Below are positions 1-64,000 of a stretch of DNA of 64,000 nt, one piece after another. The notes under the pieces were generated by a model. The model searched no databases. It saw only the letters and a list, made by a program, of their open reading frames with translations, and was not told the origin of the DNA. A program made the translations under genes and the position numbers. How positions within the stretch are numbered: the first letter of the stretch is position 1; each line of letters begins with the position of its first letter. This DNA comes from Candidatus Methanomethylophilus sp. 1R26 (GTDB taxonomy: Archaea; Thermoplasmatota; Thermoplasmata; Methanomassiliicoccales; Methanomethylophilaceae): the NCBI RefSeq assembly GCF_001481295.1, contig NZ_LOPS01000042.1, positions 1-64,000 of the forward strand, written 5' to 3'.

Positions 1-96
1 CCGGCGGCCGGGGACCGTGCTCCGGCATAATAGGGAAACACCCGTCCGGAGACCGGACGGTAAATGGTTTGCCCGCCGTCAGGCGGGACTGGGGTT

Positions 97-3000
97 TCAG
101 GCCGCACCCTTCTTCTTCACGTAGAAGAAGGCGCATCCTCCGGCGGCCACCAGCACGATCGCCACCGCAGAGACGGCTATGACAGCGTGCTGATGCCGCT
201 GTCCCCTTCGGAACGGATGAGCGGGTCGGCATCGACGTAAAAGTACGATGCATCATCAGGGTTCACCTTGAGGTAGGTGGAATCGCCGACAGTCATGAAA
301 GACGAATCGATGATCTGCCCGTAGCCGTATTTGTTCACATGGTAGACCACGCTGGAACTGTCTGACGCCGGGACGTACACCGTCACATCTAGTCTCTTGT
401 CAGCATTGAACCAGAGGTGGAGGGCATCATGTCCGTCGTATTGGATCGGAGAATCCAGCAGCACAACGGTGATCGCGGCGGAACCGTTGTTCTTCACCTC
501 ATAGATCACGCCTTCGGGCATCGTGACGGTCGCCGATCTGCCTGCTCCCAATTCGAAGTAGATGCAGTCGCTTCCAGCTTCGATGGTATCGGAACTGCCC
601 AATTTTTCCTCGGCGGCGTATGTGACTGCCATCTCCATATCCGCATAAACTTCGAATTCGGCGACGTATGCCATCCCCACTTTTTGGAGCTGCTGGGAAT
701 TGCCGTACGTATCGGTCAGGAGCATCGGTACCGTACCGTCGCTGGGAGCGGGGATCGACACCTTGACGTTGAATTTATCATCGGACTTGAACTCCTGTCC
801 GTTCACTGTGACAGTGAACGTCTTGTGACTCAGGAACTCGGCCTTGATGACGATCTTATCAGAATCGCCGAGGGTGAGGATATTGTTCTTTTCATCATAA
901 CTGAAATCGGTTGAACTGGAAACATTCACGCTGTCGAACGTGTGGAACGCATCAGGCACGAGACCGTACGTTATCTCATCGCCGAATGTAACAGCGAGAT
1001 ATCCTCCGATGATGCCGTTAGTCTCAATTTTGCCGCCGAAATGGGCGAAGACCGCCTTCGACTGCACGCAGATACACCTGTCGACAGCGATGCTGCCGGA
1101 GACCTTCGCATCTGGCGATACGAAGATATTGTAGGCGACGAACAGCGAACCGTCTGTCGACTCGAACCTGACATTCGATCCGCTCTCCAAAACCGATAGC
1201 TGGGCAGATATGAAGTCGCCTACGGGGACAGGGAAGCAGAGTTCGCTGAGCACGACGTTCCCGCCGGAGACTGAGACCGTCCTCTCATTCCCCTTGCAGT
1301 TCATGGTCAGTGTCTCTCCGCCGACAGTCTTGATGACAGCATCGGTGCTTCCGATGCTGAACGACTTCCCGATGCTGCCTCTGACATCCCTGACGGTCAT
1401 GTCCAGGGACGCCGTTGCCGAATCATTTCCGTCGCTGCCGAAGAAGGAGCCGGAGCATCCGGCCTCATCGATCGAGAACGTTCCGTCGGTAGATGCTGCT
1501 GACCCTCTGATGTACACGCGGCTGCTGCCGGTATTCATTTCCATGTTTTTCAGCACAGCAGAGGCAGATGCCTCCTTGTCGGAGAATTTGGCGCCGATCG
1601 AGACATCACCCTCGATAGCGGCATATGTACCATCGATGAACATCCTTGCGTAAACCGATACGTCCGCTTCCGCAGTGTAACTGTAGGACGTCACATTCGT
1701 AATTGTTTCGCCGTCCTTGGTGACCTTCTCGAAATCCGCGTGTCCGTTGATCTCAGCCGAGAGGCTTGCGCCCGCATCCTTGACGGCAGTCCCATTGATC
1801 ATCTTCACATTGCTGGCCCCGCCGATGCTCAGAGATGCGCTGATATCAGCAGACTTCTCGGATCCGTCAGAACTTATGCTGAGACGGACATCGTCGATGG
1901 AAAAGGACGATGACGTCTTGGAACTGCTGGTGGTGTTGATCCCCAGCGAATCGAGACTGGCCGAGATGCTGATGTCGGTAGCTCCGGCGGCGGCTGCCAA
2001 AGCGGTCACTTTAGGCAGGAATTCACTGAGGATTTCCGGGACCTGGTAGGCGATATTCACCGAGACGTCTGCGGCGGGATGGTACGAGACAGCATCAGCC
2101 TCATAGTTCTTCAGATACTCCCAGACCTTGCCTGCGTCTTTGACATCGTCGACATCTTTGATACGTGAACCGTCGATTCCGTACAGGTATTTCTCAAGGC
2201 TCTTCGAGTATGAGCTGCTGTACGAGGGCAGATCGTCCGGCGTCTTGATATCTACATTGTCCAGGTTGATGCCGGCAAGGCTGCCGATATTGGCTGTGAA
2301 TGATGCACTGGCACTGAGACCTGTGAGGCTTACGGTGGTTCCCTTTTCGGAAGTGCCGATCCCAATCTCGCACTTGTCAGCGGAGACATCGGCACTGAAC
2401 TTGAAATCGCCTGAGGTTCTGTTCCCGCTGATGCTCAGATCCAGGGCAAGGCCCGAGACGTCGGCGGTAACCGGATCATCAAAGAACGGCAGGGAACTGA
2501 GGTCGGCCTCCCCGTCCGCAGTCATGCTGACGGATAACAATCCGGAGCCGTACGCGGCGCCTTCTACGCCCGCGATCACGGTTATGTCCGATTCGATCCC
2601 GATGTGAAGCCTGTCGTTCCCCCTGCTGAGGTCGAGGGCAGCGTTTCCGCCGACCCTGTATTCCATTACTTCGCTGACGACGCTCACGCTGAAGCCCAGA
2701 CCTTCCGCCTCGAAGGAGACGCCGCATGCCTCTCCGCCGATATCAGCGGACCCCTTCAGAGAAGCGTCCAGCGATAGTTTGGTGATGGCCTTCGCTGTAT
2801 TCGACAGAGATACGGTTGCTTTCCCGGTTTCGGAGACAACAATCTCCGGTATGCTGCCGATCCCGACGGACGACCCATTCGAGATATTGAAGACGATGGA
2901 TGCGGAGCCCGAGAGATCGCCCTGGCTCGCATCGGTTACGTCCACAGACACAGTTCCTCCTATATCGATGATCTCGGAATCAGTGAACCTTAGGCCGAGA

Positions 3001-3473
3001 GCAAGGTTGTCGCTGACCTTGTATCCGAGACAGCCTCCTTCCTTGATGTTGATGTGCACTGAAGCGTTCTTTCCCTCGGAAACAGCAGCGACAGTGAACG
3101 CTCCATCGATCACCAGAGCGCCCCCGCTCTTGACGGTGATGTCCAAATCGGACACCCCGTTCTTGACGCCATATCCGCCGCTCAGCATCTCTGCATCATT
3201 CACTGTATAATCCCCGGATATCTCCGTAGAGTCTCCGTTTCCCAGCGCATCCCCGCCGAACCTGGCGGCGCTGCTGATGTCTATCTCTTCGAGTACGAGA
3301 ACCTCGGAGAGCCCGTGCAGCATGCTTTCGGGAGAGATAAGTTTGATACCCGCGGCCGGCTCCGGCGAACTGCTGTCGGCATCGGTATCGCTGAACGCAT
3401 CGGAAGCGGATATCGGTACGACCATGCAGACGGCCACGATCGCGACCGCGAGGTACTTCATATAGGCTTTCAT
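97..3473 (-). CDS. Large anchored surface protein (frameshifted near its 3' end)
   Basis: Exported cell-surface protein of about 1,125 residues, function unknown. The start at 3473 is chosen because it follows a GGAGAAGG-like ribosome site and opens with a signal peptide (MKAYMKYLAVAIVAVCMVVP). The body is rich in Ser, Gly, Asp and Val, with alternating hydrophobic residues as in repetitive beta-strand adhesins. The frame closes at a TAG (177-179), but a one-base shift there reads a C-terminal membrane helix (IAVSAVAIVLVAAGGCAFFY), then a Lys-rich tail and a TGA at 97-99. That signal-body-helix-basic-tail plan is the usual one for archaeal wall proteins, so the TAG is probably an artefact of a lost base. 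No enzyme motif is seen. Confidence 0.75.
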
Positions 3474-3629
3474 GTTTCCTTCTCCTGATCCCAAATCGAT
3501 GAGGACCTGCAATCGCATCGAATCCTTTGATTAAAAATCTGTATACGTACGATGTATCCATCTGATTGTAATGACGCTGGGTGGAGGGAAATGCACCGCC
3601 TGTCCGGACCTGGCCTTCCTGCAATCTCA

Positions 3630-3637
3630 TTTATATA
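3630..3637 (+). promoter_or_regulatory. Box A (TATA) upstream of phenylacetate-CoA ligase
   Basis: TTTATATA lies 64 bases before the ATG at 3701, in the spacer between two divergent genes. It matches the archaeal box A consensus and would give a short 5' leader. A second AT-rich patch near 3530 could serve the surface-protein gene on the other strand. Confidence 0.5.
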
Positions 3638-3700
3638 GGAGCTGTCCCCATTCACACCACATCCGTGCTAATTGCTGGCACACAACACACCGGTGAGAGA

Positions 3701-5002
3701 ATGACGTTCTGGAACGAGGAACTTGAGACGATGCCCGCTGACAAACTGAAGGAGATGCAATTTAGGCTCCTCCAGAACGAGATAAAGACGATGTACGGGA
3801 AATCCGCCTTCTTCAGGAAGCGGATGGACTCCGTCGGCCTCAAGCCGGAGGACATCACCGACATGGAACAGTTCCGGAAGATCCCCTGCATGAAGAAAAC
3901 GGACCTCAGGGACAATTACCCGGACGGGCTGTTCGTCGTCCCCTACGACGACCTCGTGAGGGTCCATGTCTCCTCGGGGACCACCGGGAAACCGACCGTC
4001 GCGGGGTACACGCAGAAGGACATCGACAATTGGACCGAGTCCCTGGCCCGCGGGATGACCTCGTTCGGGGCCGGGAAGAAGGATGTCATGCAGAACATGC
4101 ACGGCTACGGCCTGTTCACCGGCGGGCTGGGCGTGCATTACGCCGGAGAGCGCATCGGGGCCACCGTCATACCGACGGGCGTAGGCAACACCGACCGCCA
4201 GATCCAGCTGATGCAGGACCTTCCCGTCACGTTCCTCGCCGGGACCCCGTCCTACATGTTCCACATTGCCGATGTCTGCGACCAGAAGGGCATCGATATC
4301 CGCCGCGACACCAAGGTCAGGAAGGCCCTCTGCGGCGGGGAGCCCTGGTCGGAGAGCATGAGGAAGAAGCTCTACGACAGGACCGGCATCAAGGCCTACT
4401 CCTGCTACGGCGCGAGCGAATTCTACGGGCCCATGTTCCTCGAATGCTCCGAGCAGGCCGGCATGCACGTCTGGGCGGACCTGGCCCTCGTGGAGATCCT
4501 CGACAAGGACGGCAACCCGGTCCCGGACGGGGAGCAGGGGGAAGTGGTCGTCACTATGCTGCAGAAGGAGGCCTTCCCGCTGATCCGCTACAAGATCGGC
4601 GACATATCCTCCATCACCTGGGAGAAATGCAAGTGCGGCAGGACCCACCCGAGGCTCGGGCGCATCACCGGCAGGGCGGACGACATGATCGTGGTCCGCG
4701 GAATCAACGTCTTCCCCTCGCAGGTCGAGAGCGTCATCGGCGAGATGCCGTTCCTCGCCCCGTTCTACCACATCACCCTCACCAACCCCAACTACATGGA
4801 CAAGATGGTGGTCGACGTGGAGATCCTGCCCGAATGCCTGCCCGACATGACAGACCAGCTCGACAGGATGACCCAGCAGGTCGTGGACCGCATGAAGGAG
4901 ATCCTCAACCTGAAGGTGGTCGTGAAGATCAACCTCCCCAACACCCTCGAGCGCTGCGACGGGAAGTCCAAGCACGTGACCGACAACAGGTCCTGGGACT
5001 GA
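3701..5002 (+). CDS. paaK: Phenylacetate-CoA ligase family AMP-forming enzyme
   Basis: Adenylate-forming ligase that would activate an aryl or related carboxylate to its CoA thioester in the cytosol. The 433-residue length is normal for the family. The AMP-binding P-loop reads VSSGTTGKPT (residues about 90-100), followed by YGASEFYGP and the hinge/adenine region ending in GRADDMIVVRGINVFPSQVE; the short C-terminal domain carries LERCDGKSK with the expected late Lys. The start at 3701 follows a GTGAGAG purine stretch. Methanogens often keep such ligases, perhaps for making aromatic amino acids from imported aryl acids with indolepyruvate-type oxidoreductases, but no partner gene is adjacent. 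The substrate cannot be told from sequence. Confidence 0.9.
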   Translation: MTFWNEELETMPADKLKEMQFRLLQNEIKTMYGKSAFFRKRMDSVGLKPEDITDMEQFRKIPCMKKTDLRDNYPDGLFVVPYDDLVRVHVSSGTTGKPTVAGYTQKDIDNWTESLARGMTSFGAGKKDVMQNMHGYGLFTGGLGVHYAGERIGATVIPTGVGNTDRQIQLMQDLPVTFLAGTPSYMFHIADVCDQKGIDIRRDTKVRKALCGGEPWSESMRKKLYDRTGIKAYSCYGASEFYGPMFLECSEQAGMHVWADLALVEILDKDGNPVPDGEQGEVVVTMLQKEAFPLIRYKIGDISSITWEKCKCGRTHPRLGRITGRADDMIVVRGINVFPSQVESVIGEMPFLAPFYHITLTNPNYMDKMVVDVEILPECLPDMTDQLDRMTQQVVDRMKEILNLKVVVKINLPNTLERCDGKSKHVTDNRSWD

Positions 5003-5054
5003 AGGCGCAGCAGCGGAAAGGAAACCGCTGATGATATCAGCGGGAAAACTCAGG

Positions 5055-5087
5055 GCGCGGGCCCGGTCCTGATGCCGGGGCCCGCGC
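5055..5087. terminator. GC-rich hairpin between convergent genes
   Basis: GCGCGGGCCC (5055-5064) pairs with GGGCCCGCGC (5078-5087) around a short loop. It lies between the ends of the convergent ligase and SpeD-like genes and could end transcripts from both sides, although no long T-run follows. Confidence 0.4.
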
Positions 5088-5123
5088 GGCAGGAAACCCC
5101 CTCGCAGGGGACCTTAAGGATTT

Positions 5124-5549
5124 TCAGATGTTCCTGAAGGAGACGGAGTACTCCATCTTCTTGGCGCCGAAGTACTTCTGAACGTACTCAGCGGTCTTCT
5201 TCGGAGGGAACTCCTTGCAGGAGAAGACGTCGATGAACGCCCTGTCGGTGTCCTCGGCGAAGTGGCCGGAGAGGCAGGAGGTCTCGATGAGCTGGACCAT
5301 GGAGTACCCCTGGACCTTGGGCTCGTCCCCGAAGAACACGACGTAAGGCTCTCCGTACCTCTTCATGTCAATCTCCTTCGCGAGGTCGATGGCGAACTGG
5401 GTGATGTACTCCTTCGAGGAGATCTTCTCATGGTCGCACTCGCCCAGATCAATGCTGCAGAGCAGCCCCCACTGCTTCTCTTTGTTGTATTTCTCGATCG
5501 CTTCCTCATCGGAGAGGAGCGGCCCGGATTTCGGTCCCATGGAATACAT
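5124..5549 (-). CDS. S-adenosylmethionine decarboxylase-like (SpeD fold) protein
   Basis: A 141-residue protein with the SpeD/AdoMetDC signature around residues 80-115: VQLIETSCLSGHF, then AFIDVFSCKEFPPKK. Classical SpeD enzymes make decarboxylated SAM for polyamines and self-cleave at the Ser of an E-S-H motif to form a pyruvoyl cofactor. Here the aligned motif is E-T-S, so the usual cleavage Ser is a Thr with a Ser next to it, and the following His pattern also differs. This places it in a divergent SpeD-like subfamily whose activity is uncertain. The start at 5549 follows GAGGTG. It stands alone, with no polyamine genes next to it. Confidence 0.7.
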   Translation of the reverse strand: MYSMGPKSGPLLSDEEAIEKYNKEKQWGLLCSIDLGECDHEKISSKEYITQFAIDLAKEIDMKRYGEPYVVFFGDEPKVQGYSMVQLIETSCLSGHFAEDTDRAFIDVFSCKEFPPKKTAEYVQKYFGAKKMEYSVSFRNI

Positions 5550-5721
5550 TTGAAACACCTCTTTCCTGCTCTTCTGCGAGCGGCAGATAAAAATCGGCAT
5601 CGTGTATTTTAAACCGATACCGCCCCTAGTTCCGCAGCAGACTAACGGGGATTCCTGCTGTCGGCACAGAGACATCAGGGGGCCTCCGGCACGCCCGCGG
5701 AACGCCTCCGACCGTCGGCCG

Positions 5722-5733
5722 AATAAATATTTA
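5722..5733 (+). promoter_or_regulatory. Box A for the small membrane protein
   Basis: AATAAATATTTA lies 34-45 bases upstream of the ATG at 5767 in otherwise GC-rich DNA, the expected spacing for a short or leaderless archaeal mRNA. Confidence 0.5.
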
Positions 5734-5766
5734 CGCACGCTTCGAATCGCAGCGTCCAGTGAAAGT

Positions 5767-6081
5767 ATGATCGATTCGATATTCGAGGTAATGATGCTGC
5801 TGTGCTTCGCAGCCTCATGGCCGTTCAATATCTACCGCTCCTACGTATCCAGAACCGCCAGGGGCAAGAGCATAGTCTTCGAGATAATCGTGGAGATAGG
5901 TTACTTCTGCGGGATAATCAACAAGTTCGTCAACGACGACGTCAACTATGTCATCGCCTTCTACCTGCTCGATGTCTGCCTGGTGGCCGTCGATATGGTC
6001 CTCTTCTTCAGGAACCGCCGCATCGACGCGCAGCACCCCTATTACCAGCTGGGAGAGGGCGGGTCCGACCCGAAGCCGTGA
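5767..6081 (+). CDS. Small PQ-loop/SemiSWEET-like membrane protein
   Basis: A 104-residue integral membrane protein with about three helices: residues 3-20, around 37-55 and 60-78. The first helix ends in SWPFNIYRSYVSRTARGKS, which resembles the PQ-loop pattern (Trp-Pro plus a basic loop and Gly-Lys-Ser) of SemiSWEET-like proteins. The tail is hydrophilic (RNRRIDAQHPYYQLGEGG). SemiSWEETs move sugars as dimers; transport here is inference from the loop motif only. The start is set by the box A at 5722. Confidence 0.6.
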   Translation: MIDSIFEVMMLLCFAASWPFNIYRSYVSRTARGKSIVFEIIVEIGYFCGIINKFVNDDVNYVIAFYLLDVCLVAVDMVLFFRNRRIDAQHPYYQLGEGGSDPKP

Positions 6082-6155
6082 CGGAACGGCAGATTTTACA
6101 AATGTTGATATCATAGACCCGACATACTCAATCGAAAATCGGAGGCAATCGCATC

Positions 6156-6626
6156 ATGATAGTCGAAACCACCGGCATAGTTGACGGGAAGATCGATGAC
6201 AGGTACGGCGCTAAGGGAACGCAGTTCGACGACGGGGTCCCGTCCCGTTCATTCCCTCTGAAGATCTCGGGGGCGCCGGCCGGGACCGCGGCCTTCGCGA
6301 TCGTCTTCGACGACCCGGACTCGGTGCCCGTATGCGGGAAGGTGTGGACGCACTGGCTCGCCATCATGAACGTCGGCAGGACCGAGCTTCCGGAGAACGC
6401 GTCCATGGAGGACGCGGGGCTCATCCAGGGGAGGACCACCGGCGGAGCCGACCATTACGAGGGCCCCAACCCCCCGGACAGGACGCATTCCTACCGCCTC
6501 AGGGTGCTGGCCCTCGACTTCGAGCCCGTCCTGAGGAAGGGATTCAAGCTCGAGACCCTGATGAAGCTCTCGGACATGCACATCCTCGCCGAGGCTTCGC
6601 TGAGGGGAGAATACTCGCCGGCATGA
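6156..6626 (+). CDS. YbhB/YbcL family (PEBP/Raf kinase inhibitor-like) protein
   Basis: A cytosolic 156-residue protein of the phosphatidylethanolamine-binding protein family. The ligand pocket motifs are visible: DDPDSVP (about residue 51), THWLAIMNV (about 64) and GADHYEGPNPPDRTHSYRL (about 95-115). The family binds small anionic ligands; the cellular role in archaea and bacteria is unknown. The start follows GGAGG nine bases upstream. It appears monocistronic, with the Sel1 gene starting 73 bases downstream under its own AT-rich promoter. Confidence 0.88.
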   Translation: MIVETTGIVDGKIDDRYGAKGTQFDDGVPSRSFPLKISGAPAGTAAFAIVFDDPDSVPVCGKVWTHWLAIMNVGRTELPENASMEDAGLIQGRTTGGADHYEGPNPPDRTHSYRLRVLALDFEPVLRKGFKLETLMKLSDMHILAEASLRGEYSPA

Positions 6627-6699
6627 TGCCGGCCGCGATCCCCCTTTCCTCCGCCTTTCCCAATGATATTATTTAGAATGGGAAACCGATTCACCGATA

Positions 6700-8468
6700 A
6701 TGACAGGCGGATCGAAGGAAGGCTTCGTCTCGGGAGAAGCAGCTGATATTTTCGGTAAGGCCCAGGAGCTTGCGGAGGCCGGAGATTCATCGGGAGCGTC
6801 GGCGCTCTACCGCACCGCCGCCGAGAAAGGGCATCCGGCATCGGCGTTCATGCTCGGGCAGATGATGGCGGCCGGGCTCTGCGGGTCGCCGGAGGAGGGG
6901 TTCTTCTGGACCGCCTACTCGGCGTCCGACGGTTACATCAGGGCCCGCAAGATCCTCGAGAAGGCGGACTCATACCCCTCAGACTCTGACATACTGGCAC
7001 TTTCCGACGGGCTCGCCGAGGCGGGTTCCCCCGCGGCCATGTACGCTTCCGGGATGTGCCGCCTGCTCGGGATCGGCACGAAGATCGATGCCGAGGGCGC
7101 ATACAAGCTGTTCCGCCGGTCCGGGGAGGCCGGCAACGCCGACGGCGCATGCGAGGAGGCTCTCTGCCTCATGAGGGGCGCGGGGACCGGCCGCGACCGC
7201 CCGGCAGGCATCGCCAAGCTCAAGGCCATCGCGGACGGCGGATGCCTGCGCGCCGTCCTGAAGTACGCCGAATGCCTGGAGCACGGGTACGGCGTGCGCA
7301 GGGACCCGGCGGCCGCCTTCAGGATCTACTCCGGCCTGGCGGACCGCAAGGAGCCCCTGGGCGAATACCACACCGGCCGCTGCTACATGGACGGCATCGG
7401 GACCAAGAAGGACCCGTACATGGCCTTCAGCTGGTACCTGGTGGCCCAGACCATGGGGGCCGCCGAAGGGGACTATGGGATGGCCAGGTGCATGATGGGA
7501 GGGATTGGCACCGACCGCGAGGGGAAGAAAGGCTTCGAGCTCCTCCTGACCGCGGCCGACAGGGGCTGCAGGGAGGCCATGGTCATGGCCGGCCAGCTCT
7601 GCGAGCGCGGGAGGATCACCAAGAAGAGTGCCGGGAAGGCCCTGGAATTCTACCTGAGGGCCGCCGAGACCGGCTCTCCCTATGCCAACCTGGCCGCTGG
7701 GGACATCCTGTCGGAGAACGGCAGGGACCTGAAAGGGGCGTTCGCATGCTATCTGCGCGGGGCGCTCCTGGGGAACACCCAATGCATGCACGCGGCGGGA
7801 ACGGCGCTGCTGTCGGGGCTCGGCGTGAAGAAGGACGATAAAAAGGGTTCGAGCTCTGCAGGATGGCCGCGGAGGACGGGTTCATGAAGTCCCAGTACAC
7901 CGTCGCCAACTGCTACGCGCACGGGCGCGGGACGAAACGGAACTTCAAGAAGGCGCTCGAGCTGCATAAGGAGCTGGCCGACAAAGGATACATCAAGTCC
8001 ATGCTCTACGTGGGCGAAGCGTACTACAACGGCGACGGCGCCCCCACCGACGCTGCCGAGGGCGTGAAGTACCTCAGGATGGGCGCGGAGAAGGAGGACG
8101 CCCTCTGCGAGTACTACATGGGCGACGCCTACACCGCCGGCAGAGGCGTCGAGAAGGACCCGCGCAAGGCCGAGCAGTGGTATAAGAGGGCGGCGTCCCA
8201 CGGGCATATCCTGTCCAGGAAGATCCTCGATGCCAAAGGCGTCGCGTACGGCGGCTCGGACGCGGAATCCCCGTTCGAGTCATTCCTCCGCAAGGCGAAG
8301 TCAGGCGACGCACAGTCCATGTACATCGTCGGCAGGTACTACGAGGACGGCATAGGCATCGACGCCGACATCGATCAGGCCAAGGTCTGGTACGGGAGCG
8401 CGGCGAAGAAAGGGAACGAGGCCGCGAAACGCGCCCTGGCCGACATACGTGCCAGAGAACAGAAATGA
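6700..8468 (+). CDS. Sel1-repeat protein (one frameshift)
   Basis: A solenoid of roughly fifteen Sel1-like (TPR-type) repeats, about 589 residues, expected to act as a protein-protein scaffold. Repeats show the A-x-x-G-x-x-x-A-x-Y-x-L-G pattern, for example GKEPAAAFRIYSGLA-type units and GRGVEKDPRKAEQWYKRAA. Near 7838-7845 the AAAAAGGG run has lost a base: the frame continues as FELCRMAAEDGFMKSQYTVA only after a shift, so this is one gene and not two. The start at 6700 is in a weak context 25 bases after ATTATTTAG. There is no signal peptide; the partner is unknown. Confidence 0.8.
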
Positions 8469-8484
8469 AGTCGAACAGAAAGAT

Positions 8485-8508
8485 CGCCCCCTCGTCAGAG
8501 AGGGGGCG
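8485..8508. terminator. Hairpin terminator between convergent genes
   Basis: CGCCCCCTC (8485-8493) pairs perfectly with GAGGGGGCG (8500-8508) with a six-base loop. It sits between the ends of the Sel1 gene and the convergent small membrane-protein gene, so it can serve both. Confidence 0.6.
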
Positions 8509-8520
8509 TTTCCCTCCGGC

Positions 8521-8631
8521 TCACGCGAAGAGCGCGTAAAGGAGAGCCGCGAGGAACACGAGCCCCGCCGAAAGAAGGGGGAGCTGCTTGACGATCCTGG
8601 TCTGCAGGCTTTTGTCTTCCCAAGGTTCCAT
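8521..8631 (-). CDS. 36-residue single-helix membrane peptide
   Basis: Short gene with a charged N-terminus (MEPWEDKSLQTRIVKQ) followed by one strong transmembrane helix (LPLLSAGLVFLAALLYALFA) that ends the protein. A TTTAAAATACA box A lies about 20-30 bases upstream of its ATG, consistent with a leaderless mRNA, and a hairpin follows its stop. I do not recognise the family; tail-anchored helices of this size occur in translocon or respiratory subunits, but no motif supports a choice. Confidence 0.5.
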   Translation of the reverse strand: MEPWEDKSLQTRIVKQLPLLSAGLVFLAALLYALFA

Positions 8632-8651
8632 GCTGTCTGATATCGGGAGAA

Positions 8652-8665
8652 TGTATTTTAAATGT
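8652..8665. promoter_or_regulatory. Shared box A between divergent genes
   Basis: TGTATTTTAAATGT lies between the ATGs at 8631 (minus) and 8719 (plus). Its AT-rich core can be read as box A on both strands. Confidence 0.45.
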
Positions 8666-8718
8666 AACCTCGCGGGGACCGCGCCACGGTTAAATCCGAG
8701 CCAGGCATTCCGGAACCC

Positions 8719-9264
8719 ATGGCAGATATCAGGACCTTCATCTCGGTGCCGGTTCCGAACACTGCGGGGTTCGCCCCCCTTTTCCGCGACCTCGCCGGCA
8801 TCCGCGGCGTGCGTACATCCCCCGCGGCCCAGATGCACATAACGCTGAAGTTCCTGGGCGATGTCCCGGAGGAGAGCATCCCGGAGGTCTGCAACATCGT
8901 GGAGGACTGCACCAAAGGGATAAAGAGGTCGAGAATCACCGTCCGGGGCATCGGGGCGTTCCCGAGCATGAGGAGCCCGCGCACGGTCTGGGCCGGAGTG
9001 GAGACCGATATCCCCCTGGAGAGGATCTCGGAGAGGATCGCCGGCATGCTGGACACCGCCGGGATCCCTTACGACCCGAAGCCGTTCAAGCCCCACATCA
9101 CCGTCGCCCGGACCGAGGGCAGGGCAGACCTCTCCCGGATCTTCGCCAACTACCGGGACGCCGAGTTCGCGACCTTCATCTGCTCCTCGGTCATGGTGAT
9201 GAAGAGCGAGCTGGGCCCGCACGGAGCATCGCACACGGTGCTCGGCTTCTCCCAGCTCAGATGA
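8719..9264 (+). CDS. thpR: RNA 2',3'-cyclic phosphodiesterase (2H family)
   Basis: A 181-residue LigT/ThpR-type enzyme that opens 2',3'-cyclic phosphates on RNA or tRNA halves. The two catalytic H-x-T/S-x motifs are HITL (about residue 43) and HITV (about 128), spaced as in the family. Length is typical. It abuts the convergent dehydrogenase gene (stops five bases apart). Substrate assignment follows from family knowledge only. Confidence 0.9.
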   Translation: MADIRTFISVPVPNTAGFAPLFRDLAGIRGVRTSPAAQMHITLKFLGDVPEESIPEVCNIVEDCTKGIKRSRITVRGIGAFPSMRSPRTVWAGVETDIPLERISERIAGMLDTAGIPYDPKPFKPHITVARTEGRADLSRIFANYRDAEFATFICSSVMVMKSELGPHGASHTVLGFSQLR

Positions 9265-9268
9265 TGGG

Positions 9269-10258
9269 TCAGACCAGGCGGTGCCTGTCCTTCTGGCCCA
9301 TCGCGAAGAGCTTCATCGCACGCATGCAGTTGCAGATCATGTCCTCAATGGCCGTCCCGTAATAGAACGCCATATGGTGAGTCAGCAGGACGTTGGGCAT
9401 GGCGCGGAGGACGTTCAGGCCGCGGTTCTTGATGACCTCCCCGCGCATGTTGTTGTAATAGAGCCCGAACTCGCCCTCGACGACATCGAGAGCGGCACCG
9501 CCGAGATGCCCAGATTCGAGAGCGTCTATCATGGCCGCAGTGTCGATGAGCGGCCCGCGGGCGGTGTTGACTATTATCGCGCCCTTCTTCATCTTCGCGA
9601 TCCTCTCCGCGTCGAGGAAGTGCCTGGTCTCGTCGTTGAGCTCAAGGTGGATGGTCACGATGTCGCTCTCCTCAAGCAGGGTATCGAGGTCGACCTTCCT
9701 GGCGAAGGAGTCCGCCTGCACCGAGCCCGTCCTGTCGTAGTAATGGATGTTGCAGCCGAACCCCGACAGGTCCCTGACCACCGCGCTGCCGATCTTCCCG
9801 GCGCCGATGACCCCCACGTTCATGTCCCTGAGGACGCCGCCCATCTGCCCCTCGAGCGAGAAGTCGTCGGCCGTGTTGCGGAGCATGATCGTCTTGAGCT
9901 TCCTGACGGCCGCCAGGATCATCATGACGGTGTACTCCGCCACGCCCTCCGGGTCGTAAGATATGTTGGCAACAGCCATCCCCTTCTCCTTCGCGTGCGC
10001 CAGGTCGATGTGGTCGTAGCCGATGGTGCGGGTCACGATCATCTTCACCCCGCCCTGGGCGAACCTGTCGATCATGGCGGCCGTGACGGGAGTGGTTATG
10101 ACGCTCACGAAATCGCAGCCGTCGGCAAGGCCGCAGTTGTCGATCGTGGGGGAATCCTCGGTCCAGTCGAAATCTATCCCATATTCCTCGGATGACGCGC
10201 GGAAGAAGACGAGCTCGTCGAATCTGCGCATGTTGTAAATGAAAGCCTTCGTGGGCAC
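9269..10258 (-). CDS. D-2-hydroxyacid (D-lactate-like) dehydrogenase
   Basis: NAD-dependent reductase of 2-oxoacids, 329 residues from the GTG at 10258. The Rossmann motif is VGVIGAGKIGSAV (about 155); NTARGPLID carries the catalytic Arg region, and LTHHMAFY supplies the His of the Arg-Glu-His triad. I chose the GTG over the later ATG (10231) because it keeps the first beta strand (TKAFIYNMRRFDELVFF), is preceded by GGAG, and gives the normal 330-residue length. Closest in layout to LdhA/VanH-type D-lactate dehydrogenases. It shares a short AT-rich promoter region with the pilin-like genes upstream. Confidence 0.88.
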   Translation of the reverse strand: MPTKAFIYNMRRFDELVFFRASSEEYGIDFDWTEDSPTIDNCGLADGCDFVSVITTPVTAAMIDRFAQGGVKMIVTRTIGYDHIDLAHAKEKGMAVANISYDPEGVAEYTVMMILAAVRKLKTIMLRNTADDFSLEGQMGGVLRDMNVGVIGAGKIGSAVVRDLSGFGCNIHYYDRTGSVQADSFARKVDLDTLLEESDIVTIHLELNDETRHFLDAERIAKMKKGAIIVNTARGPLIDTAAMIDALESGHLGGAALDVVEGEFGLYYNNMRGEVIKNRGLNVLRAMPNVLLTHHMAFYYGTAIEDMICNCMRAMKLFAMGQKDRHRLV

Positions 10259-10348
10259 ACACTCCGCTCCCGTCCGGGAGTTATCCCCTGCATCCCGTAT
10301 GCCTCTTTTAAACCTCAGTCCCGATTGATTGGGAAGCGTGTTGTAATC

Positions 10349-10831
10349 ATGACACGCGGAATTCGGAAATACAGGAGGCGCTCCCTCAGAAGGGACCGCC
10401 GCGGAGGCATAGAGGGCCTGCCGCTGGAGATGATGGTGATTCTGGTCGTCGCCGCGCTCGGCACCGCAGTGCTGGTCGGATGGTTCAACGGCCTCGACGA
10501 CCCGCAGGACGACAAGCCGGCCGCCATCGGAGATGTCAAGCTGAAGTACACCAACGCCATGGCCGCCAAAGGCGCCGCCAACCAGCTCGAGGTCTACGTC
10601 TACGACACCAACGGCGACCCTGTGCAGGACGCCTCGGTGCTGGTCACCGGATGCGAGGTCACCCTGGGGCAGAACGGGACCCCCGTCCTGCGCACCAGCG
10701 ACAGAGGATGGTGCAAGTTCAGCGACCTGCGCTTCACCCTGCCGTCGGGTCAGGACTACGGGTACGCGACCGTCCATGTCTCCTCGTCGGACTGCGGGCA
10801 GAAGAGCGTCTCCCTCATGGTGGTGGGATGA
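10349..10831 (+). CDS. Pilin-like protein with type IV prepilin-type N-terminus
   Basis: A 160-residue protein with a basic leader (RKYRRRSLRRDRRGG), then IEGLPLEMMVILVVAALGT, a hydrophobic helix with Glu placed early. This is the arrangement of archaeal class III (type IV pilin) signal peptides cut after Gly. The rest is a small beta domain with a carboxypeptidase-regulatory-like stretch (VYDTNGDPVQDASVLVTGC) and three Cys. A CTTTTAAAC box A lies near 10305. It heads a three-gene run of similar small membrane proteins. No assembly ATPase is in the window, so the pilus role is inferred. Confidence 0.6.
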   Translation: MTRGIRKYRRRSLRRDRRGGIEGLPLEMMVILVVAALGTAVLVGWFNGLDDPQDDKPAAIGDVKLKYTNAMAAKGAANQLEVYVYDTNGDPVQDASVLVTGCEVTLGQNGTPVLRTSDRGWCKFSDLRFTLPSGQDYGYATVHVSSSDCGQKSVSLMVVG

Positions 10832-10858
10832 ACCGCCCCGTCCCGGGATGGTGAGCGG

Positions 10859-11284
10859 ATGGACCGCTCGGGCATCCTGGGCATGCCGTTCAGGCTGGCC
10901 GCCGCCGTCCTGATCGTGTCCATGTGCGTCCCGGCCATGGCCGCCGCCCTGGACGGCTTCGGCAGCAGCGTCGACACAGGGGAGGCGGAGGACACCGCCA
11001 GGGAGATCGCCGGAACAGCCTCGGAGCTCTACTACGAGGGCGCCGGCAGCTCCGCGACCCTGCGGTATTCCCTGCCTGAAGGGTGCAGGATAGCCGTCGG
11101 AGGGGAGGGAGGGGACGCGTTCTCCGTCCGCGTTCTGGACGGAGAGACAGTGAAATGGTCGGAATCCCCCTCCCATCCGTCTGTGCGCTTCATCGGGAGC
11201 GTCGTGCTGGCGGACGAGGGCGTGCTGAGGCTGGTCTGCGAGAACGACGGCCTCGGGTGCGGGATAAGGGGCGAGGCCGCATGA
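10859..11284 (+). CDS. Small exported/pilin-like protein
   Basis: A 141-residue protein with a hydrophobic N-terminal helix (FRLAAAVLIVSMCVPAMAAA) and a soluble beta-rich domain ending in two Cys (LRLVCENDGLGCG). GGTGAG sits just upstream of the ATG, 27 bases after the previous stop, and its stop overlaps the next ATG (ATGA), so the three genes are probably cotranslated. I recognise no family; the topology resembles minor pilins that lack a basic leader. Confidence 0.6.
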   Translation: MDRSGILGMPFRLAAAVLIVSMCVPAMAAALDGFGSSVDTGEAEDTAREIAGTASELYYEGAGSSATLRYSLPEGCRIAVGGEGGDAFSVRVLDGETVKWSESPSHPSVRFIGSVVLADEGVLRLVCENDGLGCGIRGEAA

Positions 11285-11802
11285 TGGAGTTCGCCATGTC
11301 CCGCTGGGCGCTGTTCCTCTGCGGGGCGATCCTCGTCGGGGCGGCGGCCGTCCCGCTGTCCGATGCCCTGCAGGAGGATGCGGAATCGGACACCTCGGGA
11401 TGCGCCGAGGGGACGGCCTCGCTCCTGGACGGCTTCTGGGACTCCGGCCTCGACGAGCTTTACCTGCGCGGGAGCGAGGTGCTCCCGGGCCCGGGATGGA
11501 CGATGAGGATCTCCGGCGGCGGGATAACCGTCACCGGCCCCGGCGGGGGCATGTCCTTCGCCGGCCTGGCACATCCGTTCCTGGAGGAACTGGAACTGGA
11601 GTACGGGAGCGAGGCGGAGGTCTTCAGGGACGGCGGGTGTTTCGGAACCCGCCGAAGGTGTCGGCGACCTTGCGGAGGGCGGCCGCGAAGCGGTCTATGT
11701 CCTCCCTGTTGTTGTACAGGTATACCGACGCGCGCACGCTGCCCTCGATGCCCCGGGAGACGAAGAACGGGTGGGCGCAGTGCATCCCGGAGCGGACCAT
11801 GA
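11281..11802 (+). CDS. Third small membrane protein of the pilin-like run (3' end uncertain)
   Basis: Starts in the stop of the previous gene. It has an N-terminal helix (WALFLCGAILVGAAAVPLS), an Asp/Glu-rich segment and a domain like that of its neighbour (SFAGLAHPFLEELELEYGS). After about residue 117 the frame enters the antisense of the cysteine desulfurase and becomes Arg/Cys/Pro-rich, which does not look like real coding. The true end is therefore probably near 11640, with a frame error or a missing stop, close to the hairpin at 11631-11654. Confidence 0.5.
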   Translation: MMEFAMSRWALFLCGAILVGAAAVPLSDALQEDAESDTSGCAEGTASLLDGFWDSGLDELYLRGSEVLPGPGWTMRISGGGITVTGPGGGMSFAGLAHPFLEELELEYGSEAEVFRDGGCFGTRRRCRRPCGGRPRSGLCPPCCCTGIPTRARCPRCPGRRRTGGRSASRSGP

Positions 11803-12850
11803 TGCCGTCGATGCTGTCCAGCATCATGGCGACATCGTGCGCCCCGAGCCCGGCGATGTTGAAGGACATCACCGAGCTGCGGAGGTCCGGGTCCTCCGGG
11901 CCGACGAAGGACAGGCCTTTGATGTCCTTGATCTCCCCGTACATGTACTCCATGAGGCTGCGGTCGTGGGCGGCCACGTTATCCATGCCGATCTTCTCCA
12001 GGTATTCCACGGCGGCCTTCGTGCCGAATATGCCGGCATAGTCCTGCAGCCCGGCCTCGAAGCGGTCCGGGGCGGGAGCGAAGCTGACATTATCATAGGT
12101 GACGAGCCCCACGGTCCCCCCGCCGTACTCCAGGGAAGGCAGGGAGCGGAGGGCCTCGCCGGTGCCGTAGAGCAGGCCCATCCCGGAAGGACCCAGCATC
12201 TTGTGGAGCGACAGGGCGTAGAAATCGGCTCCGAGCTTCTTCATGTCGATCTTCATATGGGGCGCCGCCTGCGCCCCGTCGACGATGACCTTTGCCCCGT
12301 AGTCATGGGCGATCTCGGCGACGTCCTTCACCGGCACCACGCATCCCGTGACGTTGCTGCAGTGCCCGACGGACACTGCCTTCACGTCGCGCCCCATCGC
12401 CTCCTTGAAGGATTCGATGTCGAACACCCCGTCCTTCCCGGACCTGGACATCCTCATGCGGATGCCCTGAGAGTCCCTGAGCATGAGCCAGGGGACATAA
12501 TTGGAGTTGTGCTCGGTGTCGGTGGTGACGACCGCGTCCCCCCTGCGGAGCCCGAGGCCGCGGGCGACGGTGTTCAGGCCCTCGGTGGTGTTCTTCGTGA
12601 ATATGAAGCAGTCCGGGGATTCGCCGCCGAAGAAGGAGCACAGCTCCTCCCTCGTCTCGTCGACCCTCACGGACACCTCGTTGGCGAGGTGGTGGACGCT
12701 CCTGCCCCCGCACACCGGGCACTTAGTGTAATACTCCGTGACTGCCGCTATGACGCTGTCCGGACGGAGCGACTGGCAGGCGCTGTCCAGATAGACCCCC
12801 CTGTCCTCCCTCATGGTGGGGAAATCCATGCGGAGACGTCCGAAATCCAT
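11624..12850 (-). CDS. Class V aminotransferase, SufS/CsdA-type cysteine desulfurase
   Basis: PLP enzyme of 408 residues expected to remove sulfur from cysteine for Fe-S cluster or other sulfur transfer. The PLP lysine lies in SLHKMLGPSGMG (about 224), a His/Asp pair in DGAQAAPHMKID, and the persulfide Cys in MVRSGMHCAHPFF (about 358), as in SufS. An unusual N-terminal insert, KCPVCGGRSVHHLANEVS (about 43-60), carries a Cys-x-x-Cys pair that could bind a metal or form a disulfide. No sufBC scaffold genes are adjacent. Box A-like TTTAAATAATC lies 25-35 bases before the ATG. Confidence 0.85.
   Translation of the reverse strand: MDFGRLRMDFPTMREDRGVYLDSACQSLRPDSVIAAVTEYYTKCPVCGGRSVHHLANEVSVRVDETREELCSFFGGESPDCFIFTKNTTEGLNTVARGLGLRRGDAVVTTDTEHNSNYVPWLMLRDSQGIRMRMSRSGKDGVFDIESFKEAMGRDVKAVSVGHCSNVTGCVVPVKDVAEIAHDYGAKVIVDGAQAAPHMKIDMKKLGADFYALSLHKMLGPSGMGLLYGTGEALRSLPSLEYGGGTVGLVTYDNVSFAPAPDRFEAGLQDYAGIFGTKAAVEYLEKIGMDNVAAHDRSLMEYMYGEIKDIKGLSFVGPEDPDLRSSVMSFNIAGLGAHDVAMMLDSIDGIMVRSGMHCAHPFFVSRGIEGSVRASVYLYNNREDIDRFAAALRKVADTFGGFRNTRRP
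11631..11654. terminator. Hairpin at the convergent gene ends
   Basis: CGGCGGGT (11631-11638) pairs with ACCCGCCG (11647-11654), loop of eight. It lies just inside the 3' end of the cysteine desulfurase and at the likely end of the pilin-like run. Confidence 0.4.
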
Positions 12851-12932
12851 ACGGGCCGATTCTATGCGGGATTATTTAAACATAACAGGGCGCGTGCGCA
12901 TTTTATTAAACGGGACGGCATAGCGGGACCGG

Positions 12933-13836
12933 ATGACAGAACTCAGCACGGATATAGGCGGCCTCGCCCTCGCTCTCCCGGGGATGGTGGCGTCCGGCAT
13001 CATGGACGAGACGGGGGCATCCATGGTCAGGATGCTCGAAGCGGGAGCGGGCGCAGTCGTGACGAAATCTATCGGGCTGCTGCCCAACGCGGGCCACGAG
13101 AACCCGTGCTTCACAGAGGTCAAAGGCGGGTACATCAACGCGATGGGCCTCCCCAATCCCGGGATAGAGGCCTTCGGCCCGGAAATGGCCGAGGCCGTCC
13201 CTCACGGGAAGATCATCGGATCCATCTACGGGCGGCCCCGATGAGTTCGCGCAGCTGGCCGGGAAGATGGAGGATTACGGCGCCTGTGCCATCGAACTCA
13301 ACCTCTCCTGCCCCCACGCCAAAGGCTACGGCATGGAGGTCGGCACGGACCCCGCGCTCGTCAGGAGCATAGTCTCCGGGACGAAAGACGCCGTTAGCAT
13401 CCCTGTCTGGGCCAAGCTCACGCCCAACACACACATCCTCAATGAGATCGGCAGGGCCGTCGAGGACGGGGGAGGAGACGCCATAGTGGCCATCAACACC
13501 CTCAAGGCGATGGTCATATCGCCGGAATTCGCCAGGCCGTTCCTGAGCAACAGGTTCGGGGGGCTCTCCGGCCCCGCCGTGAGGTCCGTGGGCGTGAGGG
13601 ACATCTACGACCTGTACGACGCCGTCTCCATCCCGCTGGTGGGCGTCGGCGGGATCTCCGACTGGAGGGACGCCGCGCAGTACATCATGGCGGGGGCCAG
13701 GGCGTTCCAGGTGGGGAGCGCTGTCGCCAAGGAGGGGCCCGAGGTGTTCGGGAAGATAAACAGGGACCTCCTGGACTTCATGAGGGACCACGGCTACGGG
13801 CGCATATCCGACATGGTGGGGGCTGCGCATGACTGA
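12933..13836 (+). CDS. pyrD: Dihydroorotate dehydrogenase, catalytic subunit (one frameshift)
   Basis: FMN enzyme that oxidises dihydroorotate to orotate in pyrimidine synthesis; about 300 residues, class 1B type. Motifs: GMVASGIMDETG, KSIGLLPNAGHENPC, NAMGLPNPG, IELNLSCPHAKG (active-site Cys in NLSCPH), and the FMN phosphate site GVGGISDWRDA. Near 13236 an extra C breaks the frame between KIIGSIYG and PDEFAQLAGKMEDYG. The gene overlaps pyrK by eight bases, and the partnership with PyrK means electrons go to NAD via flavin and Fe-S. The ATG at 12933 has a box A-like TTTTATTAAAC about 25 bases upstream. Confidence 0.88.
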
Positions 13837-14593
13837 TTTCGTGAAGATACTGGGGATCACCGACGAGGCATACGACACCAAGACCTTCGAGTTCCAGATG
13901 GACGAGAAGGCATCGCCCGGGCAGTTCGTCATGGTCTGGGCGCCCGGGATGCACGAGATCCCGATGTCGCTGTCGAAGACCGGGAGGATCAAATCGATCA
14001 CGGTGAAGGCCATCGGCGAGGATACGAAGGCCCTGCACTCGAAGACCGTCGGGGACGTCCTGAGGGTCCGCGGCCCGTACGGGCGCGGATATGCCCTGGA
14101 GCCGGACAGGCGCTACCTCATAGTCGGAGGAGGAGTGGGCACCGCTTCGGTCCTGCCCGCGGTGAAGGAGACGGGCGCTGACACCATCATAGCCGCCAGG
14201 TCGGACAAGGACATCATCCTCAGGGACAGGGCGATGAAGTACGCGGACAACGTCTGGATCGCCACCGATGACGGCTCGGAAGGGTTCCACGGGAACGCCG
14301 TCCAGCTGCTGAGGGAGAAGTGCGCCGAGAAGGAGTACGACTGCGTGCTCGCCTGCGGCCCCGAGGTCATGCTGTACTTCACCCTGAAAGCATGCCAGGA
14401 CCTGGGACTGGACTGCCAGCTCTCGCTGGAGAGGTTCATGAAATGCGGCGCCGGAGCATGCGGATGCTGCGTCATGGACGGCCAGCGCGTCTGCCGCGAC
14501 GGACCGGTCTTCAGCAGGTCCCAGATCGAGAAGATGAAGGACTTCGGGAACAGCAGGCGCGACGAGTGCGGCCGCATAGTGAAGTTCAGGTGA
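13829..14593 (+). CDS. pyrK: Dihydroorotate dehydrogenase electron-transfer subunit
   Basis: A 254-residue FAD/[2Fe-2S] reductase subunit that passes electrons from PyrD to NAD. Order: ferredoxin-reductase-like flavin domain (PGQFVMVWAPG; RGPYGRGYAL), NAD domain (YLIVGGGVGTASVLP; VLACGPEVML), then the cluster loop MKCGAGACGCCVMDG with a fourth Cys in QRVCRDGP. The start codon lies inside the pyrD 3' end, so translation is coupled. Confidence 0.92.
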   Translation: MTDFVKILGITDEAYDTKTFEFQMDEKASPGQFVMVWAPGMHEIPMSLSKTGRIKSITVKAIGEDTKALHSKTVGDVLRVRGPYGRGYALEPDRRYLIVGGGVGTASVLPAVKETGADTIIAARSDKDIILRDRAMKYADNVWIATDDGSEGFHGNAVQLLREKCAEKEYDCVLACGPEVMLYFTLKACQDLGLDCQLSLERFMKCGAGACGCCVMDGQRVCRDGPVFSRSQIEKMKDFGNSRRDECGRIVKFR

Positions 14594-14651
14594 TCCCATC
14601 TCCGCTCCGGACGGCAGCATAACAGTCTACCACGGGAACCTCGAGCTGCAC

Positions 14652-15023
14652 GTGCCCAGGTCCTGCTTCAGCGGCCCGGACGCCCGCCCCGTCAGGTCGG
14701 AGCAGGAGAGGTACGGGAAACTGATCCGCGAGCGCTATCCGTGGCTGACCCAGAACTCCGTGGAGGTCATGTTCAGGAAGGCCCGCGAGGTCATGAGGGA
14801 GACCCTCGATGAGGAGACGGGAGGGCTGTCCACCAGCGCGGTCCTGGCCAGGAAGGGCGACCTCGAGGGCGCCATGGCCGCGCTCAGGAAGCACCTGGAG
14901 GACGATCCGGAGGATGCCGACGCCTGGTACCGTCTGGGAGAGCTCCTCTGCAGGGCCGGACGCACGGACGAGGGCTATGCCGCCTTCAGAGAGGGACGGA
15001 AGCACTTCCGAACAGGGCCTTGA
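14652..15023 (+). CDS. TPR-like protein, 5' end unclear
   Basis: About 123 residues from the GTG at 14652, ending in a TPR-type pair (LARKGDLEGAMAALRKHLED; DAWYRLGELLCRAGRTDEGY). The same frame is open and looks coding back to 14583 (DPISAPDGSITVYHGNLELH) but has no ATG/GTG/TTG there, so either a start was lost to a frame error just after pyrK or GTG 14652 is used. It directly follows pyrK and overlaps the next, convergent gene by 38 bases. Function unknown. Confidence 0.5.
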   Translation: MPRSCFSGPDARPVRSEQERYGKLIRERYPWLTQNSVEVMFRKAREVMRETLDEETGGLSTSAVLARKGDLEGAMAALRKHLEDDPEDADAWYRLGELLCRAGRTDEGYAAFREGRKHFRTGP

Positions 15024-15837
15024 TCGCTTCTGCGACCTCCGGCACCGTGGCGCCCCACGGGACCGAGACGGTGCTGCCGTCGATCTCGAAGCCGTTCTTG
15101 ACGCGGCAGCATTTCACTATGGTCGGGACGCCGTCCCCCGGTACCCTGTCCCTGGGGCAGATATCGATGAAGGGCGCATCGCGGCCGTACTCCTCACGGA
15201 ATATCCTGCGGGAGAGGTTGCATCCCACCAGGGTGATGTCCCTGCCGGTTATGTCCGGCACCTGGTCAAGGAAGCAGAACGGTTTGGAGGATGATGACCC
15301 GGACACCCGGCAGGGGAACATTACCTCGGATGTCCCGGCCTGCTCGGAGAGCGCGGAAAGGTCTATGTCCTCCTCGTACGGGACCACCGGGAGATCGACG
15401 TAGCCGGACCTGAGGGCCATGTCCACCAGGTACGACAGCTTGGACGGCCTCGGAGGGACGGCATCGATTATGCGCAGACGGAGGGGCACGACGTCCGATA
15501 CGAAGCCGATATGGGAGAACAGGCCACGGACTACAACGGTCTTCCCGGGATGCTCGGATTGTATGCGGGCCATGGCCGGGAGGTTGACGACGTCGGCGTC
15601 CGGTCTGTCGGCGAAAACGGTGTCCTCGGGGAGCGAGATGATGTCGAAGCCCGTGACTTCCCTGAGGAGGGAGCCTTCGGGGGACTTGCGCAGGCGGACG
15701 ACGGCCATATCGTCCCCGTTGCGGAGGACGACGTACTCCGCCCTCTTGTAGGCCCTCCAGTCCTCCATATTGGCGCAGATGTTCCCGCGGGTCAGCTTCC
15801 AGCCGACATCGCGGACGGAAATATCCTTGCAGTGCAC
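14986..15837 (-). CDS. Conserved archaeal protein of unknown function
   Basis: A 283-residue soluble protein that I recall as similar to a methanogen-associated uncharacterised family (DUF7714-like), but I cannot confirm this here. Recognisable blocks: KLTRGNICANMEDWRAYKRA, PEDTVFADRPDADVVN, GKTVVVRGLFSHIGFVSDVV, PPRPSKLSYLVDMAL and DITLVGCNLSRRIFREEYG. Cys residues occur singly and as a CC pair (IVKCCRVKNG). There is no membrane segment. It is divergent from the tRNA-Cys upstream and convergent with the TPR gene. Confidence 0.65.
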   Translation of the reverse strand: MHCKDISVRDVGWKLTRGNICANMEDWRAYKRAEYVVLRNGDDMAVVRLRKSPEGSLLREVTGFDIISLPEDTVFADRPDADVVNLPAMARIQSEHPGKTVVVRGLFSHIGFVSDVVPLRLRIIDAVPPRPSKLSYLVDMALRSGYVDLPVVPYEEDIDLSALSEQAGTSEVMFPCRVSGSSSSKPFCFLDQVPDITGRDITLVGCNLSRRIFREEYGRDAPFIDICPRDRVPGDGVPTIVKCCRVKNGFEIDGSTVSVPWGATVPEVAEAIKALFGSASVPL

Positions 15838-15932
15838 GGCCCCTTATCCCCGTGCCGGTAATAATCCCTGCCGTCCGGACCGCGCCGATGCAACAAGGGT
15901 TTTATATGTTACCAAAATATCCTCTGGCCAGA

Positions 15933-16008
15933 AGTCGGGGTAACACAGCGGCCTATGTGGCGGACTGCAGATCCGCATACGGGAGTTCAACTCTCCCTCC
16001 CGACTCCA
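15933..16008 (+). tRNA. tRNA-Cys (GCA)
   Basis: Acceptor AGTCGGG (15933-15939) pairs with CCCGACT (15999-16005), and CCA is encoded (16006-16008). Anticodon arm GCGGA-CTGCAGA-TCCGC gives anticodon GCA; the T arm is GGGAG-TTCAACT-CTCCC; the D arm AACA..TGT is short. A perfect box A (TTTTATAT, about 15900-15907) lies 26 bases upstream and a T-rich stretch follows, so it is transcribed alone. Confidence 0.93.
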
Positions 16009-16184
16009 CCTTTCTCGTTTTCGTCCCGCGGCAGTTCCCGCTCCGGGCATCCGTTATCTCCGGAAAGTACTGTCTGGCATAGCTGTTCCGCAGCATCCGG
16101 GCCCGTGCGGCCGATGCGCTTCCGGACCCTTGCTTTACATAAGCTTTATAAACGGAGTTTAAATAATGCGCCACAGGTGAATAT

Positions 16185-16733
16185 ATGGCCAACATGAAGA
16201 TAGAGAACGTAGTTGCATCCACTTCTCTCGGCCAGGAGATCGATCTGGACAAGATCATGGCATCTCTGGACGGTGCCGAATACAACCCCAAGCAGTTCCC
16301 CGGGCTCGTCTACAGGCTGAAGAGCCCCAAGACCGCTACTCTACTCTTCCGCAGCGGGAAGATCGTCTGCACCGGCGGCAAGAGCAAGGACGAGGTGAAA
16401 CAGGCCATATCGCAGGTCGCCAAAGACCTCGAGAAGGCGGACATCAAGATCACCATCGAGCCCAAGATCGAGGTCCAGAACATCGTCGCCTCCTCCGACC
16501 TCGGCCAGGAGATCAACCTGAACACCGTCGCCATCACGCTCGGCCTCGAGAAGGTCGAGTACGAGCCCGAGCAGTTCCCCGGACTCGTCTACAGGCTGGA
16601 CGACCCCAAGGTCGTCGTCCTCCTGTTCGGCTCCGGCAAGATGGTCTGCACCGGTGCCAAGATCCCCGAGGATGTCGTCCGCGCGGTCGAGAAGATCGCC
16701 GACGAGCTCAGGGACGCAAGCCTGATGTCCTGA
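16185..16733 (+). CDS. tbp: TATA-box-binding protein
   Basis: General transcription factor of 182 residues, formed by two direct repeats of about 90. Each repeat shows (V)EN/QNIVAS, then QFPGLVYRL (residues about 39 and 130), LLFxSGKxVCTG and a long C-terminal helix. The paired repeats make the saddle that bends box A DNA. The promoter has TTTATAAA at about 16146 and AGGTG before the ATG. A strong hairpin terminator follows. Single-copy housekeeping gene and strong evidence for an archaeal origin. Confidence 0.97.
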   Translation: MANMKIENVVASTSLGQEIDLDKIMASLDGAEYNPKQFPGLVYRLKSPKTATLLFRSGKIVCTGGKSKDEVKQAISQVAKDLEKADIKITIEPKIEVQNIVASSDLGQEINLNTVAITLGLEKVEYEPEQFPGLVYRLDDPKVVVLLFGSGKMVCTGAKIPEDVVRAVEKIADELRDASLMS

Positions 16734-16746
16734 AGGCAGGCCTGCA

Positions 16747-16775
16747 GCGGGGCTCCGCCCCGCATCATCTTTTTC
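16747..16775 (+). terminator. Intrinsic terminator after tbp
   Basis: GCGGGGC (16747-16753), loop TCC, GCCCCGC (16757-16763), followed after a few bases by TTTTT. Good stem plus T-run. Confidence 0.7.
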
Positions 16776-16980
16776 CCATCATCCCCATCTTTTATCCGCT
16801 GTCCGCGTTATTATGATACTGAGGCCGCATCGGTGCCCGGCCCGGATGTGCCAGAACCGCGGATGGATTCATGACGTATCCCTACTGGGAATATTTGTCC
16901 CACCGAGGATTTTAATTACATATAACCGTACATGCGGCAGTCACTCCCTGAAAGGATCGATAACTGGAAGAAGGGGGAAC

Positions 16981-18663
16981 ATGAGCCTTAAAAATGAGAG
17001 ATCCGGTTTCTTTGGATTGGTAAAACTCGCGGTCGCTCTCGCCGCAGTCATCCTGATCGCCGCTGTCGCGGTATCGGTGATGACTTCGGAAGACGATGAC
17101 GAAGGGCAGTCCAGCACGAATTATGTGACCGCCGACGGCGGAAGCGCCTCATACACTCCTGCCGATACTTCCGATTTCATCACCTCGACCGTGCTGACGA
17201 TCGGAGTCGGCCAGAGCAAGGTCATCACTCCCGAGTCCTACCTCATGCTCTCGGGGATGAGCTACAAGTCCTCCGATACGGGCGTGGCTACCGTCTCCAA
17301 CAACGGCGGCTACTGCACCGTCACCGGCGTGGCCGTCGGTTCGGCGACCGTCACCTGCACGTACGGGAACTACACCTCGACATGCACCGTCACCGTCCAG
17401 TCGGACGAGTCGGAGAGCGTCCTCAACGTATACGATGTGAAGGAGGGGTCCAGCGCCTATGCTACCGTTTCGGGCGACGGCTTCGAGGACGGGCTCCTGT
17501 CGCTGAGCTTCAACAGTGCCAGCGGGACATATCCCTATCGCACCGGGCTGTTCACTGTGAAATCCGTTGAGACCGATTACATAGTCATAAACCTCTGCGG
17601 AACCGACAGCGGAAACTGGTTCAGCAGTTATGTGACCATCAAGATGTATGTTGCGACCGGCGACGGAACAATCGTCAGAAACGCGACATACAGCTCTAGC
17701 CCGTTCGTGCCGGGCGCACAGTACAACACAGACGGCGGAGCGGAGATCCTGGTCCCCTCCGCACTGCTTAGCGATGGCACGGAGTATTCAGTATACTTCC
17801 GCTTCTACACCTCCGATCTTCCCATAGCCGGCTACTCGAAGCAGATCACAGGCAGTTTCACCTACCACTCGAGCAATTCCGGCGGGACCGACATGAACGG
17901 GACCTTCGCGCGCGCCTATTCCTGGTCATACGATGCCGACCACGACGGCACGGTGTCCGATGACGAAGAGTACAGTGCCAGCATCACCGTCCCATACTAC
18001 ATCTACTACATGGAGGCCCGCACCAACTCCTCGTACACGAGCACAGAGAGCTACTCATCGGGCAGCATATTCACCAACAGGGCCGGCGATTCCGAATACA
18101 CCGACACCCTGGAAAGGGTCGCCATGTCAGACAGCGTGACCAAGTCGCTCTGCGAGGCCGTGGTGAAGGCCTATGAGGACAACGGCGGGACCTGGTCGTC
18201 CCTTAGCAGCAGCGACAAGGCCCAGTTCATCCTGGCCTTCACGCAGATCTACTTCACGTATGCATACGACAGCTATCAGTACGGGGACGGAAGCACCTCC
18301 GCAGAATACTGGGCATACTCCACGGAGACCATCTGGGCAGGCGCAGGGGACTGCGAGGACACCTCCATCCTCACCGCGGTGCTGTTCAAGGCCGCCGGCC
18401 TGAAGTCCGGGGTCTACCTGGTCCCCGGCCACGCGATAGCTGCTGTCGCCCTGGAAGATTACGATGCCACGGCGATAGAGATCGACAGCAACTACTCCGG
18501 CTACGGGGTCATGAGCAAGGACGCGGACGGCACCGTTTACTACGGGTGCGAGACCACCGCCGAGCTCTACCTTCCGGTCGGCCGCATAACCCAGAGCGCC
18601 ACTGTCAGCGGGACCGTCTACAACTTCTGCGACACAAGCGCAGCTGGTGCGAGCTGGACATAA
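16981..18663 (+). CDS. Membrane-anchored surface protein with Big2-like and transglutaminase-like domains
   Basis: A 560-residue exported protein. Residues 10-35 form an uncleaved signal anchor (LVKLAVALAAVILIAAVAV) followed by an acidic linker. Residues about 68-140 resemble a Big2 immunoglobulin-like domain (VATVSNNGGYCTVTGVAVGS). The C-terminal third has a transglutaminase/cysteine-protease-like core: AGAGDCEDTSILTAVLFKAA with the candidate nucleophile Cys, and VPGHAIAAVALED with the His. The start at 16981 follows GGAAGAAGGGGG. Such proteins are likely wall-bound enzymes or adhesins; the substrate is unknown. The stop is TAA, rare in this window. Confidence 0.75.
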   Translation: MSLKNERSGFFGLVKLAVALAAVILIAAVAVSVMTSEDDDEGQSSTNYVTADGGSASYTPADTSDFITSTVLTIGVGQSKVITPESYLMLSGMSYKSSDTGVATVSNNGGYCTVTGVAVGSATVTCTYGNYTSTCTVTVQSDESESVLNVYDVKEGSSAYATVSGDGFEDGLLSLSFNSASGTYPYRTGLFTVKSVETDYIVINLCGTDSGNWFSSYVTIKMYVATGDGTIVRNATYSSSPFVPGAQYNTDGGAEILVPSALLSDGTEYSVYFRFYTSDLPIAGYSKQITGSFTYHSSNSGGTDMNGTFARAYSWSYDADHDGTVSDDEEYSASITVPYYIYYMEARTNSSYTSTESYSSGSIFTNRAGDSEYTDTLERVAMSDSVTKSLCEAVVKAYEDNGGTWSSLSSSDKAQFILAFTQIYFTYAYDSYQYGDGSTSAEYWAYSTETIWAGAGDCEDTSILTAVLFKAAGLKSGVYLVPGHAIAAVALEDYDATAIEIDSNYSGYGVMSKDADGTVYYGCETTAELYLPVGRITQSATVSGTVYNFCDTSAAGASWT

Positions 18664-18677
18664 TAAACTGATGGCCG

Positions 18678-18695
18678 GCGGGGGATATCCCCCGC
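18678..18695. terminator. Perfect 18-bp palindrome between convergent genes
   Basis: GCGGGGGATATCCCCCGC lies 15 bases after the transglutaminase-like gene and before the end of the convergent ATPase gene. Probable terminator stem for both. Confidence 0.5.
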
Positions 18696-18744
18696 TCAGG
18701 CCTCCCGATGCGGACCTATGGTGCTGTCGGCCCGCATCGCATCC

Positions 18745-19935
18745 TCAGGACCGCTCCTCTTCCAGAAGCCAATCCAAGAGGTTCGAATGGTGCAGCCCGT
18801 CCGGAAGGTCGGTGACGAACGAGTCCATGGACAGCACCGTCTTCGGATAGCTGTCCCTGATCAGGCGGAAGGGAGCGACTTCGCGTTCATACGTATCGTC
18901 TGTCATAATGGACATCGTCACCTGGATGTACTGGACCTCGCGGTTCCTGCGTGCAGTGAAATCCACTTCCCTGTCTCCATATTTGCCGACGGCCACTTCG
19001 TAACCCCTTCTCAGAAGTTCCAGATATACGATGTTCTCGATCTGCCTGCTTATGTCTTCCCTTGATGAGATTCCAAGGACTGCGTTCCTCATGCCGGTAT
19101 CGGAGACATAGTATTTCTCCAAAGTATCGAGGAGTCTTTTCCCGCGTATATCGTAACGTTCCGCTTTGTAGATCAGAAAGGCCTTCTGCAGTGCATCGAG
19201 ATAATTCCTTACTTTCTCCGGGTCCTTCTTTATGGTGACAGCGATGTTGTTGGCGCTGGTTATGTTGCCTACGTTGGAATAAAGGAATCTTACTGTGTCT
19301 GTCAGGGTCCCCACATCCCCGCCTTTGCAGTTCCTTATCACATCCTTCAGCAGGATGGTGTTGAACAGTCCGATCAGATGATCGTGCTCGAACATCTCGT
19401 CAGCATCTGGGTTTATAACAGGCAGCGAACCCATGCGGATGTACTGGTAAAACCTTTTATCCCTGTCTCCCGGATGCAGTTCCATAAATTCTTTGAATGA
19501 TAATGGAAGAATGCGCAATTCAGCATAGCGTCCTGAAATATACGTTGACAGATCGTTCGAGAGAAGATAAGCGTTTGATCCGGTGATGTAGATATCGGCG
19601 TCGTAATCGGTCTGAAGAGAGTTGACCGCACGTTCCCAATGCTTCACCGTCTGAACCTCGTCGAGAAAGACGTACGTCCTCTTACCGTTGTACTTCTTAT
19701 CTATCTCTTCCAGAAGTTTCAGATAATCTGTCACATGGGCAAGGGTTTTCGATTCGAAGTTCAGGTATAATATCTGACTGTCCGGAACTCCGGATTCCCT
19801 AAGGAGGCTCATATATTGCTTCATCAGAACGGTCTTCCCGCTGCGCCTCATACCGGTTATGATCTTCACAGTGTCCGGACGATCTCTGCCTGCAAGGAGC
19901 CTGTCCAGATAGATCTTCCTGATTACTTCGGCCAT
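18745..19935 (-). CDS. AAA ATPase with DUF4143 C-terminal domain (first of three)
   Basis: About 396 residues. Walker A is TGMRRSGKTVLMKQ (about 28-40) and Walker B YVFLDEVQ; the sensor region reads DIYITGSNAYLLS. The C-terminal half fits DUF4143, ending in a PD-(D/E)xK-like core (EVAVGKYGDREVDFTARR then EVQYIQVT). This widespread family is often found in mobile or defence regions; its role is unsettled. An ATG five codons upstream (19950) is also possible. A near-perfect inverted repeat lies just upstream (19970-20019). Confidence 0.85.
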   Translation of the reverse strand: MAEVIRKIYLDRLLAGRDRPDTVKIITGMRRSGKTVLMKQYMSLLRESGVPDSQILYLNFESKTLAHVTDYLKLLEEIDKKYNGKRTYVFLDEVQTVKHWERAVNSLQTDYDADIYITGSNAYLLSNDLSTYISGRYAELRILPLSFKEFMELHPGDRDKRFYQYIRMGSLPVINPDADEMFEHDHLIGLFNTILLKDVIRNCKGGDVGTLTDTVRFLYSNVGNITSANNIAVTIKKDPEKVRNYLDALQKAFLIYKAERYDIRGKRLLDTLEKYYVSDTGMRNAVLGISSREDISRQIENIVYLELLRRGYEVAVGKYGDREVDFTARRNREVQYIQVTMSIMTDDTYEREVAPFRLIRDSYPKTVLSMDSFVTDLPDGLHHSNLLDWLLEEERS

Positions 19936-19969
19936 AGATATGAATCGCATTATAGGATTTAAGTTTATA

Positions 19970-20019
19970 GGAAATTTCCGTTAAAATATAATGTGAATTG
20001 AAGTTTAACGGAATTTTCC
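19970..20019. promoter_or_regulatory. Inverted repeat between ATPase gene and AraC remnant
   Basis: GGAAATTTCCGTTAAA (19970-19985) and TTTAACGGAATTTTCC (20004-20019) are inverted copies differing at one pair. They straddle AT-rich DNA that would hold the ATPase promoter. This is the shape of an operator, or of a mobile-element end. Confidence 0.5.
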
Positions 20020-20630
20020 GTGAAAATTATGCCTAGAATATTCGGTTCTACCGTCTGTCCGCTCGGATGGCCGAGGCAATTCGATGCGTTCCGGGATTTC
20101 ATGGGAGCAAAGCCCATCGCAGACCAGACGGATTCGATCGCGTTCAGGAGGGAAGATATGAAAACCCCCTTCATCTCCCACAACAGGCCCATGCTCGATT
20201 ACCTGGAACCGGAGATGGAATCGCGCCTGTCCGGGATATCGGCGCAGGGAGGGTTCTCCAGGGACATGTACAAGGCCGTCATGGAGATCCTCCCTTCCGG
20301 AAGATGCACGATAGACGATGCTGCATCGGAGATGGGCGTCGGAAAACGCACCGTGCAGAGGAGGCTGTCTGAGGAAGGCACCTCCTTCAGCGCGGTCCTC
20401 GCCTCCGTGCGCAGGAACCTCGCGGAGTACTACATCGGGAAGATGGGGATGGATACAGGCGAGACCGCGTTCATCCTCGGGTACAGGGAGACGAACTCCT
20501 TCCTGCGCGCATTCCGGCAGTGGACCGGCATGACGGTGACGGAGTTCAGGAATCGCCCGAAGGTCCGATCGAAAGACCTGTTCATCCGCCGGTGCGTCGC
20601 ACTCTTCCGAGAGGACCGGGAACTTCATTC
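20020..20630 (+). pseudogene. Remnant of AraC-family transcription regulator
   Basis: The frame from the GTG at 20020 lacks the first 150 or so residues of a normal AraC protein. It retains the end of the ligand domain (DSIAFRREDMKTPFISHNRP) and an intact-looking double HTH of the HTH_18 type (IDDAASEMGVGKRTVQRRLS; GETAFILGYRETNSFLRAFR). After FRNRPKVRS, where AraC proteins end, the frame continues without a stop into the antisense of the next gene, so the 3' end is also cut. AraC regulators are bacterial in character, so this is probably a decayed import. Confidence 0.7.
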
Positions 20631-21224
20631 CTCTCCACCGAAGGATAATTTGGGCAGGGACTTCTGTATCCTGACGGTCTCGACACTGACCGTGACAATC
20701 GAGCAGATGAGGTCGAATATGTACCTGCTCCTGGCATACTTGTTGGGGTCGTTCACGATCCCTGTGTCCTTATCCTCGGTCACATGGTACATCTCTGCAA
20801 TCTCTCCCAATGCGGAACGGCCGTTGACGACATACTCGAACGCCTCTTCCGGGATGTTCCCTATTGTGATGAGATCGCTGTAGATCATGGTGCGGAGTTC
20901 CGGATCGATCTTCATATTCTTCGTTCCGACCTTGAAAAGCGAGTCCCTGCCCATGAAATCCTTCACCTGGGTACCGCCGTTGATCGCCAGGTCCTTCCAC
21001 GGCGGTACGGACTCATAGTTCAGATGGAGTTCGGCTAATTTCCTTCCTGCTTTCGCGAAAGCGAAGAAATCTTCAAGACTGTCGACGAACTCGATATGAC
21101 GATTTAGTCTGGTGAAAAACCATCGAGATCTATTCCCGAAATATGGCGTAAATGCCGAAAATCGACATAACAGCGTGCGTATGAAATAACACATTCTCGA
21201 TATCTCATTGTTGATGGTGGGCAT
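20625..21224 (-). pseudogene. C-terminal fragment of a helicase-type (type ISP-like) restriction enzyme
   Basis: About 170 residues (roughly 20625-21110) resemble the extreme C-terminus of large DEAD/DEAH restriction helicases: EDFFAFAKAGRKLAELHLNY, IYSDLITIGNIPEEAFEYVV, RYIFDLICSIVTVSVETVRI and SLPKLSF. Those proteins exceed 900 residues; the helicase and nuclease parts are absent here. The first 40 codons (MPTINNEISRM...) do not match the family and may be junction sequence. It abuts the AraC remnant at its 3' end and the type I locus at its 5' end, so this is a rearrangement scar. Confidence 0.65.
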
Positions 21225-21226
21225 TG

Positions 21227-22746
21227 ATGGCTAAAACTTCCAAAAAGAAAGAACTGAGCATGGAAGAAGCCCTCTGGGATGCGGCTGATGAGATGAGAGG
21301 ATCTGTCGAATACCCAGTGTACAAGCAGGTCGTCCTCGGATTGGTATTTCTGAAATTCGTGAGCGATAGGTTCTACAAACAGCGTGCAAAGCTGGAGGCC
21401 GATGAATCTACCAAAGCTTTCATAGAAGAGAAGTTCGCCTACGGCAAAGACAATGTCTTCTATCTCCAAAGGAGGCAAGATGGGACTATCTCACCGATGA
21501 AGCCAAGCAGTCGGATATCAAGGTCAAAATCGACAAAGCTATGGAACTCATCGAGAAAGACAATCCTACCCTGCGTGGAGCCCTGCCCACGAACTTCTAT
21601 GCCACAGTGGACCTTGACAACACAAAGATTGCCTCGCTCATCGATACCATGAACCGTCTCGATCTTTCCAAAGACGATGAGGAAGACGTCATCGGCAGAG
21701 TCTATGAGTACTTCCTGTCCAAATTCTCATCGAAGGAAGGAAAGGGTGAGTTCTATACTCCAAAGCCAATTGTCAAAATCATCACAGAGATGATCCAACC
21801 GCTAAAAGGCCGTGTCTTCGACCCGTGCTGCGGTTCAGGTGGAATGTTCGTCCAATCAATTAAAATGGTAGATGCCCATAAGGGAAACAGGAAAGACATC
21901 TCGATTTACGGCCAGGAATACACACTTTCCACGCTAAAATTGGCCAAAATGAATCTTGCTATCCGTGGAATATCTGCCGATTTCGGCCCTCATAATGATG
22001 ATTCGCTCAGAAGAGATCTCCACAAAGACCTCCGCGCCGATTTTGTCATGGCCAATCCTCCATTCAACCAAGACAAGTGGGGAGCAGATGAACTCCAGAA
22101 CGACCCCAGATGGGTGTACGGCGTCCCCAGAGGCAACGCCAATTATGCATGGATTCAGCATTTCTTATACCATCTGAACGATGACGGTGTTGCTGGGTTC
22201 GTCCTTGCCAACGGTTCCCTTACATCGAACACCAACGGGGACGGGGAGATCAGGAAGAACCTTGTAGACAGAATGGTCGTCGACTGCATTGTGGCGCTTC
22301 CTGAGAAGCTATTCTACTCCACCGGCATCCCCGTATGCCTCTGGTTCTGCTCCAAAAAGAAAGCCAGAAGAACAGATTCCACCAAGGACAAGATTCTGTT
22401 CATCGACTGCAGGAGGATGGGTCACCTGTACGACCGGACCCACAAGACCATAGATGATGATGAGATCCAGAAGATAGCAGGCACATACCACAAATGGCTG
22501 GCTGGAAAAGGTTACGAGGACGAGCAGGGGTTCTGCAGATCTGTCCCTATATCTGAAGTCGCCGAATCAGGATACATGCTCACTCCCGGAAGATACGTGG
22601 GTCTTCCTCCCGAGGAGGAAGATGACGAACCGTACGAAGAGAAGATGAAGCGTCTCACCGGTGAATTGAAGGGTCTCTTGGAAGAATCTCATCGCCTGGA
22701 AGATGAAATCAGAGCAAATCTCAAGGCCCTGGGCTTCGAAATCTGA
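21227..22746 (+). CDS. hsdM: Type I restriction-modification methyltransferase subunit (one frameshift)
   Basis: N6-adenine methyltransferase that, with HsdS, protects host DNA. About 506 residues. The N-terminal helical domain (YPVYKQVVLGLVFLKFVSDR) is followed by the SAM site FDPCCGSGGMFVQSI and catalytic NPPF (VMANPPFNQDKWG). Near 21470 one base is missing: EARWDYLTDEAKQSDIK resumes only after a shift. The ATG at 21227 is preferred over a TTG one codon earlier. It is separated from hsdR by only ten bases. Codon use and GC are lower than in flanking core genes, consistent with import. Confidence 0.9.
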
Positions 22747-22756
22747 GGAATCTGCT

Positions 22757-25700
22757 ATGCATGAGATGGGTGAATGTACTAAATTTGGAGAGGAGGACCT
22801 GGAGCATGCGATAATCGAGGACTTCAAAGCCAGAGGATATGAGCATGTCAAAGGGGAAACCATCCAAAGGGACCGCCGCGAAGTGATTCTTTTCAATGAT
22901 CTGCAAACCTATCTCAGGCACAGATACCCAGACATCACGGACGGTGAAATCCGTGTGGCCGCAACAATGTTCAGAGTGAGCGACCGCGGAGACTATGTCA
23001 GCAACCGCGAGACATTGCAGAGGATCCGCGAGGGATACAGCATCAAAAGAGAGGACATGAAGACCACTCTGTGGATTAATCTCTTGGATTTCCAGCACCC
23101 AGAGAACAATATCTTCAAGATAGTCAACCAATTGGAGATCCAGGGACCTAAGAACGACAGACGGCCGGACGCTATCGTATATGTCAACGGTATCCCGCTG
23201 GTGGTTTTGGAATTCAAATCGGCAATCCGCGAGGATGCTACGATTTACAGCGCATATCAGCAACTGAACATCCGTTATATCCGCGATATCCCGGAACTGT
23301 TCATCTACAATGCTTTCACAGTTATCAGTGACGGCGTGAATTCTAAGGCAGGAACCGTATTCACAGATTATCCAGACTACTATTCATGGAATAGATCAGA
23401 GGCTAAGGATCCTTCAAGCGACGGCGTCAACTCCCTGCGCACTCTTATTGATGGGATGTTCAGAAAAGAAAGGCTGCTCGCCATCATCCGCGATTTCATC
23501 TACTTCCCAGATGACAGTGGAAGCAATGAGAAGATATTGTGCAGATACCCCCAGTTCTTCGCTGCCACCGAACTCCTGGACAATATTGGACCTCATATGA
23601 AACCTAAAGGAGACGGGAAAGGCGGGACATACTTTGGAACGACAGGATGCGGGAAGAGTTTCACAATGCTGTTCCTGACACGGCTGCTCATGAGGTCCAA
23701 AGAAATGAGGAACCCCACCATCATCCTCATAACCGATAGGGAGGACCTGGACAACCAGCTCAGTAAGCAGTTCATCAGATCCAGGAGGTTCCTAGGCGAT
23801 GAGAACGTCCTCTCCATGGATACCGGCACGAATCTAAGAAACAAGCTCAAAGATGTAGCATCCGGCGGAGTGTACCTGTCAACCATTCAGAAATTTAATG
23901 AAGAGGGCTCTATGCTCTCAGACAGGTCAAACATAATCATAATATCGGACGAGGCCCACCGTTCCCAGCTCAACATGGAGCAGGCAGACAAGATAATCGA
24001 CGGCAAACGCAAGCATACCGTCGGATTCGCCAGGATCCTCCACGATTCCTTTCCTAACGCCACATACGTTGGATTCAGCGGCACCCCGATCGATGAGACA
24101 ATGGAGGTCTTCGGCGACATCGTCGACGAATATACCATGGCCGAGTCCGAGAAGGACAGGATAACATCCAAAATCGTTTACGAAGGAAGAGCCGCGAAGG
24201 TTGCTCTGGCCGAGGACCAGATGGCGGCCATAGAGGAATACTACAAGGATTCCCTCGACCGCGGAGCGAACGAATACCAGGTAGAGAAGAGCAAGAAGGA
24301 CCTGTCGAAGCTCGACATCATCATCGGTAACGAGGGCAGGTTGGAGAAAGTATCCGACGACTTCATCGCCCATTACGAGGCCAGGGTCGCAGAGGGCGCG
24401 ACCGTCGCCGGCAAAGCGATGTTCGTCTGCGCCAACCGCCGCATCGCTTACGACTTCTATCAGATGCTGAAGCGCAAGCGCCCTGAATGGTTCGAGGTCA
24501 GGGAAGCCGACAGGCCCCCCAAGGAAGGAGAAGAAAAGGCTGAACCCATAGAGATGGTGAAACTCGTCGCTACCCGCGGGAGCAATGACCCAGCAGACCT
24601 GTTCGAACTCTGCGGAGATTCTGCATACCGTTCCAATCTCCAGACACAGTTCAAGAAGATCGAATCCAATTTCAAGATAGCTATCGTAGTGGACATGTGG
24701 CTCACTGGATTCGACGTCCCGTTCCTGGACGCGATGTACCTTGATAAACCGATCCAGAAGCATTCCCTTATCCAAGCCATATCCAGAGTCAACAGGATCT
24801 ACGAAGGCAAGGAATACGGCCTCATCGTGGACTACCTGGGAATCAAGAAAGAGCTCGATCTCGCGCTGAACAAATATGCCAGGGGTGGCATCGGCAGAGG
24901 AACCTACCCTGAGTCTGGCGAATTTGCCAAGATCGTCAAGGAGACCCTGAGCGCTCTGGACGGAAGGTTCCACGGCTTCGATTCGAGCGGTTACTACTCA
25001 GACGATTCCTCCAAGCAGATAGATTGCCTCGGCCGCGCCATGGAGTTCGTCCAGCAGGACAAGGAATTCGAGCACTGGTTCATGAGCACAGTCCGTAAAC
25101 TGAAGACCGCCTACAACAACTGTGTTTATTCAGATGATATCACTGCTGATGAGCGCAGCAGGATCTATTTCTACTGCGGCGTCAGGTCCATGATAGCCAA
25201 GATCATCTCGGGTAATGCTCCGGATACGGCACAGATGAACCGCAAGGTCAGGGAAATGCTGGAAAAGGCCATCCAGTCCGATGAGGTATCTCAGATCGGC
25301 ATTATCATAGACAATATCGAGACCGACAGGATAGACCTGCTCTCTGACGAGTATCTGGAGAAACTGGAATCGATCCCCGGATCCAATACTAAGTTCAAGC
25401 TTCTGGAGAGACTGACCCGCATGGCCATCGGCAATCTCCGGAAGATCAACAAGCTCAAGGCCGATTCGTTCTCGGAAAGATTCAACAAAATAGTTCAGAA
25501 GTACAACGACCGCCACATGGGCGCTGAGGAGCTGAGACAGATCATCAATTCTATGACAGATGATGTCGTCGAAATGCTGAACTCGGAACTCGTCTCCCTT
25601 ATCAGAAGCATAGATAAAGAAGAAAAGGAAGCAGATGCCCTCGGGCTCACACGGCAAGAGAAGGCATTCTATGACATCCTGGCACATACTATCGAGATCT

Positions 25701-25933
25701 ACCAGTTCGAGTTTGACACCGCAAAACTGCCGGATATGGCACGCGATCTGAAAACCTGCACCGACGAGGTCTGCTCGGTGCTCGACTGGTCCTCCAAGGA
25801 GGATGTGAAAGACGGCCTCAGAATGAAGATCGCGATGGTTATGCAAAAGCACGGATTCCCGCCGATATACCTCAACGGAGTCTATGATGAGGTCTTCAAA
25901 CAGATGGAAAACTACAAGAGGTACAGCGAATGA
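22757..25933 (+). CDS. hsdR: Type I restriction endonuclease subunit
   Basis: DNA-translocating nuclease of about 1,058 residues. Order: PD-(D/E)xK nuclease (RPDAIVYVNGIPLVVLEFKS, about 135-155), then two RecA domains with Walker A TTGCGKSFTMLFL, ITDREDLDNQL, DEAH box ISDEAHRSQ, SGTPI, and motif VI AISRVNRIYEGK; a helical C-terminus binds the MTase core. The start at 22757 (MHEMGEC) has GAGGAA just upstream. The stop overlaps the hsdS start (ATGA), so translation is coupled. Confidence 0.93.
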   Translation: MHEMGECTKFGEEDLEHAIIEDFKARGYEHVKGETIQRDRREVILFNDLQTYLRHRYPDITDGEIRVAATMFRVSDRGDYVSNRETLQRIREGYSIKREDMKTTLWINLLDFQHPENNIFKIVNQLEIQGPKNDRRPDAIVYVNGIPLVVLEFKSAIREDATIYSAYQQLNIRYIRDIPELFIYNAFTVISDGVNSKAGTVFTDYPDYYSWNRSEAKDPSSDGVNSLRTLIDGMFRKERLLAIIRDFIYFPDDSGSNEKILCRYPQFFAATELLDNIGPHMKPKGDGKGGTYFGTTGCGKSFTMLFLTRLLMRSKEMRNPTIILITDREDLDNQLSKQFIRSRRFLGDENVLSMDTGTNLRNKLKDVASGGVYLSTIQKFNEEGSMLSDRSNIIIISDEAHRSQLNMEQADKIIDGKRKHTVGFARILHDSFPNATYVGFSGTPIDETMEVFGDIVDEYTMAESEKDRITSKIVYEGRAAKVALAEDQMAAIEEYYKDSLDRGANEYQVEKSKKDLSKLDIIIGNEGRLEKVSDDFIAHYEARVAEGATVAGKAMFVCANRRIAYDFYQMLKRKRPEWFEVREADRPPKEGEEKAEPIEMVKLVATRGSNDPADLFELCGDSAYRSNLQTQFKKIESNFKIAIVVDMWLTGFDVPFLDAMYLDKPIQKHSLIQAISRVNRIYEGKEYGLIVDYLGIKKELDLALNKYARGGIGRGTYPESGEFAKIVKETLSALDGRFHGFDSSGYYSDDSSKQIDCLGRAMEFVQQDKEFEHWFMSTVRKLKTAYNNCVYSDDITADERSRIYFYCGVRSMIAKIISGNAPDTAQMNRKVREMLEKAIQSDEVSQIGIIIDNIETDRIDLLSDEYLEKLESIPGSNTKFKLLERLTRMAIGNLRKINKLKADSFSERFNKIVQKYNDRHMGAEELRQIINSMTDDVVEMLNSELVSLIRSIDKEEKEADALGLTRQEKAFYDILAHTIEIYQFEFDTAKLPDMARDLKTCTDEVCSVLDWSSKEDVKDGLRMKIAMVMQKHGFPPIYLNGVYDEVFKQMENYKRYSE

Positions 25934-26529
25934 CCGGTTTCGAAAGAGTCAGATTAGGAGACCTTGTAACCTGGGCAAAAGGATGCAGTATTCCCCGCGA
26001 TGAAACATCTGCAGATAGACATATCCCTTATCTTCACTACGGAGACCTCTACAAGAAATACGATCGCTGTTTGAATTTGCCGGAAGTGATTGACGAGATA
26101 ATCAAGATCGATGAACTTGATTCGGTCAAAGAATCTCAGATGCTTCATGACGGAGACATCGTATTCACTCTTACATCAGAAACAGTTGATGATCTGGGAC
26201 ACTGTACCCTCATCATCAATCCAAAAGACACGCCGTTCGTATCCGGTATGGAAACGACCGTCCTTCATATCAAAGAACCCCGCAGAGCACTGCCGGCATT
26301 CCTCAATTATATGTTCCAGAATGAAAAATTCCATAGTATATTGAGGCAGTTCGTAACCGGAATGAAAGTCTATAGGGTTCACCCTAACGATCTAATGAAG
26401 ATTGAGATAGACCTCCCCTCTTTGGAATATCAATCCAAAGTTGTCACTATTCTAGACTCATTTTCCAATTCTATATCTAATCTCACTGAAATAAATGATA
26501 ATTTAGGGGGCATTTGTTTTGCCGCCTAA
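25930..26529 (+). CDS. hsdS: Half-size HsdS specificity protein (module A)
   Basis: A 199-residue specificity subunit with a single target-recognition domain, residues 1-165, followed by the start of the central conserved helix (SNSISNLTEINDNL). HsdS proteins normally have two such domains, so this is a half gene. It ends soon after the 15-bp repeat at 26491-26505 in a run of five G; removing one G would fuse it in frame to the next hsdS. It overlaps the hsdR stop. It may act as a dimer of halves or be a spare module for recombination. Confidence 0.75.
   Translation: MTGFERVRLGDLVTWAKGCSIPRDETSADRHIPYLHYGDLYKKYDRCLNLPEVIDEIIKIDELDSVKESQMLHDGDIVFTLTSETVDDLGHCTLIINPKDTPFVSGMETTVLHIKEPRRALPAFLNYMFQNEKFHSILRQFVTGMKVYRVHPNDLMKIEIDLPSLEYQSKVVTILDSFSNSISNLTEINDNLGGICFAA
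26491..26505 (+). repeat. hsdS recombination-site candidate, copy 1
   Basis: ATAAATGATAATTTA, encoding Ile-Asn-Asp-Asn-Leu in the central helix of hsdS module A. Identical copies occur at 27011-27025 (direct) and 29404-29418 (inverted). Confidence 0.7.
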
Positions 26530-27673
26530 CTCATCTATCTTGCTTGGTGATTTGTGTTTCTTTGTCCATGAAACATGTGATTGTTCCTTTGTTGATCCGG
26601 AGACTTACGTATCTACTGATTCGATGCTCCCTGATAAAGCAGGCATTACTCAGGCCGAATCAATTCCCTTAACTGGTACCGTTAGCAAATATCAACCAAA
26701 AGATGTCCTTCTATCAAACATAAGGCCATATTTCAAGAAAATATGGCAATCTACTAGAAATGGGACCTGTTCCAACGATGTATTGGTTATTAGAGCTAAA
26801 GATGAGCGCATTTCTGATTATTTGTTTGCATTATTGTCTGAAGATCGGTTCTTTGATCATGTGATGCTCGGTTCTAAAGGGACCAAAATGCCTCGTGGGG
26901 ATAAGGAACAGATTCTCACGTACACTGTATGCGATCTACCCTTTTCGGAAATGTTAGCTATTGGTGGTTGGTTTTCACTAATCAATCAAAAAATCTCCTG
27001 TAATCAGGCAATAAATGATAATTTAATGAAGAGTGCAAGGGCAGCCTTCAGTGAAATGATGGATACATCAGAACTGTCAAGTGGTGTGTTATCAGATGTT
27101 GTATCAATCACCATGGGCCAGTCCCCTCCTGGGGAAAGTCTATCAGAAGATGATGCGGGCACACTCTTCTACCAAGGTCGTGCTGAGTTTGGACCAGTAT
27201 TCCCAACACCCAGATTATACACAAGCGATCCAAGACGTATGGCCAAACAAGGTTCCATACTGATGAGTGTCAGAGCACCTGTTGGTGACATCAATGTGGC
27301 ATTAGAGAGATGCTGTATTGGTAGAGGTCTGGCTGCTATTGAATCAAATAATGGAATGCAAGGTTTTGTTCATTATCTGATGGATTATCTAAAGCCGAAA
27401 CTGGATGTATTCAATGGCGATGGCACGGTGTTCGGATCAATCAATAAAGAATCGGTCAACGGTTTGGAAATATCACTACCTGAACAGAAATCTATTGAAC
27501 AATTCAATAAGTATGCAGAGAAAGTAGATGCGGAGATAAGATCCAATCACTTGGAGATGTTGAAATTATCTGAAATTCGTGATTATCTTTTGCCCAAATT
27601 GATGTCCGGTGAGATCGACGTTTCTACCTTGAAGATGCCAACTAAATATTCATTTAACTCAGCAAATAAGTGA
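26519..27673 (+). CDS. hsdS: Type I specificity subunit, two recognition domains (modules B and C)
   Basis: A 384-residue DNA-specificity subunit that directs HsdM/HsdR. Module B (about residues 5-155) ends in the central helix with INDNLMKSARAAFSEMM; module C (about 170-340) starts SSGVLSDVVSITMGQSPPGE and ends with LRD-type helix EIRDYLLPKLMSGEIDVSTL. The only in-frame start is TTG at 26519 with GGGGG upstream acting as a possible ribosome site. GC is well below the window average. Its C module lies between the direct/inverted copies of the 15-bp site and can be exchanged with the silent copy at 28.7-29.4 kb. Confidence 0.85.
   Translation: MPPNSSILLGDLCFFVHETCDCSFVDPETYVSTDSMLPDKAGITQAESIPLTGTVSKYQPKDVLLSNIRPYFKKIWQSTRNGTCSNDVLVIRAKDERISDYLFALLSEDRFFDHVMLGSKGTKMPRGDKEQILTYTVCDLPFSEMLAIGGWFSLINQKISCNQAINDNLMKSARAAFSEMMDTSELSSGVLSDVVSITMGQSPPGESLSEDDAGTLFYQGRAEFGPVFPTPRLYTSDPRRMAKQGSILMSVRAPVGDINVALERCCIGRGLAAIESNNGMQGFVHYLMDYLKPKLDVFNGDGTVFGSINKESVNGLEISLPEQKSIEQFNKYAEKVDAEIRSNHLEMLKLSEIRDYLLPKLMSGEIDVSTLKMPTKYSFNSANK
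27011..27025 (+). repeat. hsdS recombination-site candidate, copy 2
   Basis: Second exact ATAAATGATAATTTA at the Ile-Asn-Asp-Asn-Leu position, between modules B and C of the complete hsdS. Direct with copy 1, inverted with copy 3. Confidence 0.75.
27636..27655 (+). repeat. 20-bp repeat at the hsdS 3' end, left copy
   Basis: TGCCAACTAAATATTCATTT, coding for the last residues of HsdS (PTKYSF). Its exact inverted copy is at 28766-28785; the pair flanks the recombinase gene. Confidence 0.8.
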
Positions 27674-27781
27674 TTTGATACTTAACAAAATAGGAATCAA
27701 ACATGATCATGAACGGAAAAAGTGGCCAGTTCTGGCTGTCCCGTCGGTAAACATTCATTGGAGAAGACAACTCATTAGCGC

Positions 27782-28756
27782 ATGACTCTGAAGGAGGATC
27801 TCAGGAATAGTCTGACAGGAAAAATCGACGAACTCAGCATATCCATCGTTATGGTGGAATTATCGCTGCTGTTGGATAAATCTGAGAACAGGAAAGAACA
27901 TTACCCCGGAGACGGAAATATCAAACTTCTTCAAGCCTTCTTATCTTCAAAGCGCTTGGAAGGATGTTCAGAAAAAACTCTGAACTACTACCAATCCACC
28001 ATTGGCATGATGATTTCAGAATTGGAAATATCCCTGACTGAGATGAGCACCGATGACATCCGGAACTACCTGTCGGATTATCAATCGCGGCGCGGATCCA
28101 GCAAAGTTACCATCGACAACATCCGCCGCATATTCTCCAGCTTCTTCTCATGGTTGGAAGATGAAGAATATATCCTGAAAAGCCCCGTCAGACGCATCCA
28201 CAAGGTTAAATTCGGTCGCACTGTCAAAGACACATTCTCCGATGAGGACATCGAAAGACTGAGAGACGGCTGCGAGAACACAAGGAATCTTGCCATCATC
28301 GATACGCTGATATCGACCGGAATGAGGGTAGGCGAGTTGGTACGGCTCAATCGGTCGGACATCGATTTCAATGAAAGGGAAAGCGTCGTATTCGGAAAAG
28401 GCGGGAGTGAGCGCAAGGTTTACTTCGACGCCAGAACAAAACTTCATCTGAAAGATTATCTAGATCGGCGCTCAGATGATAACCCGGCACTTTTCGTCAC
28501 ATTGCATAATCCAGTCAAGAGGATCAGCATAAACGGTGTGGAAACCATGCTGAAATCACTGGAAAAAATTACCGGAGTAGAAGATATTCACCCACATAAG
28601 TTCAGGCGTACGATGGCGACCCGCGCGATTGATAAAGGTATGCCTATAGAACAAGTTCAGAAACTCTTAGGCCATGTGAGGATTGATACAACTCTCCATT
28701 ACGCTATGGTTAATCAGGAAAATGTGAAGAATGCACACAAGAAGTACGTAGCCTAA
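27782..28756 (+). CDS. Tyrosine recombinase between inverted hsdS genes
   Basis: Site-specific recombinase of 324 residues. The N-terminal SAM-like core-binding domain (EKTLNYYQSTIGMMISEL) is followed by the catalytic domain with Arg in STGMRVGELVRL, Lys in FGKGGSERKV, HPHKFRRTMAT (His-x-x-Arg), LLGHVRIDTT (His) and nucleophile Tyr in TLHYAMVN. All catalytic residues are present. Its position inside a 20-bp inverted repeat and between inverted hsdS copies strongly suggests that it inverts the specificity modules rather than integrating an element. The stop is TAA. Confidence 0.9.
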   Translation: MTLKEDLRNSLTGKIDELSISIVMVELSLLLDKSENRKEHYPGDGNIKLLQAFLSSKRLEGCSEKTLNYYQSTIGMMISELEISLTEMSTDDIRNYLSDYQSRRGSSKVTIDNIRRIFSSFFSWLEDEEYILKSPVRRIHKVKFGRTVKDTFSDEDIERLRDGCENTRNLAIIDTLISTGMRVGELVRLNRSDIDFNERESVVFGKGGSERKVYFDARTKLHLKDYLDRRSDDNPALFVTLHNPVKRISINGVETMLKSLEKITGVEDIHPHKFRRTMATRAIDKGMPIEQVQKLLGHVRIDTTLHYAMVNQENVKNAHKKYVA

Positions 28757-28765
28757 TAGCCTACC

Positions 28766-28785
28766 AAATGAATATTTAGTTGGCA
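28766..28785 (-). repeat. 20-bp repeat at the silent hsdS 3' end, right copy
   Basis: Exact inverted copy of 27636-27655. The pair lies 1.1 kb apart around the recombinase gene. Confidence 0.8.
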
Positions 28786-29403
28786 ATGTCAGAGTCGAAA
28801 CATCAATTTCTCCAGACAATAATTTGGGTATAAGTTGATCCCTAATTGTCTTAAGAGCATCACATTGAGTTGCATTATTACGATATAGTTCGAATAAACA
28901 TGCAATTTTTGAGGAAAACTCTATTACCACATCCTCTGGCGGGATAATTATTGGGACGGTCTTCATATTTGATTGACTAATTTTGGGCTGTACTGCTCCA
29001 GTGATTATCGAATTCACGCTAAGACGTGGCATAGAAGATAAAGAGAATCTACGGTGTATCCTTTTTCCCCTGTTAAGATGTGTGCATGGTTGTTGACCCA
29101 GAATTTTCCAAATACATATTGGAGTATGGGGCCCCCAAACTCATTAACCACAGTCCCATCTTCACCCAAAAGAAGATACACTCCGTCAAAAAGATAGCTA
29201 TCAACATAATCTGTGACTGATGCAGCACCATAGTATGGATATATCTTGGCACGTTCAGAACGTTCTTTAGCAGATAGTGGCACTCTCTTGGAATCATGCA
29301 CTTCAATTATATCTCCCAATTGCCCCAAGGTCCAACCATCAGGCAGATCATCACCACAAACATATGGGAAATAACAATCGTACAGCAAATTTGCGATTTC
29401 GAG

Positions 29404-29418
29404 TAAATTATCATTTAT
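29404..29418 (-). repeat. hsdS recombination-site candidate, copy 3 (inverted)
   Basis: ATAAATGATAATTTA on the minus strand, nine codons into the silent hsdS, at the same Ile-Asn-Asp-Asn-Leu position as copies 1 and 2. Confidence 0.75.
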
Positions 29419-29446
29419 CCGTATATGCAGGAATTTCGATTTCACT

Positions 29447-29540
29447 AATTATTTAGGTATTATTTGGCTATTAATACCTAAATTAAATAAATACAATGTC
29501 TTTTTTTCAGTATTTATCATTAAATATTACCTAAATAATT
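29447..29540. promoter_or_regulatory. Operator-like repeats upstream of the Fic gene
   Basis: AATTATTTAGGTA (29447-29459) and TACCTAAATAATT (29528-29540) are perfect inverted copies. A third half-site, AATACCTAAATT, lies near 29473-29484. All are in a 100-base AT-rich gap immediately before the Fic start, where the promoter must be. The Fic protein ends in a winged-helix-like domain that could bind them. Confidence 0.6.
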
Positions 29541-29545
29541 GATCG

Positions 29546-30586
29546 ATGATGCACAGATTCGACTATTCGGAGATACTCGGCGACATACCGCAGGATATAA
29601 CGAAGATGCTGGCCGAGATTGCCGGGATACGCTCGCTGGAGTGCATACGCCGCGCGAAATACCCGAAGGACTATGCCAAGATGGAAGGCATCGCCAAACT
29701 GGCCTCGGTCAAGTACTCCAACGAGATCGAGGGCATAGTAACGTCCGATGAACGTATCAGAGAGATAGTCGTACGCGGAGGGACCCCGAACAATCATTCC
29801 GAGGAGGAGATCGCAGGATACAGGGATGCCCTTAACCTGATACATACGGAAATCGACTCCCTGAGATTCGACAGGAACACGATCCTGAACCTGCATTCCA
29901 TGCTCAGGACGAAAGGTTCCGATGAACATGCCTTCAAGGACAGGGACAATGTGGTTATCAGCATCGACCAATCGGGGAGGAGGCGCATCGTGTTCGAACC
30001 CGTCCCGGCATCCGAGACCGAAGACTGCATGGAGCAGCTGTGCATAGCGTACCAGGAGCTTTCGACCCAAGGCTATGAACCTCTGCTCTACATACCGTGC
30101 ATCATCCTGGATTATCTCTGCATCCATCCGTTCCTGGACGGCAACGGCAGGACCTCCAGGCTCCTGACGGTATTTCTCCTGTACAAAGAGGGAATCGACA
30201 TATGCAGGTACGTTTCTATGGACGAGCATATATCGTTCACGAAATCGGACTACTACGATTCGCTGCAGAGATCTTCGGCCGGGTGGAAGGAGAACAGATG
30301 GACCTACTTCCCGTTCATCAGATATTTTCTCAGGACCCTGTTAGAATGCTATACGGACATCGACACCAGGTTCGCCATAGTCGACGGGGAAGGCGTCGAC
30401 AGGAAGCAGACCGTCGAAAACGTCCTGAAGAAGAGCTCCGCACCGATGTCGCTGAAGCAGATACACATGGTCCTCAGGGACATCAGCATATACACCGTAC
30501 AGAAGGCAGTGAAGGATCTGATGGCCGAGGGCAAGATCGAGAAAATCGGCAATACCAAAGGCGCGCGCTATATCTACAAACACTGA
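29546..30586 (+). CDS. Fic family protein with inhibitory motif and C-terminal winged helix
   Basis: AMP-transferase-type Fic protein of 346 residues. The catalytic loop is HPFLDGNGRTSR (about 197), complete with His and both Arg. The N-terminal inhibitory helix KYSNEIEG (about 57-64) matches (S/T)xxxE(G/N), so it is a self-inhibited class II enzyme. The last 60 residues (PMSLKQIHMVLRDISIYTVQ ... ARYIYK) form a winged helix. Such Fic-wHTH proteins probably regulate their own genes; the protein target is unknown. It lies beside the type I locus in the defence region. Confidence 0.9.
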   Translation: MMHRFDYSEILGDIPQDITKMLAEIAGIRSLECIRRAKYPKDYAKMEGIAKLASVKYSNEIEGIVTSDERIREIVVRGGTPNNHSEEEIAGYRDALNLIHTEIDSLRFDRNTILNLHSMLRTKGSDEHAFKDRDNVVISIDQSGRRRIVFEPVPASETEDCMEQLCIAYQELSTQGYEPLLYIPCIILDYLCIHPFLDGNGRTSRLLTVFLLYKEGIDICRYVSMDEHISFTKSDYYDSLQRSSAGWKENRWTYFPFIRYFLRTLLECYTDIDTRFAIVDGEGVDRKQTVENVLKKSSAPMSLKQIHMVLRDISIYTVQKAVKDLMAEGKIEKIGNTKGARYIYKH

Positions 30587-30678
30587 GGAACGGCCGTTCA
30601 GTTCTCCGCACATGACCTGCAGCCAATCAGAATATCGATCGTTGCCGTTGAAACCGGCTGCCAAACCCGTTTCCCTCT

Positions 30679-31960
30679 TCACGGACCCAGCACTGTCGGC
30701 GGGATGACATAAACGCCGTCGTCTCTGCGATATGCTGCATCGGTCATCCCGCAGATGACGCACAGGAACTCCGGCGGCCTCCCGTTCTCCTGATCGCGTA
30801 TCTTCGTGTCCATCTTCAGAAGGGATCTCGCACCTTCGTCTATCTCATGTGCCCCCGTCTTCATCTCGAAGGCACCCCACTTACCGTCCGGAAATTCCGC
30901 AACGGCATCTATCTCGTTCCCGTCCCCGTCACGGTAGTGCATCACTTTGCCGTCGTACATCATGGCGTATGCCTTCAGTTCGTGAACGCACAGGGCCTCG
31001 AACAGATATCCGAACGAATTAAGGTCATTGATGTACGATTCCGTGTTCATCCCCATAGCGGCGGCGGTGAGGGAGGGGTCGCAAGGTGTCTTTTAGGAGT
31101 TTTCCCGACCCTTACCGAAGACCTCATATTCGGGTTGAAAGCAGGTTGGAAATCGGTGAAATGAAGGCTTTCCAAAACAGAAAGGTATTCATTCAGCGTA
31201 TTATCGGATATCTGCGCATCATCCGGATTCTCCGTCATATCTTTCTTGAGAGCCTTCTTGGATGCAGTAGTGCTTTCGTTGCGTGCCAAAGAGCGGATGA
31301 GACGGAACATCTTGGTCGGATCGCGGTTCACCCCGTCGAAGGATATGTCATTGTTCACCAAGGTTTCTATGTAACCTCTGGCAACCTCCAACGATGCATC
31401 CGCATTCATATCCATGACCCCGGGCCATCCCCCGTGGACGGTGTAATCGACCAGGTCCTTCAGTTCGGCCTCCTGTGTCGCGAAAGAGATCTCGGGACGG
31501 CCAAACAGCCCCCTCAGGGATACCCTGCCGTCCGAGATCCCTCTTTCGAACAGCGTCATGGTCATCATGCGGAGTTCCTTTATGCGACCCGTACCCGAAT
31601 GGACGAATCCTTTCCTGTTGGGCGTTGCGGAGCCGGTAAGCACGTACATCCCCTTCTTCCCGGCATCATCTATCCTATACCTTACAGCATCCCAGATACA
31701 GGGAACGTCCTGCCATTCGTCGATCAGCTGAGGGAGACTGTCCTTGAATATCAGCGTAGGGTCCGTCATCGCCAGTCTGCGGTTCTGATAGTTCCCCTTC
31801 GGGTCCGCGATGAGCGCGGCGCTGTTGCAGCAATTGTATGCGGCCCACGTCTTTCCGCACCATTAGGTCCGGTGATGTTCACAGCACCGAAGAGGGATAG
31901 GGATCTCTTCAGCTCATCATCTATCAGTCTGGGTACGTATCCGTCCCTTCTCAAGGTCAC
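30679..31960 (-). pseudogene. AAA/DUF4143 ATPase, two frame breaks (second of three)
   Basis: About 427 codons in three frame segments. From a GTG at 31960: TLRRDGYVPRLIDDELKRSL, GPNG then (after a shift in the Walker A, near 31862) GKTWAAYNCCNSAALIADPK; Walker B-like LPQLIDEWQDVP; YVLTGSATP; a second shift near 31085 precedes ESYINDLNSFGYLFEALCVH and the nuclease-like core NEIDAVAEFPDGKWGAFEMK. It is the same family as its neighbours but distant in sequence. The breaks may be sequencing errors, so the gene may be functional. Upstream it has 23-bp tandem repeats. Confidence 0.7.
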
Positions 31961-31990
31961 AATCGCATATCCTGTTATCAGGTATGTATG

Positions 31991-32069
31991 ATTGATGGTT
32001 TTTCGGAACTTTCATTGATGAATTTTCGGTAAATTTATTGATATTTTTCAATCAATCTGCTGATTGATT
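31991..32069. repeat. Three 23-bp-spaced tandem repeats plus a palindrome
   Basis: ATTGAT begins at 31991, 32014 and 32037, exactly 23 bases apart; the first two units share ATTGATGnnTTTTCGG. A perfect 8-bp inverted repeat, AATCAATC/GATTGATT (32050-32069), follows. All are just upstream of the broken ATPase start, so they are likely operator sites of its promoter. Confidence 0.6.
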
Positions 32070-32351
32070 CACAGATTATGCCGCGACCCTATAATTGGCC
32101 GAAGTATGACTGCTCTCCGATGCTGCACCCTTGCCGCAGGAGTCGATGCAACAGCATGTGCCAGAATATGAGATTCGGCTCCTGCAATTATCGTTTAGAA
32201 CTCCTAGTGCGATAGCGTCGAATTGCCAGACCAGCTCTGGTTTCCGAAAACAATGCGTGGATTCACAATACGGCCTATTCTCATACTGTCTCGTATCCGC
32301 CGCATAAGGTGTCTTGAATCTGGGCTCAGAAGGACCTCTGATCCCTATCAT
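32070..32351. other. Unassigned stretch
   Basis: Between the repeats and the end of the third ATPase gene. A short Cys-rich frame starts at 32078 on the plus strand (MPRPYNWPKYDCSPM...) and stops at a TAG after 45 codons; a 91-codon frame lies on the minus strand. Neither shows a recognisable family or ribosome site. It may be decayed coding DNA. Confidence 0.3.
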
Positions 32352-33701
32352 TCACAGACATACGACCATGTATATGGGCAAATACAGCAGATTGCCTTCC
32401 TTCCTCAGGTCTTTTGTATGAAGGACGTAGCATTGCCCAAGTTGTTTGCTGTAAACATCCATCAGATAATCCAGTGAAGAATGCTCTGTGCTCTTCCCTG
32501 TTTTCACCTCGACGGCAGATATTCTCTTGCCTTCTTTGATGAGGAAATCCACCTCGGACCTGTTCTTGCTGATGGTCCCGTCCTCCCTCTTCTTGTAAAA
32601 TGTGTGGAAGAACAGCTTATGCCCATTGGCCCTCAGGGCCTGCGCCACGACATTCTCCGCGAACATCCCCTCATTGATATGCAAACGGTCCTGAAGAATA
32701 TCGATATAGATCTCATTCTCCGTCAGCGTTCCGCTATCGATGGCCATGCTCACCAATAACCCTGTATCGCCGAAATACAGCTTCATAGTCGACAGTTCCC
32801 TGTTAAGTCCCAGCGCGATGCTTGGCTCGCTGGAATTGTAGCAGATGTTCACGACCATAGAATCCTCGAGCCAATAGATCGGATCCTCATAGTTGGAGAA
32901 CTTGCCGTTCTTATCTATATCGGCCAGATTGAAGACCTTGTCGTGTTTTGACAGCTCAGCAGGTATCGCTTCGTACAATGCGGCCGTCTTCCTCTTGTTG
33001 GCCTTCGCCAGTCTGCCGATGTCCTCTTTGTAGAGACTTATTATCTGCCTCTTGACGCGTTCGACTTTGGAGAAGTCCTTCGATGATGCATACTCCTTCA
33101 CTGCCATGGGCATGCCGCCGACGATCATGTATCTCCTGAAGGTGTCCAGGAATGAAGAATGAAGGTCGTCTCCCAGCGGTTTATGGGATTCGAAATGCTC
33201 CCGTATAGCCGGCACGGTGACCACATCTCCCATCGCCCAGCAGAACTCCTCGAAGTCCATAGGGTACATCTGCATCTTCTCTTCCTCGGACGGAATGATT
33301 ATGTTCTTCACGTTCTCGTGAATGGAAATCAGCGAACCTGTTTCGATGTAATCGTATCTGCCGTCCTCCACCAGGAACTTGATGGCCTCCCTGGCCCGCG
33401 GCCATTTTTGGACCTCGTCGAATATTATCAGCGTATTCCTTTCGACGAATCTCGTGGCGGTGAGATTGGACAGCTTCTGGAGAAGCATCGGTATGTCGTG
33501 AACGTCGTTTATGAAAAGGTTCTTGATCCTTGGAGAAGCGTTGCTGAAGTTGATGAGCACGTAGGAAGCGTATTCATTCCTGCCGAATTCCTCCACGATG
33601 TAGCTCTTGCCGACACGGCGAGCGCCTTCGATGAGCAGCGCAGTCCTTCCGTTGCTCTCTTTCTTCCATTGTACCAGGCGGTCGTAGATCTTCCTTTTCA
33701 C
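32352..33701 (-). CDS. AAA ATPase with DUF4143 domain (third of three)
   Basis: A 449-residue intact member of the family. Walker A IEGARRVGKSYIVEEF (about 24-38), Walker B NTLIIFDEVQKW, sensor YIETGSLISI, DUF4143 region LYFGDTGLLVSMAID, and a PD-(D/E)xK-like end NRSEVDFLIKEGKRISAVEV. The presence of three divergent paralogues within 15 kb is notable. The promoter region carries direct repeats (33749-33795). Confidence 0.88.
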   Translation of the reverse strand: MKRKIYDRLVQWKKESNGRTALLIEGARRVGKSYIVEEFGRNEYASYVLINFSNASPRIKNLFINDVHDIPMLLQKLSNLTATRFVERNTLIIFDEVQKWPRAREAIKFLVEDGRYDYIETGSLISIHENVKNIIIPSEEEKMQMYPMDFEEFCWAMGDVVTVPAIREHFESHKPLGDDLHSSFLDTFRRYMIVGGMPMAVKEYASSKDFSKVERVKRQIISLYKEDIGRLAKANKRKTAALYEAIPAELSKHDKVFNLADIDKNGKFSNYEDPIYWLEDSMVVNICYNSSEPSIALGLNRELSTMKLYFGDTGLLVSMAIDSGTLTENEIYIDILQDRLHINEGMFAENVVAQALRANGHKLFFHTFYKKREDGTISKNRSEVDFLIKEGKRISAVEVKTGKSTEHSSLDYLMDVYSKQLGQCYVLHTKDLRKEGNLLYLPIYMVVCL

Positions 33702-33748
33702 GTATGGAGATATTCCTCGTTCCTTAATATATGATTGTATGAATTCTT

Positions 33749-33795
33749 CCTGTTTCCTTAAACAAAATTATCGTGATTTCTCCTGTTTCCTTAAA
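33749..33795. promoter_or_regulatory. Direct repeats upstream of the third ATPase gene
   Basis: CCTGTTTCCTTAAA occurs at 33749-33762 and 33782-33795, 33 bases apart, in the AT-rich leader of the minus-strand ATPase gene; weaker TTCCTTAA/TTCCTAAA copies flank them. Operator-like. Confidence 0.5.
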
Positions 33796-33987
33796 ATACA
33801 GTCCGATTCAAAAAACGGTCCGCTGGTTCCTAAACAGTACCCTATCGTTACCAAGAGAATACACAGTGGCACAATGTTTTGCTAACCGCTGTTCCGCTGC
33901 CGGAGGCCCGTTCGGACCTGCCGAACCCATGGGGACCACTGCCGGAGCATCCCTTTCCGGCCGATTGCATTCGACCGGACGGCCGCG

Positions 33988-34643
33988 TCACATCCTCTTG
34001 AAACCGCGCCTGATCCATTGTGTTATCGACTTGAACCCGTAGCGCAGGGTCTCGCCTAAATGCCTGCTGGCGCTCTGGGCGGTGGCCTTGTTGTCCATGA
34101 TGGCCTGCACGACCTCCTGCCAGGTCTCCAGGCCGTCGGGCAGGGTCACGTGCCCCCAGCCGATGCGGTGCGGGGAATGGGCGTCCGAGCCGGCGGTGAT
34201 CGGCTTCCCGATGCTCTTGGCCAGCTTCATGGACCTCCTGTTGGCGCTCGGTATGGAGCGCGCGTTCATCGCCTCGATCCCGTCGAACGGGTACTCCCGG
34301 GTGTTCTTCTCCCCCAGGCCGGACCACCACCTGTAGGGGTGGGCCGCGAAGGCATATCCTCCGGCCTCATGGATGGCATCGATGGTCTCCTGGATCGACA
34401 TCCCCTGGGGGATCAGCCTGTCGATCCCCAGGGCGACGATGTGCCCCTCCGCGGAGGAAACCTCCTCCGCGGGGATGACGATGACCTTCCCGTTGTCCTT
34501 CAGGATGTCGAACGCCTTGAACTCGTTGTGGTCGGTGACGGCGACGCACCCTAAGCCCTTCTCGACGCACTGCTCGATCACCTGCTCCGGGGTGGACTTG
34601 CCGTCCTCGAGAAGCAGGTGTGCACATGGAGATCCGCCTTCAT
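33988..34643 (-). CDS. PHP-domain phosphoesterase (one frameshift)
   Basis: Metal-dependent phosphoesterase of about 218 residues. The start overlaps the metG stop (ATGA). The N-terminal motif MKADLHVHTCFSR is followed by a lost base near 34605, then DGKSTPEQVIEQCVEKGLGC; other metal ligands are AVTDHNEFKA, AAHPYRWW and AGSDAHSPHRIG. Family members act on phosphorylated small molecules or nucleotides. A paralogue with an internal TAG is at 44.9 kb. Confidence 0.8.
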
Positions 34644-36970
34644 CTGACACCAGCGCCGTCCATAATCTCGGAGTCGACCGTCGCCACGCATCCCTTCCCG
34701 TCTCCGAGGGGGACGGCCTTGCCGCCGTCGATGACCGCGGCCACTCTGGCCGGGGCGCCTGCGGGCAGGCTTATCGGGAGGTTCCCGGCCAGGAACACGC
34801 CGTTCTCCGCCCTGGAGACCTTCATGGTCACCGCGGAGAAGTGCTTCTTGTAGTCGATGGTGTCCGAGGTCATGCCTGAAAGGCCGCAGTCGAACCTGGT
34901 CCCCACGGGGATGTCGGGATCGGACGGCCTCAGGAGGAGGACCGCCTTGCCGCCGAGGTCCTCGTCGTCGGCGGCCAGGATCATTCCGCAGGACTCTATC
35001 CCCCTGAGGGGCCTGGGCGCGAGGTTGGAGACCACGATCGCCTTCCTCCCGAGCATCTGCTCCTTGGTGTAATATGCCTTGAGGCCGGCGCAGATGGTCC
35101 TTGGGGTGCCCTCTCCGAGGTCCACCGTGAGCTTGTACAGCTTGTCGGCGTTCGGGTGGTCCTCGACGGTGAGGACCTTCCCGACCCTGAGGTCCAGGCG
35201 CCTGAAGGCATCGAAGGGCTGCGCGGGAGCGGCGGCGCCCTGCTTCTCCTTCTTCTCCTTCGCGTGATGCTCCGTCTCCGCCTCGGGCTGCTTGAATATC
35301 TCTGGGAAGAGGACCTTGAGGTCGATCTTCCCGTAGACCGGCACCGGCTCCTTCAGGGCGGTCCCGGACGGGAGGGGCGAGAGGACGGCGGCGTAGCCGG
35401 CATCCTCGACGGTGCCTGGGAGGCCCAGGTAGCCCCAGATCTTCTCGGACGACCTCGGGAGGTACGGCCAGGCCATGACCGCCAGCGCCTTCACTATCCT
35501 CAGGGAGTCGTAGAGGGCGCGGCCGCACTCGGCCCTGTCCTCCTTCACGAGCTTCCAGGGGGTGCGGGAGTTGAAGTACTCGTTCCCGAAGTGGGCGAGG
35601 GCCATGACGGCCTGCAGGCCCTTCTTGAAGTCGCAGCGGGCCAGGCAGGCGGAGTACTCATCGAAGGCCTTCCCGATCTCCTCCGTGACCTTCGCATCGG
35701 GCTCCACGTTCTCCGGGACAGACCCGAAGTTCTTGTAGGTGAAGCTGAGGGTGCGGTGGTAATAGTTCCCGAGGGCGGCGACCAGCTCGGAGTTGACCTT
35801 GCTCTCGAGCTCGTCCCAGGAGAAGTCGGCGTCGTGGGTGTCCGGCATGATGCTCGATAGGTAGTACCTTATCTCCTCCGGGTCGAACTTCTCCAGCACC
35901 GATTTCATGTCCCTGGGTATCTGAGACTCGGCGTCGGTGCCCGTGCCCTTCCTGCTCTTGGAGAGCTTGCCGCCGTTGAACATCAGGTACTCGTTCGCCG
36001 GGATGTCGTAAGGCAGGTTGAACCCCTGCTTGGCGCCCATGAGCATCGCCGGCCAGATGATGGAGTGGAACGGGATGTTGTCCTTCCCGATGAAGTAGTA
36101 GTGCTTGCAGTCCGGGTTCTCCCAGAAGGTCTTCCAGTAGTCTGGCTTCCCGATCTCCCTGGCGTGCTGGACGGTCATGCTGAGGTACCCGATCACAGCG
36201 TCGAACCAGACGTAGATGACCTTCTTCTTCCACTCCTCGCCTTCGACGGGGATCTCGACGCCCCACTGCATGTCGCGGGTGATGGCGCGGTCCTTCAGCC
36301 CGCCTTTCAGGAAGTTCTGCGTGTAGGCGCGGACGTTGGGCCTCCAGTAGGTCTTGTCCTCCAGGTACTTCAGCAGGGGCTCCTCGAAGGCGGAGAGCTT
36401 CAGGAAGTACTGCTTCGAGGCCTTCACGACGGGCGCGGTGCCGCAGCGGGTGCAGTGCGGGTTGATGATGTCGCCGGGCTCGAAGGTGGAGCCGCAGCTG
36501 TCGCACTGGTCGGAGCGGACGTCCTCGGCGCCGCAGACGGGGCACTGCCCCTCCACGTAGCGGTCGGGCAGGAACTTCCCGCATTTGGGGCAGTAGTACT
36601 CGTCCTCGTCGCGGGTGTAGATGTACCCGTTGTCAAGAAGGGTCCTGAACAGCCACTGGGTCACCTCGATGTGGACGGGGGAGTGGGTCTTCCCGTAGAG
36701 GGTGTAGCGGATCCCCAGGCCCTCGATGGCCTTCTTGTTGATCTCATGGTAGCGGTCGGCGACCTCCTCGGGGGTGACGCCCTCCTTCTCGGCGGTGACG
36801 GTGATGGGCGTCCCGTGCTGATCGGAGCCGCCGACGACCCAGACCTCGTTGCCCAGCAGGCTGTTGTAGCGGGCGAAGATGTCGGGCGGGAGGAGGGACC
36901 CGGCCACATGCCCCAGGTGGATGGGGCCGTTGGCGTAAGGCCACGCGATGTTCACGAGAATCTTAGACAT
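34640..36970 (-). CDS. metG: Methionyl-tRNA synthetase with C-terminal tRNA-binding domain
   Basis: Charges tRNA-Met in the cytosol; 776 residues. HIGH-type motif is PIHLGHVAG (about 17), KMSKS-type motif GGKLSKSRKG (about 330). Four-Cys zinc knuckles lie between them (CPKCGKF, CPVCG, CDSCGS, CTRCG). After a Lys/Glu-rich linker, residues about 660-770 form an EMAP/Trbp111-like OB fold (DLRVGKVLTVEDHPNADKLY). The start at 36970 (MSKILVNIAWPYANGP) is the conserved one. The downstream PHP gene starts in its stop codon. Confidence 0.96.
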   Translation of the reverse strand: MSKILVNIAWPYANGPIHLGHVAGSLLPPDIFARYNSLLGNEVWVVGGSDQHGTPITVTAEKEGVTPEEVADRYHEINKKAIEGLGIRYTLYGKTHSPVHIEVTQWLFRTLLDNGYIYTRDEDEYYCPKCGKFLPDRYVEGQCPVCGAEDVRSDQCDSCGSTFEPGDIINPHCTRCGTAPVVKASKQYFLKLSAFEEPLLKYLEDKTYWRPNVRAYTQNFLKGGLKDRAITRDMQWGVEIPVEGEEWKKKVIYVWFDAVIGYLSMTVQHAREIGKPDYWKTFWENPDCKHYYFIGKDNIPFHSIIWPAMLMGAKQGFNLPYDIPANEYLMFNGGKLSKSRKGTGTDAESQIPRDMKSVLEKFDPEEIRYYLSSIMPDTHDADFSWDELESKVNSELVAALGNYYHRTLSFTYKNFGSVPENVEPDAKVTEEIGKAFDEYSACLARCDFKKGLQAVMALAHFGNEYFNSRTPWKLVKEDRAECGRALYDSLRIVKALAVMAWPYLPRSSEKIWGYLGLPGTVEDAGYAAVLSPLPSGTALKEPVPVYGKIDLKVLFPEIFKQPEAETEHHAKEKKEKQGAAAPAQPFDAFRRLDLRVGKVLTVEDHPNADKLYKLTVDLGEGTPRTICAGLKAYYTKEQMLGRKAIVVSNLAPRPLRGIESCGMILAADDEDLGGKAVLLLRPSDPDIPVGTRFDCGLSGMTSDTIDYKKHFSAVTMKVSRAENGVFLAGNLPISLPAGAPARVAAVIDGGKAVPLGDGKGCVATVDSEIMDGAGVR

Positions 36971-37044
36971 GGGCGGCTCATGGTCCGGGACGTATTTAAG
37001 GCATCGCACGCGCGCGCACATCCGGTAGGGGAGGGGACAGCATG

Positions 37045-38409
37045 TCATGACGGGGCGGGGGAGCATGAGCGGCAGAACCTGCCGATGTACACCGAGGCCA
37101 GCTTCCACATCAGCAGCCCGCCGCCGATCTCGGAGATCGCCATGACCGCCCATATCGCCTCGGTGCTTCCGAACAGGGCGCCGCGGCCAGGTACGCGGCG
37201 ACCATGACGGTGTTCCTCGCGAGCGACGAGAGGAACCCGATCTCCGAATGCTCTATGGACTGCAGGTACGCGGAGCCGACGAACACCTGGGACATCGACG
37301 GGAGCAGCACTGCGAGCATGAGGAGGCAGAACGCCATGTCGCCCCGCAGGGCTCCAGGTCGGGGGAGACCGTGAAGGCCCAGGCTATCGGGTAGCACAGC
37401 AGGGCCATGGGGATTGCAAGGTACAGGGTGAGCCTCACGGACAGCCGGGTCCCGAACGAGAACGCCTCCTTCAGCAGATCGGCCCTCCCGGCCGCGAACT
37501 CGGCGGAGCACACCGAGACGATGCCTCCGGACACGGCCTGCGCCGGGATCAGCACCATGTAGGCCACCCTCCACGCCGAGGTGTACGTCCCGACGACGTC
37601 CTCCCCGCCGACGCCGATGATGATGAAGTTCATCGGGATGTTGATCAGCGACATCACCATGTACTCGGCGGACTCGGGCAGGCCGACGTAGAGGATGTCG
37701 CGGCTCACCCTCCTGTCCGGCGCGAAACCGCCGCTGCGGAGGCTGGCATACATGTCGCGGCCCGAAATGTAGAACGCCAGGCCGGCGGTGAGGGAGACCG
37801 CTCCGGCGCAGACCGTGGCGATTCCTGCTCCCACCACCCCGAGGCCGAACCCATACATCAGGATCGGGTCCAGGACCATGTTGGTCAGCGCGCCGGCCAG
37901 CTGAACCGCCATCGAGCGCCTCGACGCGCCCTCGCCCCTCAGCATCCCCGAGACCACCTGCCCGGCGATGACGAAGAAGCTCCCGGCGAAGATCGGCATC
38001 ACGTAGTCCAGCGCCTCCGAGGCCGATTCGTCCGCCCCGAAAAGATCCATGAGGTCCCCGGCGAAGAGCACCAATGGGACTGAAACAACTATGGAGCAGA
38101 GAAGTGCCAGCGTGAGGGACTGCGCAGCCGTGCGGGAGGCCCCGGCGCGGTCGCCGCGGCCTACTTCCCTGGCGATGGCCGCCGCCGAGCCTATGCCCAT
38201 CCCGTTCCCGATGCCGGCGATGGCAGCGCAGAGGGGATATGCCAGGCCCAGCCCTGCCACGGCCGAGCTCCCAGCCAGGCCGCCCACGCGGTGTCCGCCA
38301 TGCTGTTGAGGTTCATGACGAACACCGACACGGCCAGCGGGGCGGCGAGGGCCGGAATGGACTTCCTCGGGTCCCCGAGGACGACCTTCGTGCCTGCGGT
38401 TCCCTCCAT
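37045..38409 (-). CDS. MATE-family multidrug exporter (three frame breaks)
   Basis: Cation-coupled efflux protein of about 455 residues with twelve predicted helices. Pieces in order: SIPALAAPLAVSVFVMNLNS, then AGLGLAYPLCAAIAGIGNGM, then GVVGAGIATVCAGAVSLTAG, and a C-terminal segment AFCLLMLAVLLPSMSQVFVG ending in WAVMAISEIGGGLLMWKLAS. Frame shifts near 38275, 37380 and 37185 separate them; the combined length is normal, so they are read as errors rather than decay. Substrate unknown. Confidence 0.8.
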
Positions 38410-38533
38410 GGGGGGCCCTATGCTTACCGATTTATCCGCGTTTCGGAAAAGAGGGGAAAACGAGCGTACCTTATATCGCGCGCGGAATCGATTTTGTCCC
38501 TTACCGGGGGAATACGCCCTTCGCGCGCGAACC

Positions 38534-38542
38534 TCTTATATA
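38534..38542 (+). promoter_or_regulatory. Box A for abce1
   Basis: CTTATATAA lies 24-32 bases before the ATG at 38566, the exact spacing for a near-leaderless archaeal transcript. Confidence 0.6.
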
Positions 38543-38565
38543 ACAGGGGGGAATCGGAACGAAGC

Positions 38566-40343
38566 ATGAGGATCGCGGCGGTCTTGTTCGACAGATGCCA
38601 GAACAAGAAATGCAACAAGGAATGCTACAAGTTCTGCCCCCTGGTGAGGACCGGGGTCAACGTCATCGAGTTCGGGGAGAGGGGCAAGCCCATCATCTCC
38701 GAATCTCTGTGCCAGGGGTGCGGGATCTGTGCCAACAAGTGCATGTTCAAGGCCATCAAGATCATCGGCCTGGCCGACGAGCTCAAGGGCGAGATGGTCC
38801 ACCAGTACGGCGAGAACACCTTCCGCCTCTACCGCCTACCCGTCCCCAAGAAGGGCCTCATCACCGGTATCCTCGGTCCTAACGGAATAGGTAAGACCAC
38901 CGCCATCAACATCCTCTCCGGCATCGTCATCCCCAACCTCGGGAAGTACGACGCCCCTCCCGCCAAGGAGGAGGTCCTCCTCCGCTACAAGGGCACGGAG
39001 GTGTACGCCTACCTCAGCGAGCTCTACGCCGGGCACATAAAGATGGCCATGAAGCCTCAGTACGTCGACAAGATCCCCAAGGTCGCGAAGGGGGTCGTGA
39101 GGGACCTCCTGTCGAAGTGCCAGGAGCGCATGGACATCGACCAGGCCGTGAAGGAGTTCGGTCTGGAGCAGGTCATAGACAGGGACATAACCAAGCTCTC
39201 CGGCGGAGAGCTGCAGAGGGTCGCCATGGCCACCACCTGCATGAAGAACGCCGACATCTACTTCTTCGACGAGCCGACCTCCTACCTGGACATCTACCAG
39301 AGGGTGAAGATGGCCAGGATCATCAAGAAACTGGCCACGGAGGACAAGTACGTGGTCGTCATCGAGCACGACCTCGCCATCCTGGACTATCTGGCGGACA
39401 ACGTCAACCTCGTCTACGGGTCCGAGGGCGCGTACGGTGTCTTCACTATGCCCAGGCAGGTCAGGACCGCCATCAACGTATACCTCGAGGGATACCTCCC
39501 GGAGGAGAACATCAGGTTCAGGGACAGGCCCATAGAGTTCGCCGTCTCCGCACCTTCGGGCGACTGGAACACACCCACGCTCATCGATTTCGAGAACGTC
39601 TCCAAGGACTTCGGGGAATTCAGGCTGGACGTGAACTCCGGAGCGGTGAGGATCGGGGAGTCCGTCGGCGTCGTCGGGCCGAACGCCACCGGAAAGACCA
39701 CGTTCGTCAAGATGCTGGCCGGGGAGATCAAGCCGGACACCGGCAGCGTCAGCGGGGTCATGAAGGTCTCCTACAAGCCCCAGTACATCTCCCAGGATTA
39801 CGACGGCACCGTCCAGGACTACCTCTACGCGGTCAACTACGAGCAGGCGTCGAGCGGGTTCTTCGAGACCCAGGTGATCGGCCCGCTGTCCCTGAAGTTC
39901 CTCATGGACAAGCCTGTCCGCAACCTTTCCGGCGGAGAGCTGCAGAGGGTCGCCATCGCCGGGTGCCTGGCCCGCGAGGCCGACATCTACCTGCTCGACG
40001 AGCCCTCGGCCTACCTGGACTCCAACCAGAGGATGGAGGCCGCCAAATGCATCAGCGGGATGATGGAGAAGACCGGCAGGTCGGCGCTCATCGTCGACCA
40101 TGACATCTACTTCATCGATATGGTCTCCGACTCCCTGATGGTGTTCGGCGGAGAGCCCGGCAAGCACGGCATCGCGAGGGGCCGTTCAAGATGAGGGAGG
40201 GCATGAACCGCTTCCTGAAATCGGTGGACATCACCTTCAGGAGGGACGCCGACACCCACCGCCCCAGGATCAACAAGGAAGGCTCCAACCTGGACCGCTC
40301 GCAGAAATCCGCCGGCGAGTACTACTACGCCGAGCAGAACTGA
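38566..40343 (+). CDS. abce1: Ribosome recycling/translation factor ABCE1 (one frameshift)
   Basis: Fe-S ATPase that splits ribosomes after termination; about 592 residues. N-terminal [4Fe-4S] clusters: [14 protein letters not shown] and [11 protein letters not shown]. Two ABC domains: [10 protein letters not shown] with [10 protein letters not shown] and [11 protein letters not shown], then [10 protein letters not shown] with [11 protein letters not shown] and [10 protein letters not shown]; a hinge lies between. One base is missing near 40184; after it the conserved tail ([19 protein letters not shown] ... [14 protein letters not shown]) ends at 40343. Universal in archaea and eukaryotes. 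Confidence 0.96.
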
Positions 40344-40552
40344 TACGCCGTTCCCGGACGGGCAGAATCTGCCTTTCATGTAAAGGGCGGCACGTATTCG
40401 CAGGAGTCATGAACAGTCCGAAACAGCGGTCTGCATTCCTCCGCGGATGCACATCTCAGTACATGCATCATATCAAACCATTATCTTTGATTGCTTCATA
40501 ATAATATTTTTGAATTAGAGCATAACGAATGTTACTTATTAGATAATTGGTG

Positions 40553-40564
40553 ATACATATATAT
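40553..40564 (+). promoter_or_regulatory. Box A for the ABC transporter operon
   Basis: ATACATATATAT ends 20 bases before the ATG at 40585. The preceding 150 bases are AT-rich, unlike the core sequence around, and could also hold a metal-repressor site; no clear palindrome was found. Confidence 0.45.
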
Positions 40565-40584
40565 CTGGATAAAAATCATGGGTC

Positions 40585-41865
40585 ATGATCGATAAGAAGA
40601 TCATCGCAATCGCAGCCGTTGCGATACTCGTTGTCGCCGGCATTTCTGCAATAATGATCATCGGCAACGATGATGAGGATTCTAAGGACAGCACGGACTT
40701 CGCAGGCAAGGAACTGGAGGTCGCGGACAATCTGGACAACGGCATCGTAGCCGTGGGCCAGGATTCCTTCAGATGGATGACCTATTTCGGCCTGGCGGAC
40801 AAATGCGTCATGGTGGACATGAACGATATGAGCAACTATCTCGGGAAATCCTTCATGTACACAGGACGTGCGCTTGTCGATATTGAGGGCGGAAATAGTG
40901 CCAAACTGACCGCCGACGATGCTGCGCGCGCATACTTCACGCATACCAACTGCGGGATAACGGATGAAGACGTGGGCACCATTCTCAAGCTCAAGCCGTC
41001 CGTGATGGTCATACCTGCCGGATTCTATGACGATTATCCGACCCAGATGGCAGCAGTGGAGAAGGCCGGCATCAACACCCTTGCCATCGGATACATTTAC
41101 ACCTTCCTTGAGAAGGACACATTCAGCATAACTCCCGATCTGGACAAGCAGATCGACATCATCTCCACCGTCCTGAAGCAGGGAGATAGGGGGAATGAGC
41201 TCAGAGCGGCATTCGAATACCTCGTTGACGACCTCAGGGAGCTCTCTTCCAAGGTGACTTCCAAGAGGACTGCATATGTCGGTGCACTTGCATACAACGG
41301 AGCTCACGGACTGGATTCCTCCATTCCATATTACATGCCTATGGAACTTGCCGGAGTGGAGAACATCCTCAACGATACGATCGACTATGAGGGCTCCGGA
41401 GTGAAGACTTACTCCTCTGCCAGCATCGCCGGCAACATCAAGGATGACACAATCCTGTTCATAGATGCATCCGGATACTTCCAGAGCGCGAAGACCAATG
41501 AATCATTGGGTGTTGCAAAACTGTTCCAGGGACATGAGGCTTACATCGTCGCCGATTATATCTGGACGGGCATAAACTACGACACTATCTTCGTGGATGC
41601 CTACCAGATACTGAGATATGCATACGGCGATTCCGTACTCACCGAATCGCAGTTCGGAGAGAAGACCGCCAAGGTATACGATCTATTCTACGGGACCCAC
41701 ATGAGCAACAGGAACATATCGGAATTCTCGAAATACACTGTGGAACTGCCTTCCGAAGGTACCACGATATTCGAGGACATGAGCAACTTCCACGAAGTCT
41801 TCAGAGGCAACCCGATCTACGGGTCGGTCAGCATAGGCTCCGACGGAAAACTCTCCCTGGCCTGA
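40585..41865 (+). CDS. ABC transporter substrate-binding protein (iron/cobalamin type)
   Basis: Lipid- or helix-anchored extracellular binding protein of 426 residues. The N-terminal helix is IIAIAAVAILVVAGISAIMI, followed by an acidic linker. The class III periplasmic-binding fold shows VAVGQDSFRWMTYFGLADKC, LKPSVMVIPAGFYDD and VEKAGINTLAIGY. The TIGR/FecB-like pattern and the following FecCD permease and ATPase point to iron chelate, heme or corrinoid uptake; which one is not decidable. A perfect hairpin separates it from the permease gene, which could lower downstream expression. Confidence 0.85.
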   Translation: MIDKKIIAIAAVAILVVAGISAIMIIGNDDEDSKDSTDFAGKELEVADNLDNGIVAVGQDSFRWMTYFGLADKCVMVDMNDMSNYLGKSFMYTGRALVDIEGGNSAKLTADDAARAYFTHTNCGITDEDVGTILKLKPSVMVIPAGFYDDYPTQMAAVEKAGINTLAIGYIYTFLEKDTFSITPDLDKQIDIISTVLKQGDRGNELRAAFEYLVDDLRELSSKVTSKRTAYVGALAYNGAHGLDSSIPYYMPMELAGVENILNDTIDYEGSGVKTYSSASIAGNIKDDTILFIDASGYFQSAKTNESLGVAKLFQGHEAYIVADYIWTGINYDTIFVDAYQILRYAYGDSVLTESQFGEKTAKVYDLFYGTHMSNRNISEFSKYTVELPSEGTTIFEDMSNFHEVFRGNPIYGSVSIGSDGKLSLA

Positions 41866-41885
41866 TCCCTTCGGCAAACATCTCT

Positions 41886-41907
41886 GCCCCCTCGGCAGCG
41901 AGGGGGC
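41886..41907 (+). terminator. Intercistronic hairpin
   Basis: GCCCCCTCG (41886-41894), loop GCAG, CGAGGGGGC (41899-41907), between the binding-protein and permease genes. Either a partial terminator or an mRNA 3' stabiliser that gives more binding protein than permease. Confidence 0.6.
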
Positions 41908-41916
41908 ACTAACAGA

Positions 41917-43040
41917 ATGATGCACATGGCTGGTTACGGAATCAGGGAATTCAAGAAACACTCACATCGGAAACTGAACATTATAATAGCAATGGGGATC
42001 CTCACCGCGATCTCTGCGGTAGTAACCCTGAAGATAGACCTCGGGCATATCGGTTACAAAGAACTCCTCCACATCATATTCAATAAGAACGACCCCTCCA
42101 ATGACCTCATAAACGGGATTCTGATCTGGGACCTGGGCATACCCCGCATACTGTCATGCATCCTGGCAGGCTTCGCTCTGGGCATCGCCGGCGCGGTGAT
42201 GCAGTGCGTCCTGAAGAACCCCCTCGGCTCCCCGTATACGCTGGGAATATCCAATGCGGCGGCTTTCGGGGCATCCGTAGGGATAGTCATCTTGGGAGGG
42301 GGCATGATCTCCGGACAGAGCCATGCCACGATATCCATTGACAACCCGTACATCGTCACGGCGAGCGCGTTCGCATGGTCCATGATCGCCACGGGGGTCA
42401 TCATCCTTCTGGTCAGGATCACCAAAGTGAGCCCTGAGACCATGGTCCTTGCAGGGGTAGCGCTGAGTTCCATATTCTCTGCCGGAATCAGCCTTCTGCA
42501 GTACATGTTCAATGAGTACGCGCTGTCCACCATCGTATTCTGGCAGTTCGGCTCTATGGGGAAGGCCGGATGGAACGAGCTGACGCTAATCGCCGCCGTA
42601 TCTCTGGCTGCCATATCATTTTCCTTTACAGCCGCATGGACTACAACGCGCTTGATGCCGGGGACGAGGTAGCATCATCCCTTGGGGTGAACGTGAACGG
42701 CCTCAGGCTCACCACCCTGTTCATGTCCGCCCTGCTGACATCCGTCGTGGTGTCATTCATGGGCATTGTGGCATTCATAGGGCTTCTCGGACCGCACATG
42801 GTGCGCAGATTCGTCGGAAACGACCATCGCTATCTGCTTCCCGGATCGATGTTCGTTGGCGCAACAATACTCCTCATATCAGACTGCATAGGCCAGACAG
42901 CGATGGATTTCACTCTGCCGGTAGGCATAATAACATCGTTCCTCGGAGGTCCCCTTTTCCTGTATCTCCTGGTCAGAGGGTACCGCAAGAAGAAGGGGAG
43001 GCTGGCTGAATTCATAAAATCGAAGAAGGGTGAAGAATGA
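41917..43040 (+). CDS. FecCD/BtuC-type ABC permease (one frameshift)
   Basis: Membrane permease of about 374 residues with nine or ten helices. Typical blocks are LRIPRILSC-like DLGIPRILSCILAGFALGIA, GAVMQCVLKNPLGSPYTLGI, GSMGKAGWNELTLIAAVSLA and GIVAFIGLLGPHMVRRFVGN (ATPase-contact loop). A base is lost near 42640, between FSFTAAW and YNALDAGDEVASSLGV. It lies directly upstream of, and overlaps, the ATPase gene. Confidence 0.88.
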
Positions 43041-43855
43041 CCGTCCTGGAAGTGGAAGAACTGCATTTTTCATACGAAACCAAGGAGGTCCTTAAGGGAG
43101 TGACCCTAAGCGCAAAAGAGAATGAGATCGTATCCATTCTGGGACCGAACGGAGTGGGGAAGACCACACTTCTACGCTGCATATGCAATATGCACAGACC
43201 TGATTCCGGCAAAGTAAGAGTGTGCGGAAGCGACCTATCGGCGATACCGCCGAAGGAGATGGCAAAACTTGTAGGGTATGTTCCGCAGAAGGCGGACGCT
43301 ACCCGCGCCACAGTCTTCGATTCGGTCCTTATCGGAAGACGGCCCCATATGGGGATAACGTTCTCCGACCATGACCTGGAAATCGCATGGGGCGTGATAG
43401 AATCATTGGGCCTCGGAAGCAAATCCCTGGATTTCGTCGATGAGATCAGCGGGGGAGAATTCCAGAAAGTGCAGATCGCCAGGGCATTGGCCCAGGAGCC
43501 GAAACTCCTTGTTCTGGACGAGCCATCGAATAATCTGGACATCGCCAATCAGCACATCACCATGAGAATGATAGAGCATGTTGTAAGGGAACACGGTCTC
43601 TGCACGGTCATGACAATGCACGACATAAATCTGGCCGCATATTACTCGGATAAGTTCGTTTTCATCAAAGACGGGAAGATCGCCGCTTTCGGAGGCCGCG
43701 ATGTCATAACCCCCGAGATAATCAGAGAAGTATACGGGATAGAAGCTGATGTCATCAACCATAATAGGCAGACAGTAGTGATCCCATGCAGGGAGCAGCC
43801 GCAATACAATCGTACCAACGGAAAGGGAAGAACTGACATCGCCCGAGGTGATTGA
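43037..43855 (+). CDS. ABC transporter ATP-binding protein (iron/cobalamin type)
   Basis: Cytosolic ATPase of 272 residues for the preceding permease. Walker A GPNGVGKTTLL (about 36), Q-loop YVPQKADATRA, signature ISGGEFQKVQIARALAQEP, Walker B LLVLDEPSNNLD, H-loop MTMHDINLA. Overlaps the permease stop by four bases and the methyltransferase by eight, so all three are one operon. Confidence 0.92.
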   Translation: MTVLEVEELHFSYETKEVLKGVTLSAKENEIVSILGPNGVGKTTLLRCICNMHRPDSGKVRVCGSDLSAIPPKEMAKLVGYVPQKADATRATVFDSVLIGRRPHMGITFSDHDLEIAWGVIESLGLGSKSLDFVDEISGGEFQKVQIARALAQEPKLLVLDEPSNNLDIANQHITMRMIEHVVREHGLCTVMTMHDINLAAYYSDKFVFIKDGKIAAFGGRDVITPEIIREVYGIEADVINHNRQTVVIPCREQPQYNRTNGKGRTDIARGD

Positions 43856-44645
43856 TTTGTCGGACGTGCATCCGTTCATAGGCGAGAAACTCAGTTATGA
43901 GGAGACTCTGGAATTCTGGGACAGCTACTCGGATCATTATTCCGGCATGCAGCAGGGGGATATCCCGATTCGCATCGTGGACCGCCTTATGAACATGGGT
44001 ATTCTGAGAAGCGGGGACGATGTCCTTGAGATAGGATCAGGCACTGGCACGTATTCATTGGTGATGTCGCCCCATGTCCGGACGCTCACATGCATGGATG
44101 CATCCCCGCGCATGATGTCGCGCCTGTCCGCAGAAGCATCCGCCCGCGGTCTGGACAACATCACATATGTCTTAGATGATTGGAATTCATATGTGCCAGA
44201 TATAAAATTCGATGCGTGCATAGCCACCCTTTGCCCCGGAAGCGGGAGCCCGGAATCCATATCGCGCATGGAAGCATCCGCCCGCAGATCGTGCATCCTC
44301 GTTTCTTGGCTGGTTAACCATGGCGATGACCTCAGCACCGAGATTTGGAAAAGATTGGGCAAAGACTACGGATTCGACCTCCGCAGATCTACGGCAGTGG
44401 AGGATCGTCTGAAGGACAGCAGACGCAACCCTCATCTGGAGTTCTTCAAAACCCGCATAGAAGTGGATATCCCGATTACCAAACTGATAGCTGAAGAAGA
44501 ATCGGTTTTCCGCGCATATGGTGTGAAAGCGGATATCGCAGGTATTGTGAAAGACATCCTCGAATCGGAATTGGATGGGGACGTGCTTCATTATTCGGCG
44601 GAGAATGAGATGAAACTCATCTGCTGGAATCCTGAAAAATCATGA
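43848..44645 (+). CDS. SAM-dependent class I methyltransferase
   Basis: A 265-residue protein starting at GTG 43848 (or a TTG nine bases later). The N-terminal segment (ETLEFWDSYSDHYSGMQQ) precedes SAM motif I DVLEIGSGTGTYSL, then MDASPRMMSRLS and VLDDWNSYV. No Cys-rich cofactor motif. Because its start lies in the ATPase gene, it should be made with the uptake system and may act on the imported chelate, corrinoid or porphyrin; that is inference from context. Confidence 0.8.
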   Translation: MIDLSDVHPFIGEKLSYEETLEFWDSYSDHYSGMQQGDIPIRIVDRLMNMGILRSGDDVLEIGSGTGTYSLVMSPHVRTLTCMDASPRMMSRLSAEASARGLDNITYVLDDWNSYVPDIKFDACIATLCPGSGSPESISRMEASARRSCILVSWLVNHGDDLSTEIWKRLGKDYGFDLRRSTAVEDRLKDSRRNPHLEFFKTRIEVDIPITKLIAEEESVFRAYGVKADIAGIVKDILESELDGDVLHYSAENEMKLICWNPEKS

Positions 44646-44825
44646 TTCGTATCATACGAAAAGTGTTCTGTATCGGATCGGACAGAACAATCGATTGGCA
44701 ATTTCCAGAAAACCTCGGATTGAATGGTCCCTTATACTTGACAAGAACAGATTAAAAGTGCCAGTATCCAATCTGCGGATGAACGCTGTTGTTCCGCTCC
44801 CATCCATTCCATGTTATCATTGTAT

Positions 44826-44835
44826 GTTTTATAAC
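44826..44835 (+). promoter_or_regulatory. Box A for the amber-containing PHP gene
   Basis: GTTTTATAAC lies 22-31 bases upstream of the ATG at 44857, suggesting a leaderless mRNA and fixing the start. Confidence 0.55.
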
Positions 44836-44856
44836 ATAGTTCGGGATTCTGACGGC

Positions 44857-45813
44857 ATGGAGAAGATGGGGAAGGCGGACACGCATGTGCACACCTTCTA
44901 CTCAGGCTTCAACACCCTGGGGCTGATGAGCTTCCCGGAATCGGTGATACCTCCGGAGAGGCAGGTCGACGATGCCCGCCGCCGCGGGCTGAACGTCCTC
45001 TGCATCACCGACCACAATGAGGTGGCCGGAGGGTTCCGTGCCCAGGAGTACGCGAAGCAGTTCGATGATATCGAGGTCGTCGTAGGTGACGAGGTCATGT
45101 GCGACGAGGGCGAGGTGATCGGCCTCTGGCTCACCGAGAAGCCCAAGAAGTACCTCTCCCCGGAGGAGGCCGTCGACATCATCCACGAGCAGGGCGGGCT
45201 GGCCATCGCGCCGCACCCGTTCAGCGTCCATGTGGACGGCCTGCAGGAGAGGATCCTCGACCTCCCGCTGGAAGGCATAGAGGTCATGAACGGCGGCCAC
45301 CCGGAGATCTATTCCAATTAGTTCGCCAAGTGCGTGTCCGGGCTCTTCCCGGGCAGATGGGCGGAGACCTCCGGATCGGACGCCCACTCCCTTTTCACGG
45401 CCGGCTACAACTGGACGGAGTTCCCGGGGAGCACGGCCGAGGACCTCAGGAAGGCCATCCTGCATAAGGAGACCGTTGCAGCGGGCGAACCCGCTCCGGT
45501 GCTGGGACAGGTCCAATGGAGCATGGAGGTCGTCTGGGGAGGGCAGAAGCTCATGTACAAATCCCTGAGGCACAGGCTGGAGGAGGAAGAGGACAATGCC
45601 CTCATCCACAAGATCAACTCGATCACCGACCTCAAGAAGGCCACCGGGATAGTCGCCGGCTTCGCCTACGAGTTCCCGCTGACCGTCATGCTGGCCACGC
45701 TCCTCAGCACCCAGTTCCTCAAGAGGAAGGCCAAAGCGGCCATGAAGGACATCGACAGGCGCCTCGATGCCATAAAGGCAAGGGGTTGGGAAGATGCAGG
45801 GAAAGAGAACTGA
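44857..45813 (+). CDS. PHP-domain phosphoesterase with in-frame TAG
   Basis: A 318-residue frame if the TAG at 45319-45321 is read through. Before it: ADTHVHTFYSGFN, LCITDHNEVAGG, IAPHPFSVHVDG and GIEVMNGGHPEIYSN. After it in the same frame: FAKCVSGLFPGRWAETSGSD, completing the GSDAHS metal motif, then a helical C-terminus. The catalytic site needs both halves. The flanking sequence is well conserved with the PHP gene at 34 kb, where basic residues occupy this area. Possible explanations are pyrrolysine insertion, a point mutation making a pseudogene, or a base-call error. Confidence 0.75.
45319..45321 (+). other. In-frame amber codon
   Basis: TAG between Asn and Phe codons inside the PHP domain. 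The frame is open on both sides and coding-like. No annotated gene in this window is inferred to end with TAG. Confidence 0.85.
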
Positions 45814-46171
45814 CAGTCCAGGCAATGAGGTCTTCGGGGTCGGCGTCGACGTCCCGGAGGAGTTCCTGGAGAAGCTCATGGACGCCATAGATGCGGCCAT
45901 GGAGCCCGTCTACCCGGGTTACAGGCGCTCGTTCCGCTATTATCCGGTCACCGGGACCTGGAAGACGATGGAGGGTTCGCACCCGTACATCGGCAGGCCG
46001 GGGGAGATTTCCGTCGAGAAGGAGGTCCGCCTGGAGTTCGTCGTCAGGAAGGAGGACCTGCCGGCGGTCATGGAGGCCGTCAGCAGGGTGCACCCCTACG
46101 AGGAGCCCGCGGTCGACGTTTACCGCGAGGTCCCGTGGAGGTCGCTCATTCCTGCTTCTCGGTCACGTTGA
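45794..46171 (+). CDS. YqfO/NIF3-type PII-like insert domain, stand-alone
   Basis: A 125-residue protein matching the PII-like insert found in YqfO/NIF3 proteins (COG3323-like). Signature pieces are SFRYYPVTGTWKTMEGSHPY, IGRPGEISVEKEVRLEFVV and VHPYEEPAVDVY. The domain forms CutA-like trimers in other proteins and probably senses a ligand or metal. It starts inside the 3' end of the PHP gene (20-base overlap), so the two may work together. Its end overlaps the convergent gene by 26 bases. Confidence 0.75.
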   Translation: MQGKRTDSPGNEVFGVGVDVPEEFLEKLMDAIDAAMEPVYPGYRRSFRYYPVTGTWKTMEGSHPYIGRPGEISVEKEVRLEFVVRKEDLPAVMEAVSRVHPYEEPAVDVYREVPWRSLIPASRSR

Positions 46172-46754
46172 AAACGTTGTCGAACGTCCTCTGCATCCTG
46201 AAATTGCGGATGCTGTTCTTGCGGTAGACGACGTCCTCGGGCGGGATCAGCCCGTTCTCGCCGTAGAAGTCGAGGAGCCTGTCCGCCGCCTCGTAATCGT
46301 AGCGGACGCCCACCAGCACATTGAGCTTAAAGTTCCTGCAGGGGATGTTCTCGGGGAAATCGTTCCCGTTCCCGCGGGCGAGTTCCTTCTCCCTGACCTC
46401 GTCGTCGTTGAGGAGGAGCCCCATGTCCTCATCGCAGAAGCGCTCGCAGAGGTCGTATTGCTCGGCCATGTAGAGGCCCTCGATGGCGCTCTCCCTCAGG
46501 AAGTACAGCTCTGCGCCGGCGATGCCGAGGCCGTCGAAGCTCGGAGCGATCTCGGCCAGGAACTTCCAGTTGTGGTCTTCGGCCGCCAGGCGGCATACGG
46601 AGGCCAGGAACGGCCCGGCGCTGCCGGCCTCCGCCCTGTCGATGTACCTTCCCATCCTCACGCGGTTCTGGTCCGAAAGTGAGCCGTACCAGTCCCCGAG
46701 GCCCGCCTTGCGGACCTTCTCGGGAACGCCCTTGTTTGAGCCGAATCCGAACAT
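46146..46754 (-). CDS. Uncharacterised cytosolic protein
   Basis: A 202-residue alpha-rich protein without signal or membrane helices (FGFGSNKGVPEKVRKAGLGD at the N-terminus; FRMQRTFDNVFNVTEKQE at the end). Four Cys are scattered. I do not recognise the family. It has its own start 60 bases downstream of the CDF gene stop on the same strand, so it may be cotranscribed with it. Confidence 0.6.
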   Translation of the reverse strand: MFGFGSNKGVPEKVRKAGLGDWYGSLSDQNRVRMGRYIDRAEAGSAGPFLASVCRLAAEDHNWKFLAEIAPSFDGLGIAGAELYFLRESAIEGLYMAEQYDLCERFCDEDMGLLLNDDEVREKELARGNGNDFPENIPCRNFKLNVLVGVRYDYEAADRLLDFYGENGLIPPEDVVYRKNSIRNFRMQRTFDNVFNVTEKQE

Positions 46755-46814
46755 GGCCGCTGTATAGCTGTGGCGGTAATAAAACGCTGGGTCTGCTGCG
46801 GTCCCGGGGCTGTG

Positions 46815-47905
46815 TCAGAGCTGCCGCTCCCCGCTGTCCGCATCGTCGCCGCCATCCCCGCCGTCCCTGTCCCTGTTCTTGTCGCGGGCGATCTTCAGGT
46901 AGTGGGTGTCGCACTTGGTGATGTTGTCGGTGACCAGGTACTTCACCGAGACGAACGGCGCAGAGCGCCGGGTGCAGTCCGCCTTCTGGCAGCTCTTGCA
47001 GAACAGCCTGTCGCAGGGCTCCGTCATGATGGTGATGTCGGTGTCGTCCCCGATCTCCCCCTTGATGTTGCAGCACATGGAGTCGATGAGTTTCTGGGAC
47101 TCCTCCACGGTCATGTCAGCGGGGACGGTCATGTGGGCGTCGACGTGCATGGTCACGCCGTACTTGGTCACCCTGAGGTGGTGCACCTCGATGACGTCCG
47201 GCGTCCTCGTCTTGTTGATGCAGCGGGTCACCCGGCGGAGGGCGTCCTCGTCGACGGTATCCATGATCTCGTACATGGACCTCCTGAGCACGCGCACGCC
47301 GGTTATGATGATGAAGGCGCCGAACAGCAGCGCGGTCAGCGGGTCCAGGATGTACCAGTCGTATCCGAGGCTGTCCCCGATGTAGACCAGAGAGAGGCCG
47401 ATGAGGATACCGATGGAATCGAAGGTGTCGGTGCAGAGGTGCTTCCCGCTGGCCTCGAGCGCGATGGACCCGCTGCTCCTCCCCATCCTGATCGCCTTGT
47501 AGCCCATCAGGAAATTGACCAGGGCGGCGAAGGCGACCAGCACCAGGCCGATGTCCAGGCGGTCGATCTCCTGCGGGGAGATGAAGCGGTTGACGGACTC
47601 GACGATGATCAGCGCGCCGGCCAGCAGGATCATGCTGCCCTCCATCGAGGAGGAGATGAGCTCCACCCTCCCGTGCCCGTAGGGGTGGTTGGCGTCCGCA
47701 GGCTGCATGGTAAGATAGAGAGCATACACTCCGACGATGCCGGCGATGACGTGACGATGCTCTCGAGGGCATCGGTGAGGATGGAGACCGAATCGGTGAT
47801 CACCCAGGCGATGAACTTCATCAGCATCAGGGCGGCCCCGACCCCGGCGATGAACTTCTGGAAACGATAATTCTGCTTCTCGGCTTCCAGTTTCGCCCTG
47901 TCCAT
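46815..47905 (-). CDS. Cation diffusion facilitator (metal/proton antiporter), one frameshift
   Basis: Membrane transporter of about 363 residues that exports Zn, Co, Fe or Mn. The N-terminal helices (FIAGVGAALMLMKFIAWVIT) and metal site SVSILTDALESIV are followed by a lost base near 47752; then HPYGHGRVELISSSMEGS and KHLCTDTFDSIGILIGLSLV (the second His/Asp site), and a cytosolic domain (VIEVHHLRVTKYGVTMHVDA). Unusual is the C-terminal Cys-rich tail: CDRLFCKSCQKADCTRR and TKCDTHYLK, which could bind a metal, ending in a charged stretch. Confidence 0.85.
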
Positions 47906-47968
47906 AGCATGTCCTAGGGAGCACCGTATAAAATGATTGCTTCGGTTTAAGACTCCCTCAAGGCGTTT

Positions 47969-49379
47969 TTAAGATTCCCTGATATGCCCGGAAGCTTCTT
48001 CCGAGCCTTCTTCCCCGCGGCTCCAGGACAGCGCCATTCCCGCCAGGCACATGCCGAGGCAGATGGTGAACGCGGCGTGTATGGTATCGGCGAAGACCCC
48101 GTACCTCTCGGGCTCGAGGCCGTCGGCGGACCCCATGATCATCGATATGCAGGCCATGGCGATGCCCATGGACACCATCATGCCGGTCTGGCGCATGACC
48201 GCGACGACGCCAGACGCCTCTCCCCTGTACTGCGGGGGCGCGGAGGACATTATGACCGAGGTGTTGGGGGACGAGAACACCCCCATGCCCGTCCCGATGA
48301 GGCACATCATGGCGACGACGTACCAGATGTCGAACTCGGTGCCGATGAAGATGAACATCGCGATGCCCGCGCTCATTATCGCCATGCCGGCGGTCGGGAG
48401 GAGGCGCTTGTCCTCCATCCTGTCGGAGACGGCGCCCATCTTCGCCGAGAGGGCCACCTGTATCGCCGGCTGCACGAGCAGGAGGAGCCCGGCCTGGGTG
48501 GCGGTGAGCGCCCCGATGCTCTGCAGGTACAGGGACAGGAAGAACTGCACGCAGTACGATGCCCCGTAGTTGAGGAACGCGGCGAAGCCGGAGCGGGTGA
48601 ACGTCTTGATCCGGAACAGGCGCATGTTGAGCACGGGGGACGGCGACCTGGAGAACCGGAGGAGCGTCAGTGCCAGGAGGACCGCTCCGGCCGGCACGGC
48701 GGCGGCCGCCCAGGTCTCGGTGATGTTGACGACGCCCGACATGAGCACGAAGATCGATATCCCCCAGAGGACGGAGCCCTTCCAGTCCATGGAGTCGTCC
48801 GGGGTGGGCCTGATCTCGTACCTGATCCCCCTGACGAACGTCATGGAGAACGCGCACAGGCAGATGATGAGGGCGAAGCAGCCCCTCCATCCGACGCTGT
48901 CCGAGATGACCCCTCCCAGGGTGGGCCCCAGCGTAAGTCCGAGGTACACAGCGGTGACGTTCATCCCCAATGCCCATCCGCGCCTGCTCTCAGGGTACAC
49001 GTAAGTCAGCATGGCTATCGAGGTGACGTTCATCATCGCCGAGCCGAACCCGATCACGAAACGGCACCCGACCAGGAACCAGAAGCTCGGGCTGATGGCG
49101 GCGAGGGACGCCGCGGCCGCGGTGATGGCCAGCCCGGTGACGTAGATGCGCCGCATCCCTGCGATCCCCGACAGGCGTCCCGCAGACCATGGCTATGACC
49201 GAGCCGAGGAGGAACAGCGTGTTGATGTACCCGAGGTCGTGGGAGCCCCTGCCGAAATCGTCGCCTATGTCCACCAGGGCCAGGTTGAGCATGGTGCTCA
49301 TCAGGGGGGTGATGATCGCGCCTGCCAGCGTGCAGATCATCAGCTTCCTGCGGTCGGAATCGGAATAGGCGCCTTCCAC
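47969..49379 (-). CDS. Major facilitator superfamily drug-exporter-like protein (one frameshift)
   Basis: About 470 residues and around 12-14 helices, DHA2/EmrB-like. The N-terminus reads AGAIITPLMSTMLNLALVDI and GYINTLFLLGSVIAMVCGT; an extra C near 49178 shifts the frame before LSGIAGMRRIYVTGLAI. Motif A-like GRRR is degenerate; a motif C-like GLTLGPTLGGVISDSVGWRG is clear. It starts at GTG 49379. Substrate unknown. The stop is TAA. Confidence 0.85.
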
Positions 49380-49509
49380 GCCCTGCCATCCGTGCCTCCG
49401 TATAAAAAACGTAAGAAGATACGAAGGAGGGAACAGCAGCCCACCGACCCTTACGAAACGTCTTAATTTATGATGATATGAATAAAAATACCATGCCCAG
49501 TATGCATTA

Positions 49510-49518
49510 AGTTATATA
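49510..49518 (+). promoter_or_regulatory. Box A for cysK
   Basis: AGTTATATA lies about 25-30 bases upstream of the ATG at 49541, the usual distance for a leaderless archaeal transcript. Confidence 0.55.
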
Positions 49519-49540
49519 CCGAATTGTCAATCGTTTAGGC

Positions 49541-50448
49541 ATGGCAATATACAGCTCCGTAACGGAAGCAATCGGGAACACACCGCTCATCAGGCTCAAC
49601 AGGATAGCTCCTGCGGGCTCCGAGGTCTATGTGAAGGTCGAGGGCAAGAACCCCGGAGGATCGATCAAGGACCGCGCGGTCCTCTCCATGATCAACGACG
49701 CTGAGGCGCGCGGACAGCTCAAGAAGGGCGGGGTCATCATCGAACCGACCTCCGGGAACACCGGCATCGCCATCGCGATGATCGCGGCCGCCCGCGGGTA
49801 CAAAGCGATACTTGTCATGCCCGACACCATGTCCAAGGAGAGGCAGGCATACCTGAAGGCCTACGGGGCGGAGCTCGTGCTGACCCCCGGGAAGCTCGGC
49901 ATGCAGGGGACTCTCGACAAGACGAAGGAGCTCCTCGCCTCGACGCCCGGCTCGATCTCCCTGGGACAGTTCGACAACCCCGCCAACATCCTCGCTCACA
50001 GGGCCTCCACCGGCAGGGAGATCCTTGCCGACCTGCCCGATGTCACTACGTCGTCGCAGGGTTCGGTACCGGAGGCACCATCTCCGGCATCGCCTGGGCC
50101 ATCAAGGATGCCGGCTCGGACGCCAAGACCGTCGCCGTCGAGCCCGCCGAGAGCCCCCTCATCACCGAGGGGCACGCCGGGCCCCACAAGATCCAGGGCA
50201 TCGGGGCGAACTTCGTCCCCGCCAACCTCGACAGGTCCGTCGTGACCGAGGTCTCCACCGTGAAGGGCCAGGATGCCATCGACACCGCCCGCGCCCTCGC
50301 CAGGCAGGAGGGGATCTTCGCCGGCATCTCCTCGGGCGCCAACGTCTTCAAGGCCATCGAGATCGCCAAGGCCCATCCCGGGTCCAAGGTCGTGGCCATC
50401 CTCCCCGACGGCGGCGACAAGTACGTCAGCACCGGGATCTACGAGTGA
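49541..50448 (+). CDS. cysK: Cysteine synthase (O-acetylserine sulfhydrylase), one frameshift
   Basis: PLP enzyme of about 302 residues making cysteine from O-acetylserine or O-phosphoserine and sulfide. PLP lysine in NPGGSIKDRAVLSM (about 43); EPTSGNTGIAIAM binds the substrate; GTGGTISGIAWA binds PLP phosphate; SSGANVFKAI and ILPDGGDKYVSTG complete it. The frame slips near 50042 between ADLPDV and the VVAGFGTGG segment. It precedes metA by 33 bases, consistent with a sulfur amino acid operon. Confidence 0.93.
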
Positions 50449-50481
50449 TATCCTCTGCATGAGCGGAGGAGGCGATAGCGC

Positions 50482-51411
50482 ATGCCGATAAACGTCCCGA
50501 ACGACCTCCCGGCGGCCTCTGTCCTCGAGAACGAGAACATGTTCGTCATGAGGGAGAACAGAGCGACGACCCAGGACATCCGTCCCCTGGACATCCTGAT
50601 CCTGAACCTCATGCCGACCAAGGTCGAGACCGAGATCCAGATCATGAGGCTGCTCTCGAACAGCCCCCTGCAGGTCAACATAACCTTCCTTCAGATGTCC
50701 ACCCACGTGTCGAAGAACACGTCCCAGGTGTACCTAGACAGGTTCTACGACCGCTTCGAGAACGTCAAGAACAGGAAGTGGGACGGCCTGATCATCACCG
50801 GCGCCCCGGTGGAGAACATCGATTTCACCGAGGTCGACTATTGGGACGAGCTCTGCGAGGTCATGGAGTGGTCCAAGAAGAACGTGTTCTCCACCCTGCA
50901 CATCTGCTGGGGGGCGCAGGCCGGCCTGTACTACCACTACGGCATCCCGAAGTACCCCCTGAAGTCGAAGATGTCCGGCGTGTTCGCCCACAAGGCCCTG
51001 GCCAAGGACGAGCCGCTCCTGAGGGGGCTGGACGACGTCTTCTGGTTCCCCCACTCGAGGCACACCGAGGTCAGGGCGGAGGACATCCTGAAGAACCCCC
51101 ACCTGCACATAGTCGCCGTCTCGGACGAGGCGGGGGTGGGCATCGTGCTGAGCGAGAAGGCCGGGCAGGTGTTCATCACCGGCCACATGGAGTACGACGC
51201 CAAGACGCTCTCCTACGAGTACTACCGCGACCTGGGGAAGGGCATGAACCCCCACATCCCCTCGCATTACTTCCCGAACGACGACCCCTCCAGGGACCCG
51301 ATAATGAACTGGAGGAGCACAGCGAACCTGGTGTTCACCAACTGGCTCAATTACTACGTGTACCAGAAGACCCCCTACGACATCAACGAGATCGGGGGCG
51401 ACAGGGAATGA
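50482..51411 (+). CDS. metA: Homoserine O-acetyltransferase (MetA type)
   Basis: Acylates homoserine for methionine synthesis; 309 residues. Catalytic Cys in [17 protein letters not shown] (about 142), His in PHSRHTEV, and [10 protein letters not shown]. The residue deciding acyl-CoA choice lies in GAPVENIDF: Glu, as in acetyl-CoA-using members, where the E. coli succinyl enzyme has Gly. I therefore call it an acetyltransferase. Cotranscribed with cysK and ridA; its stop overlaps the ridA start. Confidence 0.92.
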
Positions 51412-51791
51412 GGACGGAAAGGATCGCAGCGGAGGGGGGCATGCCCCCTCTGGGGCCTTACTCCCCCGGCATCGCGGCCGGGGACCTCGTCTTCGTCTCG
51501 GGGCAGACGCCCGCGGACCCGGCCACCGGGAAGGTTCCGGAGGGCATCGAGGCCCAGACCAGGCAGGCCCTGGAGAACGTCTGGGCCGTGCTCTCGGCCG
51601 CAGGCGTCTCCAGGAGCTCGGTGGCCAGCGTCACCGTCTACCTCACCGACCTCGGGGACTTCGCCGCGATGAACAGCGTCTACGCGGAGTTCTTCGAAGA
51701 GCCGTACCCCTCGCGCGTGTGCGTCGAGGTCTCCAAGCTCCCCAAGGGCGGGAAGGTCGAGGTATCGGCGATCGGCGTCAGGCACCGCTGA
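51408..51791 (+). CDS. ridA: RidA/YjgF family enamine/imine deaminase
   Basis: A 127-residue trimeric enzyme that hydrolyses reactive 2-aminoacrylate released by PLP enzymes such as cysteine-metabolising ones. Motifs: [35 protein letters not shown], and [19 protein letters not shown] containing the carboxylate-binding Arg. Its place after cysK and metA fits protection from aminoacrylate. The start lies in the metA stop (ATGA). Confidence 0.93.
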
Positions 51792-52934
51792 ATCGTTCCT
51801 GCGGGCCGCCCGACATCGGATTGACCAGTTTCCGAAGGACGGCCTCGCGGACCATGGGATTGAACGCGGAGAGGTCCTTCTTCTCGGAGATTATCGCGTC
51901 CACCTCCTGCTTCACGTGGGTGAACACCGCCTTGTAGATCCTGCAGGAGTCCCCTCCGGGGTTCTCCGCCCCGGACTGATAATAAGCATCGACGGCGCAC
52001 CCCCCTTGGCAGTAATCGTAGATCTCGCAGTTCCGGCATTTCTCGCGGCGGGCCACGGACGCTTCCAGGATCTTGGAGAACCCGGGCGTCCTGAAGGCCT
52101 GCGAGATGCTGCTGATGTCGTTGATGTTGCACATCCGGAACTCAGCGGGACAGCCTTTCCCGCAGGGATAGAGGTCCCCGTTCGGGTACATGCAGATCCA
52201 CTTCATGAGGCAGGACGTGTGCGCGCAGTCCGACGGCTGAGGGTCGCCGAGGGCGTGAGGATGTACAGGAAATGGGGGACCAGGGGGATCTTCGCGTCCG
52301 GGTCGTTGAACCACCTGTCGAAGACCTCGATGGAAGACCTGATGTAAGCGTCCGGGTCGGGGACCAGAGAGGGGTCCTGCGCCGCGCATCCCGCTCTGAT
52401 GACAGGTGCCAGGGAAAGGGATGCGCCCACGTCCTCGAAATGGTCGTAGATCTCTGACTGGCGGCCCTGGCACTCCCTGGAGACGGTCGCGCTCACCGCG
52501 AACACCCTCTCCTTCCCGGCGAGCTCCTCGATCTTCTTCTCGACCTTGGCGCAGTCGTGCCTGAGGATCCCTGCGCAGGGCCCCTCGTGGGAGATGCCGA
52601 TGTTGATCATCTTCTCCCTGCAGAACTGCACGAACTTCCTGTCGAGCTCCAGCCCGTTGGTCTGTACGGTGTTCCCGACCTTGGAGCGGCCGAAATGCTT
52701 CTCCTCCAGCTCGATCGCTTTCTTGAAAAAGGAGAGCGGAAGCGTCAGGGGTTCCCCGCCGTGCCATATGAAAAGGGCGCTGTCGTACTCGGAAGCGATC
52801 ATCGAGAACAGGCGGTCGAGCTTTTCGAACGAGATCCTCGCCGGGGTCCTCTCCGAGGGGAGATGATAACAGTGCCTGCAACCCATGTTGCAGGCCAGGG
52901 TGGGTTTGATGATAACCGAGATGAAACGATTCAT
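51778..52934 (-). CDS. Radical SAM/SPASM peptide-modifying enzyme (one frameshift)
   Basis: About 385 residues. N-terminal radical SAM cluster KPTLACNMGCRHCYHLP (Cys15, 19, 22), glycine-rich FIWHGGEPLTLP, and a C-terminal SPASM domain: CAHTSCLMKWICMYPNGDLY, CGKGC and EKCRNCEIYDYCQGGCAVD, the seven-or-more-Cys pattern that holds auxiliary clusters in anSME and sactipeptide/ranthipeptide maturases. The frame slips near 52250 (YILT to ALGDPQPSDCAHTS). ATG 52934 is 16 bases after the stop of the Cys-rich peptide gene, so the two are coexpressed. Most likely it modifies that peptide; a sulfatase maturase is the alternative, but no sulfatase is present. Confidence 0.85.
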
Positions 52935-52950
52935 CCGCAACCGTTCTCGG

Positions 52951-53242
52951 TCAGAACGGCCACCAGGACCAATAGCCGTTGAAGCCGTCGGTCACGTAGC
53001 AGCAGCAGATGCAGCAGATGACGATGCAGCCGATGCAGGCGGCGTGCTGGGCAGGAGTCCTGCAGTAACCCCTCTCGCTGCAGCATGAATAGTCGCAGGC
53101 GGGGTCTCCTCCGTCGATCTCGGCGTCTTGGGGGTGTTATAGTCTTTTTGGTTTCCTCGCCGGTCACAATGGACATCGCAGTGAAAGCGAGCGGGGACTG
53201 GCTTGCGTAAGCAGCAATTAGCTCTTCGACAGACTTCGACAT
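52951..53242 (-). CDS. Cys-rich precursor-like peptide (candidate RiPP substrate)
   Basis: Starts at 53242 (MSKSVEELIAAYASQSPLAF), with GGTGA before it, and runs as a 96-residue peptide if one C is removed from the CCCCC run near 53135. Residues 1-45 form a hydrophilic-amphipathic leader ending in Asp-Gly-Gly. Residues 46-96 hold 11 Cys: DPACDYSCCSERGYC, then ACIGCIVICCICCCYV, and an aromatic end GFNGYWSWWPF. Without the correction the frame becomes Arg/Leu-rich nonsense. Leader, double-Gly, Cys-rich core and the adjacent radical SAM maturase make it a candidate precursor of a thioether-bridged peptide. I know no family for it. Confidence 0.7.
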
Positions 53243-53348
53243 TAACTCACCCTGCCAATACTGGCTTAGATATAGCGACAGTAACCCCTCCGCATATTTT
53301 AAGCCTATTCCCTCCCCATTTATATAATAAAATAATGGGAGCAAAAAA

Positions 53349-53374
53349 GGAATAATCTCGGGGAAGGTTATTCC
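53349..53374 (-). terminator. Hairpin with T-run on the minus strand, upstream of the precursor gene
   Basis: GGAATAA (53349-53355) pairs with TTATTCC (53368-53374); read on the minus strand it is followed by six T. It lies before the precursor gene's TATATAAAT-type promoter, so it either insulates the operon or acts as an attenuator. Confidence 0.4.
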
Positions 53375-53576
53375 CGACGCATCACTCCGATAGCATCTGG
53401 CGTACTGCCGCCGATCGCAGGATCTCCGCAGACCGAGGTGCCGTGACGATGTCTGGACATCGCCGGGGGCAATGCTCCCCCGGCGGCCGTCTGAGGCCCG
53501 CTTTTAATCCGGAGAATCGGGAAACACAGTTCCCGGACGATGAATCTTTTAACCCGCATGCGCCAATCAGGGTCCG

Positions 53577-54491
53577 ATGTTCGGCTACACGGTCCCGCTC
53601 TTCTCGCGCATGCCTGCGCCGGAGAGGACGGACTATCAGCGGTACTACTGCGAGACCTGCCATCAGCTGAAGGCAGGATACGGGCTGGTCAGCACCGCGG
53701 CCGTGAACTACGACATGACCTTCAACACCATCGTCCTCAACGCCGTGGCCGGCGATGTTCAGGATTTCAGGGGGACCCGCGCAGGGCCTGCCTGCGTGCT
53801 GAGGGCACCCGGCGCGGACTCCGACCTGTTCCGCCGGATGGCCGCCTACACCGTGCTCCTGACCAAATGGGAGATCGAGGACGACCGCACCGATGCCCCC
53901 TCGCTGAAGACCCAGTTCATCGGCCTGACCCTGGAAAGGGCGATATCTAAGGCGGAGGAGAACGAGCCGGGGTTCGACAGGACCGTGGGCGACGGGTTCC
54001 GCCGTCTCCGCGAGCTCGAGATCGGGGGATGCTCCGACGCGGCGGCCATCGGGGAGGAGTTCGGGAGATACCTGGTGAAGCCTCTGGCGGAGATCGCCGG
54101 GGATGCGGACTTCCCAGAGCTCGATGAGCTCTTCATCAGGCTGACCCAGGCGGTCTACGTCATGGACGCGGTCGACGATCTGGAGGAGGATTACACCGAC
54201 GGGACGTTCAACCCGTTCCTCGTAGGCTGTCCCAGGTTCATCAACAGGGACGCCTATGTGAAGGAGAACCTCTACACCCTCGCATCGACCCTGAACGGCA
54301 TCATCGGGAAGCTGCAGGCCGCGTACTCGGAGGTCAGGCCCCGCATGAAGAGCATGCGCGGAGCGGCCGACAACATCGTGTACCTGGGGATACCCGAGGC
54401 CGCCAAGGATGCGCTTGCCGGAAGGAAGACGGCCAAGCCGAGCGTGAAGAACGCGCTCGACCGCCGGAAGGACAGGACGTCGACTTACTGA
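53577..54491 (+). CDS. DUF5685 family protein
   Basis: A 304-residue soluble protein. N-terminal MFGYTVPLFSRM and the Cys-x-x-Cys motif YRYYCETCHQLKAGYGL (about 23-40) match DUF5685; other marks are AVNYDMTFNTIVLNAV and VYVMDAVDDLEEDYTDGTFN. This acidic segment could bind metal together with Cys, as in prenyl-synthase-like helical folds, but no activity is established. The start has TTTTAACC about 30 bases upstream. Divergent from the Cys-rich peptide locus. Confidence 0.75.
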   Translation: MFGYTVPLFSRMPAPERTDYQRYYCETCHQLKAGYGLVSTAAVNYDMTFNTIVLNAVAGDVQDFRGTRAGPACVLRAPGADSDLFRRMAAYTVLLTKWEIEDDRTDAPSLKTQFIGLTLERAISKAEENEPGFDRTVGDGFRRLRELEIGGCSDAAAIGEEFGRYLVKPLAEIAGDADFPELDELFIRLTQAVYVMDAVDDLEEDYTDGTFNPFLVGCPRFINRDAYVKENLYTLASTLNGIIGKLQAAYSEVRPRMKSMRGAADNIVYLGIPEAAKDALAGRKTAKPSVKNALDRRKDRTSTY

Positions 54492-54748
54492 CCGCTGAGG
54501 GCGTTGCGCCCGCAGGGATCGAAATGATTGCAGACACTGAGGATGTCGGTCTCCTCTCCCGTGAGCTTGCAGACCGCTTTCCCGAACGAGATCTCGGCAT
54601 GGCTGCAGTTCTCGCAGCAGCCGGGGCGGTATCTGGGGCAGGAGCCCTTGGCATGGACCACCTTGTTGTTCACCATGCACGCCCAGTCATCATCAGAATG
54701 GACGCAGAACCTGCACACATCGCACTTGCCGTATCTCTCGTCCGACAT
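54485..54748 (-). CDS. Cys-rich zinc-binding protein
   Basis: An 87-residue protein with eleven Cys, mostly as pairs (KCDVCRFCVHSDDDWACM, CPRYRPGCCENCSHAEI, VCKLTGEETDILSVC), likely two or three zinc or Fe-S sites. The start MSDERYG at 54748 is preferred over an upstream ATG because Cys motifs begin there. Stops overlap the convergent gene by seven bases; the stop is TAA. Function unknown. Confidence 0.65.
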   Translation of the reverse strand: MSDERYGKCDVCRFCVHSDDDWACMVNNKVVHAKGSCPRYRPGCCENCSHAEISFGKAVCKLTGEETDILSVCNHFDPCGRNALSGQ

Positions 54749-54809
54749 CGGATTCGGGCTTACCTGGAAGAGGTAGATAAACATGCTGGCTGGCCGGGCC
54801 AGGCATGGT

Positions 54810-56147
54810 TCATCGCTCCTTTCCGGCGCCTGCCTTCCCGAGGGTCAGGCCGACCCCGAACACGGGATCGCCCGCTTTTTTCTCAGCTGATACGATCAGC
54901 AGGACGACGGCCGCTGCGGAAGCGATCGCCATCAGCCCCCACATCAGCGAGAACTGGTTGAGGGTGTACGGCCTCTCGATGATGAACCCCGAGACGGTCG
55001 TGAAGACGCTGGCACCAAGGAACAGGAAGATGTTGGTGGCGGCCACGGCGGTCCCGGAGACCGCCAGGGGGTACCACTCCTTCACCTGGCTGAACGAGAG
55101 GGTCATGAACCCGCCGAAGAACCCGAAGAGCGTGCTGACGGCCATCCAGAACCAGTAGCTGTCTATCTCCCCGGCGAACAGGAACAGAACGACCCAGACC
55201 AGGGCGAACGCCGTCCCGCCGAGGATCATGGTCCTCCTCTTGGACTTTATGATCCCATGGGACACGAAGGAGCCCACGGCCACGGTGCTGGCTATTTTGC
55301 CGATGCCAAGAGCGGTGATCATCCATGAGGCGGAGAGGGCGAAGTCGTAGACAGTATCGAAATACGTTGCCGCCCAGGTGGCCTGGAACACCATGATGGA
55401 GCCGTAGACCATGAAGTAGGCCAGGGCGCAGGGCCAGAACCTCCTGCCGCCGGACGCCACGAGCTTCAGCCCGGCGAGCATGGGCACTTTCGCGGCGGAG
55501 GACTCCTCGCGGGGCCTCCCGGTCTCCGCCTCCTCCGATTCCTCGACGGACGGCAGCCCGACGTCCTTCGGATGGTCGCGGATCAGGACCGCGCACGCGA
55601 CGGCCAGGATGAAGGTCACCGTCCCGAGCACCAGGAAGACATCGCGCCATCCCACGGCATCCGCCAGCATGCGCAGGGGGCCGCCGGCGGCTATGGCGCC
55701 GACGTTCCCGACGGCTATGACGATGCCGTTGAGCACGGCGAAATCCCTGCGGGGGAACCACATGGAGACTATCTTCATCAGCGGGATGTAGACGACCGCC
55801 ATGCCGACGGCGATCATCGCCTTGCCGACCGCTACGGCTGCGAACGAATCCGCGGAGAAGGTCAGCAGGGACCCGACGGATGCGACGGCCAGGAAGACGG
55901 ACGAAGTCAGGCGCGGGCCGAAACGGTCCGCCATGAGGCCGCAAGGAATCTGCATCAGGGTGTAGGTCCAGAAGTACACGCTGTTGAGGATCCCCTTCGA
56001 TCCCCCGACATCGTCGATGATATCATCGCCGACGACGCCCACCGCCATGCGGTGGAAGTAAACGAAGAAATATCCGATGGTGAGGACGATGAACATCGTC
56101 CATCCGAGACGGCCGACGGCCCTTGTAGCTGAGGGGTCTTCAGTCAT
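54810..56147 (-). CDS. MFS transporter (organic anion/sugar-phosphate type)
   Basis: A 445-residue transporter with twelve helices. FIVLTIGYFFVYFHRMAVGV and DRFGPRLTSSVF (motif A) place it near the OPA/UhpC-like or oxalate-formate families; GIVIAVGNVGAIAAGGPLRM follows. The central loop is acidic (VEESEEAETGRPREESSAAK). The start MTEDPS (56147) is chosen over a Met four codons upstream. Substrate unknown. Confidence 0.88.
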   Translation of the reverse strand: MTEDPSATRAVGRLGWTMFIVLTIGYFFVYFHRMAVGVVGDDIIDDVGGSKGILNSVYFWTYTLMQIPCGLMADRFGPRLTSSVFLAVASVGSLLTFSADSFAAVAVGKAMIAVGMAVVYIPLMKIVSMWFPRRDFAVLNGIVIAVGNVGAIAAGGPLRMLADAVGWRDVFLVLGTVTFILAVACAVLIRDHPKDVGLPSVEESEEAETGRPREESSAAKVPMLAGLKLVASGGRRFWPCALAYFMVYGSIMVFQATWAATYFDTVYDFALSASWMITALGIGKIASTVAVGSFVSHGIIKSKRRTMILGGTAFALVWVVLFLFAGEIDSYWFWMAVSTLFGFFGGFMTLSFSQVKEWYPLAVSGTAVAATNIFLFLGASVFTTVSGFIIERPYTLNQFSLMWGLMAIASAAAVVLLIVSAEKKAGDPVFGVGLTLGKAGAGKER

Positions 56148-56255
56148 AACGACCCACAAAGCGGGCCCTTGTATTTCAATATGGTTTGTACAGAACAGTG
56201 CAGAGCAGGGTTTGCGGCCCTTCCGGGGGCCGCATGCGGGCCTGCCCCTGGGTCA

Positions 56256-56779
56256 TCATTCAGACGGCAGGACGTCGATGCAGAAGCCCTTCATCACGTC
56301 CAATGCCTCGCGGCCGAGCTTCCCGTCATAGGAGCGACGAGCGCCGGGTCCACCAGGATGTCGGCGTCGGGCAGGGCGGTCCTGACCAAGGCTGCGTTCA
56401 CGATGACGCAGATGTTGGTCGCCACCCCGCAGATCTCGACGCGGGAGTATCCCCTGCGCCTCATCATCTCGAAAAGCCTGTCAGATCCGAAAGTGCCTTT
56501 CTCGATGACAGTGCACCTCTCCGAGAGAGGCCTCAGCTTCCCGTATATCTCCCAGCCGGGCGTGCCCTTCATGCAGTGCTCCGTCGGTATGTGCCGGCCT
56601 TCGTTGGTCTCGCCGTAGCCGGGCCCGTGGGTGTCCTTGGTGAAGATCACGTCCTCGCCCTCGGCCAGGGCCTTCTCCACCCTCTGCGCGAGAGCATCCT
56701 CTATGCCGGCGGCGGCCTCCGATCCGAGGGACCCGCTGACGAAATCATTCTGGTAATCCACAACCAAAAGCGCATCCAT
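56256..56779 (-). CDS. pncA: Nicotinamidase/isochorismatase family hydrolase (one frameshift)
   Basis: Cysteine hydrolase of about 174 residues that converts nicotinamide to nicotinate for NAD salvage. Asp in LVVDYQNDF (about 8), Lys in VIFTKDTHGPGY, metal His in GRHIPTEHC, catalytic Cys in ICGVATNICVI with its cis peptide. A base is lost near 56330; the expected tail GREALDVMKGFCIDVLPSE and the stop at 56256 lie in the shifted frame. The nicotinamidase call over isochorismatase rests on the His/Asp metal site. Confidence 0.85.
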
Positions 56780-56811
56780 ATGCCGGCGGCATCGCCCTCC
56801 GGCATAAAGAA

Positions 56812-57235
56812 TCATATGCGGATGATGGCGCCGGGGAATTTCGCCCTGAGGGCCGCGTAGACGTCGCTGAACGGGATGCCCGTCTCGATCGAGATCTCGG
56901 TGCATCCCATGCCGCTCTCGTACAGGCCGGCGACGTCGTCCTTCTCCTTCCTGCTGAGGCTGGTTCCGCCCGATGCATGCGCTTCGGTATCCGGGATGTC
57001 CCATCTCACCGAATGGCACCGGGGGGCATCTCTTGGGGCGTCCCCTCGCGGTGCCCCACTTGTGGCCGCACCTGAGGCATACGCAGCGGAGATATTCCTT
57101 CATCCATACCGTAGAACGGCACTTGGGGCAGCTCTTCGGGATCCCGTCGTCCTTGCGCGATACCCACCTGTGGCCGCACAGGGAGCACGTGTAGAGGGCA
57201 CCCGATGTGCCCGTGAAATCAGAGGACCGGTCCAT
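56812..57235 (-). CDS. Zinc-ribbon protein with helix-turn-helix-like C-terminus (one frameshift)
   Basis: About 140 residues. Two tandem four-Cys ribbons, LYTCSLCGHRWVSRKDDGIP with CPKCRST and LRCVCLRCGHKWGTARGRPK, the second ending CP at the frame slip near 57020. The resumed frame (LSRKEKDDVAGLYESGMGCT; EISIETGIPFSDVYAALRAK) looks like a recombinase-type helix-turn-helix. It could be a DNA-binding regulator. The promoter has CTTATAAAG about 40 bases upstream. Confidence 0.65.
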
Positions 57236-57568
57236 AGGATACCACTGGATTCACATCGCGGTCTCGGCTTTATAAGGGATTTGCGAATATTTTCGGAAAA
57301 CAGGATGAAAACATAATTGGATTGATAAGAACAGACAGATCCACGCCCGTTCCGGGGCGGGAGCGCATGCGGCCCGCAGACCGCATCGGATAAAGGCGCA
57401 CGGACACCGGAACCTTCGGAAAGAATCCCGGCCGGACAACGGCTTCGGAGACCGCTTGAACGGAACTAAAAGAAAGGTGGCGGGCAAGAAGGAGAATAAC
57501 GAGACCACAGCCAGATTCTGGCAGTCAGGAAACAATAGAGTATTATTGAAGATTATTGGGAAGGGCAA
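57236..57568. other. Intergenic stretch at the left border of the integrated element
   Basis: About 330 bases without a supported gene. It contains the promoter of the zinc-ribbon gene (minus strand), GC-rich inverted stretches around 57360-57440, and an AT-rich part (57455-57565) directly downstream of the integrase stop where the attachment site is expected. I could not identify a tRNA or a matching att repeat. Confidence 0.4.
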
Positions 57569-58574
57569 TCAGATGGGGTTGTCTTTCCAGACGTCCCCGA
57601 TGGCGGCGTCGATCTCCTCCGCCTCGCAGATCTTGGCGTAGAACGCCTCCGTCGTCTTCACGGAGGAATGCCTGAGCTGCAGGGACACCGCCTTGAGCAG
57701 CGAGAGGTTGCCCGCTATCGTGATGCTGCAGAACGTGGACCTGAAGTCCTTCAGGGAGAACACTATGCCGGTCTTCCTCTCGATCTTGCCCTTCATCTGA
57801 TGGAAGGCGTTCAGAGAGTACCTCTCCATCGTGCCCGGGTTGAAGAAGAGCAGGTCGGACTGAACGCCCTTCTCGGCCATCGCCGCTTCCCTCTCCCCGA
57901 GGAATCTCTCCAGCCTCTCGGCCATGTCCTCCCTCACGATCCCGATCCATTGTGCTTCTGACCACGACCCCTCGCCCTTCGGATGCCTGACGTAGAAGCG
58001 CCTGCCCTCGATGTCCACGTCCTGCCGCTCCGCGCCGATGATCTCCTTGGGACGGCACGCCGTCCCCATGGCCAGGGCGAAATACCCTCTTATCATGATG
58101 CCGGGCCATCCCTTCTCCCCGTCGGCGGCGCGGAAGATCCTGCGCAGCTCGTCGACGGTGAGGGCATGAATGGGCCGGCCCCTGCGGTCCTTCGGGAGGC
58201 GCAGGCGGCCGCAGTCCCTCATCCGGCCGCAGACGGGGTTCCCCCACACCTCCAAATAGCCTTTGAGGACCTGGAAGTACTTCGTCTGCGTGGCGATGGA
58301 GAGGTTCCTCCTTTTCATCCAAAAGAAGAACTCCGAAACCTCCTTCTCCGTGAAGGCGCGGGGATCGGTGGAGGAGATGAGGCCCTTCTTCTTCATATCC
58401 TCGAACGCCTTGGCGAAGAACCGGAGCTTCTTCGTGTCCTCGTAGAGGGTGGTCGGCCTCAGGTAGGGCTCGGACTTCGCGACCCAATATTTTATCCCGG
58501 CAGCGAAGGGGTAGCGGCCGAGGCGGGCATGCGAGGGGTCCGTACCGCGGAGCCTCGCCTTCTCGCGTCCTCAT
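57569..58574 (-). CDS. Tyrosine integrase of the element (frame slip near the start)
   Basis: About 335 residues. N-terminal core-binding part (GIKYWVAKSEPYLRPTTLYE, FEDMKKKGLISSTDP) and catalytic domain: Arg in MGTACRPKEIIGAE, Lys in HPKGEGSWSE, box II KDFRSTFCSI (Lys-Asp in place of the usual His), RHSSVKTTEAFYAK with the second His and nucleophile Tyr. ATG 58574 and the body are in different frames, joined by a one-base slip near 58555; otherwise the first start in frame is 58396, which would lose the N-terminal domain. It lies at the element border, as expected for an integrase. Confidence 0.82.
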
Positions 58575-58656
58575 CCTCCCCCCTTATAATAATACACACA
58601 TATTCTCCCCCCTTTTTTGTTAATTTGTTAATTTTTCGGGCATCTGGCACATGCGA

Positions 58657-60184
58657 TTATCGGTGCGGAGTAATTAATTGCCCCTGATCGGGATGCTGAT
58701 AATTCGGGACCATCGAAGCGAAGAGCTTCTTCTCCTCCTCGGTGCCGAAGCGATCGAGGTTCCGCAGGAAGACCTCGTCGAAGCCCCGCCGGTCGAGCCT
58801 CGACAGGTTGTCCCTCATGCGCTTGGCGTCGACGGCGAAGCCGAGGTCCACGAGCCGGTTGGTCACCGCCCTCGTGGAGACCATCTGGTAGGGAGCGGTG
58901 ATGTCGCGGTCCTCCATCATGAGGTCGTTGTACGCCTCGGCGATCTCCCTCGTCGACAGCCTCTCCGCCGCATGATAGTACGACCTGAACAGCCGGATGC
59001 CGTCCGCGCGCTCGGGGGATGCCGTCATGCAGCGGAGCAGGGCCCTGAAGGCCTTGCCGTCGGCGCCGTCGTTCTCCCCTGCCTTGGCCTCCTCCTGCTG
59101 GTCCCGGAGGATCTCCAGCATGGCGCCCTTGGTGTCGGTGAGGTCGGCGACCGTGAGCAGCGTCCCGGCCATGTCCCTCGTGCGGTTGCTGATGGCCACG
59201 GCCTCCCCCGTGAGGTCGGAGAAGATCTCGTCCCTGCTCTCCAGCTCCCTGATGGTGCTCTCGAACGTCCTCTCCACCAGCTTGCAGTACTCGGGCCGGG
59301 CGATGCGGATCATGCGCAGCGTGTAGAGCTCCGTCCTGATCGCTTCGAGCTCGGTCAGGTCGGGGCGCATCGGCAGCCTCCTCCGGCCGGCGTTGACCAT
59401 CCTGATGGTTATCGACCGGTTGGACTCGGTCTCGTCGATGAGTCCTCCGGACTGGTTGACGACGGCCATCGGCGCGTACACGCTGTAGGTGATGACCTCG
59501 TAGTCCGCGCCTTCGACCTTGATGCTGCGGCTCACGTGCCCTCCCCTCGCCGACCCGTTCTTGAAGATCGTGCGGATGGTCTCCCTCTGCTCCTTGGAGT
59601 AGTCCTGCAGCTCGTCGAGGAGCGGCGTCACCCGCTCGCGCTCGATGAGCCTGAAGAGGGCCGGCCCTGTGACGTCGGCGTCCGCGAAGCCGTGGTAGCA
59701 GGTCTGCGCCAGGAAGGTCAGGAGCTTGCTCTTGCCGGCGTGGACGCGCCCCTGATGATCAGGCGCGGCATGTAGTCGAAGACCTCCGGGCAGTACGTGC
59801 TGATCACGAAATCGGCGATCGCCTCCGTATCGTACTTGCCGACGAGGAGGAAATGGTCCTCGATGTAGTGCATGATCCGGACGGCCGCGTTGACGTACCT
59901 CTCGCGGTAGTTCCCTGTCTCGAGGTCGAACTTCATCGGCTCGTATCCGCTGTCCGGCGACAGCACGTCATAGGGCCTGAGCGGCCCCGGCAGCGGCCAT
60001 CTGGTCCCGTTCCATCTGTCCAGGAAGTCCCTGACCTATTTCCCCTCTCCCCGAAGATCTTCGGGTCGAGCTCGGCATAGGTGTATGGGTGGAAGAGGCC
60101 GTCTCCGGTGTACTGGTAGAAGGCGAAACAGACCTCCCCGTCGGCCAGCACCGGTTCGCCGAGGTCTATGGCGCGGCATCTCAC
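58657..60184 (-). CDS. DUF3631-like replication helicase/ATPase of the element (two frame slips)
   Basis: About 509 residues. It starts at GTG 60184, overlapping the previous stop (GTGA). The N-terminal part (AIDLGEPVLADGEVCFAFYQ) precedes slips near 60050 and 59752; Walker A is IIRGRVHAGKSKLLTFL, and Walker B VTPLLDELQDY. NGSARGGHVSRSIKVEG and ETESNRSITIRMV match the DUF3631 pattern found in integrated-element primase/helicases. The C-terminal part contains a winged helix (TRAVTNRLVDLGFAVDAKRM). Likely initiates or drives element replication. Confidence 0.75.
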
Positions 60185-60441
60185 TGCCCGGCCTCCCTCA
60201 GCATGCCGGACCCTTTGGGGGTGATCCTCCACTCCTCTTTGATCAAGGTCCTCCCGCCGGCCGACACTGTCTTCACCGTGCTGTAGCGGAGGAGGCCCAT
60301 GCGCTGCAGCTGCACGCAGTAGGCCCGGGTCCCGGACACGCTGCATCCGGCAAGCTCTCTGACAGATCTGTTGTCCGAGGCCCTCATGACCCCCTTCGAC
60401 TCCGCGCGGCGCAGGATCGCATAGTGCTTGGAGCTCAGCAT
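60181..60441 (-). CDS. Small winged-helix protein
   Basis: An 86-residue DNA-binding-type protein: SSKHYAILRRAESKGVMRAS, RSVRELAGCSVSGTRAYCVQ (recognition helix), LLRYSTVKTVSAGGRTLIKE (wing). Typical of small plasmid or viral regulators. It overlaps both neighbours by four to seven bases, so translation is coupled with the exonuclease and helicase genes. Confidence 0.7.
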   Translation of the reverse strand: MLSSKHYAILRRAESKGVMRASDNRSVRELAGCSVSGTRAYCVQLQRMGLLRYSTVKTVSAGGRTLIKEEWRITPKGSGMLREAGQ

Positions 60442-61021
60442 TCCGACCCCTCCGCCGCTCTGACGTATCTGCCCCTGATGTCCGGGTCCCTGCCGCACAG
60501 CCCTAGGAGGATGTATCCTTCCAGGACCGCGTCCGACAGGGCCCGGTGCTCTTCCATCCCGCCGGGCACCCCGGCAGGATTTCCGGGGCACAGCATATCG
60601 TATGCATCCTGCGCCTTCATCCAGCAGCCTCCGTTGAATCTGTCAGCGCATTCGATCATGATGCAGGGGGCCATCCTCGGCCTGAAATCCCACGGTCCCG
60701 ACCTGAGGAAGCGGCCGAAGTCGAAGTCGATGTTGTAACCGGTGAATACCTTGCCCTCATATCCGGCAAGCTCAGCCCTTACGTCCCTTACGCTCCATGG
60801 GCTGCGCTCGACCTCGTCCGGATCCAGGTCCGTGTGCTCGAAGACCCACGAGCGCCTCTGCCCGGGAGTGAGCTGCTGCATCACGATCCTGCCCATCTCC
60901 GGATACACCCGGTTGCGGTCGAGGTCGACCCTGGCGATGCCGATCTCCACGACGGCATCGCCTTCGGCGGCGCCCCGAGACCGGTGGTCTCAGTGTCCAG
61001 CACGAAGATGTTCGCTGTCAT
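60435..61021 (-). CDS. DEDDh exonuclease, DnaQ/RNase T type (one frameshift)
   Basis: About 195 residues. Exo I motif IFVLDTETTGLGAPPK, then (after a slip near 60985) VEIGIARVDLDRNRVYPEMG; Exo II in GYNIDFDFGRFLRS; Exo III HRALSDAVLEGYILL with the catalytic His and Asp. It would trim 3' ends of DNA or RNA, probably in replication or repair of the element. Confidence 0.8.
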
Positions 61022-61040
61022 GCGGCCGCCTCCCCGGCCT

Positions 61041-61250
61041 TCAATCCTCTCCGCTGAGAGCGGCCCTGATCCTGCATTCCGCATCCCAGAGGATGTCCTG
61101 CAGTTCCTGCAGGACGGTATCTCCGGCGGCCGCCGACCATTCTGCCGTGATGCGGCAGAGGGGCATCCTCGATCCGGACGGGTCCAGGATGCAGAACTCT
61201 TTCGAGGCGCTTTCCATCATAGCTTGCGCTGATTGTGTTATTTCTTTCAT
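61041..61250 (-). CDS. Small protein of the element
   Basis: A 69-residue alpha-helical protein (MKEITQSAQAMMESASKEFC; DTVLQELQDILWDAECRIRA). No recognised family. It is the first gene of the leftward transcript; its ATG lies 16 bases from a perfect 15-base palindrome (61266-61280), a likely operator. Confidence 0.5.
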   Translation of the reverse strand: MKEITQSAQAMMESASKEFCILDPSGSRMPLCRITAEWSAAAGDTVLQELQDILWDAECRIRAALSGED

Positions 61251-61265
61251 GGTTTCTCAGACCTA

Positions 61266-61324
61266 TCGGGAATTTCCCGAATATTTCACATATTTCCACA
61301 CGTAAATTTAAAGGTATCCGTGTG
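61266..61324. promoter_or_regulatory. Divergent operator/promoter region of the element
   Basis: Holds the palindrome TCGGGAATTTCCCGA (61266-61280), the inverted pair CACACG (61297-61302)/CGTGTG (61319-61324) and, between the latter, box A TAAATTTAAAG. The pair straddles the box A of the RHH gene, so its product could repress itself; the palindrome faces the leftward replication genes. Confidence 0.6.
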
Positions 61325-61336
61325 AATTTTACGCAC

Positions 61337-61525
61337 ATGGTCCGTAAAAGAGTGCGTATTGATGCTACTTTAGATCCAGAAATCTATGATTGGCTTATGT
61401 CGAAAGTCGAGGACCATACGTTTATGAACGTCTCACACGGTCTCGAATTCTGCTTATACAAGGTCAAAAAGTCAGAAGAGGGTGAGAAGAAGCAGTGTTT
61501 TAGGTCTGAGAACTCTAAAAATTGA
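61337..61525 (+). CDS. Ribbon-helix-helix DNA-binding protein, likely repressor
   Basis: A 62-residue protein. The start VRKRVRIDATLDPEIYDWLM is a classic RHH beta strand plus helix, followed by NVSHGLEFCLYKVKKSE as the second helix. The ATG is 25 bases from a box A and probably leaderless. The only rightward gene here, facing the leftward replication genes, as for an element's master repressor. Confidence 0.75.
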   Translation: MVRKRVRIDATLDPEIYDWLMSKVEDHTFMNVSHGLEFCLYKVKKSEEGEKKQCFRSENSKN

Positions 61526-61546
61526 AACTGCTTCTCCTCATTCTTT

Positions 61547-61571
61547 CTCACATCCCCTTCGGGGATGTGAG
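61547..61571. terminator. Strong hairpin terminator
   Basis: CTCACATCCCC (61547-61557), loop TTC, GGGGATGTGAG (61561-61571), 22 bases after the RHH gene. Perfect 11-base stem. Confidence 0.75.
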
Positions 61572-61597
61572 TTGAACCGATGATGCGGAATCCCGAT

Positions 61598-61853
61598 ATG
61601 TTTATTTCGGGAACACCGCTTTGAGGAGACGCCGGGAGACGGGAAGTTCTGGTGCACCAGGACCTTCACTCTCGGTGCACCAGGAGCCGTTCCGGCAGGA
61701 GGTGAGAAGATCTTCGGGATCATCATCGAGCGCCGCTGCAGCGTGCTCCGGTTGACGATCATGACCGATGAGGCCGTGATCGTCATCGACATCCCGTAAG
61801 GGATGATCGGGTCTGACCCGCCTCAAGGGTCCGGCTCCTCCCGGAGCCGTCAT
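61598..61853. other. Short coding region, strand uncertain
   Basis: Two readings compete. Plus strand (about 61598-61799, needing one frame slip near the start) ends GEKIFGIIIERRCSVLRLTI then MTDEAVIVIDIP, which is protein-like. Minus strand (61602-61853) has better signals: box A GTATAAATAT, GGGAGAAG just before the ATG at 61853, and a terminator at its end, but its translation (DVDDDHGLIGHDRQPEHAAA) looks like a shadow. I cannot decide between them. Confidence 0.35.
61832..61849. terminator. Small hairpin
   Basis: CGGCTCC (61832-61838) pairs with GGAGCCG (61843-61849). It may end the plus-strand reading of the preceding short region. Confidence 0.35.
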
Positions 61854-61871
61854 CTTCTCCCTGAAATCGAT

Positions 61872-61904
61872 ACTGCATTCGGAGATATTTATACTGAATG
61901 CAGT
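61872..61904. promoter_or_regulatory. Box A inside an inverted repeat
   Basis: ACTGCATTC (61872-61880) and GAATGCAGT (61896-61904) are perfect inverted copies around ATATTTATAC, which reads as box A GTATAAATAT on the minus strand. Looks like a repressible promoter. Confidence 0.55.
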
Positions 61905-62011
61905 CACGCCGGTCCGACCGTGCTTCCCGGGCCCTGTCCTCATTCTCTCGCCTCCGGGCAGAGCCCTCCCTCCGTCCAGGGCGGTAGTATCGGTGCCCGC
62001 CGTGCAGAGGA

Positions 62012-62209
62012 TCATGTGCACAGCCTCTCGATGTGCTCCCACATGTCCTCATCCTGGACCTTCTCCGCGATCCTGCCGAGCTCCTGCGCGATCTCCATCA
62101 GCCTGGCGGATTGCTTGGGCGGGAGCTCGGCGCACGCGGCGAGCACCTGACGGCGGGCCTCCCGGATGGCGGCGATAGCGCCTCCCGTGCCGGATGCTGC
62201 GGCAGTCAT
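62012..62209 (-). CDS. Small helical protein of the element
   Basis: A 65-residue alpha-helical protein (GAIAAIREARRQVLAACAEL; RLMEIAQELGRIAEKVQDED). Last gene of the leftward run; the start overlaps the previous stop (ATGA). Unknown family. Confidence 0.5.
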   Translation of the reverse strand: MTAAASGTGGAIAAIREARRQVLAACAELPPKQSARLMEIAQELGRIAEKVQDEDMWEHIERLCT

Positions 62210-62430
62210 GCCGCCACCCCCTTCTCGATGCCCAGACCGTCTGTGGTCCAGTCATCGCATCTGGCGCAGGTCTTGGGGTCGCTTATGGCGAAATCCCAGA
62301 GCAAACAGAAGCTGGCCATGGATATCCCCTTCTTGCCGTCGCCATCCTCTGTCAGGCACCTGGTGAGGTAGGCGCATCCTTCGCAGGATTTTTCCCCGCC
62401 GGTGCAGAGGTGGGGCCGATAGTCGGTCAC
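62206..62430 (-). CDS. Small Cys-rich protein of the element
   Basis: A 74-residue protein with six Cys in two clusters (HLCTGGEKSCEGCAYLTRC; CARCDDW), suggesting a zinc or Fe-S site. Overlaps both neighbours by four bases. Unknown family. Confidence 0.55.
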   Translation of the reverse strand: MTDYRPHLCTGGEKSCEGCAYLTRCLTEDGDGKKGISMASFCLLWDFAISDPKTCARCDDWTTDGLGIEKGVAA

Positions 62431-62825
62431 TCTGGTCCCTCCGGAGCGAAGCAGAGGAGGCAGTAACCCTCCGCGATCCCCTCGGTCTTGATGACCAGTG
62501 AGATCCTGCGGGTGAGCATGCGGCCGGTGGCCTCGTCCCCGCCGGCGGTCGGGATCACCTCATGGAGGCAGACCTTATCTCCGATTTCGTACCCGCGGTC
62601 ATCGCGTCTGATCTCGCATGTTTTCTTCCCGGTTAGGAGCATATCGTACCAATCATTGCGGATCTTGATGTGGTGCACGCGGCAGCTGTCGAGCAGCCTG
62701 TCCAGCTCGTGCGCGCCGTCGTCCCCCCACTCCCATGCGCGCGCGGCCATCTCATGGCCGAAGCGGACGAGCTGCTCATCCTTCGGCCTCCAGCTCAGCC
62801 AATGGCCGGTCTTTTGGCGGATCAT
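62427..62825 (-). CDS. DUF3850-like (ASCH/PUA fold) protein
   Basis: A 132-residue protein. Its C-terminal half, HHIKIRNDWYDMLLTGKKTC and EIRRDDRGYEIGDKVCLHEV, matches DUF3850, an ASCH-type RNA-binding fold common in phages and plasmids. The N-terminal half (WRPKDEQLVRFGHEMAARAW) is unassigned. The start at 62825 is chosen because residues before it are Gly/Arg-rich and unlike the family. Confidence 0.7.
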   Translation of the reverse strand: MIRQKTGHWLSWRPKDEQLVRFGHEMAARAWEWGDDGAHELDRLLDSCRVHHIKIRNDWYDMLLTGKKTCEIRRDDRGYEIGDKVCLHEVIPTAGGDEATGRMLTRRISLVIKTEGIAEGYCLLCFAPEGPE

Positions 62826-62865
62826 TGCCCGTCCTCCCATCCGGGGCAGGGCTCCCATCTGCCGG

Positions 62866-63099
62866 TCATATGCGCCCCTCCCGCACCGCGGGGACGGCCC
62901 TGCCGCGGCCGGCTTCGGCTGTTCCGGTATGCTCGAATTCGAGGTATATCCTCCCCTCGCTGCTGTACTCTCCGGCGCGGCGGTTGGGGTAGAATCTCGA
63001 GATGGTCCGGATGCACTCCGGAGGGACGGACTTTCTGATCATGGCGGCAAATTCCGCGCACTCCGCTTCCGTGCCCATAACGCGGATTTTCAGGCTCAT
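62866..63099 (-). CDS. DUF3970-like small protein
   Basis: A 77-residue protein: SLKIRVMGTEAECAEFAAMI, TISRFYPNRRAGEYSSEGRI, YLEF. The strand-helix-SxFYPNR-strand layout resembles DUF3970 phage proteins. Its ATG overlaps the previous stop. Function unknown. Confidence 0.6.
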   Translation of the reverse strand: MSLKIRVMGTEAECAEFAAMIRKSVPPECIRTISRFYPNRRAGEYSSEGRIYLEFEHTGTAEAGRGRAVPAVREGRI

Positions 63100-63476
63100 C
63101 TGTCCACCTCCAGGCAGGCGATCTGCGCTCCTTTGTACGTGCACACTATCATGCTTGTTAGCAAGTAGGCCGCATCCTCAGCAGTGATCGAGGCGAGGTC
63201 GTCTCCGGAATCTTTACAGACGAGGATGTCTCCGACGAACGATACCACAGGCATCTCGGCCGTGCGAACGATGGCCGTCGGGGCTCTCTCGCGGATCCGT
63301 CCGATTTCGTCGCAGATAATCACATACTCTTTGCGCTCTTTCCCGACGCGACGATGATAAAGCTCGGCATAGTCGGCCCCGATGGCCTCGGCAAGATGGT
63401 CGTCGTCGACGGTCTCGACGCTCACCAGGCTGCAGTGCTCTTTCCTCTCTCTGACGTGGAGGACGGTCAGCTTCAC
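63096..63476 (-). CDS. Unknown protein of the element
   Basis: A 126-residue protein from GTG 63476 (overlapping the previous stop). It reads KLTVLHVRERKEHCSLVSVE, AIGADYAELYHRRVGKERKE and ITAEDAAYLLTSMIVCTYKG. No family recognised; mixed alpha/beta, no membrane helix. Confidence 0.5.
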   Translation of the reverse strand: MKLTVLHVRERKEHCSLVSVETVDDDHLAEAIGADYAELYHRRVGKERKEYVIICDEIGRIRERAPTAIVRTAEMPVVSFVGDILVCKDSGDDLASITAEDAAYLLTSMIVCTYKGAQIACLEVDR

Positions 63477-63640
63477 GGTCTGGCCTCCGGGTACATGTGG
63501 TAGATTTTCGGTTTCCCCTGCAGGATCGTGACGCACAGGGGGCATATGGTCCTGTCTGATGAGATGTACCATCCCCACACATGATCCTTGCGGCCTGGCC
63601 ATCCGCAGTGATCGCATCTGATCACGTTCGGCACGGTCAC
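63473..63640 (-). CDS. Small zinc-finger protein
   Basis: A 55-residue protein with two Cys-x-x-Cys pairs (IRCDHCGWPGRKDHVWGWYI; TICPLCVTIL), a zinc ribbon. It begins at GTG 63640 inside the previous stop (GTGA) and ends in the next start. Probably nucleic-acid binding. Confidence 0.55.
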   Translation of the reverse strand: MTVPNVIRCDHCGWPGRKDHVWGWYISSDRTICPLCVTILQGKPKIYHMYPEARP

Positions 63641-64000
63641 GGTACCGCCCTCGTGAGGTCCTGGGGGATTCCAAGCCGGTGCACGTCCTTCGGGTCCGCC
63701 GCCGCGAACTGGCGGCATCCGCACGCCACCGTGAATGTGAAGATCTTCCCCTTGTACAGGACTTTCTGAGTGGCCTTGCGGCCGTGCGCGTCGTCCAAGA
63801 ATACGCTCTCGATGATGTTTCCCTGCCCGACCATCTCATCGATAAGGCGCCGTCTGAGGTCCGAGCAGCGGTTTATGACCTCCAGCGTCTCCGGGGGCAT
63901 GCTCCCGATGCCGGGGATCTCCGGGATGTACCCGTATCCCTCCCTCCCCCTCCTGTAGACTGCTGTGCGGACGCGCACAGAGTCCACAACAGCGTACAGC
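63637..64000 (-). CDS. Unknown protein of the element, 5' end outside the window
   Basis: The frame is open to the window edge; a GTG at 63987 is the first start inside, but codons before it (Leu-Tyr-Ala-Val) still look coding, so the gene probably begins further right. It reads EVINRCSDLRRRLIDEMVGQ and YKGKIFTFTVACGCRQFAAA. No family recognised. Confidence 0.5.
   Translation of the reverse strand, partial: LYAVVDSVRVRTAVYRRGREGYGYIPEIPGIGSMPPETLEVINRCSDLRRRLIDEMVGQGNIIESVFLDDAHGRKATQKVLYKGKIFTFTVACGCRQFAAADPKDVHRLGIPQDLTRAVP

Follow-up and report, generated by a model that had tools for sequence, protein, structure and literature searches.

A methanogenic archaeon with a type I restriction-modification locus whose specificity gene is very likely shuffled by a recombinase

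Does a type I restriction-modification locus of Candidatus Methanomethylophilus sp. 1R26 change its DNA specificity through a recombinase encoded within the locus itself? The stretch of DNA analyzed here, 64,000 nucleotides of contig NZ_LOPS01000042.1 (hereafter the window), holds type I genes, hsdS modules on both strands, short repeats, and a tyrosine recombinase gene. We consider it very likely that together they form a recombinase-shuffled specificity locus in a methanogenic archaeon, and that the DNA sequence methylated probably switches from cell to cell.

Gene content, host, and integrity of the locus

The hsdM gene (21224-22746, plus strand) encodes the N6 adenine methylase subunit (Pfam N6_Mtase, E 7e-102) and is frameshifted near position 21470 in the assembly; its orthologue in another genus of the family (genome G049) is intact with 519 aa, and in the alignment the window copy is one base short. 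On the same strand, hsdR (22757-25933, 1058 aa; HSDR_N, SWI2_SNF2, and T1RH-like_C; TIGR00348, E 2e-140) is followed by module A (25930-26529), an N-terminal recognition domain (TRD; Methylase_S, E 9.5e-10) that overlaps the hsdR stop codon through an ATGA. As assembled, module A amounts to half an HsdS, with a stop right after the first of the repeats described below (EINDNLGGICFAA*). A complete hsdS of 384 aa (26519-27673, plus strand; Methylase_S) comprises modules B, up to 27010, and C, from 27011 onward, and resembles the solved S subunits 5ybb and 3okg with E values of about 5e-34. A silent C-terminal TRD, module D (28767-29445, minus strand), was delimited from its reading frames and from a Methylase_S match on its first part (E 2.5e-6), and is frameshifted near 29040 in the assembly. 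The hsdM, hsdR, and hsdS genes stand in an operon-like order with overlaps, and we predict from this gene order that they are expressed as an operon. The GC content is 39-41% in the hsdS modules vs about 60% in the flanks.

Between the two hsdS genes, where the earlier note had placed an intact recombinase, lies a gene for a tyrosine recombinase of 324 aa, the putative invertase of the locus (27782-28756, plus strand; Phage_integrase, E 2.8e-33). It is indeed intact, with the full catalytic set R182, K206, H272, R275, H298, and Y307. Its closest solved structure is XerA (4a8e) and its score exceeds the curated cut-off of the archaeal XerA profile NF040815 (recomb_XerA_Arch), but its closest sequence relatives are bacterial hsdS-linked enzymes. 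The relatives are mostly 53-67% identical and nearly all from Bacillota, with a few from other bacterial phyla; five were found on viral contigs.

The source assembly (1.72 Mb, 50 contigs, 83% complete) appears to be a MAG. Its archaeal 16S gene and its mcrA identify the host as a methanogenic archaeon, presumably of a Methanomassiliicoccales-type lineage. A complete conspecific genome (G002) lacks the stretch from 19191 to 29446, its flanks being joined at 19190/29447; since both flanks are 97% identical to that genome, the locus does not come from a contaminating contig. The junction in G002 cuts an ATPase gene short, so loss of the locus there seems likelier than a clean insertion in the window. 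The window also has a long AT-rich inverted repeat (29447-29540) upstream of a Fic-family gene; homology to two related genomes starts at the edge of this repeat, which suggests a breakpoint hotspot or an operator.

The absence of the whole locus from G002, along with the frameshifts in hsdM and module D, neither of which the earlier note had reported, would fit a decayed copy that was formerly invertible but no longer works in this strain, its methylase and its silent module both being broken. We regard such decay as unlikely. The recombinase, hsdR, module A, and hsdS B-C are intact and the recombination sites proposed below are exact, and the frameshifts may themselves be sequencing errors. 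Indel errors in the assembly are suspected because a neighboring ATPase-like gene (30679-31960, minus strand) is broken here by one-base deletions and is intact (433 aa) in G002; the frameshifts in hsdM and module D may be assembly errors of the same kind.

Two classes of candidate crossover site

The 15-mer ATAAATGATAATTTA, which can be written TAAA-TGATAA-TTTA, occurs in three exact copies in the 64-kb window: at 26491-26505 (plus strand, site I-1) in module A, at 27011-27025 (plus strand, site I-2) in the complete hsdS, and inverted at 29404-29418 (minus strand, site I-3) in the silent hsdS. A search that tolerated one mismatch revealed no further copy in the window, and 100 shuffles gave no chance copy with up to one mismatch permitted. 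All three copies encode Ile-Asn-Asp-Asn-Leu (INDNL) in the hsdS frame. The earlier note had described this arrangement, including the common INDNL codons, and it proved correct. Given INDNL and the codon usage of neighboring genes, the probability of the same five codons recurring by chance in two further copies is ~6e-6; the TTA among them accounts for 7% of local Leu codons. Sites I-1 and I-2 are direct repeats; recombination between them would remove module B, and the gene would then be locked as A-C.

The 3' ends of the two hsdS genes share an inverted repeat of 82 nt with 77% identity (27574-27655 and 28766-28847), whose final 20 bp, TGCCAACTAAATATTCATTT, are exact, as the earlier note had reported. 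The 20-bp repeat overlaps TAAATATTCATTTA, in which the arms of the 15-mer enclose another spacer, TATTCA (at 27643, and at 28765 with one arm mismatch). Two class II sites can thus be delimited: site II-1 (27636-27656, plus strand), with TAAA-TATTCA-TTTA at 27643-27656 overlapping the exact repeat at 27636-27655, and site II-2 (28765-28785, minus strand), an inverted copy of the 20-bp repeat that reads TAAA-TATTCA-TTTG. One arm base is mismatched in three of four class II copies, a point against the proposed reading. Even so, the most plausible view of the 20-bp repeat is that it represents another class of site, with a spacer of its own, that would flip the recombinase gene. Coding homology was considered for the 3' repeat and rejected as a full account, with 18 bp identical in four copies from two genera whose surroundings have diverged.

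In total, the window contains three sites with the spacer TGATAA and two with TATTCA, and the same-spacer sites flank TRD cassettes beside the recombinase gene. Full matches to TAAA-N6-TTTA number four in 64 kb, every one of them inside the locus (0.11 expected), and when the window is divided into 5-kb tiles, sites with a repeated spacer are confined to the tile of the locus.

The 82-bp repeat could also serve general homologous recombination or gene conversion, with no need for the recombinase, as do longer repeats in pneumococcus that recombine without CreX/PsrA (PMC6620402). We find this highly improbable: the long repeat is only 77% identical and exact over just 20 bp, the class I sites of 15 bp are too short, and recombination at the pneumococcal 15-bp repeat strictly requires the recombinase (PMC4948785, PMC6620402).

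Relatives of the locus in bacteria and archaea

We compared 79 bacterial loci encoding relatives of the recombinase (L002-L080), from gut Bacillota, Mycoplasmatales, and others. TAAA-N6-TTTA sites with the same spacer were present at least twice in 61 of the 79 loci, at least three times in 51, and at least four times in 40, vs none of 237 simulated loci with two such sites; often there are four copies around the recombinase gene. Each locus uses one spacer: CAATAA, CGATAA, TGATAA, TGAAAA, CAAGAA, CGAGAA, TAACAA, or TAATAA. A spacer that is fixed within a locus and free between loci is what strand exchange would demand of a crossover region. We did not find a paper stating this site rule in the open-licence literature searched, and the only match to the site sequences themselves was an irrelevant porpoise marker paper.

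Homologous cassettes shared by the loci of different species end at the sites in 34 alignments, counting those in which each end is no more than 35 bp from a site, and 18 of the 34 are inverted; e.g., the segment shared by L030 and L047 is inverted and 96% identical. Judged from these alignments, the site-bounded inverted cassettes are natural products of recombination at TAAA-N6-TTTA. Among bacterial loci with two slots (L002-L077), 31 of 36 have one C-terminal cassette forward and one reversed. Such loci thus hold one complete and one half hsdS, and in-place flips seem disfavored. With bacterial same-spacer sites and cassettes ending at them, these comparative data indicate that the 15-bp repeat of the window is almost certainly a crossover site.

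That the repeats are merely conserved coding sequence (the INDNL and PTKYSF motifs) and the recombinase an integrase of some unrelated mobile element draws on the position of the 15-mer at a conserved HsdS protein motif and on the frequency of XerA-like integrases in archaea (PMC8371274), but is largely refuted and, to us, scarcely credible, since the codons, including TTA, are fixed well past protein constraint (ATA..TTA in 65 of 67 INxNL motifs of relatives, vs background shares of 33% and 27%), and since cassettes end at the sites and bacterial 3' sites retain arms and spacer although they lie outside the hsdS coding frame.

A flipped state of the putative crossover system was sought in the same species, for which G002 is the only other genome, and it lacks the locus. 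Across the 390 genomes of the phylum, the locus was found in three, namely the source genome (G000), G049, and G096. The G049 locus is orthologous and has three TGATAA and two TATTCA sites, as in the window. Its class I sites are ordered +,-,- vs +,+,- in the window, a change that would be the product of an inversion between the outer class I sites; the recombinase gene has the same orientation in both loci, so a class II inversion would be needed too. In G049, the counterpart of module B occupies the silent side, and one fused HsdS of 441 aa is encoded by the expressed gene. No DNA match was found within the TRDs of the two loci; the comparison is therefore one of layouts rather than of two states of one allele.

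The third archaeal locus, in G096, has the spacers TCCAGA and TCGAAA, three copies each. In this locus (L104, 9900-12700), the recombinase is 61% identical, a half hsdS faces a full hsdS, and TCCAGA and TCGAAA lie at KSRFIEMFG codons. The archaeal recombinases form long branches, placed with weak support among those of bacteria. That G096 and the G000/G049 pair acquired the locus separately was considered and set aside, a single archaeal clade not being rejected (p-AU 0.51). The recombinase family is found chiefly in bacteria and seldom in the phylum of the window, and the locus was likely acquired horizontally.

Proposed cassette exchange and comparison with known systems

We propose that the recombinase of the locus acts on TAAA-N6-TTTA, and only between sites with equal 6-bp spacers. 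Crossover would take place through the three class I sites (TGATAA) at the INDNL codons, where the N- and C-terminal recognition domains meet, and through the two class II sites (TATTCA) at the 3' ends of hsdS, which bracket the recombinase gene. Inversion between class I sites would select the expressed halves, whereas inversion between class II sites would flip the recombinase gene; since modules C and D are each bounded by one class I and one class II site, a pair of inversions, one per class, would swap C for D and return the recombinase gene to its original orientation. Placed between one site of each class, a C-terminal cassette should be exchangeable but not able to flip in place. The earlier note had proposed the exchange of modules C and D by inversion; this part is supported, but as only one of the outcomes, since either A or B may also be the N-terminal half.

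Module B, lying between two class I sites, carries its own Shine-Dalgarno-like sequence and TTG start. The sequence after site I-1, GGGGGCATTTGTTTTGCCGCC, contains a Shine-Dalgarno-like GGGGG run and a TTG (26506-26521, plus strand; TTG at 26519-26521) that overlap the end of A, and the sequence after the outer site of G049, GGAGGTGTCACTTTTGCCTCC, contains GGAGGTG..TTG with the same spacing. In both archaeal loci, this start is in another frame than the INDNL that reads into it. Start signals of this kind before an N-terminal TRD were seen in no other of the loci examined. When B is behind A, it would be made as a separate HsdS; when B is on the silent side, A would be fused to the C-terminal half. 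The stop of module A falls just past the TTG of B (overlap 26519-26529), so B-C can plausibly be translated by coupling to A in the assembled state.

These start signals, missed by the earlier note, predict four HsdS proteins: A-C, A-D, B-C (the assembled state, accompanied by the half-subunit A), and B-D. In simulated inversions, A-C (407 aa), A-D, and B-D were all in frame at the joint, and A-D and B-D were truncated at 321 and 298 aa, respectively, by the frameshift in D. The complete proposal, i.e. recombinase-mediated cassette exchange with heterospecific sites, no in-place flip to a dead state, a self-starting cassette, and four specificities that make up a phase-variable archaeal methylome, is one to which we give even chances. 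Were the locus to switch, cells of this methanogen lineage would differ epigenetically from one another and their phage-restriction specificities would shift, a behavior known from bacterial pathogens and commensals.

Reports on archaea bear on the novelty of such a system. The earlier note had called it an archaeal example; the host is indeed a methanogenic archaeon, but the idea has a precedent in Li et al. (2016), who mention that archaeal homologues exist, with none named (PMC4948785). Invertible DNA was not found in a survey of six archaeal datasets (PMC5903667), and inversion is unmentioned in a survey of archaeal restriction-modification (PMC10609329). A REBASE survey set a minimum repeat length of 20 bp and itself notes that it would overlook anything shorter (PMC7394358); the site rule, with fixed arms and a locus-specific spacer, would allow genomes to be searched for loci with sites below that cut-off.

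Archaeal XerA/dif, which resolves chromosome dimers, shares with the locus a XerA-type recombinase profile and a 6-nt spacer, also the layout of dif (PMC8371274). It differs in that the window recombinase is nearest to bacterial hsdS-linked enzymes and has several sites per locus.

At the pneumococcal SpnIII/cod locus (Spn556II), a 15-bp repeat depends on the recombinase PsrA/CreX. The earlier note had rightly named its hsdS domain swapping as the known counterpart (PMC4948785, PMC7096588, PMC6620402). As at SpnIII/cod, type I hsdR, hsdM, and hsdS genes are accompanied by extra hsdS modules in the opposite orientation, with a tyrosine recombinase gene between them; the pneumococcal locus also has 15-bp inverted repeats in hsdS, and its recombinase gene is itself found in either orientation (PMC4948785, PMC7096588, PMC6620402). 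Structural features expected of an SpnIII/cod-like locus are present in the window, i.e. hsdM, hsdR, and hsdS in operon-like order, a silent opposite-strand hsdS module with a distinct TRD, inverted repeats that keep the frame, and a recombinase with a complete active site. In contrast, the CreX core is the 10-bp ATTATGGGAA (PMC6620402), which has no match in the window; the pneumococcal host is bacterial; and other exchanges there proceed via longer within-gene repeats (85 and about 300 bp) rather than a self-starting cassette.

The bacterial hsdS-linked loci share the TAAA-N6-TTTA form, a constant spacer per locus, and the INxNL position. Most of them have four one-spacer sites in the order +,-,+,-, so that single cassettes could flip in place, whereas the archaeal loci use two spacer classes and are set apart by a self-starting N-terminal cassette. 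The principle of cassette shuffling is known from bacteria, and the locus described here is an archaeal version with its own layout.
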